From Sipunculus nudus (lineage: Eukaryota; Annelida; Sipuncula; Golfingiida; Sipunculidae), in contig CM049316.1 of the NCBI GenBank assembly GCA_026874595.1, positions 12,638,839 through 12,702,838 on the forward strand: a stretch of DNA of 64,000 nt, given 5' to 3'. The position numbers were made by a program, and so were the translations under genes. The notes beneath the pieces are model-generated. The model had not been told where the DNA came from, searched no databases, and saw only the letters and a list, made by a program, of their open reading frames with translations. Positions 1 through 64,000 of the stretch are shown in pieces. The stretch's first letter is position 1. Every line of letters starts with the position of its first letter.

Positions 1-116
1 TGTTTCCTACCGAGGGTTGTAATTTAATTCCAGACTGTTTTTATTCAACATGGTTGCATTATGTTTTCTGTAGTTTTTGTGCTCATGGAGCAAATTTTGT
101 GCATAAATAGTTTACA

Positions 117-137
117 CTTTATATATATATAATATAT

Positions 138-192
<55 letters not shown>
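117..192. repeat. (AT)n microsatellite
   Basis: About 75 bp of alternating A/T with a few phase breaks. Confidence 0.95.
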
Positions 193-195
<3 letters not shown>

Positions 196-2153
196 TTATC
201 CTTGTGCCAGCAAGAACATCCTCAACAGGAAAATACCAATCACAAGCTTGGCATCTGGGTGCAAGCATATGAGGATGAAATAATTATAAATGGTCAGGCC
301 TTTGTTGGGATACAACTATAATGAATTTTCTGATGACTTCAGGCTGCTCTGTCCTTTTAGCCAGTTGGTTAAAACCAAAGAGGGCAAAACATTTTTTGCC
401 ATCCATTTGCAGTTTGATAAAAACTCTTGTCTTCTGATGAGTGGGGGCTCTCTTCACTCAGCCATCCACTAAAACAACCAGTTGAATTAATGAGTTGTTA
501 ATCCCAGGTTGTTTATAGATGTATGGGGATCATGGAGAAAAAAATATCATAGATGAAGATCCTAGTGAGTCAATGTGAATAGTGCAGGGTGTATGCCTTT
601 GGGGAATAATGTCAAGGTCAAAAAATAAATATCAGGTGCAAGTCTGTGACCTATTATTAATAATGTGCCCAAAATTTCAGCTTTTGAAATTAAACCAAAT
701 TGGAGATCTTGCACAAAAATAAAATGGAGACAACGAAAGAGAGACAATTTTTTTTAAATTTGAAATTGATAGTTTTGAAATCATTGGGAACCTAAGTTTG
801 TCCACCCACAAACAGATTTTTACTTTAGTATGGATATAAACTCATCAACCACTACAGGCCTCCCCCCCCCCCCCCCCCCACCCCAGCATACACAGGGAGG
901 CTTAAAAATACAGGAAAAATTCTGTTTGTGGTCCCCTCTTAAATGAAAAAACTATTCAGTTACAGACACTTGCATCAGTTCAATAAAATGTCGACCAGCA
1001 GGGCCATAATCTCTTTAATTTGAACATTCCTATATAATAGACAGCTAATGAGGTTCTGTGATTGTCCTTGTATTATTGGGAGGTTCCACTGTAGATTTTT
1101 TTCCCAATTTTCTTTTTTAATTTAAAAATTTAGAAAAAAATTTGTAATGTTGATAAATTTCCAATTCGTCAAATTCCATTAAGAATTTATCAGTAATTTT
1201 TCCTGCTAACAGACAAACCAAGGCAGATGAAAATATAATTGAAAGAACCCATAGGGGAAGACAAAGAAATTGCTTTACTGTGAAATTTGGTAACAGATAA
1301 TAACATGTAATAATCATGTTGGACTAATACAAAAAAGTATAATTGATATAGAAAAGTTAATGAACATGAAACATGGATTTTTATAGTGTTTCATCATTAT
1401 TTGTTAACCAAATTTGATCAGCTTATTAAGAGAACCATGTGAAGGACTCAAAATAATATATATCATACATAGATGAAATGGCAAAGAAATGTATAAGGTG
1501 CTCATATTCAAAAACCAGACCAAAGAGTTCTTCTCCCACAGAGATCATTTCATCAAAGATGAGAGGTTTTCTGGAAGATAATTTTACAATGTAAATGTAT
1601 TTGTTATTTGGATGGTTTAGAAATATTCTGCTTCTTGCTTTCTCATCAGAGTTATTACCACTCAAACAGAAATATAACATGCCATTGAAAATGTTATTGG
1701 AGATGCTGCCAATTTATTTGTATTTAACTGGTTGCAAATGAGACAAACACAGAGGCAGTATTGGATTATACTCTGAGCTGGAGATTGACTGTAATAGGGA
1801 AAGTGAAAAACATAAAGCACTCCAGAATAACATCATTCATACTTTGATAATTTTGCTGATAATTTGATGAAACTCAGTGATGGACTCAACTACAACTCCA
1901 AGAGAGCATGGTGGATGTAATTAATCTTGTAGCTGCCTTAAGGAATAAATCTTTATTTGCCACTGATCATGTCTGAATTAGTGTAAATCATCCAGTTTAG
2001 GCGCTAGCTGAATAAGATTAGAATTCAGTGATTATCTTAATTAGTTTGGTCAGTGTGTCCTTTTTCCTTGAAATAAGGAACACAGATATCAGGACTGTAA
2101 CAAACCAGGTTTACTGCACAGACATGTAGGTACACAGGAAATTTAAAATTGTT
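193..2153. other. No gene seen
   Basis: AT-rich DNA with short open frames only, none with recognisable protein features. 'gaggttccactgta' near 1080-1094 resembles the end of a Tigger TIR but has no partner. Confidence 0.6.
862..879. repeat. C18 homopolymer
   Basis: Eighteen C in a row, then accccag. Exact length may be a sequencing estimate. Confidence 0.9.
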
Positions 2154-2573
2154 GTGATTTTTATTAATGATATTGATACAATGTGGGGTTGGGGAATGTC
2201 CCCACCTGTATCACATACAGTTGCTGATGCGCGTGGCAGACAATGTTCCAAGACCAGTTTGATGACAGAAGTCTTTATTCAATGGCAAGTGGTCTGGGAC
2301 AGTCTCTCTCTCTCTCTGAGAGAGCCGCCCAGTCTCTCTGACTTTCTCTGACTCTCAGTGCGCACTACAGATAGTTTTGTTACAGAGCTTTCACGTGACA
2401 TATGAGACGTACATATCCATATTTCTGCATTTCGTCATAAAAGCTACACCTTATTGGATGACTCAAAGTAGGTCACAATTACATCAGAGTTGCAAGTGTT
2501 CTTCCTATCTTTCGTGAGATCTGATTGGACAAAAGTTCTATGGAAAATCCCAAGTCTGACCTGACATACATCC
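2154..2573 (-). mobile_element. LTR, truncated copy (left)
   Basis: Outer edge TGATATTGATACAATG, then a GTGGGG / CCCCAC hairpin. AATAAA occurs on the minus strand (complement of tttattcaat), which gives the orientation. Its inner sequence stops at 'tgacatacatcc' where the next copy's primer-site bases begin, so its own minus-strand 5' part is missing. Confidence 0.7.
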
Positions 2574-2580
2574 ACCATAA

Positions 2581-3369
2581 TGATACGGAGGATGGGGTTG
2601 GGGGATGTCCCCACCTGTATCACATACGGTTGCTGATGCGCGTGGCAGACAATGTTCCAAGACCAGTTTGATGACAGAAGTCTTTATTCAATGGCAAGCG
2701 GTCTGGGACAGTCTCTCTCTCTCTCTGAGAGAGCCGCCCAGTTTCTCTGACTTTCTCTGACTCTCAGTGCGCACTACAGATATATAAGTTTTGTTACAGA
2801 GCTTTCACGTGACATATGAGACGTACATATCCATATTTCTGCATTTCGTCATAAAAGCTACACCTTATTGGATGACTCAAAGTAGGTCACAATTACATCA
2901 GAGTTGCAAGTGTTCTTCCTAACTTTCGTGAGATCTGATTGGACAAAAGTTCCATGGAAAATCCCAAGTCTGACCTGACATACATCCAGTTATAGACTGA
3001 CCTACAAGTCCTATTTGGAGGACAGTGCTTATATACACATGCGGAGTCTCATAAAATAACATGTTTTAATTGTGTTCTACCATTCCCTCATAAAGACTAA
3101 ACACATAAGTCATTCTGTGACACTATTTCTGTTTGTACAGACTTAAAATAGACCTTAATGGTTTGGTGTACTGTTCTCTGATTAAACTGGGAGAGAAGCC
3201 TATATGTGTGTGACCAGATGACTGGTTGTCGGGCGTCATCAATTATGAGAAGTCATTCATTGTTCAGTCTGACATGCCTGAAACTGAGCTTAAATTTGTG
3301 AAATATGAAATGTGAAATATTCCTTGAAATATGTGTTAAGTCACAAATATGCACTTTTCTACTCCATAA
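2581..3369 (-). mobile_element. LTR, full copy (right), abutting the left copy
   Basis: Reads as a ~790-bp LTR on the minus strand starting TGTTATGGAGTAG. It shares its first ~420 plus-strand bases closely with the left copy and more loosely with the LTRs at 31698 and 35165. The 'catccaccataatgatacg' at its left edge matches the LTR/primer-site joint of the intact element. The pair looks like an element whose interior was deleted. Confidence 0.68.
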
Positions 3370-3483
3370 CAATATTGGCACAGCTCAGTTTATGTCCTGA
3401 AAAATTAGATCATTAACATATTGCTCACTCCTTATTACACACTGGGAGACCGATATATCATTCCAATTATGATATACTAGCAC

Positions 3484-4215
3484 AGTTATTATCCCCTTGC
3501 AAGGAAATATACAGGAGGGGATATAGTAACTGCTCCATTTGTGCATACTCCACCTTTCTCTCCTTCCATCTTGCCTTCCAAAATTGGTTTGTGGTCATAT
3601 TTTAAGCCAAACCATTCCATCAAAACCTTTCATCTTTCACATATAGCTCACTTACTCATAGTGTAAGAAACTTATTGATTTACAGTCATAAGTCAAAGGT
3701 CAAGATCACAGGGCCCACTTCTACAAAAAGCTGGTAAACACATTTGAAGCCAAAGTTTTCATCCTAAACTTTCAATCTTTCACATACAGCTCACCTACCC
3801 TTAGTGGAAGAATTATTTTGAAGTCAAGTATTCAAAGATAAAGGTCACAGGACTGTCCTCATGGAAAAGCTTGTGAGCACATTTAAAGCTTAAGTTTTCA
3901 TCCCAGACCTTTCACATATGGCTCACCTATACCCAAAGAGGAAGAACTCTATTATGTGGTCACTTGGTTAAAGGTTAAGGTCACAGGACCCACTTCTGCA
4001 AAAAGCCTGTGGACATACCGGTATATTAAGTTTTCATCCAGAACCTTCCATTCTCCACATATGGCTCACCTATCAGAAGTGGAAGAATTCTCTCAATTTT
4101 GAGGCACCAAAGTACAGAGATCAAGGTCACAGAACTGCCCTACTGATTTATCACAATGTTTAAAACATCATGTCTGATTGTGCTCCCGTGTGAGAGGTTT
4201 GTGGTGCCCTTGTTG
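3484..4215 (+). repeat. AGGTCA-monomer element
   Basis: Opens with the inverted pair TATCCCCT / AGGGGATA (3490-3520) followed by tagtaac, as at a Helitron-like 5' hairpin. It contains about four ~120-bp monomers 'ttcatcttcacata-agctcacctac...gaag...aggtcaaggtcacagg'. It ends near gtggtgcccttg-tt. Boundaries approximate. Confidence 0.55.
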
Positions 4216-4520
4216 ATAAATGGTGCTGCGATGGACCTTTCATGATAATTTCAAAATAATGTCTAACTCTTCAAGAGTTATTGGAAAATATGGAAACTGA
4301 CTGCCTTCAGACACATGTTAACTTAGTAACCTTCCCGTAACTTACAGATTAAAAAATTGGCATTTCTTGGTCATGGTCACAGAAGAGCTCCATGGCATGA
4401 TTTAGTGCCGTGATCAATAATAATGCAGAAGTTCCCATGAGCTTTACATGATGACTTCAAAGTTTTCATTTTGTGTGAGCAAGACTGCTGAATAGCAGGA
4501 ATACTTCGGCGCTTATATAT

Positions 4521-7500
4521 TTTTTAGCAAACCTGTGAGCTTATGCGATGGTGCGGCATCGTGCGTCGTGCGTCATCTGTACATTAACCATAGCTATCTC
4601 TAAAATGGCAGGAGCTAGCATCACCAAATTTTTTGCAAATGATCAGTCATCCAAAAAACTTTATCAGATTTTGTTTATTTTTTTTTCTAACTGCATTTTC
4701 TTAGATTTTATAGGAAAAAAGCTAAAAAAGCTTTAAAAATCTTCTTCTCCGAACCTGTCCAGCCAAATTGTCAATATTTCACAGAAATGATCCCTGGAAC
4801 AATCTTTTTCAAGTTTGTTTGAATGGTTCCAGTTCGATGATTTTTGGCAGAGTTACAGATGGTTGAACTTTGTTAACCTTGCAAAAAAGCATATTAAAAT
4901 TTTAATCTCAGGAGCGGCTGGAGCAATCATCACCAAATTTTATGCCAATGTTGGTCACATACGTCATATCTGAAATTGAGGTATTGGTGGCGCCACCTGC
5001 ATCAGCCTTTCTTGTACGGGGTCATCAGTGCCTGTAACACACTGAGGGCTACAAAAAACTTCTTCTCTGAAACCATATGGCCAAAATTATTAATATCGCA
5101 CAGAAATGATCCTAGAGTAGTGCTTTCTGAAGTTTGTTCAAATGGTCTTAGTTCAGTGACTTTTGGCTGAGTTATGGGAAGCTGAATTTAGTCATATGCT
5201 GTAACAGCCCATTTTAGCCAAGTGGCTACAAAGATCTTCTCCTCAAAAACCACTGGGCCAAATTCTTAAATCTCACACATTAATTATCCTTAGATGTTGA
5301 TAATTCAAGTTTGTTCAAATGGTATTGGTTCAGTGATTTTTGGCTGAGTTATGGGAAGCTGAGCTTAGCCAGTTTGCTGTATCTTCCTATATGAGTTATA
5401 AACCTGCGAAACGTTTTTGACTGATGCCACTGACGCAAGTTTGTTAAATATTTTACAAGAATAATCCCTACAATAATTCTTATAATAATTGTTATTAAAG
5501 GCTCCACATGAATGATTTTTGGCTGAATTATGGAAATTGAATTGAGTCATTTTACCATATATGTTAGCTGTGTTATGCTGTTATATCTAGCCTGGCACCA
5601 TTTAATCAGCATCTATTACATCATGCCACTAGACATTTAGATTTCAGATTATCTTTGGTTAATATTGACAAGAAAGTTTTTTTTAAAAGCTTTTAAAAAA
5701 TTTAGATTTATGATTTAAGTTATTCATCATACCAGGCAATGTTACAATCATGGATATTCAGCTCTCTGTGGCTATATAAAGACAACTGTACGTGGATTAT
5801 AAATTATTGGTATCCCTACTCAACTTAATTCAAGAATTTGCCATCAATGAGATATATCTTTATTTTAATTTGCATTCAGTATGCATCCGTAATAATTTTA
5901 CATATATTCCTGATTTCTTTTTTATAAAAAATCAGCTGAAAAGCATTTTATATTGGGAAAATAAATTTCAAAGATATTTCAAGTAGGGACCACTTTTGTG
6001 TACAGATGGCAGCACTGGGTTTACCATTGGCAGATTGCCAGTGCCTTGATGTTGGCCATTAGCCAAGATGATGTCAGCTCTATAAATAGTGCCACAGTGC
6101 CAGGATTGGAAGAAGTGCAGCCAGGTAGAGGTCAAGAGTTCACTCAGTTGAGTAGCTGCATTCTATTTATAGCTTTGGCAGACTGCTCACTTCATCATAT
6201 TTGGCACCAAAGTTCAGCCTGAATCTATTTATAGCTTTGGCAGACTGCCAACTGTGTCAGATTATGCAGTAGGTCAAGAGTTCACTCAGTGCAGCCAGGT
6301 ACAGGTCAAAAGTTCACTCAGTCTAGCCAGGTGCAGGTCAAGAGTTCACTCAGTGCAGTAGCTTGAGGCAGCAATTTGTCACAGGTCACTCGGGGGCAAC
6401 TGCCTTACTCACCTAAGCCTTGTCAGCCCAGTGCATCAAACTCTGGGGAAGTTGTCTATGACCTGTCTATGCATCTTTGATGGTATTCTTATTTACAAGA
6501 CAAGTGGTGCCACCTACATTGACTTTTGCAGTGTATGCGCCTGCTTATTTCTACAGAGGAATTTGATATATCAGCCTTAAGTTGGGCATGTTTATACATA
6601 TCGGGTAGCTTTATAGTGTACAAGACTGGTGGCGCCACCTACAATAATTTTTGCACAGTGTATGTCCCTGCTTATTTCACAGGAGGGGTTTGACATATCA
6701 GTCTGACATTGGGCATATTTATATATCTCTTCGTTGTATATAAGACTGGTGGTGCCAGCTACAATCATTGTATCCGCCAAAACAGAGTTTTGCGGATACT
6801 ATGTTTTCAGTCAGACGCTGACGCTGCCGCCATTGCTGCAACTCCACAATAACCACTGGGCAGAATTTTTTAAAATTCCGAATTATGATTGGTAACATGT
6901 GAACTGCTGCGCTCTCATTTTTGGTTGACCTCTGACCTTTCCTTTCTGCCCAGCGTCCATTTGTGAGTCTGTTTCCACACATAAACCCACATATCTCGTG
7001 AACCGTTTGACTGATCAGGCTAAAAATTTTGCACAAATGTAGCCCTTGGAAAGCTTTATAACATACACTAAAAATGGTGGCGCCACCTGCAACCATTTTT
7101 GCACAGGGTCCATCTGTTCATCTGCTTTGGGATAAAATCACTCATATCTCAGAAGTGGTTTGACTTTTCCGCCTGAAATTTTGCAGGTTTATACATCCTG
7201 GACAGCTTTTTGGATTTTATGACAGGTGGCGCCACCTACATTCACATTTACTCTGCAGACATCTAAGCTCATATCTCGGGAACCGTTTGACCGATTGAGC
7301 CAAAATTTTGCATGTGTATAGATCTCACATAGCTCTTCATCATAGGCAAAACTGGTGGCGCCACCTACAACCATTTTTGCACAGCGTCCATCTGTTCATC
7401 TCCTTTGGGATAAAATCACTCATATCTCAGCAGTGGATTGACTTTTCCACCTGAAATTTTGCAGGTTTATACATCCTGGACAGCTTACTCAATTTTATGA

Positions 7501-8114
7501 CAGGTGGAGCCACCTACATTCATGTTTACTCTGCAGACATCCAAGCTCATATCTCAGGAACCGTTTGACTGATTGAGCCAAAATTTTGCATGTGTATAGA
7601 TCTCACATAGCTCTTCATCATAGGCAAAACTGGTGGCACCACCTGCAACCGTTTTTGCACAGCGTCCATCTGTTCATCTACTTTGGGATAAAATCACTCA
7701 TATCTCAGCAGTGGTTTGACTTTTCCACCTGAAATTTTGCAGGTTTATACATCCTGGACAATTTTCTCAATTTTATGACAGGTGGCACCACCTACATTCA
7801 CATTTACGCTGCAGACATCCATGCTAATATGCAACACACCTCACTCTAATTCCCCTTGCCACTTAATCCATGCCTCACTTCACCCGTCACACTCTGATTT
7901 CTGCAGATACACATAGTCGCTTGTCGACTACCCATATTCTAGTTTTAAAATGTCCTAGTCTGAAACTTGCAGGTCCGAAACATCCATTTTGCCGAAATCA
8001 TAATTACTAAGGTAGATATGCAGGACTTAAGAGGATCAATATTAAATTTAAAAAATAAACCTCCATTCATACTCCCAATCTTTGCACAGGTTCGCATTAG
8101 GCCTGTAGGCCTTG
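4521..8114 (+). mobile_element. Helitron-like non-autonomous element, family B, with family A inserted
   Basis: Starts at ttttTAGC(A/G)AACCTGTG and ends in CACAGGTTCGC, then AGGCCTGTAGGCCTTG followed by TT. The inverted pair GCGAACCTGTG / CACAGGTTCGC is terminal at the 5' side but lies ~20 bp inside the 3' side, the asymmetric arrangement described for Helentron-type elements. The inside holds diverged ~160-bp repeats ('cttcttctccgaa...gccaaattgt...ttcacag'), a GGTGGCGCCACC box at 4986, GTCAAGAGTTCACTCAGTG repeats around 6260-6360, and a complete family A element at 6769-7942. No protein. Confidence 0.75.
6769..7942 (+). mobile_element. Family A Helitron-like element nested in family B
   Basis: 5' hairpin GTATCCGCCAAAAC / GTTTTGCGGATAC, tandem core of GGTGGCGCCACC-bearing monomers, 3' stem-loop (tagtcg-cttgt-cgacta) and terminal CTAG (7939-7942) followed by TT. 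Sequence to the left (gccagctacaatcatt) matches family B DNA at 29735-29750, confirming insertion into a family B copy. Confidence 0.77.
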
Positions 8115-9750
8115 TTATTTTTATTTATTAAGATTTAAAGCACAAAATTTGTGGAAAGTATAAAAAAAATATAACACTTATGCCAAGAAAAGACATAATT
8201 TAATATCTTTCAGATTATCGAAATACTAAATAAGCATGAAATGTAATAATGAAAGCAATTTAAGAAATTTACATATTTGTTTTAAAAAATTGAATCATGA
8301 CTATGTGATGATCGTTTTCAGCACCTCTATTGCTCTGCCTCTCTAGGTAACCATGCAGGCAAAGACCATTGTGCTTTTAGCCCTGGATTCATCCCCCACT
8401 TCTCCAGATGCTGGATTGGTTAGCTGAACTGATGCTATCTAGAATTTGGGATGAGATCGCTATTGATTTATTCATTGTCTTATTCCCCTTGTAGGAACAT
8501 TTTTCCGCTGTATCCTCTCGTTATTTTTTCGTTGTCTTCCCATTGAACGACCACCTCCCTTTCAATACCCACTTGGCTTATCCCTGGATCTTCCATTTAT
8601 AGCCATGCCATTTCCTTTACCTTGTACAAGACTGGTTATAGGTCTACATCTTTTACATTTAAATGACTTATCTTGGTGTGTTCATCTTATTTATTAGCCC
8701 TACATGAGATCCTTGTAATTTCTTTATAGTATCTAGCAATGTTAAAATGGCATTGTCACAGATCAAAACTGATACGTACAATCCATTGTATGTTGGAATG
8801 TTTCTTTCCCATCAGTTTTTGGCTCCTTTATTGTTAGGGTTACTGTTGAGTAGTATTCCATATTTTGCTGGTGAATGGTGGCATGTATGTAAACTAACAA
8901 AAAATTGCACTTAAAAACTCAGTAAAATTGTAGTCATGAACAACTCACCCATCTTATGATCAATGAAACAAAAGTCTATGTAAATTTTTCTTGAAATTTA
9001 AGACCCTTCCTGCTGATACCTGGCCCTTTGGCAATAGATTAACATAGGTACTTCTTTGAAGTATGACAGTTTGGTTGCTAACTTTGGTTAACTACTTTGA
9101 CATTTATATTTATGAAGAAAATGATAAAAAGGTTTTCTCTCTTGAATATTGGATCATCTTTGTACACTTGAATATGTTTTGTTGTTTCATTATATCTATT
9201 TTGCTGTGTACCCATGTTACCAGAAAATAAATTGGTTCTGTTTAATTTAACCACAGTAGACCTCTAATCCCTTTCTGTCCACCTGCCTTACTTGGTTCAG
9301 TCATTTTAATAGTTTCTGTTCCTGGTGGTGATTGGTTGCTTAGTAATATATTTTGGCCACTGTCTCATTATTAGTGCTGGTACTTTCAGTGATAGGTTTA
9401 GTATAGGTATAGTTTATTGACACCTCCTAATAACAGACAGAATTTCATGTCCTTCCTTACTGCTGTTTTATTAGGTATACCAGTGTTAAATACTTCCATA
9501 GATAAGGCCTAGCAGGTGCCCTGAGGTTTAAATGGCCTTTTTAGCTAGCCAGAACAAAGACATTTCAATTAAACTTAATACACTGATGTACAGTGACAAT
9601 ACCCTGCACAGCTTTTAAAACTTTCCCCATATTTTAATTTCTGGACCAGTAATTAGCACTTAAAGAACAAAATTTGTACAGATCCCAACCATGCTCAGGT
9701 TACAGTTTAGAGATAACTCTTTATAACTCATACAGCTTACATATTTATGT
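8115..9750. other. No gene or repeat recognised
   Basis: AT-rich, apparently single-copy DNA. No splice-bounded coding stretch or family seen. Confidence 0.55.
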
Positions 9751-9773
9751 CCCCCCCCCCCCCCCCCCCCCCC
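9751..9773. repeat. C23 homopolymer followed by GGGG
   Basis: Twenty-three C then gggg, at the left edge of the 'aaggtcaaatctgcc' repeat. It may be the decayed start of that element. Confidence 0.9.
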
Positions 9774-12260
9774 GGGGAGAATTTGTTTTCAGTGCCATCA
9801 TCTGTTTTCATTGTTGCCAGTCATTGTCACCTGTCAGAAATTTTGTGAACGAAATAACTTTTGAAGGGATGCGTATTTTCCTCCAAAATTTTAGAGATCT
9901 TGGACGAGTTCAAAACCGGGTGACCTTGATCTTCATCGTCACGGTCAAATCTACCAAACTGTGAAATTTTTGTGACATAACTTTTGGAGAATTTATCATT
10001 TTGTCCTCAAATGTTATTCTTCAAGGTCAAATCTGCCAAAATGTAAAATTTTTGTGAACCCCATAATTTTTTAGCTCAGCTGACTGTAAGTCATCTGAGC
10101 TATAGCGATCACTCTTTGTCCGTCGTCCGTCTGTCGTGCCGTCCGTCTGTCCGTTAACCTGGCACAAATCGTAACAGCTGGACCTAGAATCTTGTAACTT
10201 TACATTCTGAGAGGTCCATTAAAAATCTCCTTGGAAACCAGAAATGAGGTCTCTGTTACCCATATCCTTTGAGCTATGGGGCCCCAAAGTACCCCCCAGA
10301 ATAGTCAAAAATTTCATACAAAAACTTCAATATCTCATTAACTACATCACTGATGGTCATGATTTTTGGCATACACATTGATCATGAGATGTTCTATCAG
10401 TTCCTACAGACTGGTTGCCCCGCCTATATTTTTCAATTTTTTACAAATTTTTTTCTCTGTTTTTTAGACCTTTAAAAATAAAATGTGAACATCTGTTAAC
10501 AGGGCACAAATCGTAAAGACTGGACCTAGAATCTTCATTCTTGACATACTGAGAGACATATAAAAAGTCTTCAAGGAAACCAGAAATAAGTTCTCTGTTA
10601 CCCATATCCTTTGAGCTATGGGGCCCCAAATTACCTCCCAGAATTGTCAAAAATTTCATACAAAAACTTCAATATCTCATTAACTACATCACTGATGGTC
10701 ATGATTTTTGGCATACACATTGATCATGAGATGTTCCATCAGTTCCTGCAGACTGGTGGTGCCACCAGTATTTTTTCAAATTTTTACAATTTTTTTTTCT
10801 CTATTTTTTAGACCTTTAAAAATGTGAACATCTGTTAACAGGGCACAAATCGTAAAGACTGGACCTAGGATCTTAATTGTTGACATACTGAGAGACCTAT
10901 AAAAAGTCTTCAAGGAAACCAGAAATTAGGTCTCTGTTACCCATATCCTTCGAGTTATGGGGCCCCAAATTACCCCCCAGAATAGTCAAAAATTTCATAC
11001 AATAACTTCAATATCTCATTAAATACATCACTGATGGTCATTATTTTTTTGCATACATATTGATCAAGAGGTGTTCCATCAGTTCCTGCAGACTGGTGGT
11101 GCCACCTGTATTTTTTCAAATTTTTACATTTTTTTCTCTCTATTTTTGAGACCTTTAAGGATGTAGTTATCTGTCAACAGGGTACAAATTGTAACAACAG
11201 GACCTAGAATCTTCATTCTTGTCATGCAAGGAGGCCCATGAAAAGTATCTGTGGAAACCTGAAATTAGGTCTCTGTTACCCATATCCATCAGGCTATAGG
11301 ACTCTGAAGTATCCCTCAGAATAATGGACAATTTGATACAAAAGCTGAAGTATCTGAACAGCTAATGCAGAGATCACCATGATTCTTTGCATGGATATTG
11401 ATTATGGAGTGTTTCATCAGTTTCTGCAGACTGGTGGCACCACCTGTATTTGTTCGGGTTTTTTTACAAATATTTTTCTCTATTTTTGGGACCTTTAAGG
11501 ATGCTGTCATCTGTTAACATGGCACAAATTGTAACAACAGTATCTAGAATCTTCATTCTTGTCATGCAAGGAGGCCCATGAAAAGTATCAGTGGAAACCT
11601 GAAATTAGGTCTCTGTTACACATATCATTCAAGCTACAGGACTCCGAAGTATCCCTCAGAATAAAGGAAAATTTGATACAAAAGCTGAAGTATTTGAACA
11701 ACTAATGCAGAGATCACCATGATTCTTTGCATGGATATTGACCATTAAGTGTTTTTATTAGTTTCTGCAGACTGGTGGAACCACATGTATTTTTTTTTAA
11801 AGTTTATGCATTTTTTCTCTATTTTTGAGATATATAAATACAGTCACAATCTTGGCCTGTTGTTTAATCTGTTTGATGCTTCAGTTGAATGGGTATATAC
11901 TACCATTCAGATGATAAAATTTCCTTTGGCGAATCTCTTCCCAGTCAGCTAAGCATCATGACCCATGGGTCACTTGTTAAGTTTTTCACATGTTGTCCTT
12001 GAATTCGATACACCAATTGATCCTACCAAGTTCATGGTAGAGTTCGAAACCCGGTGACCTTGACCATCATTCTCGAGGTCAAATCTGCTGAAAAGTAAAA
12101 TTTTTGTGAACCTCATAATTTGTTATGTATTTATCATTTTGTCCTCAAATTTTGTAAACCAATTGTTCATACCAAGTTCTATGAGGAGTTTGAAACGAAG
12201 TGACCTTGATCAGGATCTTCAACTTCAAGTCAGCCGAATTATAGTTATTGCCTTCTAAAC
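9774..12260 (+). repeat. ~140-bp 'aaggtcaaatctgcc' tandem repeat, split by family C
   Basis: Units read 'gtgaaccccataattttt...tttgtcctcaaat...gaccttgatc...aaggtcaaatctgccaaaatgtaaaattttt'. They occupy 9774-10066 and resume at 11979 after the inserted element. The same family recurs at 41960-42300. Confidence 0.65.
10067..11976 (+). mobile_element. Family C Helitron-like element with ~341-bp tandem core
   Basis: 5' hairpin AGCTCAGCTGACT / AGTCATCTGAGCT, GTCCGTC-rich leader, about five ~341-bp units (cagactggt at 10407, 10749, 11089, 11427 and 11768), then AGTCAGCTAAGC as an inverted copy of the 5' arm, the perfect palindrome TGACCCATGGGTCA (11959-11972) and CTTG then TT. It splits a second repeat (9774-10066 and 11979-12260), giving a view of its insertion site. 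Confidence 0.78.
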
Positions 12261-13995
12261 GCGATATCTTTTGAAGGGCTGAAGGGTTAGGAATCTCCTA
12301 TATAAATTTGGGGTTAAAGGTCAAGGTCACAGGTCACCTTTATCATGAAAACATCAGATTACAGTTTTTTGTTGGGCTTATTGCTCCATTGCTTATGAAG
12401 ATATTTCTGTTTAATATTAGCAGGAGAGTGATGGATTTTGATGAAACTCAAGAGAAATATTAACAAATGTGATATCTCACCTAAGTTTGATTCCTGCAAA
12501 AATTGAAGCATATTTAATGAGGTCAGAGATTGCAATAAATATGATAGGCATATTACGCACCCCTGTGGTTTCTCTTTGTTTTCTGAATGGCCTGTTCCTC
12601 CAACTCTGTTTTCCTCAGATGACTTCATTGTCACAGTTTTGAACTAGGATGGGAGTGTCAGGTGTGAGCTAATGAAGCTACATGCTTGCATTATATTACA
12701 TGTTATTAATGTTAATTAATAATTCAAGTCTTATTTGTTATTTTTTGGCAAATTCTTTGGGGTAAAAATCACTGATGAAAGAAATAAACAATGTTATTTG
12801 TGATTTTATAAAGGCACCATATTGGGCCTCAGATATTTTCCCACAGTTTAGTGTTGTTTTTCTACATTAATCAGGGAAAAGATCTCTTTTTCCCCCTCTG
12901 ATATTCCATCTGGATAAAAAGAACATAACTATAAGACAAATACATTATCATAAAAAATGGACTAGTACATAGTAAATATGTACATAGTAAATGAGATCAG
13001 AAAGGAAGTCTTGACATCAGATGAGGCCACTTTTTCTATATCAGATCTTCCCAAAACTGTTTTGTTTTTACTTCAATCAAACAAAGGATTTGTTTCTGAA
13101 ATAAATTCTGTACATTATATTCTTGTTCATATATATTACATTGAAGCAGTTACCCAAATAAACCAAGTGAAAATAATTTATTTGTAATTTCAGATAAAAG
13201 ACTCAATAAATGAAATGATTCTGGTGTATTTAATCCAATTTTGTTTCATTAGAGCAGTATACCTTATATATGCATTCTCATTTATCCAATTATTCTTATT
13301 AACTGAAAACAAATGATGGAACTAAATAGTCCATCTGTCAGCTTGTTTCAAATATAAATTACAAAATAACAAAAAGCTGCATATGTTTGAAACAGATAAG
13401 AACTATCAAAAACATTTAAAAAATCAGGTAAAAAATATGGAGAAAGTGATGAAAAGTACATTTTGTCTTACTTCATGTATACAGATACAGGTATATTTAA
13501 GTTTTGAAAATGTAACACCTATTGAAGCCATAGTTAACAGCTCCATGTCTTGTATGTTTTACTCTCTGTTTATCTTATGTATGACAGTTTTGAAAAAAAA
13601 AAATGAAACGTATATTTAAGCTGTAGTTCATATGGTCCATGTTTAGTAATGATTGTCACATGTTATTATGTCTGAGTCAGCATTTTATTGAACTGAATCA
13701 GAAAATCACATTAGTTGACAAAAAGGTATATGGCACATACAGCTTGTTGAAAGGCTGTAGTTCTGCAATGAAATGTATATGTGGTGTTTCTGAAGAAAGA
13801 ATATACAGATCAATATCTATAAAACACATCACAAAAGACTTATTGTAAAGCAACTTTGAGTGCATGTGTACTGCTGTATATGTCCAAGACATACTTGGCT
13901 GTATAATGAGTCTCTGTCTTTCTGTTTGTGTGTTGCTTTGTGGGTATGGTTGGTTTGGCTCTGCCAAAATAACAGAGATTATATTACCGCTTCAT
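12261..13995. other. No gene recognised
   Basis: Starts with one 'aaggtcaaggtcacagg' at ~12310; the rest is AT-rich. Overlapping 60-90 codon frames on both strands near 13640-13970 show no protein character. Confidence 0.55.
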
Positions 13996-15182
13996 TGTAT
14001 CCGCCAAAACGAAGTTTTGCGGATACTATGTTTTTGACCGGGTTCCGCCGCCGCCGCCGCGTTCGTTTCCGGAGAACTCCTCTGAGACTACTGGACAGAT
14101 TTTTCCGAAACTTACACAAATTATCGGGTCACATGTGAACTGGTGCCTAACCAAGTGACCTTGACCTCTGACCTTTCGTCTCTGCCCAGCGTCCGTTTGT
14201 GCGTCTGTTTACACACATAAACCCATATATCTCGGGAACCGTTTGACCGATCCGGAAAATTTTTTTACACAAATGTAGCCCTGGGATAGCTTTATAACAT
14301 ACACAACAAAAGGTGGCGCCACCTGCAACCATGTTTGCACAGTGTCCATCTGTTCATCTGCCTGGGGTTAAAATCACTCATATCTCTGCAGTGGTTTGAC
14401 TAATTCACCTAAAATTTGGCATGCATATACATCCTAGATAGCTTTCTCAATTTTATGACAGGTGGCGCCACCTACATTCACGTTAACGCTCCACACATAA
14501 ACCCATATATCTCGGGAACCGTTTGACCGATCCGGAAAAAATTTTTACACAAATGTAGCCCTGGGATAGCTTTATAACATACACAACAAAAGATGGCGCC
14601 ACCTGCAACCATGTTTGCACAGTGTCCATTTGTTCATCTGCCTGGGGTTAAAATCACTCATATCTCTGCAATGGTTTGACTAATTCACCTAAAATTCGGT
14701 ATGCGTATACATCCTAGATAGCTTCCTTGATTTTATGACAGGTGGCGCCACCTACATTCATGTTAACGCTGCAGACATCCAAGCTCATATCTCGGGAACC
14801 GTTTGACCGATCCGGAAAAAAAATTTACACAAATGTAGCCCTGGGATAGCTTTATAACATACACAACAAAAGGTGGCGCCACCTGCAACCATGTTTGCAC
14901 AGCGTCCATCTGTTTGTCTGCTGTGGGATAAAATCACCCATATCTCTGCAGTGGTTTGACTTTTCCACTTGAAATTTTGCATGTGTATTTATCTTGGATA
15001 GTTTCTCGTTCAAATAACAGGTGGCGCCACCTACAATCATGTTTATGTGGCAGAGATCCAATACTAATATTTTACATATGTAACTCTATATCCCCTTGCC
15101 ACTCAATCCATGCCTCACTTCACCCGTCCTTCTCTGATTTTGGCGGATACACGTAGTCGCTTGTCGACTACCCGTATTCTAG
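13996..15182 (+). mobile_element. Family A Helitron-like element, best-preserved ends
   Basis: Starts TGTATCCGCCAAAAC with a 5' hairpin, then a (CCG)n-rich leader and the core repeats. The 3' side carries TTTTGGCGGATAC, the exact 13-base inverted copy of GTATCCGCCAAAA. It is followed by the stem-loop GTAGTCG-CTTGT-CGACTAC and CTAG (15179-15182) then TT. This is the textbook asymmetric-inverted-repeat plan. Short open frames over it follow the repeats and are not genes. Confidence 0.8.
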
Positions 15183-18130
15183 TTAAATGATGAATTTCTT
15201 TTAAATCTATTCATGTGTTAGTTTGTATGATCTGCATTTATGCTACTTGTTATTTACAAGAGATAAAGCTACCAGACATAAAAGTGATTTTTTTTTGTTG
15301 AAGATATTTAAAAGTTTTCATTGATTTAAGTAATTTGGTTCCTTTTTAACCTATATCTGTCTTCCAGCTTCTTTGATTGACATTAGAAATTTATCATCAT
15401 CAATTCTGCATCAGCCTATGTCCATGTGGAAATCAACTTTAATATATTTTAATATATGTGAGTGCACTTATAAGACCTGTCTATGTGCCTGTCTGCCTCA
15501 TATATATCTGTTACTTTCATTTTTTGCTTATCTCGAGAAATGATCTAATGACTAATTTCATTTAAGGTTGATACCTTTGAAAGAATGTGATTAGTTGACT
15601 TTCAGACTCTTAAGATATATCTAATTTGGCAACCTGGCAGGATTTCTTAAATTCCTATCATGCTCATTGTCTCAAGGAACATTTGAGCAATTGCCATGAA
15701 ATATTTATCACAGATTTGTACCTATGAGAGGAGGTGCACTACAAAACTTCATACCATTGGGAAATCCAGTTTGGTGTTAATGGGGCATGGGGGGATCCTT
15801 ACTGCAGGACCTTAATGGTCCCAATTACTTCTAGTCTCCACCAATATTCATCATGTAATTTCATGAAAATAAAACTTTGCCTGTGTTGTTACACATGCAG
15901 TTGACAGCCAGTCATGTAACATGACCCCATCCTATGTGTAGGCCTAGGTCTTGCTTTAGTTACTCATGTGATATCATGAATTATTTGAGTGCATATATTT
16001 ACTACAGGCAGATTATTCACACTTTGCAAAGAACTGAGTGACACATATATATAGATGATACATCCCTGGTACATATTCCCAGGGATCATAAGCCTTAAAG
16101 ATTGTCAAATTTGATGTGCAATATTTCAGTGTTCTTAAACTTATGTTTTATGATTTTAAAATAAGGACTGAAAAGACTGTTAAAATTATGAATAATAAAC
16201 TGTACATATCAATTATACAGGGAGAAAGATTAAAAGTAAAATGCCTCTTGTTTATATCAATTTGGAAGTATTAATCATTCTGTGTTTGACTAGAATAAAT
16301 TAATTCATCATGTGAGGTCCTGACTTTTTGTTTGTTTCCTTTAAAAAGTCAGGGATATTTATTTTGGAGAAGAGTTCTTTAAGAAGTGAACATGAACATT
16401 GTTCAGTACAAGTGACTTAAGCACATCCCTTGTTTTTCTTTCATTCCTTTTTACTTTGACTGAATGAGGTTTTACTACATAAATATGGCACATTTCCTGA
16501 ATCATGTTAAAATATGCAGGTTATGTACAAGAGCCCCTGATCTCATAAATTCTGTTTTATATGGAAGTTCCTTTGAAATTGTCCTCATACAAAGTCATTT
16601 TCATTTAAAATGCATGATTTCCATGGAAATGGTACCTGAATCAATCTGCAGGAAACAAAACTGCATGAATATTTAGGTATATCACACAAATGTTATGAGG
16701 TTAATGTATATAAACAGGACTTAAATCATAAATACATTTTCATGTATTACACATGTCAAGCTAGGTAATGTCTAATTATTGTATTCTCTGAATAATCATC
16801 TCTCAGCTGATATTTTGATTATTTCAGTCTAAAATAAAATATATATAGCAATAAGAAGTAACTCAGACATCATCAGTATCAGTACTACTTATGGAACAAA
16901 GTTTTATTTGTGCTTTCAAACCTAAATTTGAATTTCAAACAGATAAAGTTGATATGTAATGTGAGTATACCTATTAAGTCTTCATGCTCTTATAGGCATT
17001 AAGTTAATTAAACTATCTTTGAAATGTGACAAGAGTCAATGTGATATTGGCCTGTATCTGTGAAATAAATGTTTGGAATTCAAGTGAGTTTAATTTAGTG
17101 TTTGACAGCCCAAAAGTCCTATAACACTTTGTCTGTGGGAATGTCCATAGCATTTTGTATGTAGATATCCTGGTCTTAATCATTCTGCTAACTTTGTCTT
17201 GAGACATATTCTCTCTAGACTTCATTTGTAGTATATTTATCCAGTGTCATTTATTCAGCAGAAACTGTGCTCAGATCACATGGCATTTCATATATGTTAA
17301 TGCATGTCATGTCATGTGGGATTCCTCAATAGACTATGTGTTGTACCATATATGTATTGTGGCATATTTTCCATGGACATTATTTTCTGTGGCACCTTGA
17401 CTTCAGATATTACTTTATTATTACATTTTGTGATCAGACTTTGTTCTTTTTAATTTTGTCAATGGATGATGTCTTGTTACCTTAGATAATAACTATTTAT
17501 GTCATTGCAGAAAATGGAATGATTAAATCTGAATTAAAACAAGTAATTTATGCTGCTTAATACATTATTACAGTGCCAGAGTAAGTAAGCCATCTCACCA
17601 CAAATACCTAGATAGGATTGTCAGTAATTGGCTGTTTACCACTACAGTCATCCCTTAATACTGGGCCAGTGATACCAGCACTAAATTGACTGGATGTATT
17701 AACAATCGGCACAGTCATAGCTACAACAACACAATTGTAGGCTGCCAGTAAGCGGATCTTTGTAAGGCATTGAATGCTGATGCATTTGACACAAAATCAA
17801 TCTTATTGTTAATGTGTGGTTGGCCAGGCTTTCTCATGTGTCACAAATAGGCCAGCTTAGTGGATAAGATGGGACAAATAGAATTAATTTGTTTGGATCG
17901 TTGTCTGTTCTGTTCCTTTGATGTCTAGATGGAAAATATAACCATGGTTTAATAGAAAAGTTGATTTGGTGCATTTGAAACATTTTGTAGTGATTCATTC
18001 CATCAGGTTTGTAGGTGCAGGATTACAAAAACAATAAAATACTTGAGTCTGGCAAAGGAGGTATTGTATAGAATACAAAGGATCAAACAAAATCATAATG
18101 TCCAAACTTCAAACTTAATATTTAGTTAAT
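15183..18130. other. Intergenic or intronic DNA, possible conserved non-coding block
   Basis: No gene. 17590-17920 is less AT-rich, repeat-free within the window and contains homeodomain-type motifs (TTAATTTG, TTATTGTTAATG). Its function is only a guess. Confidence 0.4.
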
Positions 18131-18953
18131 TTTTAGCTCACCTGACTGAAAGTCATCTGAGCTATGGCGATCACTCTTTGTAAGTCATCTGTTCATCATG
18201 CCATCTGTCCCTCTGGCTGTCAGTTAACAAGGCACAAATTGTAACTGCTGGAAACATGATAATAGGTCTCTGTTACCCATATGCTCCTAGCTATTGGGCT
18301 CATAAGCACCCCCCAGAATAATTAAAGATTTGATAAAAAAAAGCTTAAGCCTGAATAACTAAAATGCATTGATCGCCATGATTCTTTGCATGCATATTGA
18401 TCATGGAGTGTTTCATCAGTTCCTGCAGACTGGTGGTGCCACATGTATTTTTTTCAAATGTTTACACATTGTTTTCTCTATTTTTGAAACCTTCAAATGA
18501 AGGAGTCTGGCTTTTAATGAGACCTAGAATCTTCTAACTGTACATCCTAGCCAAATTTCCTTGGAAACCTGAAATTAAGTCAAAGTGACCCATATTCTGC
18601 AAAATATGCGAAAGAACATGATTTGAGCACCCTTTCCAACAGATTTGCCTGATTGGTTACGGCTGGACCTTTCATTAAGATCCATGGAAATTCCTGTATA
18701 AATTTCTTGAAAACCTGAAATAATGTCACAGTGACCTATATTCTGCAAGCTGCAAGAGCATGATCTTACTACTCTGTTAGTCATATATACTTAGGCACAA
18801 ATGGTAGCAGCTGGATGTAGAATAAGGTCACTGTAACCTATATCTAAGGTCTATTGGCAAAATCCATGATTTTGGGCACTCTTGGAGTCATTTTACCCAT
18901 AGTTCAAGGTTCCTTGAATTCAGCTGAGCTTCATGGCCCATGGGCCAATTTTT
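18131..18953 (+). mobile_element. Family C Helitron-like element, short copy
   Basis: 5' hairpin ttttAGCTCACCTGACT...AGTCATCTGAGCT, about one core unit with a GGTGGTGCCACA box, 3' inverted arm (attcagctgagc) and the palindrome TGGCCCATGGGCCA at 18934-18947. The final CTTG is lost (aattttt). Confidence 0.7.
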
Positions 18954-19129
18954 ATCAACATGCTCAATGCACACTTTTGTATGACTCAAATCTGATAGTA
19001 CTGAAAATAAGAACATAGGAGATATAAAATATTATCTTAAGTACAGAAACTGAATTAGGACTGTAACGTACCAGAGTATACTGTTTACTCCTAATTTTTC
19101 AAATCTCGTGTCTTGAAGTATCTGTAGGT

Positions 19130-19410
19130 TTTGTCACTACTGGCTTCTGTGGTCTAGGCTTAGAGTACAGTAGTCAAAGCTGCAAGGTCGTGAGTTTTAC
19201 GCTACGCCAAGGTGGTATGTTTTTCACGGTTTGCTCCCACCATGGGTGAGTAGTCTCTAGGCTAAATGGAAAGTTGGTGCTCCACAGCCATAGTTAAGTT
19301 GCAAATAAGTATGCCTTTCTGGGGTTCCTGGGTGATTTGACCTATCAATGGGGACAATTACACACTGAGGACCCACAGGTGCAGTAGTCACCAGGCCTGG
19401 GTAGCACCAA
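19130..19410 (+). repeat. tRNA-derived SINE candidate
   Basis: An A-box-like TGGTCTAGGC and, ~35 bp on, a weak B-box GGTCGTGAGTT fit a pol III promoter. The following body is moderately GC-rich single-copy sequence. No tail or target duplication identified. Confidence 0.33.
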
Positions 19411-19686
19411 TATCAGAGGAAGTGTGTGCTACCTCCCTGTCAAGTTGAGTCCAAACCAGAATGGAATTCTGCACATGTACATACTTAGTAAAGTTTTCAT
19501 TGAAAAGTAGAGATGTTTACCTCCCACAAAAAAATATTGAGATAAAAAAGTTTTGTCACTAGCTGAAGTAAAGTACCAGGGGTTCAATATCATATCACAT
19601 TGTAATGGTGTGAAAGATGTGTCAGGCACATACATATGATATCAAAATGTCTTAAATGTTATAAACCTGCCCTAGTAGTCGAGTTG

Positions 19687-19885
19687 CAGGGGCGGATCCA
19701 GGGTTTAGGAAAAGGGGGGGTCCAACCCAGGAAGACTAATGAATTTCCTAAAAAAAAATTCATCAGGTCCAAAAAAGGGGGGGGGCCCAGGTCGCAAAAT
19801 TTTGTCAAAAACCCTTTAAAAAAGGTTGCTTCGGATGAAAAAGGGGGGGTCCGGACCCCCTGGACCCTCCCTGGATCCGCTTCTG
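19687..19885. mobile_element. GGCGGATCC-ended MITE, 5-bp TSD
   Basis: Inverted ends CAGGGGCGGATCCAGGG and CCCTGGATCCGCTTCTG, flanked by exact AGTTG on both sides (19682-19686 and 19886-19890). G-rich and C-rich interior. Open frames on both strands are by-products of the base bias. Confidence 0.85.
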
Positions 19886-20690
19886 AGTTGGTCAGCATGT
19901 CTGACATCTTGAGTTGATACACAGGAAGGAATGGGTTCAAATCTGACAGTGGGAGGTATCAGCCCATGCCTGACATTAACCTAGAATCTTATATTAAATT
20001 TGAAAATAATCATACACCAGCAGCTTTATTTGCTTTCTAGTATTGGGTTTGCCAGGCATAAATGGGGATGTGGATGGTCGTCCCACTGGGGGATTAGAAA
20101 TGGCAGGCTGTGTGATTACCAAAGCCAGTCTGTCCTGGAGGAAGCAGTGGTGATTCAGTGTGTATAACCCAGTGTTGTCTGGCCCTGGCTGACCTACTGG
20201 ATACTTGAAATCTGCACAGATCTTAATGATCATACATTATCAGCAATGCCCACCTAGGATTAAGATTGGTAAGGGTACTTAATGTGCATTAAATTTAAAG
20301 GCAACAATTCGCCTACCTTTTTCTATAGAAATTATGTAATTTCTGGCTTACCCTGTATTCATATATTAATGAAGTCTGTTAAGAAAAGTTCTTTTGATAC
20401 CTCTGTGATGGATGTATGAGCTTGTGTATCTAAAAGTTGTTAAAAGACACAGCAGTTTTAACGAACAGAAAATCCATGTACATGTGAGCTGGTTTGTTAT
20501 TTATATGCATAAGGTGAAGGGTCACTGGTTGCAAAACACATTTTGCAAAACTCTGGCTCTTCTGACTTGCAGCCAGATGTTCTTGTTGAATGTATTTGAA
20601 ATTTTTGTTTGGCACCCCACATGCTGTAAATATGCGGATATAAACAAATTGAACAGACTGTGTGTGGAAAGGTTGGCATTTTCTCGCCTA

Positions 20691-22086
20691 TTTTTAGCGA
20701 ACCTGTGAGCTTATGCGATGGTGCGTCGTCTGTCGTCTGTCATGCTTCATCTGTGTGTTAACCATAGCTATCTCAAAAACGGCAAAAGCTAGCATCACCA
20801 AATTTTCAGCAGATAATCAGTCATCTGAAAAACTTTATCGGATTTGTTTATTTTTTTACTAACTGCATTTTCTTAGACTTTATAAGGAAAAAGCTAAAAA
20901 AGCTTTAAAAATCTTCTTCTCCGAAACTGTCCAGCCAAATTGTCCAATATTTCACAGAAATGATCCCTGGAACAATCTTTCTCAAGTTTATTTAAATGGT
21001 TCCAGTTCAGAGATTTTTGGCTGAGTTACAAGAGGTTGAACTTAGTCATCTGTCCAAAAAAGCACAATAAAATTAAAATCTCAGAAACGACTATAGCTAT
21101 AATCACAAAATTTTATACCAATGTTTTTCACATATGTTATATCTGAAATTGAGGTATTGGTGGCACCACCTACATTGATGTGTTTTTTACAAGCGAAAAT
21201 GTAATTTTAATCTCTTCTGATTTATGATGAAACTGTTAAGCTGATTGGTTTTAACTTTAGAATAATTCGATTGGTTTAAACTTTACAAGAATTATTCTAT
21301 GGTAGGGTTCTGACAGTGTTTTAAGAATAGATTTGGTAAATACAGCTTTAAAAAAGCATTGTAGCCAATTGAAAAAAGGCTTTCTGTGTTTGAAAACAGA
21401 TTTGACAACATGCTGAGTTTCAGCAGCCAAGGCAATAGGTCACTCAGTACAAACAGGTGGGGTCCAGATATCACCATGGCAACTGACCTGGCTCTGGCGG
21501 GTGTCTAGACAATGTGTCTGTACATCTAGACACAGCGTCTAGACATCTAGACACAGCATCTAGATGTCTAGACACAATGTCTAGACGCAGAATTCCCAGA
21601 TTATTGGAACTATATCTTTGAGCTGTTTGAAAAAACTTGGTTTGCATTTTAAGTGAATCGGGTTTATCATCAGGTCGCTCATATCTCAGAAGTGGTTTGA
21701 CTTATCCACCTGAAATTTTGCAGGTTTATACATCTTGGACAATTTTCTTGATTTTATGACAGGTGGCACCACCTACATTCACGTTTACGCTGCAGACATC
21801 CATGCTAATATGCAACTCACCTCACTCTATTCCACTCTATTATACTCTTTAATCCATGCCTCACTTCACCCCTCCCACTCAGATTTCTGCGGAAACCCAT
21901 AGTCGCTTGTTGACTACCCATATTCTAAATGTCCTTGTCTGAAACTTGCTGGTCCTAAACGTCCGTTTTGCTGAAATCATAATGACTAAGGTAGATATGC
22001 TGGACTTAAGAGGATCAATATTAAATTTTAAAAATAAACCTCCAATTTATACTCCCAAACTCTGCACAGGTTCGCATTAGACCTTG
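20691..22086 (+). mobile_element. Family B Helitron-like element, composite short form
   Basis: Canonical 5' end (tttttagcgaacctgtgagc); 3' end CACAGGTTCGCATTAG followed by accttg-tt with the AGGCCT hairpin lost. The inside joins a family B 5' half, a TCTAGA-rich minisatellite (~21500-21590) and the 3' part of a family A element ending near 21928 (hairpin arms damaged, CTAA instead of CTAG). The tail from there to the 3' end matches the composite element that ends at 8114. Confidence 0.72.
21500..21590 (+). repeat. GTCTAGAC minisatellite
   Basis: Repeats of 'tgtctagacac(a)gcg/atgt' in which the self-complementary GTCTAGAC recurs about every 10-16 bp. A sister array occurs at 39833-39893. Confidence 0.82.
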
Positions 22087-22399
22087 TTTAAAGGATTCAA
22101 GAGATTTTCTTTAGTCAGTAGACATCAGATATCAGAATATGCCCCTTTAAAGGAGGTGGTTACCTACAAACAAAAATGATTAAAAAAAATATCCAGGTAC
22201 ATTTCTTCCAACCATTGGAGAAAGAATTGAGCTGCAGTATCTTAATCAAGATTAAACTGCTTGCACTTACAAATCCCCATGTTTAGCATGGAAGTCGCAA
22301 ATGTAAAGTATTGTAAATTAAGACAAGGTGGTGGGTTAGTTAAAAATCAATACATGCTCTCAGAGACATATTGATATGGGTGTAGTTTAATGAATAGAA

Positions 22400-22580
22400 T
22401 GGCACCATTAGTGGGGCTCAGTGGTGGGATGGTTTATGTACCAGGGCTCTGCTGAAGAGGTTACAGGGTTAAAACATTCTAAGGAAACTTCTTATGGCAG
22501 TCTTGGGCAAGCTCTTAATCCATCATGTGTACTCTCTTAACCTCTAGGATGTGACTGGATACTGGCATATTTCTCCATAA
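22400..22580 (+). repeat. tRNA-derived SINE candidate with conserved-domain-like body
   Basis: GGCTCAGTGG resembles an A box and GGGTTAAAAC a decayed B box. Downstream TTGGGCAAGCTCTTAATCC resembles the 'ttgggcaag-cactt-a-cc' motif found in the bodies of several metazoan SINE superfamilies. Confidence 0.42.
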
Positions 22581-22952
22581 CGACCTCCATGAGATCCAGA
22601 GCTTGAAAAATTTAGCGGTGACACTGATTACAGTGTTTTATTCCTTATGAGTGATATAATCATAAAACCATGCATTGTTCTTCATGAAAGCTTGGTTTCT
22701 GTATCACTTTATGGATGGTATGACATATTGATATATTGGTCAGAGAAGGTGGCTTGATTTACGTCACTAATGAGGGCTCTAATACCAGAATCAGCTGTAG
22801 TACTATAAAGTGTGTATGTACTTTGTTCATGAAATGTTACCAAACAAAGAACCATGATAATTTTATTATACACAGGGCATTTAACAAATGGGCCATATAT
22901 ATTATATTATGTGAAGCATCAATTGTTCTAGATCTATCCATCCGTCCATTTA

Positions 22953-25385
22953 TTTTTAGCTCAGCTGACTTTCAGTCATGCTGGGCTCTAGCGATGGGTC
23001 TTTGTCCGGCGTCCTTCCGTCTGTCCGTCCGGCCGTCCGGCCGTTAGCAGGGCACAAATCGTAACCGTAGGGGCTAGGGCCATGAACCCTATGCAGTCTT
23101 AGAGGTTATAAAAAGATCTCCTTGCAAACCTGAAATTAGGTCACTGTGACCTATATTTTCGAAGTTATGGGGTGTGTTTGCACCCCCCAGAAATAACTCT
23201 TTGAGACAAAATTTTCATCCCAAACCTTCCATCTTTCACATACAGCTCACCTACCAACAGGGGAAGAACCATAATTTTTTTTAGGTCAAAAGGTCAAAGG
23301 TCTAGGTCACAGGGGCCTCTTCTTTGAAAAGCCTGTGGATGCATTTTAAGCCAACCCTTTCATCCCAATTCTTTGATCTTTCACATATAGCTCACCTACA
23401 AAGTTGGAGAAGAATCCTATAGATTTTGAGGTCACAAGGTCAAAGGTCAGGGTCACAGGATCCACAACTTTGAAAAGGTTGTGGACACATTTCAAGCTAG
23501 ACTTTTCATTCCAAACCTTCCAGCACTGATATTGTTTCTCTGCCAACAGGGGAAAAGACCTGTTGATTTTGAGGTCAAAGGTCAAGTTCACAGCACCCAC
23601 TTCTTGCGTGGAGTCTTTTTCAGGCAAAATTTTCAATCTTTACCTTCAATCTGTCATATATGGCTTACCTACCAATAAGGGAAGAAGCCTATTGATGTTG
23701 AGGTCAAAAAGTCAAAGGTCAAGGTCACAATATTTAATTGTTCTAAATGCTTGTGAGCATATTTCAAGTGTAACTGTTCAACCCAAACCTTCAGTCTTTC
23801 ACATATGCCACATCTATGCATCACTCAGTTTGACTCAAACTTCATATTTATGGGTCTTTTTGCTTGAATAAATAACTTATTGATTTTGGGGTCAGCTGGT
23901 CAGCAGGTTAAAGGTTGCAGGTCAAAGTTATTCACCCATTGGTTGCAAAGTAATTACACCAGATTTAAGTGGTTAGTAGTTACCCATCATTTAGAAAGAA
24001 TCCAGTTGATATATTGGCAAAAGGCCAAGGTCATAGGTCAGGGATGTTCACAATTACTTATTTTATAGACCATCTCTATTTTTCTTGTATATATAACCAT
24101 CCCACTCCAGCTGGTACATCTCCCTGTGTGGCTGTAGTTGTGAGTGACACTGGTGACATATGACTCCCTTTTGTATCAGCCTATTAAGTGATAAGGCTCA
24201 GTGATAAGTACCTCGTTACTTCATAACAAAAACACTGTTGTCAGAATGCTTCAGCCAGGCATTAAGACTATGAGAATATAGTATTAAGGTTTAGCTACTG
24301 ATTTATAAGATGATGGGAACATTTTGCAGTTTATTTTATGGAATCCTAGCAATAAACTTAGTTTCCTAGATATCTGAATATTTTAATATATATCACCACA
24401 TATAAAAGCAAGTGTTTGTTCTCATAATATGTGGATGTGTACCTTGATTTAGGATGGCTTTTTGTTTTATTTCAAGACTCTTAGTCATGCTTTCTGCATT
24501 TCTTTTCTTTCAGGTTTGGCAGTTTACCTACCCTGCTGACACCATTGAAAAGCAGAGTGATAATAAAAAATATTGGACTTACACTTTTTACAATTGCATA
24601 TCTATAAATCTGATATGAGGGCCTGGACATGCCTTTTGAATTATTTTGGGCATCCATTACTGGATAATTTGCCCCAAGTTTGGTCTCTTATTGGAGAATG
24701 TGGGATATCAAATGTCATACTTGTCAGAAATCCATTATGTCTGCCAGTTAGCCACCTTAGAAATTCTTTCTTCAGTGCAGTTTCAGTAATTTTTCTTTAA
24801 TGTTTGGTCCGATTTAGAAAATGTTTGTTGTCTGATTTCAGACTTGTCAGAAGTTCAATATGGACATCAGGCAACCATCTTTTAATTCCTTTTGATCATT
24901 TTATCTCAAGAACAGTTAAAGTGAATGCAGTTGGATGTATATTTATGTAATCTTGTAAAAGATTGGGTCAAATATTTCTGAATAAATATTACCATCATTT
25001 ATAAAAGTGCAGTACAGTTGGCTTGTATTGAATAAAAATTCACACAGAAGCACCTGTTTCTCAATAATTCTTGCATGTATTTCCTTGATTTTTGCTATAT
25101 ATTTTGATCTTATATTTGCCCTTTGTGGTGTTCCTTTTGAGACTGACAGGTTTCAAGCAAGCTGTTGGAATAGTTCCTGATAGCTTAACAATCATGCATT
25201 TTCCTCAGACCATCAATTCACTGTGTTTTAACCAGACATAGGTGATATATATTTCTGTTGTCATAGAAAATTTTCAACAAATTGGCAAATTGGTTCTTCA
25301 AAATTTGACTGGAAGTTGTGAATCTCAGTCCATGATGTCACAGGTCATGCTTGGCAGCTGAGCGTCATGACCCATGGGTCACTTG
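22953..25385 (+). mobile_element. Family C ends enclosing AGGTCA monomers
   Basis: 5' end ttttagctcagctgact with the GTCCGGCCGTCC leader; 3' end GGCAGCTGAGC, TGACCCATGGGTCA (25368-25381) and CTTG then TT. The core is not the 341-bp unit but ~120-bp monomers with 'caaaggtcaaggtcacag' at about 23170-23880, followed by ~1.4 kb without clear repeats. The same ends therefore carry a different core. Confidence 0.62.
23170..23880 (+). repeat. ~120-bp AGGTCA monomers
   Basis: About five units with 'accttc-atctttcacatat-gctcacctac' and 'gaggtcaaaggtcaaggtcacag'. Same monomer as at 3585-4150 and 63780-64000. Confidence 0.75.
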
Positions 25386-26073
25386 TTTATATCACCATGA
25401 TAACCTTAAAGCTTTTCATATATAGGTCTTTATAAATATTTACCAATAAGGCATCAATACCTGAGTGCAAATCTCAGCGAATTCCACAATAATTGATCAG
25501 GCCAGAGGTTACTAGAATTTTTTTGTGGTTTTCCCTGACAACTCAAGGAGTGTGTCATGGTCTTTTATGACTGACTTGATGCAGTTGAAACATCTAGCCA
25601 TCCTGTTTGCTAAAACAAAAAAAATCAACATCAGTTAGAAATTATATGCAGGGTTCTAAACATATTTAATAGATAGTTTTATTTGTCATTGAAGTACTCT
25701 CATGTATCATTCCAAAACAAAATAATATCATTAAAATTGAACCATAAAATTCACTCATACCAGGACTGAGTCTTGTGTTTGGGAAACAAATTAAAATGAA
25801 AAGACTGATGATACTTTCTGTCTGCCAGTGGCACTTTGTACAAATCTTGAATGTGTCATCGTCGCCATAGTATCACTTCTAGAGCTATAAGGATACTTCA
25901 AAATGGAATCTGGTGGCTTTCCTGTCTGTCAGAGGATCTGCTGTAGCTTAGTGCAGTCTAGAGGTTGTCTTGGTGTCTCCAGGTGATGAACAGGTAGGTC
26001 ATGTGACAAGAATAACCAATCACAGAACATACTGACCAATGACCCCCTTGCCTGCAAAACACTCAAAGTTTCA
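25386..26073. other. No gene or repeat recognised
   Basis: AT-rich spacer between a family C and a family B element. Confidence 0.5.
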
Positions 26074-29000
26074 TTTTTAGCGAACCTGTGAGCTTATGCG
26101 ATGGTGTGGCATCGGCCGTCGTCTGTACGTTAACCCATACTCTCTTGAAAACGGTAAGAGTTAGCATTACAAAATTTTATGCAAGAAAATTAGTCATCTA
26201 AAAAACTCTATCAGATTTTGCTTATTTTTTGGCTAACTGCATTTTCTTTGATTTTATAGGGAAAAAGCTTAAAAACCTTTAAAAATCTTCTTCTCCGAAA
26301 CTGTTCAGCCAAATTGTCCAATATTTCACAGAAATGTTCCCTGGAACAATCTCTCACAAGTTTGTTCAAATGGTTCCAGTTCAGCGATTTTTGGCCGAGT
26401 TACAGGAGGTTGAACTTTGTCATCTGTCCAAAAAAGCATATTAAAATTTCAATCTCAGAAATGGCTGGAGCTATCATCACCAAATTTTATGCCAATGTTT
26501 GTCACATGAGTCTTATCTGAAATTGAGGTATTTGTGGCGCCACCTGCATCAGCCTTTTTTGTACGGGGGCATCAGTGCCCTTATCATACTGAGGGCTACA
26601 AAAAACTTCTTCTCTGAAACCATAAGGCCAAATTGTTTAATATCGCACAGAAATGATCTTAGGGTAGTGCTTTCTGAAGTTTGGTCAAATGGTCTCAGTT
26701 CAGTGACTTTTGGCTGTGTTATGGGAAGCTGAATTTAGTCATATGCCGTAACAGCCCATTTTAGCTCAGTGGCTACAAAGATCTTCTTCTCAAAAACCAT
26801 TGAGCCAAATTCTTACATCTCACACATTTCTTATCCTCTGATGTTCATAATTCAAATTTGTCTAAATGGTTTTGGTTCAGTGAATTTTGGCTGAGTTATT
26901 AGAAGCGTAACTTAGCCATTTTTCTGTATTTTCCTAAATGAGTTATAAACCTGCAAAATATTTTTCGACTGACACCACTGAGGCTAATTTGTTTAATATT
27001 TTACAAGAAAAATCCCCTGAATAATTCTTATAATAATTGTCTTTTATGGTTCCAAAGAATGAATTTTGGCTTAATTATAAAGATTGAATTGAGTAATTTT
27101 ACCATATATGTTAGCTGTATGAAGCATATACATCTAGCCTGGCACCAGTTTATCAGCATTGGTTACATAATGCCACTAAACATTTAGATTTCAGGTTATA
27201 TATAATTAATATTGAAAAGAATGTTTTTTAAAAGCTTTTAAAAAATGTAGATTTATGATTTTAGATATTCCTCATGCCAGGCAATGTTTACAATAACAGG
27301 TATACAGCCCTCTGTGGGTATATAAAGACGGCTGTACATGGATTATAAATAATTAGTATCCATACTCTATTTATTTCAAGAATTTACCATCAGTGAGATG
27401 TATCTGTATTATAATTTCGCATTCAGTATACGTCTGTTGTAATTTTTAGCAAACCTATTAGCTAATGTGATGGTGTTTGGGCGACCAGTTTCTGTCACAT
27501 GTGCAATAACCCATACTATCTCAAAAACGACTGGGGCTAGCTTCATGAAATTTAATGCAAAAAATTAGCCATCTGAAAAACTCTGCATTTTCTTAGATTT
27601 TAAAGAGAAAAAGCTAAAAAAATTTAAAAAATCTTCTCCAAAACAGTCAAGCCAAATGGTTCAATATTTCACAGAAATAATCTCTCATACCATCTCTCTC
27701 AAGTTTGTTCAAATGGTTAAATTTTGGCCAAGTTACAGGAAGTTAAACTTAGTCATCTGTCCAAAATAGCATACTAAAATGACAATCTCAGAAACGGCTG
27801 GAGCTATCATCACCAAATTTAATTCCAGTGTTGGTCACATGAGTCATATATGAAATTCAGGTATTGGTGGCACACCTGCATTGACTATTTTTTTGTACTG
27901 GGGTCATTGGTCATCTGTACATTAACCCATAATTTCTCAAGAATAGCAGGAGCTACCATCCCCAGATTTTATACAATTATTTGTCACATATTATATGTTG
28001 TGGGATTCAGCTTATTTTTTTTTATAACTGCGTTTACTTAGATTTATAGGGAGAAGGCTGAAAAACCTTTAAAAACCTTCTTCTTGTAAACGGTCCAGCC
28101 AAATTGTTCAATATTTTACAGAAATGATCCCAGAGGCAAGCCTTCTCAAGTTTGTTCAAATAGTTTGCATTTGATGAATTTTATCAGAGTTACACGAATT
28201 TGAACTTAGTCATTTGGCCAAGTAAGCATACTGACATAGTAATCTCAGAAATGACAGAACCTAGCATTGCCAGTATTGTGCAAATGTTGGTCACATGACT
28301 CATATTTGAAGTTGCAGATTTCGTGGTGCCACCTACATTGACCTTTTTCTTATGGGCAAAAATCTCATAATTTTGGCCTCTTTCAGCTTATAATGTTTAT
28401 GATGAAACTGTCAAGTTGAATGGTTCAGTTTTTCAAAAGAATTATCCTAGGACATGGTTCTTTCAATCATATAAGAATAGACTGAGTTAGTTGATTTTTG
28501 GTTGAGTTGTGAAGAGCTTAAGTTGGTCTTATGGCCATTATTATGTCTATTTCAAACTTAGGACTGCAATAGTGTTCTTTTTAAAAGTTGTATCAATTAT
28601 AACTTCTGTAACATTGCACAAAAATTAATCTTAGGTGGCCTTTGTTCAAGTTTACTTGAATGATTTTTGGCAGAATTATTGGACCTTTAACAATGAAAGG
28701 ACTTCATCATGATTATTATGGATATTTTTGGTAAAAAGTTTATGAATATGTCAGCTTTAAACAAAAGCATTTTCAAATTTTCCAAAGTCTTTCAGTATGT
28801 GTAAATTAACAGATTTACCAACAGGCCAAGATTGTGTCTGTATCTTTAAATAGGTTGAGAAACTGCCAACTGTTTCAGATTTGGCAACAGATCAAGAGTT
28901 CATTCAGTGCAGCCAGATATAGGTCAAGAGTTCAATCAGTGCAGCCAAGCACAAGGCATGTGATCACTGCATGGGTGTCATGTGAACACCTCATGGGCAG

Positions 29001-29925
29001 CATGTGATCACCTCATGGGTAGCATGTGATCACCTCATGAGTATCATGTGATCACCTCATGGGTGTCATGCCCCTCAGGGCTGCATTTGGAGCCAATATG
29101 TGAGCTTATGCAATGATGTGGCTACTATTTCAGATTTGACAACAGGCTAAATGTCAGTCTGGATCTATTTATAGCTTTTGCAGACTACACTCAGTGCAGC
29201 AAGGTATAGGTCAGGAGTTCACTCAGTGCGGTAGCTGCATTCTATTTATAGCGTTGGCAGACTGCCCACTGCATCAGATTTGGCACCAAAGTTCAGCCTG
29301 GATCTATTTATAGCTTTGGCAGACTGCCAACTGTGTCAGATTATGCAACAGGTCAAGAGTTCACTCAGTGCAGCCAGGTACAGGTCAAAAGTTCATTCAG
29401 TCTAGCCAGGTGCAGGTCATGAGTTCACCCAGTGCAGTAGCCTGAGCTAGCAAATTTGTCACAGTTCATTCGGGGCAACTGCCTTTCTTACCTAAGCCTG
29501 GTCAGCCCCATGCATCAGACTCTTGAAGGTAAGTTTGATGTATTGGCCTGATATTTTGACCTGTCTATGTGTCTTTGATGGTTTCCTTGTTTACAAGACA
29601 GGTGTTGCCACCTACAATTACTTTTGCACAGTGTATGTGCCTACTTAATTCTACAGAGGAATTTGATATATCAGCCTAAAATTGGGCATATTTATACATA
29701 TCAAATAGCTTTGTTGTATACAAGACTGGTGGTGCCAGCTACAATCATTTTTGTGTTGTGTGCACCAATGCCAGAATTTCAGCAGTGATGTTTGTGTAAT
29801 TTTTTCTTATTCAAAATGTTTAGTACTTGCATTGTTCATGTACACGAGAAGTAATGGTCTAGCATGAGGCATTATACCTGGTGTATTTCCCAATGCACAG
29901 GTTCACATTAGGCCTGTAGGCCTTG
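26074..29925 (+). mobile_element. Family B Helitron-like element, long form
   Basis: 5' end tttttagcgaacctgtgagc, 3' end cacaggttcacattaGGCCTGTAGGCCTTG then TT. A second, diverged family B 5' end sits inside at about 27446 (tttttagcaaacctattagc), so this is probably two elements nested or a tandem with one shared 3' end. Degenerate ~160-bp repeats fill the left half. The right half carries a 22-bp minisatellite (28957-29066) and 'gttcactcagtgcagccagg' repeats (~29200-29440). No coding capacity. Confidence 0.72.
28957..29066 (+). repeat. 22-bp minisatellite, five units
   Basis: Five consecutive units of 22 bp (consensus catgtgatcacctcatgggtgt). TGATCA and CATG palindromes are in each. Confidence 0.92.
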
Positions 29926-30389
29926 TTATCTAATACTTTGTTGTGTAATATATATATGTTACCAAATTTATCCATGCTATCACCTATTAGGTTTCTTTAA
30001 TATAACTTTCAACCAAGAATTATAAATCAGTAATTATATTGTATAACCTCTGATTATTGTAAGAATGCTCCCAGGCTAAAAAAAAACAACAACAAAAAAA
30101 AACAAACAGAGATAATTCAGTTGCAATTGCTTGCACTTTTGTAATAACTTTGTTTGAATAGATTTGCAGCAACTACTGTAAAGATATTCGGAAGTAAGCA
30201 AATATATAAAGTTTAACATAATCTAGCTCAATTTTATTATATGCTGAGTGCAGGCAGTGGTTGTGAATAAACATTATTTATGTTTACCATTCTGAAGTAT
30301 GACTTTGTTCCCTTCTACATAGATTGAACAAACTCTCAGTTCTCTGTAAGGTTAGACTTTAAATTCACTCTCTTTTTAACTCAGCCAAC

Positions 30390-31105
30390 TATAACCCTTA
30401 GCAAAAAACGAGCTTGCCGCGCATAGTTGCTGCAAACTTGCTGCAGCTTTGCAGCAACCTTGCAGCAAGGTCACAAATTGCCATGCAAATTAGTTTGCGG
30501 CAACCTTGCTGCAGGCTTGCTGCAACCAGTGTTCCCGCAGCCCTTTTCCTGCAGCCTTCCCGCAGCCCTTTTCCTGCAGCCTTCCCGCAGCCTTTTTCGC
30601 CCACTTCCCGCAGCCTTTCTCACACACTTCCCACAGCCCTTTTCCCGCAGCCCTTTTCCCGCAGCCCTTTTCCTGCAGCCTTCTCGCACACTTTCCCGTA
30701 GCCTTCTCGCACACTTCCCGCAGCCTCACACACTTCCTGCAGCTTCTCGCACACTTTCCTGCAGCCTTCTTGCACACTTTCCTGCAGCCTTCCCGCACAC
30801 TTCCTGCAGCCTTGCACACTTCCTGCAGCTTCTTGCACACTTTCCCGCAGCCTTTTCGCACACTTTCCCGCAGCCTTCTCACACACTTCCTGAAGCCTTG
30901 CACACTTCCTGCAGCTTCTCGCACACTTTCCCGCAGCCTTCTCGCACATTTTCCCGCAGCTTTCTCGCACACTTCCTGCAGCCTTGCACACTTTCCCGCA
31001 GCCTTCTCGCACACTTTCCCGCAGCCTTCTCGAACACTTTCTGCAGCTTCTCGCACACTTTCCCGCAGCCTTCTCGCACACTTTCCCGCAGCCTTCTCAC
31101 ACACT
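30390..31105. repeat. GC-rich minisatellite, left terminus of a TIR element
   Basis: CCCTTAGCAAAA, TTGCCGC and 'gcagcaa' stretches lead into ~23-bp units 'cccgcagccttctcgcacactt' (about 30535-31105). Open frames of up to 256 codons on both strands come from stop-free repeats. Sharp GC contrast with the surrounding DNA. Confidence 0.85.
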
Positions 31106-31697
31106 TTCCCGCAGCTAGCCATGATATGTATAAACAACAGCACGTGGGCTCAGTTATTGTTTACAAGTAGACATGCCATGTCATTAGTCAGTGACTGTCT
31201 CTGCTCCAAATATAAATGCAGGTACTCAACAGAACAAGCTCTCATGAAACTCCATTTAATTTGCACATACAATTAAACCTTAATCCATAATGGCTTTTAA
31301 ATATAAACCAAACTTAATCAAGCTTTGTTAGAAATTACACCTTGATGAATATGAATCAGAGTACACACTACACAGTCACACGAATCCTGCATGAAGTTGT
31401 GTAGCTACATAGCTGAATAAAAGTTCTGGGTGAGTTTATTGTCAGGCCAAGGACTAGAAACATGAACCACAAAGTGACATTGGGTTACTTCAATATTGTT
31501 AGGAATTTCCCATTTACTTAGGGTGACATCTATAGACATACGTCAACCAGAATTTAGCAAATCAACTTTAAATGAAGCTTAGCCTAAGTATTTTAAAATT
31601 TGTGTGAAGATGAAAACAAAACCTTATTTAAAGTTACTGTTTCATATTCAAATCAATAAAACTCAAAATGCATTGGAGTTCAATAAATGCATGATAT

Positions 31698-32392
31698 TGA
31701 TATAATGTGGGGTTGGGGATGTCCCCACACTGTATCACAAGCAGTTGCTGATGTTGGTGGCTGACAATGTTCCAAGACCAGTTTGATGATAGAAGTCTTT
31801 ATTCAATAGCAAGTGGTCTGGGACAGTCTCTCTCTCTGAGAGAGCCGCCCAGCCTCCCTGAATCTCTCTCTGTGCGCACTACAGATAGTTTTGTTACAAA
31901 GCTTTCACGTGACATATGATACATACATATCCATATTTCTGCATTTCGTCATAAAAGCTAAACCTTATTGGATGACCCAAAGTAGGTCACAATTACATCA
32001 GAGTTATAAGTGTTTTTCCTATCTTTCGTGAGATCTGATTGGACAAAAGTGCTATGGAAAATCCCAAGTCTGACCTGACATACATCCAGTTATAGACTGA
32101 CCTACAATGCTATTTCCAAACTCTATAAACATAATCTGCCTGCCTCATCATAGAAACCAATTTAGAGCTAATTTTTGAGAGTACATTTAGGCTCTACAAA
32201 CATACTGAATTGCCATTAGATACTTGGTCATCTGATGAACATTAATAATTCTTTGGCTCTGTCTGAATATCAGAACAGACTGAAACTAAGATTGATTTTC
32301 ATTTGCCTCTAAAGTAAATTTTAGATGAAATATTGAAATATTCCTTTAAATATATGTCAAGTCACATATACACTCTTTCTCACTCCATAACA
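31698..32392 (-). repeat. 3' LTR of the retroelement
   Basis: Apart from its first ~40 plus-strand bases, I saw only about two mismatches to the other LTR by eye (for example catatttCtgc / catatttTtgc). This implies a young insertion. The hairpin AATGAGGC-tccg-GCCTCATT sits just inside, at 32411-32430. Confidence 0.78.
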
Positions 32393-34857
32393 TATCCCTC
32401 TGGTATTCAGAATGAGGCTCCGGCCTCATTGGCTAAGTCTAAGAAAATTTAGTTATCTCAAGAAGGATAATCGTAATATAGATGACAGAAATACAAAATG
32501 TGATGGATATATGTCTGTAGATAGTAAAGTATTACATCACTGAGGTGTAATAGATTGCACATATCAATATAGATGTGAAGTACATGAACATATGTCACAG
32601 TTCCAGATGTAACAGTGTAAGGAATTTGAGGAAGTGCCTATTTTAAAATTATGTAGCAGTACAACAACGCCTAAGCTAAAGCTTAATAAGCTGAGAAAGG
32701 AGATATATATAGCTACACATATATGCTAACTAACACAGAATTTCTTTTTTTTGTGAATGGACAATCCTAAACAATATCTAGAAGATAAAATGCTGATTTG
32801 TAATAAAATCATGAACAACATCGCAACTATGATGACATTATTTGACATCCGAAGATGACAACATCAGATTATATAAGTATGACAGCATCTAAATAGTATT
32901 AATAAATAAATATCTTAATAGATATGATGATAACATCATACACAGATTATACAAGTACTGTGCATACTGAATAAGCAATGGAATAAGTCAAAGTATGTGA
33001 ACCATTCTAGCATACAGTAAGTGATGTTGAATAAACATGTTCTGTATAACAACAATATGCATTACCAATTATAACAAGTGAATTAGCAATGCCTGTAGCT
33101 AAACATATAATTCCTATGGAAAAAGTGATCATGAATTCCTAATCTGACAATGTATTTATATACTCTTGTGCCTAAGAGCTTAACATATACATAGGTACAT
33201 GACAATCTGCTCTGTGTGTTGATCAGTACCAATGATTCAAAATACATCTTGGCTTTCACACTTGCCATTGGGACAAGTTGACTTGTGAATAATGGAAGGG
33301 TGATTTGCTACTCCTTTAGCAAAACACAACTGGTGTACCTTACCAGTGTACAAGTACATGACAGACATGAGGTCATTCCTAACAACAGAGGAATGTTGTA
33401 CATATATTCCTATTTATTACCCATTTTCTGTGCAGGAGCAAGGCGAAATATGTGTGAAAATGTGATGATAATGAAAATAAATCCCTGACAGTTGCACGTA
33501 TCGATCTAACCATATATGGATTTTGATGGTAGTTTTATTGCATGCTATTTATGTGTAAGATCAAACATACATCTGTAGAGTGATGATGTAAATTAAAAGA
33601 ATACTGTTAATGATCGAAACCTTGTCATTCCACATCTTGGTTTATGGGTGATCAGTTTCATGAATGCAGTGACCAGAATGCATTTGCTCATGAAACATGT
33701 CTGTCATAGTATGCGTAAATGTGAAATTCCTATGAGAAGAATTCCTGTGCTAATCTACATATCTTGCCTGGCATTTCCAGCTATTAATGAGGTTAACCAA
33801 ATCAAACCCTTGTTTTAGGCAATAATGTGACCACAGGTCAGTGCATTATTGACTTTTGGAGTCATCAAACTCCCCAGTTTGTCCAATTCCCTGTTTTTTG
33901 GGGGGCTTCCCAAGAACCCGTGTTTGAGGACCAAACTGTGACAATTGAAAATAAGCATCCCATTGTGCTTTGGTGACACAATGTGCTACCATTCCATTAA
34001 ATTTAAAGCCAAGAGAGCATTATGATACCTGTTGATTTGGTATGGATCAACACATGAGAATTTCTCAACATAAATGAATGCTAACATGCTGATGGTTTTG
34101 CATATTGCTCTACTCTAGGAATTATTGTATTTAAATCAATACAGTCATTTTGGTGACATTACATATAAACATCTTAGATAGACATTACTATATCAAATCT
34201 AACATTGACAGTTCTACACCGTTTAATGCAGTTTTTAAAGCCTATTCCTAACCTATCAATTAGACAGAGACATTAAATTATATCATATTACAACTATAAC
34301 ACAGCAATAAGAGAAAGTTATATTGTACTACATTCATATGAATATTTTTTTTTTGTGTTTAGTTTTACAACATATTCATACAAAAAAATCTGAAATGCCC
34401 ATATATTACAGAAGGCATGTAAATTCAGAGTCTCTGGTTTTGTTTTTCATTACCTCAGAAAATCTTGTCTTCTTTGGGTCTTCTGTGGTCTTCTCTGCTG
34501 ACTAGGCTTCTTTTTTCTTTCTGGAGTCATGGTATGGAAGGTGATGCAGAAGATAGCGATAGAACGGCAAATCTGCTTCTGGTAGTTGCAGGAACATAGC
34601 GAGGACTTGTTGTCACACCAAAACACAGTGCATGTGGTATGGCCAGTAGTATTGTTGACATAGGCCCAAAGCTGGCTTGTCCCGATATTGATTTTTTTTT
34701 GTGGCTGGTCCAAACAATGATGATCTCAGGTTGAGATATCACAGCACTTTTTTTTTGCGAAAAATGTCATTTTTGCAACTTGAAGTCACTGTTAAAGCAT
34801 TGCGCTTGTTTACAGTGTCCTTTTGGTTTAAAGATACAGAGAGAGTCTTTGATCTTC

Positions 34858-34980
34858 TCAAGCAGAGCCCTGAGAAACTGCAGCCAAGTTAAAGTTTGAA
34901 GAGAGAGTTCTCAGCAAAAGTTTGATACCTTCAGCAGAAGAGATGACATTCTTGATGTTAGGCTGTGATTCTGCAGACAT
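34858..34980 (-). pseudogene. Short unidentified reading frame in the retroelement leader
   Basis: 40 codons from an ATG downstream of the primer site: MSAESQPNIKNVISSAEG then IKLLLRTLSSNFN. Another frame continues openly (LLEKIKDSLCIFKPKGHC...), suggesting a frameshifted remnant. The position fits the start of a gag gene, but no family match is recognised. Further basic-rich open frames on the same strand at 34450-34742 (ERKKKPSQQRRPQKTQRRQ) may be part of the same decayed coding region. Confidence 0.3.
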
Positions 34981-35099
34981 CTAGGTCGAAGTTCCAGTAC
35001 AGTTGTTAGATATGGGAGACCAGTCAATGGCGTGTGTGGCTGTGAGAGGGGATCTTCATTCTTCACTCCAGCTGGCAGCGTTGTCGGTTTTTCTGGCGC

Positions 35100-35164
35100 T
35101 GATGTGCTTGAAGTGAATCCCGGTTCATCCACCATAATGATACGGGACCCGGTCTCCACCATAA
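35100..35164 (-). promoter_or_regulatory. Duplicated primer-binding-site-like region
   Basis: On the minus strand, next to the 5' LTR, TATCATTATGGTGGA occurs twice: once followed by GACCGGGTC and once by TGAACCGGGATT. The start TGG plus a stretch that complements a tRNA T-arm/acceptor end (…CCCGG…TCCACCA) is what a primer-binding site looks like. The tRNA identity is not settled. Confidence 0.5.
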
Positions 35165-35861
35165 TGATACGAAGGTAGGGTGTGGGGATCTTCCCACACT
35201 GTATCACAAGCAGTTGCTGATGTTGGTGGCTGACAATGTTCCAAGACCAGTTTGATGATAGAAGTCTTTATTCAATAGCAAGTGGTCTGGGACAGTCTCT
35301 CTCTCTGAGAGAGCCGCCCAGCCTCCCTGAATCTCTCTCTGTGCGCACTACAGATAGTTTTGTTACAAAGCTTTCACGTGACATATGATACATACATATC
35401 CATATTTTTGCATTTCGTCATAAAAGCTAAACCTTATTGGATGACCCAAAGTAGGTCACAATTACATCAGAGTTATAAGTGTTTTTCCTATCTTTCGTGA
35501 GATCTGATTGGACAAAAGTGCTATGGAAAATCCCAAGTCTGACCTGACATACATCCAGTTATAGACTGACCTACAATGCTATTTCCAAACTCTATAAACA
35601 TAATCTGTCTGCCTCATCATAGAAACCAATTTAGAGCTAATTTTTGAGAGTACATTTAGGCTCTACAAACATACTGAATTGCCATTAGATACTTGGTCAT
35701 CTGATGAACATTAATAATTCTTTGGCTCTGTCTGAATATCAGAACAGACTGAAACTAAGATTGATTTTCATTTGCCTCTAAAGTAAATTTTAGATGAAAT
35801 ATTGAAATATTCCTTTAAATATATGTCAAGTCACATATACACTCTTTCTCACTCCATAACA
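35165..35861 (-). repeat. 5' LTR of the retroelement
   Basis: Ends (plus strand) TGATACGAAGG...CCATAACA. The inner edge next to the primer site differs from the corresponding outer edge of the 3' LTR over ~40 bp; the rest is near identical. Confidence 0.78.
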
Positions 35862-36364
35862 ATATACACGTTAACCACAGAATATTATTCATGCTGCCTT
35901 TGATATATCTGCCTTCCAGCTTGAATACATCTTTCAATCCCACCATTAATCTTAGTTTTTACTTTTACACAAAATTAAATTTAATACTACACTTTCTGTG
36001 TATAAAATTACTTGAGGAAAAATCAATCTTATCAGTGCTGGGCTGCCCTTTATCAATGCTTGCTGCGGAAGCCCTTAGGGTACAAATATGTAGTTCAAAC
36101 TTACTGGTGGTAGTAACATAACACCCTCTCTTTGTTCCTCCCATCAACTGATTGTATGTTCTAATTAATCCAATAAGTCCTCTGAACATGCTGGATCTGT
36201 TGAATGTTACTCTTACTTGAGCTATTTGGCACAGATCTTCATATTTTTAGAAGAGCTAACAAAGCACTGTCTTTTCCTAATTTTGCAAAAATGGCTGCTT
36301 TTCCCTCCAAAATCAGTTTAGCCCATCACAGCAGGGTAAGACAGGAAAAATAGGGCAAATAAAA

Positions 36365-36832
36365 CTGTAAAAGACTGCGGCTAGCCGCAACCCTCCTGCA
36401 GCCTTCCTGCGCACAGCATCCAGTTGACTCTATGAGACTGCGGCTAGCCACAACCCTCCCGTAGCCTTCCTGCGCACAGCATCTAGTTAACTCTATGAGA
36501 CTGCGGCTAGCCGCAATCCTCCCGCAGCCTTCCTGCGCACAGCATCCAGTTAACTCTGTGAGACTGCGGCTAGCCGCAACCCTCCCGCAGCCTTCCTGCA
36601 CACAGTATTAAAATACTCTATAGGGCTGCGGCTAGCCGCGACCCTCCCGCAACCTTCCAGCACACAATTCAGATTTGCTGCACACTTTCCTGCAGCCTTT
36701 GCCAGGCAGCGGGAAGCATGCAGCTAGCTGCAGCCTTCCTGCACACTCTTCTTGCAGCCTATTTTGGTTTCTGCTGCTTTGCAGCACGGTTGCAGCAAAG
36801 CAGCGGCAAACTTTTCATTTTGCTAAGGGAAG
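36365..36832. repeat. 63-bp GC-rich minisatellite, right terminus of a TIR element
   Basis: Five units of exactly 63 bp start at 36373, 36436, 36499, 36562 and ~36625. Each has GCGGCTAGCCGC or a one-base variant, then cctcccgcagccttcctgcg. The right edge GCGGCAAA...TTTTGCTAAGGG is the inverted counterpart of the start at 30390. Confidence 0.85.
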
Positions 36833-37010
36833 TCATCTGAGCTGTAGCAATGGTCCTTTATCCAGCCGTCAGTCCTCCGGTCTTCCGTCCATTAACAGGG
36901 TGCATTTTGAACAAATTAGACCTATGAATCCAAAATTCAACATACAGTTAGATGTCACAAAATTCTCCTTACAAACCCAAAACTGGGTCACTTGGACTTC
37001 CTTTCTTTGA
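36833..37010 (+). mobile_element. Family C-like 5' fragment
   Basis: aagtcatctgagctgtagcaatggtcc then a GTCC-rich stretch and 'attaacagggtgcattttg'. Only the right arm of the 5' hairpin is present because it abuts the TIR at 36804-36832. Confidence 0.4.
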
Positions 37011-37677
37011 GAAAATGAATAGAAACCTAAATTTTTCATAAAAAAAGCTACTGTTATATTTCAAGACTGCCTGATATCAAAACCACAAGAGCTGTTTTGT
37101 TCTTCTTTGGCATAAATATTCCTTTATATATTGTCTCTTATGTAAATGCCAGAAAATAGGTCAGAATTGTGTTATTTCTTGAAGTTTTGGGCCCAAACAT
37201 AATGCACTTTGTAAATATCAGGAAAGATATTTACTCACCTAACAAGATAATTGGTGAAGCTAGAGACTTTTTTTCAGGGATATAACTTTATATATTCAAG
37301 ATTCAATTGTATACCCAAAATAGATATGAATTCTGTAAATTGTTTAAATTATTAGCATAAATATCAAATCAGTACCTTAAATTTTGTCCAACTTTGACCA
37401 TGGGGCATTGTTGTCCTGTAAGTACGGTTGACTTAATTTTCACAGCATGTACATGTAAGTATTCAATCCGTTTAAATCTTGAATTTGAAAATAAAAGCGA
37501 AAAAAATAGGCTAGTTATTGAATTTTTGGGAGGCTCTATTGTATTCACTTGCATTGTCAAGCTGCAGGCAGCCCACTTCTGGTCACTGGAGGTCAGCTAT
37601 GCCAGGGTACCTGATTTCTAATGGGTCACTGGGGGAGATCTCCTGCTGTTATAGATGCACAGTTATTCTCATATCAG

Positions 37678-37690
37678 CCCCCCCCCCCCC
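37678..37690. repeat. C13 homopolymer
   Basis: Thirteen C in otherwise AT-rich DNA. Confidence 0.9.
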
Positions 37691-38254
37691 ACCAAGTGTT
37701 GTGCAGAAATTATTATTATTGTTTTAACTGTATTTCCTTAATTGGAATGATGTTTCCACTCCAGTATACAAACTTTTCTTGAAATAGTAATTTTATGGAG
37801 AAATCCAGAAGATGCCATGTTGTGGTAATGTAGATTTTTTTAAAGAAATCAATTTCTTTTAAATAATTTTAACAAAGTATAATTAAGCCCATCAGTATGC
37901 ATAAATTGATGATATATGAGCCCAAATTATGGACAACCAAACTTGCAGTTTAGATTTGTGAATTCTGGATCAAGTTTTATTTTCAGATATTTATTGTTTT
38001 GATATAAGATATATTTTTTTGGTAAAAAATAAATACATTTATATGCATAATGTGGTGTTATCTGACAAAATAAGGGATATATAATGATGCAATTTAGAAT
38101 TATGAATCAACTTAATGTAGAATTAATGCAAAGGTTCTGCAATCTATATTTAAAGTATATAGCTGTAAATTGTAATATGTTCAATCTTATAAATGATACA
38201 TAGAACCCATGATCAAAATGTTTTGAATTTGCATTTGAAAATATGTTGAACCTG

Positions 38255-38660
38255 TTTCTAGCTTAGCTGACTGAAACCGACTGATGTATAGGAATGGCCC
38301 TAAAAATGTGTCTGTTTTCCGTTCAGCCGTCCGGTTGTCAGGCCATCAAGTAGCAAGGCACAAATTGTAACTGGCCCAAGAAACTTTTGCATGAATATAC
38401 AGGGAGGTCAAAAAAAAATCTCATTGGAAACCTGAAATTAGGTCAGTGCGACCTATATCCTCCAAGCTATAGGGCTGGTAATAACCCCCTAGAATAATTA
38501 AAAATTATAATGCAAAACCTCCAGTATCTTGAAAATTAATGCATGGATTGCCATGAATCTTGTCTTAGATATTGACCATGGCCAGGGTTGTCAATTCCTG
38601 AAAACTGGTGGCGCTTTGTGGGTTTTTTTTTCTAATTTTTACGAATTATTTCTGTTTTGA
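38255..38660 (+). mobile_element. Family C 5' fragment
   Basis: tctagcttagctgactgaaaccgactga, a GTCCG leader, 'ggcacaaattgtaac' and one core unit ending at a decayed ctggtggcgct box. No 3' end found. Confidence 0.5.
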
Positions 38661-39030
38661 GGCCTTCAAATGACAGTTATTATGTCAGTTTCTCAGCGGT
38701 TGTCTAATCTAGTGTCCTTAAACCTTGTATGTTTATTGATTTTACAGCATTTTATTTCAGTTAATAAATTAAATGTGTATTATTATACATCAGCTAATCT
38801 CCACTTTCCTCTTTACATTCCCAGTGGTTATTTTACGCAAATATTACTGTCACATAATTGAAAAACTGATACTTGATATTTGATCATCTTTGATATAGTC
38901 CATTAAAGTGCACAGTATTAGTTTAGTAAACATGTATATTTAGCATTTGATTATCACCAGGGAGCATGGCCATTTTCTTCTAGCTTTTCAAGTGCTAATT
39001 TATATAAAAGAACAATTGAAATTGCTGAAA

Positions 39031-40513
39031 TTTTTAGCGAACCTGTGAGCTTATGCGATGGGGCAGCGTCGTCCGTCCATCGTCAGCCGTCCGCCGTCCA
39101 GGGCTGGCTTTCCACCGTCCATGGCTGTAAGTCAGAAACCTTCAGAGCTAGCAGCTCCAAATTATATGTAAGAATTAGTCACATGTGAAACTTGGTACCC
39201 TGGAGCTTATTATTGGGTATCTTCATTAATTTAGATTTTATAAAGAAAAAGCTTAAAAACCCCTAAAAATCTTCTTCTCTGAAACTGTCCAGCCAAATTG
39301 TCCAATATTTCACAGAAATGATCCCTGGAACAATCTCTCTCAAGTTTGTTCGAATGGTTCCAATTCAGAGATTTTTGGCCGAGTTTCAGGAGGTTGAACT
39401 TAGTCATCTGTCCAAAAAAGCACACTAAAATTAAAATCTCAGAATGGCTAGAGCTATAATCACCAAATTTTATACCAATGTTTATCACATATGTCATATC
39501 TGATTTTGAGGTATTGGTGGCGCCACCTACATTGATGTGTTCTTTACAAGTGAAAATGTATTTTTAAACTCTTCTAGCTTATACACTGATTTATGATGAA
39601 ACTATTAAGCTGATTGGTTTAAACTTTACAAGAATTATTCTATGGTAGGGTTCTGCCAGTTTTATAAGAATAGATTGGGTAAATACAGTTTTAAAAAAAC
39701 ATTGTAGCCAATCGAAAAAGGCTTTCTGAATTTGAAAACAGATTTGAGTTTCAGCAGCCAAGTCAAGAGGTCACTCAGTACAAACAGGTGGGGTCCAGAC
39801 ATCACCATGGCAACTGACCAGGCTCTGGGGGAGTGTCTAGACAATGTGTCTAGACGTCTAGACACAGCGTCTAGACGTCTAGACAATGTTTAGATGCAGA
39901 ATTCCCAGATTATTGGAACTATATCTTTCAGCTGTTTGAAAAAACTTGGTTTGTATTTTAAGTGAATTGGGTTTATCATCAGGTCACATGTGAACTGCTG
40001 CACCCTCATTTTTGGTTGACCTCTGATCTTTCCTCGCTGCCCAGCGTCCATTTGTGCTTCTGTTTCCACACATAAACCCGCATATCTCGGGAACCGTTTG
40101 ACCGATCAGGCTAAAAATTTAGCACAAATGAAGCCCTTTGATAGCTTTATAACATACACTAAAAATGGTGGCGCCACCTGCAACTTTTTTGCACAGCGTC
40201 CATCTGTTCATCTGCCTTGGGATCAAGCAGACATCCATGCTAATATGCAACACACCTCACTCTATTCCCCCTGCCACTTAATCCATGCCTCACTTTACCC
40301 GTCCCACTCTGATTTCTGCGGATACACATAGTCCCTGGTCAACTACCCATATTCTAGTTTTAAAATGTCCTAGTCTGAAACTTGCAGGTCCGAAATGTCC
40401 ATTTTGCTGAAATCATAATGACTCAAGTAGATATGCAGGATTTAAAAGGATCAATATTAAATTAAAAAAAAAAAACCTCCATTCATACTCCCTAACTTTG
40501 CACAGGTTCGCAT
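39031..40513 (+). mobile_element. Family B composite short form, 3' hairpin lost
   Basis: Same layout as the element at 20691-22086: family B 5' end, GTCTAGAC-rich minisatellite at ~39833-39893, then the family A 3' part (CTAG at 40354-40357) and the tail ending CACAGGTTCGCAT, where it breaks off into unrelated DNA. It has a GGTGGCGCCACC box near 39518. Confidence 0.7.
39833..39893 (+). repeat. GTCTAGAC minisatellite, second copy
   Basis: Same palindromic unit as at 21500, shorter, at the same place in the sister family B composite. Confidence 0.82.
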
Positions 40514-41959
40514 ATATAATATTTCTGAATCTACAGTATTAGAATCATAATATAGTAAAGTTCAAATTCCTAATTAAATAAAGATTGCATGTGCTTCAGT
40601 TTACCATTACAATATTATAAAAGTGATAGGAATAATGTCAGTCTGAACATCATGATATATTCATACATTATTCTGCTTTGCAAATAACAAGAGGGACAAC
40701 TAAATTAAAGCTAATGCAGAATTCTAGTTAAAGGAACCCTACATGTTTTTGAGAGTTCCCAAGGGCAAGATCAAGAAACCAAATTTTATTTCATCAGAAA
40801 GCAATCCATGTTATGTATAGCCTGTAGAGAAAGTTAGTAACTCAGACATACAAGCCTAGAACATCACTATGATAGATGTATGCCCAGTCATCTTGATGGC
40901 CCAGATCTTATACAGGTACTTATATCACCGGGAATTGAAATCCCGATTGCATAGACTGTACAGCCCAGTCACCATAAATCAACAGTTCATAGTCTACAGC
41001 CCCACTGCCAGCCTTTTATGTAGTCCTGTAGTGCTACAAAATTGTTCTATACAGATGAAAGCCTGAAATAGTTTGACCCTTGTAACTTTCTGCAACATGC
41101 CAGCCTATAAAGCTGGCTGTCTCCACCTTGAGGTTACTGGAAGTTGTGTTGGGTCAGGGTTTCTTGCTTCTCTGTGTAACCCATACAGAATTGGTAATCA
41201 GCAGTGCCTGAAATTTCATGACAGCACAACCCAGATCACTGCAGCTATAAATGTCATGGAGTGTTTGTAAGAATGTAAAATATACATCCATGGCTTCACT
41301 TATGGATCTCACTGACATGACTGTTCTCTGTCTTTACTTTGGGGTTTCTGACCTCTTCATCCTTAGTTAGTATTTCCTGTCCATAGGTCATAGGTCACAG
41401 CTCATAAGTTACACTGCTTCGACATACATGTTTCAACTAATGTCTACTGTGGCAGAAATAAGTGATGTATTCTGCCAGTTAAAATTAAGGACTAATCCTA
41501 GGTCTGTGTATATTTTATCAAGGGAGTGTTTTGGACACTTTTTTTTTGTCTTTATACATACATTGATTTATTATGTCTTTACAAGATCTTTAAGTCTGAG
41601 ATATTAATTTCCTCAATTGTCTTATCACGCAGATTCAGAACATGTATAAAGTCAGTAAAAGCATTGATCCTAGGTGTTTAAGAAAAGAATCTGCAAGTGT
41701 TTATTGATAAACAAACTTTACAAAGAGTATATTTTAGAATCTTTTTGGCTCATATTTGTGTAGTGTTAACAGGAAAAAGTGCAGTTGTAATACTTGATTT
41801 GTGCAGTTGTAAAATTCAAAGTTTTGTTCTAGTCACAGACTTATACTACTTTTATGCCCAGGGATATATAATTGTATTTAATCGATCATATATATGAGTA
41901 TAGGTTTGAGTTTGCAAACATTCTGTTATATGAAGAAATAATTATACATAATAATTGTA
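40514..41959. other. No gene or repeat recognised
   Basis: Mixed composition. Short frames at 40869-41270 lack family features and splice context. Confidence 0.5.
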
Positions 41960-42488
41960 TTCCCAAGACAAAAGGAAGGTCAAATCTGTGAATGTATAGG
42001 ATTTTTGTTAACCCCATAACTTTTTAAGTACTGCATCTATTTCCTTCAAATTTGATGCAAGAAATATTTCCATTATATCTTGGCTTTGTCGGAAGACTGG
42101 TGACTTTGAGCTTGGTTTTCAAGGTCAGATCTGTGAATATATGATTTTTGTTTACCTTCTGACTTTGGAAGTACTGCATCTGTTTCCTTCAATTTCCACC
42201 AATATCTCGAGTTTTTTTCAAGACTATAGTGACCTTGACCTTGGTTTTCAAGGCAAAACTGAAGAAATATAGGATTTTTGTGAATCCCATAACTTGTGAA
42301 TAACCACTCTCCTTCTCTTCAAATTTGATATGTGAATTCTCTCCTCCCAAGTTCAAACATCTGTGGTGGCCTTGGAAGGCCTTCTCAAGTGTCAGAAGTG
42401 TTTCTATAAAGGGGGTCTATTTTGCAAGGGGGCATGTACCTTAATTTTCTGGGGATCCTATGGCATCTCCAATGCCAGAAATTTCTAG
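41960..42488 (+). mobile_element. Helitron-like 3' portion, family D
   Basis: Two to three 'aaggtcaaatctgtgaat...tttttgt...cataact' units run into a 3' end with stem-loop TGGCAT-CTCCA-ATGCCA (42461-42477), then GAAATTT and CTAG (42485-42488) followed by TT. The 5' end is not recognised. Confidence 0.55.
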
Positions 42489-43204
42489 TTATAATATGTT
42501 ATATTTTCATTCATAATTCAGTGATAATATTTATACAAGTGTCTACTGCTGTATAGTTGATCCTAGATATCTCATGTGATGCTGACTGGGAAATGGTAAT
42601 TACAAGTCTATGAAGTTCTAATAATTTATTAAAATACACCCTGATACTTTTATAAATCTTTTTCTAACTCTTTTGGACCTCAGTGGTTGCAGTTGTTAGG
42701 AGAACACTTGGAAAAGAACTTAAGTAGTAGATGGGACCCTGAGAATTATACTGGAATTCTTTGGTGGTAAAGGGAAAGATGGTGCAACCATACAGGTGGT
42801 AATAAAGGTAGAAGATAAGGGAATACTTTTATGATAAAGTAGATGCTGCTAGGGCTCATAGATGAGTGGTAAAATTAAAGACGAATGAAATCTGGGGTGA
42901 CAAAGTTGAAGGTGGTAGAACTTTTGAATGGTAATTACAAGGAGCTATAATGAAATTCTTGGACGTTCAAGAAGATTTTGTAACTCAGCAGATGGCATTT
43001 AAGGGAAATATTGTAGAACTCTTGGATGGTAGTTGAAGTAGGTCATGGTGGAACTCTTTAATGGTGAAGTAAAGATGATTGAACTCTAATACTGTAGTTA
43101 AATAAAAGATGACTTAATTCTAATTGGTATAGTAAAGTAAATGATGGAAAAAAATGGATAGAAAAATTCTGGATGGTTTTTGGACAGTTGAGCTGTCTAT
43201 CGGT
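42489..43204. repeat. Degenerate ~50-60-bp 'gaactctTggatggta' repeats
   Basis: From about 42700, variants of '(g)aactcttggatggtagt/aa-agaag' recur irregularly about ten times. A decayed tandem array rather than a gene. Confidence 0.5.
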
Positions 43205-43460
43205 AACACAGAAATGTGTTTTTATTAATTATAAGTCAACTCAGCTTTAGCAATGGTCCTTCATCCATCATCTGTCCATCCGTTCGTTAAACTCTCACAT
43301 TTTGAAACTGTTGGACCTACGACAAAATTCAGCCGAGTGCCAAGATCCATGGGTCCCTTGTAATGCCAGAAACATTTAAAGCAAAGACCAGGAAGATATT
43401 TTCAGAGTGCAAAGGTGCTGTGTTTGCAAAACTACAAATTACACAATCGAAGATGAATCA
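43205..43460 (+). mobile_element. Family C-like 5' fragment
   Basis: ttataagtcaactcagctttagcaatggtcc followed by a 'catctgtccatccgttcgttaa' leader, as in other family C copies. It decays after ~250 bp. Confidence 0.4.
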
Positions 43461-44445
43461 TGACAGATGATATGGCATGATTGATAGATGTGGTGGTTCA
43501 GGAGGGATATTTGCAAGGGGAACGCTTTTGTATGGCTCTTATGTACCATCAGTTTTATCACATGTTACAGGGCCACAGCCCCAAAATCCTGACCACAGAT
43601 GACTATCAGGGCTCTGTGCTGAACCAAACAGACACATTTACAGGAGTTTTTGAGGTAATTTCACCCTGAGACTGATTGAAGTTGTGGAGGCTTGCGGTGA
43701 TTGAGGAGACAGACTGGTGAGCATTGCCCCGTGGGATTGGTAGGCTGCTGTGACATGTTAGTGGAAGTGACAAACAGAAGAATTCCACCACCTTCAATCA
43801 GACTGCTCTCATTTGAAAAAAAACTGGTATTTAATCACAAATTTCACAGATGTTTTGACTGTCAGAGAGCATTTTTGGTACCATAACAAAGATTGCTTTT
43901 TAAGATTTTTTATTTTGTCTGATTTGTCATTAAACATACAATTTAGGTATACTTCCGGCTGTTTTTGGGTGACAGACTGTGTATATATTAAATCATCTAA
44001 ATTTCCATCAAGAATATGAAAAAAAAACCCTTATAATGTTTTCATTATTAAACAACAATTACAAATAAAGATTTACTGGTTTGATAATCATATTTATCTT
44101 GCATGTTGATAGAACACACGCATTAAAATCTAACAGTTAAACTTTTTTTACTTCTATTTACTATTTTTCATTTATTTCAATTGTTGACAGGGGAACGAAG
44201 TATTTTCCAAATTGCTTATCTCTGTCAGTTGACCACTTTTCACTCTTTGTGTCAAGACAAGTGAGACTGGTAGTAGTTCATTTTAAGTAAGAAGTAATTG
44301 TAGTTATTATTTTATGCTTATGCATACAATATGTGTAATACTTGGAGTCGGTCAGTTCTATTTGGCATAGGGAACTTTTCATAATTATCCTGATGAGCCT
44401 TTATTAAATCAGGTGATATTAATTTGTCCAGCTTATTACATGCAA

Positions 44446-44599
44446 CAGAAGCGGATCCAGGGGGGGTCCAGGGGGTCCGGACCCCCCTTTTTTCATCAGA
44501 AACAACATATTTTAAGGGCTTCAGACAAGATTTTGCGGCCTGGACCCCCCCTTTTCCAGACCTGGGGACCCCTTTTCCCAAATCCTGGATCCCCCCCTG
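44446..44599. mobile_element. GGCGGATCC-ended MITE, second copy, 5-bp TSD
   Basis: Ends CAGAAGCGGATCCAGGG and ATCCTGGATCCCCCCCTG, flanked by exact TGCAA (44441-44445 and 44600-44604). Same family as the copy at 19687; the second independent 5-bp duplication confirms the ends. Confidence 0.85.
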
Positions 44600-44604
44600 T
44601 GCAA

Positions 44605-47043
44605 TATACAAGATTATTTCTTAACATCCCCACATCATAAAATCAATGTTAAAGGGACAAAATCAGGAGCAATATTATGCCTTTTATTCCTCACTGTCCA
44701 TTCAGTTTTGTTTTATACAAAAGTTTCCCAGCAAAACCATCCCAGCACACAGTCTCAGTACCTCCCATAACAAGGCTGCATGGAAGGCTGACTTTGCACA
44801 TGCGTGACAGATCCCAAGCAATGGCTAGTTTAAACTAGTCCATACATTTATACATGGAACTTCATGTCCTCTGGTATATCTCTGCTGGAAGGACATTACC
44901 ATCCATGGGCTAAATGTGAATTCATTGAACATGTTGCAACAGATCTGTACGATAGGTCCAGGGGCCTAAACTGAAATGACACACACAGTGTGAGCCCCTG
45001 TATCAAGTACCCGAGCAGCCCCAACACATGATGTTTCAGCCATCAGGAACATGTATTACCTTTTTTGGCCAAGTCAGTCAGGGCTTTGTAGTATTGTTGC
45101 ATAAGCCATGGATGGGGTACATCCCACATGCTGTGTTTATGTTGAAGCCTGTGATCATGCCTGTTCCACTGTTTTTAACACTTCACTTGTGTGCAGGAGT
45201 AGGCCAGTGGTTTCAGGACAATATTTTAGCAGGTACCAGGGCCTGGGTGATGCACGTCAGTATGTGGTTTTCCTTTCATGAAAGTAATTCCTTTCATAAA
45301 GAGCAATACAACAGTGCAGTTATTGAACATTCTACAGGGCAGTTAATAAAAATTATGCATTGAGCACAGCAGTTAATAAAAACATATGTAGTGAGCATAG
45401 CAGACAGAACGAGTTTCGAAATCAAAGGTCAGAGGTTCATTTGACTGGTATAACAGAACACAGGTATATTAATTTTGCAAGACTCCCCTGACACTTGAGG
45501 AAGTAAGAGAGCTCTGCTGGCCACAGATTTTACTTAATTGTATGGGATATATTTTGAAGTAGACCACCAGTTTCCTGGCTCTGAGCTTAATCGTCTTAAT
45601 CCAACTTTTACCTTTTATGATTATCTGTGTACGATACTTCAGTCTGATGTCTAGCTGTCACTGCAGGCTCAGGACAGTCACCCCAAGTACTAGCAAAATG
45701 TAACCAAGGCTGGGACAGCATTGCTAAACTAAGCTCCTCATACAGCAGTTCTGCTTTGTTTGCTACCTCTGGGATATATGGTTATTACCAGTAGATACAG
45801 GTGAAAGTTGCCAAATAGGACAGATGAAACCACTCAAAGTATGACCAGTTTCCCATGTGGTTCATGCGCAGGGTAGAGAATTGGACCAAGGAGAGCGGGT
45901 GACACATGTTTAAAATTTGGGTGCACAATGTGATACCTTGCTCTCATTGGTCTCATTACAATTCTTTGCTTTTGCCCACCCTGGTGGTGTAACTTAGAGA
46001 ACCTTGCAATACAGAGCAGCAGTTGAAACAAAAAAAGCTCTGGGATGACTGCAAGTCAAGCAAAGTATTCCAAATTTCATTATATTATCATATAACATAA
46101 TTGCCTATGAACAAAATATTTATATAGATTTTACATAAAATGAGCCCAGTTCTTGTAGGAAAAAAAATTTCTATCTATTTTTACACAAAAAACGTGAGGT
46201 TGTGTGATTAGTTCAAAAACTATGGGCACATCTATGAGCACTGTCAACTTGGCAGTGATGTCACACACTGGGAAATCCCCTGTGACTAAAAAATCTAGAT
46301 CTCAGTAAAAGCACAGTATTTCTGTCAGTCCCAAATTTTCAAGAGGGAATAAAAACAACATGCATAACTAGATCTGATTTGTTGATATAATTCTGTCCTT
46401 GATCTCACATGTGTACCAGCCAATTAAATCAGGGCAAAGTCTGGGATCTGGATGAAATCCTCCATTCACACCACAAATGCACATGGAATAGGTTTAGTTA
46501 ACCTGCAGTGTATATCACCACCCTGTAATAAAATAATATAACCAAGGCACAGACAGCATTGCTTAACACTTGGATATGTGGTAAGCCTTACAAGGCTCAG
46601 CTACTCCCGAGACTCGAGACTGATGCAGGTCATGCTGACAGCTAGTTATCTTTCCCCAGGGGGCGCCACCCCTGAGTTGGTATATATCCAAGGTCAGAGA
46701 GTTGGGATCTGCTTGAGATCCCAGAATAAAACCTTGGGTGATAAGGGCTGTGTCTGCTTATGTTGTTATTCTTCTCCAGTGCCTCCCCTGTGCTGACAGC
46801 CCAGTCCAGCTGAGTTGATCACTCAGACTGAGTTAGATTAATGAATATGATCACCTCAGGTATGCAGAGATCCCATTATGGACAGTCGTGTCAGCTTGGT
46901 GTTAAGTTAAAACCCACTGCCATGTTCTCAGATTGTCTTGCATTTAGTATAGAGGGATGGTTCATTGTGAACTCATATACAAGGGGACTACATGGGGGTA
47001 TATATCATTATATGAGTGTATCAATTGTTGAAGTAATTATAAG
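44605..47043. other. No confirmed gene; single-copy-looking DNA
   Basis: Moderate GC, no repeats recognised. A 111-codon frame at 45028-45363 has no recognisable domain and I do not call it a gene. Confidence 0.45.
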
Positions 47044-47045
47044 TA

Positions 47046-48285
47046 CAGTGGAAACCCACCTTGCGACCACCCCACAATTGCGACCACCCCACAATTATGA
47101 CCACTTTGCTCGGTCCCGATTTTTTTTAGTTTATTTATGTTTAAAAATGACTCATAATTACGACCACCCCTTAATTCAGAATTTCGACCAGATATCCTGG
47201 CCCCAGCGCTAATGCAACCCCACTAATGCGACCACCGCCGAGAAGTACTGAAACAACTTTTGTCACGAGTCAATGGCTGCCCCTTGTCACAGGCGCCTTA
47301 ATGAAAGATCAAAGAGGGTAACAAGGGTTCCCAACCCTAGTGTAACCCTTCTTGACTTGGTGTCTGCGCTAAGACTCATTGTGGCGTAAGTTGTGGATCA
47401 AAGAGGGTAACTAACGGCTGATTACCTAATGAGCCGGTCTGCCTGGCTAACTGCCCTTGGGTCTTGGGCTAGCGATGCTAATTGCCCCTCAGTGATCACC
47501 TGTATTACAGCTACCAAAAGTGCGGGGGTGAGAGCTTAATATTTTTACTCATCACATAATGTTCGATCCTCATTGGTCAAATTAATGATCTAGTTAATCC
47601 TAAATGTGCTCATACCTTAATCACACTGAGTAATGAGCAGTGAGTCAAATGTATAAATACAATGCTTGCATTAGGACAAATCCGATGTCTTGCCTTATCA
47701 GATAAATCGCTGTCAGTTTATTTCTCTGCTGGTTCAGTTTGCGTTTAAATTGCTTGCTGTTGTGCGACCATGCCTCAGAAAGAGCGCACCTTGAAGGAGA
47801 AAGTGGTGTTACCAGTAATCAAGGCGGAAACACCAGGATGCAGTCAGGCTCAGCAGTTAAGCGTCAGTAAAACTCAAGTGCACGCAATATATACTCAGGC
47901 AGAGGGCTAAAAATATGACAGCCACGTATTATGTTCAATTTGTTCAAGTAGGTTATCTTCATATTGTCTCTAGTGTAATTATGTGTTAATCATCAGTCAC
48001 TACATATGTGTCAATGTATATATATTTTTATCATGAATAAATATATAAAACAATTTTGTTTTCTTTTCAGATACACAAAATAAAACATTCCTATTAAGGT
48101 TTCTTCGTTTAGTAAAATATTTTGTTATAATTCACATTAAAGATATGTAATATATACAAACTGATACACATTAAACATAGCCGTGATATATGCGACCAAG
48201 GTAAGAGTTTCACAAATAGGACCACCCCTAAATTACGACCACTTTGCTCGGTCCCCAGGGTGGTCGTAATTGTGGGGTTCCACTG
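47046..48285 (+). mobile_element. Tigger/pogo-type DNA transposon, internally deleted
   Basis: TIRs CAGTGGAAACCCACC and its partner GGGGTTCCACTG lie inside a TA duplication (47044-47045 and 48286-48287). Both ends carry repeated 'gcgaccaccccacaatt' and 'gaccactttgctcggtccc'. A truncated transposase start lies at 47770. The DDE catalytic part is absent. Confidence 0.85.
47770..47910 (+). pseudogene. Truncated pogo/Tigger transposase, N-terminal DNA-binding domain only
   Basis: 46 codons: MPQKERTLKEKVVLPVIK, then SQAQQLSVSKTQVHAIYTQA and a stop. This is the HTH_psq/CENP-B N-terminal motif (LTLKEK...VSKTQV). Family transposases run ~450-600 residues, so only the TIR-binding module remains; there is no DDE catalytic region downstream. 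If expressed it could bind but not cut TIRs. Confidence 0.75.
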
Positions 48286-48476
48286 TATAAATTTTGATGA
48301 CTCTTACACACATTAATATGATTGTTGATGGCTCTGTCAAGATTCAGTAAAATACCTATACATTATAGCTTTATATATAGCCATATATTTTATGGCTCTT
48401 ATTGAAAACATGAACATTATCTTTGATAACTGGGTTAGTTCAGTGGTCACAGATTTCAGCCATATTTTATATTAAT

Positions 48477-50055
48477 TGTATCCGCCAAAACAGAGTTTTG
48501 CGGATACTATGTTTTCAGCTGGCCGCCGCCGCCGCCGCGTAGGTGTCCGGAGAACTCCTCCGTAACCGCTGGGCGGAATTTTCCGAAACCCGGGATTATG
48601 TTCGGGTCACATGTGAACTGCTGCGCCCCGATTTTGTTTTGACCTCTGACCTTTCCTTTGCGCTCTGCGTCCGTTTGTGCGTCTGTTTCCACACATAAAC
48701 CCACATATCTCGGGAACCGTTTGACCGATCAGGAAAATTTTTTTGCACAAATGTAGCCCTCGGAGAGCTTTATAACATACACCAGAAATGGTGGCGCCAC
48801 CTGCAACCATGTTTGCACAGTGTCCATCTGTTCGTCTGCCTTGGGTTAAAATCACTCATATCTCTGCAGTGACTTGACTAATTCACCTGAAATTGGGCAT
48901 GCGTAAACATCCTGGATAGCTTTACTGATTTTATGACAGGTGGCGCCACCTACATTCACGTTTACGCTGCAGACATCCAAGCTCATATCTCGGGAACCGT
49001 TTGACCGATCAGGAAAATTCTTTTGCACAAATGTAGCCCTTGGAGAGCTTTATAACATACACCAAAAATGGTGGCGCCACCTGCAACCATGTTTGCACAG
49101 TGTCCATCTGTTCGTCTGCCTTGGGTTAAAATCACTCATATCTCTGCAGTGACGTGACTAATTCACCTGAAATTGGGCATGCGTATACATCCTGGATAGC
49201 TTTTCTGATTTTATGACAGGGGGCGCCACCTACATTCACGTTTACGCTGCAGACATCAAAAGTCATATCTCGGGAACCGTTTGATCGATCAGGAAAATTC
49301 TTTTGCACAAATGTAGCCCTTGGAGAGCTTTATAACATACACCAAAAATGGTGGCGCTACCTGCAACCATGTTTGCACAGTGTCCATCTGTTTGTCTGCC
49401 TTGGGTTAAAATCACTCATATCTCTGCAGTGACTTGACTAATTCACCTGAAATTTGGCATGCGTATACATCCTGGATAGCTTTTCTGATTTTATGACACG
49501 TGGTGCCACGTACATTCACGTTTACGCTGCAGACATCCAAGCTCATATCTCAGGAACTGTTTGAACGATCAGGAAAATTTTTTTGCACAAATGTAGCCCT
49601 TGGAGAGCTTTATAACATACACCGAAAATGGTGGCACCACCTGCAACCATGTTTGCACAGTGTCCATCTGTTTGTCTGCCTTGGGTTAAAATCACTCATA
49701 TTTCTGCAGTGGTTTGACTAATTCACCTGATATTCGGCATGCTTATACATCCTGGATAGCTTTTCTGATTTTATGACAGGTGGCGCCACCTACAATCAAG
49801 TGTACGCTGCAGACATCCAAGCTCATATCTAGGGAACCGTTTGACCGATTGGGCCAAAATTTTGCATGTGTATAAATCTCACATAGCTCTTTATCATACG
49901 CAAAACTGGTGGCGCCACCTGCAGCCATGTTTGCATAGCTCCCATCTGTTTGTCTGCCATGGGATAAAATATCCATGCTAATATGCAACACTTCACCCGT
50001 TCCACTCTGATTTAGGCGGATACAAGTAGTCGCTTGTCGACTACCTGTATTCTAG
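48477..50055 (+). mobile_element. Family A Helitron-like element with a regular 280-bp core
   Basis: Same 5' hairpin and (CCG)n leader. The core is four dimers of exactly 280 bp, each a 153-bp and a 127-bp half-unit that both begin catatct and both carry a GGTGGCGCCACC-like box. The 3' end has ggcggatac, the stem-loop GTAGTCG/CGACTAC and CTAG (50052-50055) then TT. Confidence 0.8.
48704..49823 (+). repeat. Four 280-bp tandem dimers inside family A
   Basis: Dimers start at 48704, 48984, 49264 and 49544. Within each, the second half-unit starts 153 bp later (48857, 49137, 49417, 49697). A fifth, diverged first half begins at 49824. The two half-units share catatctc, a TTGAC core and the palindrome box but differ elsewhere, so the present repeat is a higher-order unit from an older ~140-bp monomer. 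Confidence 0.9.
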
Positions 50056-50069
50056 TTGTTAGATGTATT

Positions 50070-50100
50070 ACCATTGTCCAAAATAGTTTTGGACAATGGT
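50070..50100. other. Perfect 14-bp hairpin
   Basis: ACCATTGTCCAAAA, loop TAG, then its exact complement, 15 bp downstream of a family A 3' end. Confidence 0.85.
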
Positions 50101-51250
50101 TTATAGATGACTCAGTATATAGAGAGAGAGAGATACATCAACCATTCCATCACATTTATGAGACTTTTTATGTGCATGGCTTCCTGTCAGGAAATGGACA
50201 AAATTGGTTTGTCTGTTGTTACCATGTAATTGCTGTGGTAGCTTCCACCTTTGTGTGTAAGTGTGATCAGGCAAGCCATTATCTAAAAGTCAGGTCAGTA
50301 GCAGGGAATAGATCAGGAATTCCCAGACATTGGCAGGGTTTGAGACAGAGTCTGTCCCAACGGTATGTCAGTGCTGTGATTTGTATGGATTGAAAGTAAC
50401 TTTGATTTGGTGGGACATAATTGAAACTGTGTGAGTATGAACAGAGACTTTTTTTGCTGGTGAACAAGGGCTTTGTGTGGAATGACTTGTGTTTGAAGTT
50501 GCCACATGAGGTAACACACATGACTTAAACAGAAACGTTGATTTACATCAAGAGAGAAACAGCACTTCAGCCAAGTTCAAAAGATTTTTGCTTTACATAA
50601 CCTTTAATTCCTTGAAGAGGAAACAAAATAATTAAATTTCAAAGTAATTTACCTCATCTTTTTTCTTTAATTTCTTTGAGACCATCTGGCCGGGTATTGG
50701 ACAAAGCACAATATAGCAACCATCATTAAAATGCATTCAGTTTAATTGATTAATAGGATAAACAGCCAACCATAGATTCAACTGATAATCAGATACAGTT
50801 GGTATTTAAAAAGGTACATGTAATAGGGAAGTTAATTTATTATTAAAATCATTAATTTATTATTAAATCCAAATGAAGTTCTCCAATGTTCAGGATAGAA
50901 ATAATTGCACATGCCTAAGTGTGTTTTAAAAAAAACTTAATAGAGTAAGTAATAAACTAGAATTTACATCCTAAGGAATGCAAGCCTTTGTGATGCTTCC
51001 AAAACCATGTTTGCATTCACTTATTTGACCCATATTCCCATGAACATTCTGGCATGAGTTACTGTTCATTTGTGGATGTTCCTTTATGATGTTTCTGAAT
51101 CTGGATAATGTGCCAGATCCAAAACCGAAATCAAATCTATTCTTCATTGGTCCACTCCCAAAATACCTTTAAAGTTTAATAAGATTCCATTTATGTCATT
51201 GCACTAGTCCTGGGATGATACTTTTTCCTACTTTTGTTGTCTCTGTCCTA

Positions 51251-54050
51251 TTTTAGCGAACCTGTGAGCATATGCAGGGATTGGGGGTGTCCGTCCACCT
51301 ATGTTTGTACATTAACCCAAGCTATCTCAAAAACTGGTTGAGCTAGCACCACCAAATTTTATGGCAGAATCAGTCTCATGTCAAAACTTATTTTTTTGCT
51401 ATCTGCATTGACTTAAATTTTATAGGCAAAAAGCTAAAGAACATTTAAAAATCTTCTTCTCTGAAATTTCCCATCCAAATTTTTCAATATTTCACAGAAA
51501 TAATCCCTGAATCAATATGTCACAGATTTGTTTGAATGGTTTCAGTTCAGTGATTTAGGCTGAATTACAAGAAGCTGAACTTTGTCATTTCTTTATAAAA
51601 ACATACAAAAATTACAGTCTCAAGAATGACTGGAGCAATCATTGCCAGATTTTATGCAAAGGTTGGTCACATGAGTCATATTTGAAATTGAGGTATTGGT
51701 GCCACCTGCATCGACCTTTTTTGTACAAGGGTCATCAGTCATCAGTATATTAGCCCATCATTTCTCAGGAATAGCAGGAGGTAGCATCCCCAGATTTATG
51801 CAAAAATCTGTCACATATCAAATGTTGTAGGATTGAGCTTTTTGTGGTACCATCTGCATCAGCTTTCATTTTACAGGGAAAAGCTTGAAAACCTTTGAAA
51901 ATCTTCTTCTCCGAAATCATACAGCCATATTGTTCATTATTTCACAGAAATGATGCCAAGTTCTCTCAAGTTTGTCATTGAAAATGGTTTGGGTTTGATG
52001 AATTTTTGCTGAGTTACAGGAATTTGAACTTAGTCGTTTGGCCAAGTAAACATACTAACATGACAGTCTCAGAAAAGACAGGAGCTAGCATCACCAAATT
52101 TTGTGCAAATATTGGTCACATTACTTATATTTGAATTTAATAGAGGTTTTTGTGGCACTACCTACATCAAACTGTTTTCAAGGGCAAAAACCTCGTAATT
52201 TTATCCTCTTTTAGCTTAGAATTATTATTGATGAAACTGTAGTGCTGAATGTTAAATTTTTTGCAAGAATTATTCTAGGGTAGGGTTCTGTCAAGTGTAT
52301 AAGAATAGATTGGGTTTCTTGATGTTAGGTAGAGTCATAGAAAGCTGAAGTTGGTCTTGTTGCAAGTAGTAAGCCTATTACAAACTGAGGACTGCAGTAG
52401 TCTTCTTCTGCAACTCTGTTTTTTCAACTTCTGATACATTGCACAAAAATGATTCTTAGGTGGCCTTTGTTCAAGTTTACTTAAATGATTTTTGGCAGAA
52501 TGGTTGGACCTTTAACAATGAAAGGACTGTGAGATACTCTGGTAAACAAAGCTAGTACATTTATTGTATTAACAGACTGAGCTCTTTGGGTATATGAGCA
52601 GAGCTGTAAAAGCAATATAAATAATTGGTTCTATATTCAGCTTATATGTAAGATAAATCTATGTGTAAAAAATATCTGTATTCTGATTTTTCTTCCAATA
52701 GGCTTCCTAGGAAGGAAAGGGGGACATTGATTTGGGTTTGTCTGTCTGTCCCTCCGTCTGTCTGATGGTCCTTCAGGTTTTTCATTCCACTGGGACAACT
52801 TTCCCAAATTTTATCTGATTTCATTCAGATTATGGTCAGTGATTGCTCTCATGCTTACCTTGGTTGGAATTGGTTTTGGAGTGCCTGTCTCATGAGATAT
52901 AATACAATATGATATTTCATTTTTATATGATGAATAAGCATATTTAGTTTCACTAATCACCAACAGGTGTCACAGGCAGTGGACATAAATTATTTGAATT
53001 TTTTACAGTACCCACCAGGTGCTGCCATCTTTACAGCGTGGTTAAAACTATTCGTACTTACCAAAGACTTTAAAATCATCCTGGACTTGAAAGCAAAAGC
53101 AAGGAACATAAATTTCTTGAATTTGCTTTTATTCTAAACATTTAGATGAAAAAAACCTGATGAATATGTAAGCTTGAAAAAAGTATTGTAGCAAAAGTCT
53201 TTCAGTATGTGTAAATAGGTTTACCAACAGGCCAAGATTGTGTGTGTATCTATAAATAGCTTAGCAGACTGCCAACTATTTCAGATTTTTTAACAGGCCA
53301 AGTTTCAGTCTGGATCTGTTTATAGCTTTGGCAGACTGCCAATTGTATTAGATTAGGCAACAGGTCCAGACTTCATACAGTATAGCCAAATACAGGTCAA
53401 AAGTTCATTCAGTGCAGTAGCTGCAGCTGCTAATTTGTTCTGGTTCCCTCAGGCAACTGCCTTCCCCACCTGAGCTTCATCAGCCCAGTGCACTGGACTC
53501 AAGAGAAGTGTGATGTATTGGCCCGAAATTTTGACTTGTCATGCATCTTTGAAAGTTTCTGGTACACAAGACTGGTGTCACCACCTACAAAGATTTTTTA
53601 ATAGTGTATGTCCCTGCTTATTTCTCAGGATGGATTTGATATATCATCCTGAAATTGTGCATATATTTACATCTTGGATAGCTTTATAATATACAAGACT
53701 TGTGGCACCACCTTCAATTGTTTTGGGTTTCATTAGCTTAAGAGTGGTTTGATTATCTGCCTGAAATTTAACATGTTCATACATCTTCGATGACCTTCTC
53801 ATACACAAGACTGGAGGTGGCAGGCATAACCATTTTCTGTTGTTTACATCCATGCCAGTATTTCAGGAGTGATGTTTGTGTAATAGGTGCTTGTACTTTA
53901 GTTAAAAATGTTAAGTTCTTGCATTGTACATGTGCATGTCACACTTGAACTTAATTAATCAAGTACTTTTCAAATAAGCATGTTATTCTGGAAGCATTAT
54001 ACCTGATGAATATCCCATTCCACAGGTTTGCATTAGGCCTGTAGGCCTTG
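51251..54050 (+). mobile_element. Family B Helitron-like element, diverged copy
   Basis: 5' end ttttagcgaacctgtgagca, 3' end cacaggtttgcattAGGCCTGTAGGCCTTG then TT. Internal ~160-bp repeats are degenerate, and the GTGGCACCACC-type boxes are decayed, suggesting an older insertion than the others. No family A insertion inside. Confidence 0.7.
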
Positions 54051-54052
54051 TT

Positions 54053-56052
54053 CCAATTTTTGTTAAAAAAACTACTTTTAACCAGTTATTTTTGCTTTAT
54101 AGTATGCAACTAAAAATGCTGTGGATTGCCATGAAAGTGTGCTTGCATCATCATGATTGCACTTAAATAGTAACTTTTTACAGGTTTAGAATAATTTCAG
54201 TTTATTGAATTCAAATGCATCTATCAAAACGGAGAATAAATAATAACATTTGTGTTTCAGACCTACTTTTCACTTCTGTTTTCTTGCTGTCTTTTGTTTC
54301 ACTTTTGTAAAACATGTATTTCCGTTCATTCTTCATTTTTATATTTTATATAATGGTGTGCCGGACAGTTTGTTAATAAATATGCTCAACCTAAATATTT
54401 ACTTCTTAGTAGATTGACCAATGCCCCCTTGTCCTCACCATGCTTTAAAACATCATTAACTAGAAAGATGTGGAAGCTTTCAGAAGTTCTATGCAATTAC
54501 CGCAGATAAAAGCTTCCCCACCAAGCTGAACCCAGCAAGAACAACGAAGTTAATAAGGCCCGCATCCATGAAACGAGAGGGCTAATGCACAGACCTGATG
54601 GATATTGCTCACGTTATCTTCTCCTCTGACACCCAAAACTGTTTTATCACAGGGCAATGATCCAAAATACCCATCACCACTCGTGGCCAGCATGTGGCCA
54701 CTAAGCGAAGGTTTCCTGCTTCACAGTTTTTCGTTCATTTTGCCCAAATTGGTTCAAATGAATCTATTGGCCCCTGGATGGGCTAAGTGGGGCCTTCAAC
54801 AGATTCGCCACAGCTGTAGTTATTGAAAGTTATATTTAGCTTATGTACCTCCAGCAGCATAGGTGTTTCGACATTAAGAAAGTGGATTAAAATCCTTATC
54901 TCCAGTTTTTAGGAGCTAATAACACATGTACCTTCTCACCAGTTAAGTACAGAAAGACTCAGCCCCCTGTCTAGACGATGCATTACTGGGCCTTTCAGGT
55001 AATTCCAGTCCTCTGGTGATTAAGGTAATTCAACTTCTGCGTGGAAATTACCAACAGCCAATGAAACCAAAGATTTTAACCCAGGTCATTCAATTGACCA
55101 AGCTGCGGCTAGTCAGGCACAGTGTTTGGGCCTATTCTGCTGAAGTCACCACATTTTATCATTATCATATCTTCAAACTATATTCAGTTCACTGATGATA
55201 TACCTCGGTCCTAATGCAATAACATTTAACTGGACCTTATTCCTGTGGCAGGCCTAAATAACATGGTTACTATTGTGACATACTGGTTACCTTAGTGACA
55301 CAGATTTCCCTGGGCATAAGTCACCTACATTACTTTTGTTATCTTTTTGCAACACACCCCAGGCTGATCTGATTTGGTTTATTTAAATTTTGCTTACATT
55401 TTACTTGTTAGAAATATTATATACATCTAGGTAAGGAAAAAGCGACTTTGCATGTTATTTTTATTTTCTGCATATATATAACCACACAAGTGGAACATAT
55501 AATCAAATAATATGAGAAATATAGAACCAAGATATTAGAAGAGGGTGGGGGTTTGACCGAATCTGAACATTTAGTGGTAGCTTTCTGTCAGGTGTTTCTT
55601 TTTTCAGGTCTGTCACTAGGATTAAAGTTAGAGTAGACCTTGGCCGGGGGATGTCTTAGCTTGGAAGAAAATCTATCACCTTGAGGTTATTAGCCCTGCA
55701 CCCTGTTTCTCTGTTTCAAAGGGTTTTATATTTTGTCAGTTGTCCTTTGGATGATGCCACCTGTGTATTGTTAGAATAATGAATTTTGACATGCTTAATG
55801 ACGCTACTTGAGGATACACGTCATTTACAACTCTGCCTCATATTTATGATATATTGTACCAGTAGGCATATTTTATTTTCTTTCATGTTATTTGATCTGT
55901 GCTGATATTTAGAATATGCATATTTTGTATCACCAACATAATAATTTTTTTGCAAGACTCAATCTCAACGTAGATGAGATTCATACACCTGTTTTACCTT
56001 AATTACCTCATTACTTAAATACCTGATGTGTTACCTGTTTGATCTATTACAG
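54053..56052. other. Intron or 5' flank of VAC14 with possible conserved non-coding blocks
   Basis: No family repeat. 54424-54830 and 54955-55165 stand out as less AT-rich and complex, with motifs such as GATTAAGGTAATTC. No upstream VAC14 exon recognised here. Confidence 0.4.
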
Positions 56053-56220
56053 GAGGCCTCACACTATGTAACAGACCTTGTTAGGCCAGTCCTGGCCTGT
56101 TTCTCAGACTCAGACAGCAGGGTTCGCTACTATGGATGTGAGTCACTGTACAACATCGTTAAAGTGGCTCGAGGCTCTGTGCTTCCTTTCTTCAATGATA
56201 TTTTTGATGGGCTTAGTAAG
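56053..56220 (+). CDS. VAC14: VAC14 exon 'a' (first one visible)
   Basis: 168 bp, 56 codons, acceptor ttacag and donor gtgagt, phase 0 at both ends. It encodes HEAT-repeat helices with the hallmark stretch [19 protein letters not shown] and ends DIFDGLSK. The open frame to the left only runs into the intron; a methionine at 56026 lies upstream of the acceptor and is not a start. About 90 N-terminal residues of the family are missing before it, so earlier exons must exist. Confidence 0.93.
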
Positions 56221-59200
56221 GTGAGTTCTTATACTTCTCATTATGTTAGATTCTCAACTGACTAAACTGTTGAAGAAATATTTTAAAAATTGTTCTCTGT
56301 AAAATTAAGAAATATGATGCTCTGAGTACAAGCATTAAATTGTATGAAATGTGAGGTTTTGTAATGCTGTTTACATGTCCCACAGTTTCTGATTAAAGCT
56401 TTACCTTAATTAAAGCAGTCATCACAATTAAATAAAATGAGATATACACACACAAAAATCAAAAGACTGTGAATATGTGGTTAATTTATTATTGCTGTAA
56501 ACATTGCCTTGTGTCCTGATTAGACAATACACACATATAGGATATATTCAGCAGTACATGTGCTGCTATCTGGCAGGCATATATACAATCAGAATCTGTT
56601 GCTGTATGTGCCTTCTGAGATAAGGTGTAATGTCACATGATTGTTTCAGCTGACAGCAGACCCAGACCAGAATGTGAGAAGTGGCTCAGACTTACTGGAC
56701 AGACTAATGAAGGTGGGTAAAGCCAATGTTCAATGTATGCGTATGCAGTACAAAAGTGTATGCAGCTAGGAAATGCACACATATTATGTATTCTCTTGGA
56801 GCACATGCGCTTGAATTTCTATTAGTGTAGATTTTGGTTAAATTTGTTACTTTTCTGGGTCATATTACTTATCCGACCTTTTCCAAGCATTTTCGCACTA
56901 TATATGGTCCATATCTTTATTATTTACTTAATATTTGAGACAGGCAGGCAAGAAGCCACCGTCTTTAGGTCTAGCAGCCATGGCATAGCAATTGAGGATG
57001 TGCTTTCTGATTGGTTCATATGTCTATTACTGGAATCTTCAGATGGTGATACGGCTGACGTAACAATGGTTCAGCCAGTCACGCATGTACTTCAAATTGA
57101 GCCCGAAACCGATGTGCCATGGATGTCAGGCTTATAAAGGGGGCCTGCATGCCTATCTCAAATATTAAGTAAATAATAAACAGATGAACCCAACAGTGCA
57201 AAAAACGCTAGGAAAATGTCAGATAAGTAATAGTTATAAGGAAATGATCCAGAAAAGAAATATATTTAACAGAAATCTACACCAATAGAAATTCAAGCGC
57301 CTTTTCTTGGAGTGATTTCACACGTGCGTATGCAGTACATATGTATGTATACATATGCAGCACATTTTGATGGCTCACAATTGCAATTGTAAACACATAC
57401 GCATGGTAATGGATAAGGAAAGTCCACACTTTGACGTCATGTGATAGGGTATTCCTCTGGTAAATGACTTCTCTACACCTGCAGCTGTATTGTATAGACC
57501 CAATTTTGCTACATATGTTTTGCATATGCATACATGTTAATGGAATCACAGGCATCAGTTTTCTAACTACTTTACACATATGTACTATGTATGGGTTGAT
57601 AATTTGATATATATACTTATATATATATATTTCTAGGCTATATTTTGCTGGCTAGTTTATTACTTTTTGGAAATAGTTTTGCATAAATTTAATAGTTATT
57701 TTACACTCCCTGTTGTGCATTACATTAAATGGCCACTACACTTTATGTAAAAGAAACTCAGACACCATCCGAGGGAAGTGGATGTGTGAATGAAAAGCAA
57801 GGTTAATGTAGAAACGTGATATTGGACTATTTGTAGGACATTGTGACAGAGAGTGCATCCTTTGATCTTGTGGCATTTATACCCATGCTGAGAGAGAGGA
57901 TTTACACCAGAAACCCATTTGCCCGCCAATTCCTGGTGTCCTGGGTAGGTATACCTCTATAAACACATGTTTTACTGTGTTTGCATTTATTTTTTTGCTC
58001 AACTGTAAGATCATGAATAATTTGAAATTTTTATAGCTATTGACCAAGCATACATGTCTACCCATCTTATACGTAGTCAACATAGGTGCACATGTGATAT
58101 CAAAGGTATACGTTTTAGAAACCAGCAGTTAAATGATCTGAGAGAAAAGTAACATTTTTTATGCAGTACAGACTGTATTGCATAAAGGTATAATCACTTC
58201 CACTTTCATTTACAAATATTAATATACAGTTGCAACTCTAAATATACCAAAAATAAAACTGTACCTCTTTTTTTCATATTCTAAAATTTTATAAATTACT
58301 TTCATAGGCCACTTCAGCATACCACTTAGACATATGTGTCCCTATTATTTTGGTAAGACATAGTTGTCTTTTTATGTTACATGTTTTAGACAAATCACAA
58401 ATGACTAATAATTGACTGAAAATAGAGAACTAAGTAAACACTGAGTCAAACATGACTTGTACAGAAAATTGCACTAAGGTAGCCATCCATCCTTTTTCAA
58501 CAAAATTGCTACACACACCCAGTAATCTTAACATATGTGAGGAATAAACACAAAAGGAAACATGTTGATATACAATGCAAATTCCATCTGTATAGTGACC
58601 GCCTTCACTTCCTGTGCCTCACATGGCTATCAATCACAAAACATAACATGATGGGAGACATGCTGGCATGCAGTGAGAAAATCAACAAAAATACAAGGGG
58701 ATTTATCAATATATGCTGAATTATTGAATCCTTTTTGCATAGAGTATGTTTTGTTGGCAAATAAATGAACATATTTTTTCTGGTTTATTCTCAAATATAC
58801 AAAACTTAAAAGCAGTGAGGCATTCTAAAAACATTTGAAAATGTTTTTATTCCCATTGAACTGTCAATGCAGGTTTCAACATGGCTCATGGGGCTTCTCT
58901 GACTTTCAAGTACACCCTCTTACATGGTAGGGGTAAAACAGCTGCTACTATTAACAATCCCCTCACGCAAAAGTTTATTGTCTGGGTCATTCTCATTGAG
59001 ATACTCTATATATTTGTAACTGTTGTGTTTTTCAGGTCAGTGTTCTTGACCATGTCCCTGACATTGACATGCTGGTGTTTCTGCCTGAGATATTGGATGG
59101 ACTCTTTCATATTCTTGGTGACTCAAGCCCAGAGATAAGGAAAATGTTAGTCCATATAATAAAAGCACGTTGCTTTAATGAGTAAAATTATAGAGAGGTC

Positions 59201-62200
59201 AAAAGCAGCTATTTAGTTTTATTCTGTTCAAGATATGGAAATGTGAATGTGACCACAGCTATTATACAGTATTAACATTATTCCTGCTTGGACTAAACTG
59301 AGTTTACCATCGATGGTTAATTATGATTTTGTTTATTAACCACATACACAGGTTTTTTTCTGCATAGTTATAAATATACAATGATTAAGATGGAAAATTT
59401 TGAAATATAGAATTAATTACCGGTACTTTATTTCATTTGGTAATGATACATTAAGTGAGAAGCTGATTTTGAATTGTACAGTGATGTGTGTTGCTGGTAT
59501 CAGAAATAAGAACTAAATACTGTATGTGTGTTAGAGAGAGGCCAGAGGTAGCAGGTGTTTGGGAGGTGGTGTGGATATGTGTGTGTGAGTGAGGGGAGTC
59601 ATGGCTGTTCATAGATTGGGGTGTTGGTTGTGGGTTGGAAGGTCTGGAAAAAGTTATTAAATGCAGGAAATATGTCAGTGATGAGCAAAGATCAAGAAAA
59701 GACAGTGACACATGTTAACCAGGTCAACATTTATTATAACATACATTGTTTCTCCTGATTCTAATATCTATAACGGCTTACAGGTGTGAAGCAACCCTTG
59801 GAGAGTTCCTTAGGAATATCTGTAAAACAGAACGCACTCTGAACTTCCCCACCATGGCCAACATCCTGATCCTGCACAGCCAATCAACAGGTAAATACAG
59901 GTGATACAGGTGTCTACTCTGATCCTGCACAGCCAATCAACAGGTAAATACAAGTGAGACAGGTGTGTATTCTGATCCTGAACAGCCAATCAACAAGTAA
60001 ATACAGGTGATACAGGTGTGTATTCTGATCATGCACAGCCAATAATCAGGTAAATACAGGTGATACAGGTGTGTATTCTGATCTTGCACAGCCAATCAAC
60101 AAGTAAATACAGGTGATACAGGTGTGTATTCTGATCATGCACAGCCAATAATCAGGTAAATACAGGTGATACAGGTGTGTATTCTGATCCTGAACAGCCA
60201 ATCAACAAGTAAATACAGGTGATACAGGTGTGTATTCTGATCATGCACAGCCAATAATCAGGTAAATACAGGTGATACTGATGTGTATTCTGATCCTGCA
60301 CAGCGAATCAGCAGGTAAATACAGATGATACAGGTGTGTATTCTGATCCTGAACAGCCAATCAACAAGTAAATACAGGTGATACAGGTGTGTATTCTGAT
60401 CATGCACAGCCAATAATCAGGTAAATACAGGTGATACTGATGTGTATTCTGATCCTGCACAGCCAATCATCAGGTAAATACAGGTGTGTATTCTGATCCT
60501 GCACAGCCAAACAACAGGTAAATACAGGTGTAATCCTTATCCTACACAGTTAACAGGTAAATACATGGGGTTTTTTTTTCGGGTGTATATTCTCAACTTT
60601 CCCACCATGGCCAACATCCTAATCCTACTTGTTATACAGCTGACATAACTTATAGAACTGAGTACATGTAGGTAATATAGCTGTAAAGCTGACTGAAGTT
60701 GTTTAAAGACATGTCTTTGGTTATAGGGATTATAATGGTGTATGTTTGATTATACAAATTATAGAAGTGTGCAAAAGGTAGTGCAACTGATTATACAGGT
60801 TATCTACAGCTGATTATTCAGTGTAAGTCTATTAAAAACACATAAGGGTATATATTAACTTGCTTCAAAAATGCTGTAAGAAAAGGAAGTAGCTTATGTA
60901 CTCTGACTTATAAATATAGGTTATATAGTATAATCCCCTGTTAACCTTTCAGATTCTCTGATCCAACTGACTGCCATCTCCTGGCTTAGGGAGCTGATGT
61001 ACTCTAGCTTACTATACAGGTTATAGCTCACCTCCTGTTAACCTTTCAGATGCTTTGATACAGCTGACTGCCATCTCCTGGCTAAAGGGGTCAGATTCTC
61101 AGATCCAGCTGACTGCCATCTCCTGGCTTAAGGAGCTGATGTACTCTAGCTTACCATACAGATTATAACTCGGCTCCTGTTAACATTTCAGATGCTCTGA
61201 TCCAGCTGACTGCCATCTCCTGGCTTATGGAGCTGATGTACTCTAGCTTACTATACAGGTTATAGCTCACCTCCTGTTAACCTTTCAGATGCTTTGATAC
61301 AGCTGACTGCAATCTCCTGGCTAAAGGGGTCAGATTCTCAGATCCAGCTGACTGCCATCTCCTGGCTTAAGGAGCTGATGTACTCTGGCTTACCATACAG
61401 ATTATAACTCGGCTCCTGTTAACCTTTCAGATGCTCTGATCCAGCTGACTGCCATCTCCTGGCTTAAGGAGCTGATGTACTCTAGCTTACTATATACAGG
61501 TTCTAACTCACCTACTTTCAACCTTTCAGATGTTCTGATCCAGCTGACCACCATCTCCTGGCTTAAGGAGCTTATGTGCTCTAGCTTACTATACAGGTTA
61601 TAACTCACCGCCTGTTAACCTTTCAGATGCTCTGATCCAGCTGACTGCCATCTCCTCGCTAAAGGAGCTGATGTACTCTATCTTATTATACAGGTTATAA
61701 CTCACCTCCTGTTAACCTTTCAGATGCTCTGATCCAGCTGACTGCCATCTCCTGGCTTAAGGAGCTGATCCTGCTGTCAGGCCGGACCATGATCCCCTAC
61801 ACCTCTGGTATCCTGACCGCTGTACATCCTTGCCTGGCCTATGAGAACCCAAAGAGGAAAAGTATCCTTTTAATAAATGCCAAAATCATTTGCTGCATTG
61901 TTTTTATGCAACCATTATATTTGAAGGGGTTTTCTGTTTTTTATTCCTAAAATTAACTTAGACTTGTGAAAGTTTTGTAATCATACAGTTTCTTTGCCAA
62001 ACAGCAAATAATCTGTTAAAATTATATTGAAAACCCCAGGAAAATATGGCAGAGATTGAGTAAGGCATGTTTAGAAACCTTGAACTGATAATTTATACTG
62101 TATTTATCAAAATGGCAGACAGTCTTTTCAGTATATATATATTAAATGAGTTGATCTTTTCTATTGTGTTCCATAATATCTGTGCTTTATTGTGTTGCAT

Positions 62201-62665
62201 TTTCAATTGTAAAATAATATTTTAAGCAATGAAATACATACTTGGACAGTTTTGTAATTGTAGATTCCCTTCAAAAAGATAAACAGTCTGTTTAAACTTA
62301 CTTTAAAGACGGGATTTGCAGATACAGTAAAACCTTGCCTGACAATCACCTCAGTTTAGTGACTACCTCAAAATGACAACCACTTTTTTACATTCCCAAT
62401 TCTATTGTGCTCTTTATTTCAGACCTTGCTCATACAACTACTGTAATTGCAAATTTTCAACAAAACACTGTCATATTATGTGTGGATACAGTTACTACAC
62501 AGTGTCAGAGTTAAATGTGTTATCTTTAACCGCTGTAACCCTCAGACACAAGGGAGGCTGCTAAGGCTGTTAACAGCAGTCTGATGAAGCTGGTTAGCAG
62601 CAAGGATGATGAAGATTCTGCTACTGATGAGCACAGCATTAGCAGCAACAACACAGAAAAACCTG
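56053..62665 (+). CDS. VAC14: VAC14 homologue, internal exons only (partial gene)
   Basis: Seven exons (56053-56220, 56650-56712, 57837-57944, 59036-59145, 59784-59890, 61724-61861, 62546-62665) join in frame to about 271 residues. VAC14 is the HEAT-repeat scaffold that holds the lipid kinase PIKfyve and the phosphatase FIG4 on endosome and lysosome membranes and so controls PI(3,5)P2. Recognition rests on runs such as [45 protein letters not shown] and SSLMKLV, all in the family's order. Intron phases are 0,0,0,2,1,1,1 and every joint keeps the frame. Human VAC14 is 782 residues; this covers roughly residues 90-360. Exons for the first ~90 residues were not found upstream, and the C-terminal half (FIG4/PIKfyve-binding and self-association region) lies past the window end. 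No stop or frameshift lies in the joined exons, so the gene looks functional. Promoter not in view. Confidence 0.93.
56650..56712 (+). CDS. VAC14: VAC14 exon 'b'
   Basis: 63 bp, 21 codons, acceptor tgtttcag and donor gtgggt, phase 0 at both ends. It reads [21 protein letters not shown], matching the family's segment around the conserved SGSELLDRL-type motif. Too short to stand out as an ORF; found by continuing the VAC14 alignment. Confidence 0.92.
56794..57312. mobile_element. Fold-back MITE in VAC14 intron, 8-bp flanking repeat
   Basis: Long imperfect inverted arms (about 56807-56945 and 57155-57300; outermost match GCGCTTGAATTTCTATT and its complement) surround a ~200-bp centre. TCTTGGAG occurs directly outside each end (56794-56801 and 57305-57312), an 8-bp duplication size typical of hAT elements. 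The outermost few bases of the two arms do not match, so the exact ends are uncertain. The centre carries a CRE-like tgacgtaa and a cttataaag TATA-like string. An open frame across it is not a recognised protein. Confidence 0.7.
57604..57634. repeat. Short (TA)n tract in a VAC14 intron
   Basis: Two short TA runs separated by cttat. Nothing else in this stretch. Confidence 0.8.
57837..57944 (+). CDS. VAC14: VAC14 exon 'c'
   Basis: 108 bp, 36 codons, acceptor tttgtag and donor gtaggt, phase 0. It starts DIVTES and contains [19 protein letters not shown], a HEAT-repeat helix pair well conserved in VAC14. It ends at a tryptophan codon just before the donor. Confidence 0.93.
59036..59145 (+). CDS. 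VAC14: VAC14 exon 'd'
   Basis: 110 bp, acceptor tttttcag, donor gttagt. It starts in phase 0 and ends in phase 2, with the last methionine codon split AT|G. It reads [20 protein letters not shown] and then [16 protein letters not shown]. The open frame entering from 58881 is intron read-through and is not part of the protein. Confidence 0.93.
59784..59890 (+). CDS. VAC14: VAC14 exon 'e', whose 3' edge seeds a minisatellite
   Basis: 107 bp, acceptor gcttacag, donor gtaaat, ending in phase 1. It completes the split Met and reads [20 protein letters not shown], then [15 protein letters not shown]. Its last ~24 bases plus the donor are the founder unit of a 53-bp tandem array that fills the next ~680 bp of intron. 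Using any downstream donor copy would read GKYR and then a stop, so the first donor should be the productive one. Confidence 0.92.
59867..60555 (+). repeat. 53-bp minisatellite derived from the VAC14 exon e / intron junction
   Basis: About 13 copies of a 53-bp unit containing the last ~24 bases of exon e, the splice donor GTAAAT and ~29 bases of intron. Units alternate between a 'caatcaacaagtaaat' and a 'caataatcaggtaaat' form, so part of the array has grown as a 106-bp dimer. The last two or three units are shortened. GTAAAT is kept in every unit I read. A weak copy of the earlier exon e stretch (cccaccatggccaacatcct) recurs at 60601-60620. Confidence 0.93.
60943..61723 (+). repeat. 97/142-bp tandem array derived from the intron / VAC14 exon f junction
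   Basis: Seven decoy copies of the acceptor (polypyrimidine tract plus cag) and the first ~55 bases of exon f precede the true exon. Copy starts are 60953, 61050, 61192, 61289, 61431, 61530 and 61627, then the real one at 61724. Spacing is 97 bp with two 142-bp intervals caused by the same 45-bp internal duplication. In the decoys the reading frame meets a stop soon after the exon-like part. Confidence 0.93.
61724..61861 (+). CDS. VAC14: VAC14 exon 'f', whose 5' edge was amplified upstream
   Basis: 138 bp, acceptor cctttcag, donor gtatcc, entering and leaving in phase 1. It begins with the split Asp codon, then [20 protein letters not shown], and ends in LAYENPKRK. Seven near-copies of its acceptor and first ~55 bases precede it, at 97- or 142-bp spacing. 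Only this last copy continues into the family-conserved sequence after KEL, so it is the real exon. The donor is weaker than the others (A|GTATCC), but the frame continues correctly into the next exon. Confidence 0.9.
62546..62665 (+). CDS. VAC14: VAC14 exon 'g' (last one visible)
   Basis: 120 bp, acceptor accctcag, donor gtaaga, entering and leaving in phase 1. It reads [17 protein letters not shown], matching the family's helix that ends in SLMKLV, and then an acidic Ser-rich linker ([19 protein letters not shown]) as expected for the disordered loop after the N-terminal HEAT block. The rest of the gene lies beyond the window. Confidence 0.9.
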
Positions 62666-63169
62666 GTAAGATGACTTGCTCTTTATCCATTTCTCCAAGT
62701 CATTCATCTGTATTGTTATTATCTCCAGCAGAATTGTGCTCAGGCTCATTTAGTCCATGTAAAGATGGTGGCACTTAAATGAAAAAAAGACGCATTCAGT
62801 ACAACCAATAATGCAGCCTCTTCTTTATTTATTTTTTGCGCATAAATGCTTGTGTAAAGCTTGCAAAGAAAGAATCAGTCAGGGCTTGTACCAGTACTCA
62901 GAGGACATACTTATTCCATGCATCTGTCTGCACAAAGAATAAGTGGGAATTGGACCTCTAGCTGCAGAGAAGAGGCCCAAATAGCCAACATGAGTGACCA
63001 CCCCCTTGCACACCCTGAATTATAGTAGGATTAGGTTTGGTACATGTTTCACAAGTAACCCCTGTCTAACTAGAAACAGCATTAGCAATCCTGAAAACCC
63101 TGATTCAAATTAAGTGACATGCTAATTGACATTTACCTGTATATTAATATGGTACTTTGAAACACCATT

Positions 63170-64000
63170 ATTGTTTCCCCAGACAAAGTTGGGATACTAT
63201 GGTTCCACGACAGTCCCGCTGCCGCTGCAAAAAAAACTTGTGAGCGGGATAACTAAAAAAATATTTCAATGATCTTTTTCAAACTTTACATTTGTATAGA
63301 TATAGGTAAGAGGATCAAGCCTATTTAAAATGGGGTCATGACCTATGCTAGGAGAGTTACCTTGATCTTGAAAAGGTCCATTTTTGCTGAAAATAACACA
63401 AATTCTTAAAAATCTCAAGAAAGCTAGCTTGCATGGACTGGTCCAAAAATCAAGGTGACCGAAGATCTTGGATAGCCTTGTGATATGCTGGAAACTGGTG
63501 GCGCCACCTAGTAAACGTTTCTTGTTTTTACACCTTTAAATACCCCCCATAATTGCCACTTGATAGTACTGAGAGAATTAAAAGTCAAAAACTGATTGAC
63601 AGATTTCTTTCAAATTATGAACATGTAGAAAGATGGGTTATGGGATGAGGTTTACTTAAATTTGGGTCATGACCTTTACCATGAGAGTGGCCTTGACCTT
63701 GAATATTGCCATATATGGCGAAAATCACAAACCTCTTATGATATCTCCAGTGTTGATAGCCATAAGGATTTCCAACATGACTTATGTATGGCCCACTACT
63801 AAAGTAAGAACCCTATAGGTTCCAGGGTCATGAGGTCAAAGGTCAAGGTCACTGGACTCGCATCATTAAAGATATTGTTGATGCATTTTAAGCCAAACTT
63901 TTCATCCAAGATTTTCCATTTTGAACATAGCTCACTTGCCAATAGTGGATGATCCATATTAATTTTTGGGTCACAAGGTCAAAGGTCACAGAGCTATCTG
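63170..64000 (+). mobile_element. Helitron-like element, family E, cut by the window end
   Basis: Starts near TTTCCCCAGACAAAG-TTGGGATACTATGG, a short hairpin whose right side reads GGATACTATG exactly as in family A. A GCCGCTGC leader follows, then an exact GGTGGCGCCACC box at 63497-63508 and AGGTCA monomers from about 63780. Lies in a VAC14 intron. Confidence 0.55.

Follow-up and report, generated by a model that had tools for sequence, protein, structure and literature searches.

The window analysed here is a 64,000-nucleotide stretch of DNA from Sipunculus nudus (GenBank assembly GCA_026874595.1, contig CM049316.1, positions 12,638,839 to 12,702,838, forward strand), which holds exons of a VAC14 gene. 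The gene was identified as VAC14 because of genome matches to Vac14_Fab1_bd and Vac14_Fig4_bd. Vac14_Fab1_bd gave one match in the whole genome, inside the window, and Vac14_Fig4_bd matched on the same strand in four pieces, one of them with an internal stop, about 11-16 kb beyond the end of the window. The Vac14 domains were found at a single genomic place, in order and on one strand. The joined VAC14 exons gave no match at E 0.001 in a phmmer search against the PDB, and the only Pfam matches, to a HEAT repeat and more weakly to TOG, fell under their cut-offs. Two of the exons, here called e and f, join in frame without a stop. The phase-1 intron between them is 1,833 nt long and is largely filled by two tandem arrays, which together occupy 1,488 nt; the donor array accounts for 685 nt and the acceptor array for 803 nt, which leaves 345 nt outside both. 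The positions of these features, and of related features elsewhere in the genome, are collected in Table 1.

Table 1. Features of the VAC14 e-f intron (positions within the window), junction-holding arrays at other sampled loci, and hemerythrin-like exon clusters; a slash within a sequence marks the splice junction.
Feature	Position	Strand	Remarks
VAC14 exon e (107 nt)	59784..59890	+	open frame, ends in phase 1; real donor at 59891
Donor-side array, 53-bp unit (exon end, donor and intron start)	59891..60575	+	13 decoy donors
Decoy donors, VAC14	59944, 59997, 60050, 60103, 60156, 60209, 60262, 60315, 60368, 60421, 60474, 60518, 60557	+	
Exon e fragment (36 nt)	60591..60626	+	92% identical to 59838-59873; past far end of donor array
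Acceptor-side array, 97/142-bp units	60921..61723	+	7 decoy acceptors
Decoy acceptor exon starts, VAC14	60953, 61050, 61192, 61289, 61431, 61530, 61627	+	
Two partial acceptor sub-copies	61095 and 61334	+	poor pyrimidine tract
Open decoy cassette (69 nt, 23 residues, length divisible by 3)	61431..61499	+	donor CAG/GTTCTA; one of 10 enumerated
VAC14 exon f (138 nt)	61724..61861	+	real acceptor directly before 61724
L110, array at donor of myosin P-loop exon		minus	36-bp unit, 27.8 copies (TRF)
L149, array at donor of RhoGEF exon closest to TIAM1 in the PDB			spacing 49/53/57, 28 copies to locus end
L093, array at acceptor of myosin exon			5 decoys, spacing 79-86
L118, array at acceptor of kinesin exon			10 decoys 57/61 bp apart; nearest 165 bp from real site, decayed copies between
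Hemerythrin-like exon clusters	C7:9291826-9606582, C7:69602284-69615562, C5:46934893-46966512		

An earlier note on this DNA had described the end of exon e with its donor as repeated about 13 times downstream in a 53-bp unit, and the acceptor with the start of exon f as repeated seven times upstream in a 97/142-bp unit. The counts agreed with this description: besides the real donor at 59891, which reads CAG/GTAAATACAGG, 13 further GTAAAT donors were found (14 in total), and seven further CAG acceptors precede exon f. The units of the two arrays are different sequences at opposite ends of one intron, which thus carries 20 decoys, as stated earlier. The donors are spaced by 53 bp eleven times and then by 44 and 39 bp, and Tandem Repeats Finder (TRF) described the donor array as 59866-60530 with a period of 53 and 12.7 copies. 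Along the seven decoy acceptors and the real one the spacing is 97/142/97/142/99/97/97. The clustering of both signals is beyond chance, since 14 of the 37 GTAAAT words on the plus strand of the window fall within 59880-60600, and eight of the 16 occurrences of TTTCAGAT fall within 60900-61760. The exon e fragment that lies past the distal end of this array takes in sequence from further upstream in exon e than the 53-bp unit includes, and is probably a relic of an older duplication. Genome-wide DNA searches in which very common words were skipped found neither VAC14 array elsewhere; the matches consisted of the array itself in one search and of the array together with the adjoining real acceptor in the other.

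The copies are not uniform within the one haplotype compared. Of the 53 sites in the donor unit, 0-2 differ between certain copies separated by 2-4 units, and up to 10 between other pairs. Acceptor copies 61050 and 61289 differ at one site, and the edge copy 60953 differs from the real acceptor at 15. The motif ATACAGGT occurs in both of these unrelated arrays, 19 times and five times, and once between them (59895-60529, 61014-61695 and 60793, respectively). It was counted 37 times in the window against 2.24 expected, with 24 of the 37 inside the two VAC14 arrays. Two stretches of contig C1 with donor-like triplets also contain GATACAGGTRAG. Unrelated minisatellites thus have a motif in common.

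The sequence from -3 to +8 and the predicted U1 duplex energy (-8.3 kcal/mol) are the same in the real donor and in nine of the 13 decoys. The remaining four decoys are weaker (-3.0 kcal/mol). GTAAAT is present in 14 of 14 donor copies, as had been claimed, and it can be added that these four decoys have lost the last exonic G (CAA/GTAAAT). All eight acceptors end in TTTCAG, in line with the survival of the pyrimidine-CAG reported for most acceptor copies, and their upstream pyrimidine fraction is 0.65-0.76, with 0.76 at the real acceptor. Because most decoy donors equal the real one and the acceptors are alike, strength hardly separates real from decoy sites, and position must do so.

Reading on into intron sequence usually meets a stop, and the decoys conform to this. 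Use of any of them leads to an in-frame stop (13/13 donors and 7/7 acceptors), so that the earlier wording, by which most decoy use would add a stop, was if anything too weak. The sole exception to this outcome was met when cassettes, running from a decoy acceptor to an AG/GT within 300 nt, were enumerated. Among 10 such cassettes on the acceptor side nine stop or break the frame and one is open and keeps it (Table 1); among the 86 in the donor array none keeps the frame.

Tandem repeats of exon-intron boundaries have been named "mirages" in amphioxus, where they are described in Adh3, in the globins BflGb6 and BflGb9, in TnC and in PGBD5, with 60 and 108 bp repeats overlapping two neighbouring exons of the last (PMC3087553, PMC3902484). 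Their occurrence elsewhere in the S. nudus genome was assessed in a sample of matches to the myosin head, kinesin and RhoGEF families, which had been chosen by the analyst in a survey not aimed at mirages. The 238 matches (75, 126 and 37) included 83 with loci, each centred on an exon match; 21 of the other 155 lie inside sampled loci with 300 bases to spare, which gave 104 matches and 208 edges. When 35 of the 155 were picked by coordinate first, and then all 155 were taken, the same four hits among 208 edges were obtained. An edge was counted if a local repeat crossed it with all copies on the intron side. Junction-holding arrays were found at four of the 104 sampled exon matches, i.e. at four of 208 edges, two donors and two acceptors (L110, L149, L093 and L118), where edges are those of HMM matches rather than annotated exon ends, some matches run over stops, and exons of the same gene are not independent. 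The copies at L149 read TCTGTCAG/G(T/C)AAGG, 25 of the 28 with GT and three with GC. The six mirage exons, including the two of VAC14, are 107-211 nt long (ends read by eye). Applied to 11 exons of VAC14, the same test was positive at two of 22 edges, as expected, several of these exon ends being approximate.

Further near-edge arrays at the centred exons of L093, L108, L121, L129 and L137 were rejected, since their units do not contain the junction in question; the one at L093 belongs to the mirage of the next exon. Short CTTCTACAGACCT-like units lie just upstream of a kinesin exon at L129 (1084-1444) and contain many acceptor-like CTACAG words, which are not junction copies.

The rate of such arrays was compared with chance at the same loci. 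Among 41,236 random intronic positions 2.7% per side fall in the terminal unit of a local repeat, and 1.9% of the sampled exon edges do so (95% interval 0.5-4.9%), i.e. four observed against 5.6-5.7 expected. The similarity of the two rates indicates that splice junctions show no visible protection, within wide limits. For arrays with four or more distinct lags, a threshold set afterwards, four edges were observed against 1.0 expected (P 0.019). Array coverage had also been considered as the null and was replaced by the terminal-unit null, since no coding edge can fall within an array; against coverage (about 10% local repeats) the four edges among 208 would appear as a strong deficit (P 5e-6). 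Tandem repeats found by TRF make up 13.24% of the S. nudus genome according to its published description (PMC10212961). Repeats with a period of 15 or more occupy 14.2% of the window and 7.2% of the sampled flanks. Dispersed tandem arrays of 278-280 bp with a common GGTGGCGCCACCTGCAACC stretch were also observed, in the window at 7070-7830, 14212-15043 and 48704-49970 and in locus L003 at 3947-4991.

Two other observations concern the assembly at large. Bacterial-looking cytochrome oxidase genes lie on the smaller contigs C60, C61, C62, C66, C72, C74, C75, C89 and C123. These nine matches score nearly equally and are of one type, with a best identity of 58% among the GTDB genomes listed, and the assembly probably contains cobiont DNA. 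The best COX1-family matches were considered as mtDNA and rejected, as they lie on these bacterial-looking contigs. A myohemerythrin search gave 31 matches to hemerythrin-like exon clusters, 28 on C7 and three on C5 (Table 1).

The arrays of the VAC14 intron probably reflect ordinary growth of mirage minisatellites whose terminal unit holds a junction, with exon definition leaving the decoys unused. Local tandem repeats would arise widely in a genome rich in tandem repeats, and the terminal unit of some would by chance hold a real exon-intron junction. Such an array could grow only into the intron; its exon-proximal copy would stay with the gene and the others would become intronic decoys. The acceptor and the donor nearest to each other across a short exon (107 and 138 nt) would pair first, and identical sites deeper in the intron would be removed with it, unused. 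Growth may proceed by slippage or unequal exchange, and both the use of the proximal sites and the near-neutrality of the copies are likewise assumed in this account. High-copy arrays are commoner at exon edges than at randomly chosen positions, which speaks against the random placement that this account supposes.

The behaviour of human splice sites bears on the two halves of this account differently. In a study that gave human minigenes a pair of identical donors, only the one closer across the exon was used under exon definition; taken over all human alternative donors, with no filter for equal strength, preference went to the downstream donor in about 60%. For human acceptors of equal strength the same source gives a preference for the upstream one under intron definition and a reduced bias under exon definition (PMC9225289). 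As this bias is only weakened, decoy acceptors, which lie upstream, would be likelier to leak than decoy donors, and the comparison suggests that they should do so in VAC14. That seven upstream acceptors are ignored is the weaker half of the exon-definition account. Since the intron without its arrays measures just 345 nt, its former length may have been within reach of intron definition.

The earlier note had left two readings of the decoys, that splicing ignores or tolerates them, or that they are used and could tune dose by nonsense-mediated decay (NMD). The former fits best with the identity of real and decoy donors, with the human minigenes and with amphioxus; the latter found no support. 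It would hold that some splicing goes to decoys, either under regulation or as background, that the resulting stops lead to NMD and that array length sets the VAC14 dose. The in-frame stop after every decoy and the GTAAAT in every donor copy would suit such a role. Against it, the last exonic G is lost in 4/14 VAC14 donors, and conservation of the splice cores does not significantly exceed that of the remaining unit: in the six arrays the cores rank 19/53, 6/36 (L110), 11/53, 12/97, 52/82 and 13/59 (Fisher P 0.15), yet five of the six fall in the better-kept half. The same anatomy is moreover present on unrelated genes, which points to a habit of the genome rather than a device of VAC14 and to arrays that are probably tolerated rather than used. 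Dose tuning is therefore quite improbable. An assembly artefact, either false expansion or collapse, is extremely improbable, because HiFi reads with an N50 of 14 kb at 72x, as given in the genome description (PMC10212961), exceed the whole intron; the copies differ among themselves, and like arrays occur at four other loci.

Exon edges might themselves favour the birth or growth of minisatellites, through transcription, structures coupled to splicing or AG/GT itself. The excess of high-copy arrays at edges and the motif ATACAGGT common to both VAC14 arrays argue for such hot spots, but with all copy numbers included, edges show no raised rate. Genome-wide, donor-like site triplets number 3129 against 1240 of the reversed pattern, a count that includes overlapping matches, whose listed matches lie in four C1 stretches and which is not a proper test. 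We regard an edge hot spot as unlikely. The arrays might also be introns or exons in the course of birth, their copies supplying AG and GT pairs for recruitment, a model proposed for amphioxus globins (PMC3087553). The open, frame-keeping cassette would be a candidate, but its donor GTTCTA is far from consensus and all the other cassettes enumerated on the acceptor side stop or break the frame, as none on the donor side keeps it, and this origin seems very improbable. Mirage growth with decoys left unused thus remains the preferred reading.

Amphioxus mirages are reported to have units of 10-160 bp, to keep AG/GT in many but not all copies and to show concerted evolution within the array, the edges excluded (PMC3087553, PMC3902484); Adh3 data and RT-PCR of the globins are said there to suggest that regular splicing is undisturbed (PMC3087553). 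The VAC14 arrays share with them units that span the boundary, a genuine boundary that is kept with exons e and f in frame, and a signal in many but not all copies (exonic G in 10 of 14 VAC14 donors, GT in most L149 copies, TTTCAG in all VAC14 acceptors). They differ in their host, a sipunculan annelid rather than a cephalochordate, and in copy number, with 14 donors and 8 acceptors in VAC14 and 28 copies in L149 compared with 2-7 in the BflGb6 and PGBD5 passages. They also differ in that one intron is hit at donor and acceptor by unrelated units and that recurrence was measured across a sample of exons. In the polyubiquitin gene UBC, tandem dual-specific AG/GT sites mark the borders of coding monomers and take part in splicing, so that the monomer number varies (PMC10809524). 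VAC14 is similar in its many equivalent splice sites in tandem and unlike UBC in that its units run into stops, only the one cassette in 10 keeping the frame. Intron gain by tandem genomic duplication reportedly starts from a duplication that carries splice signals, unlike the present case, where no new intron is evident and the decoys lie inside one existing intron. Among the titles and abstract openings listed in literature searches, a weak basis with subscription papers mostly outside it, none reported a like array from sipunculans or annelids. The kind of array, known to us only from amphioxus, is here extended to annelids, where it reaches high copy numbers, affects an intron at both its ends and can be given an initial rough rate.

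We propose tentatively, as a possibility, that about one exon edge in fifty in S. nudus has been taken into a minisatellite as its terminal unit. Real splice sites by the thousand may then be multiplied several- to 28-fold, the junctions being unprotected and perhaps preferred for high-copy growth, and the duplication would be near-neutral under exon definition. Exons wrongly extended into such arrays would be a predictable error of annotation. Built constructs, e.g. the two-donor minigenes cited above (PMC9225289), allow tests of how identical splice sites compete. The arrays offer a natural experiment on splice-site choice, in which a single real exon is accompanied by as many as 28 like donors or by several like acceptors. 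As the decoy positions can be counted in RNA-seq, they allow a direct test both of the rule that splicing favours the site closest across the exon and of the poorer protection expected for acceptors.
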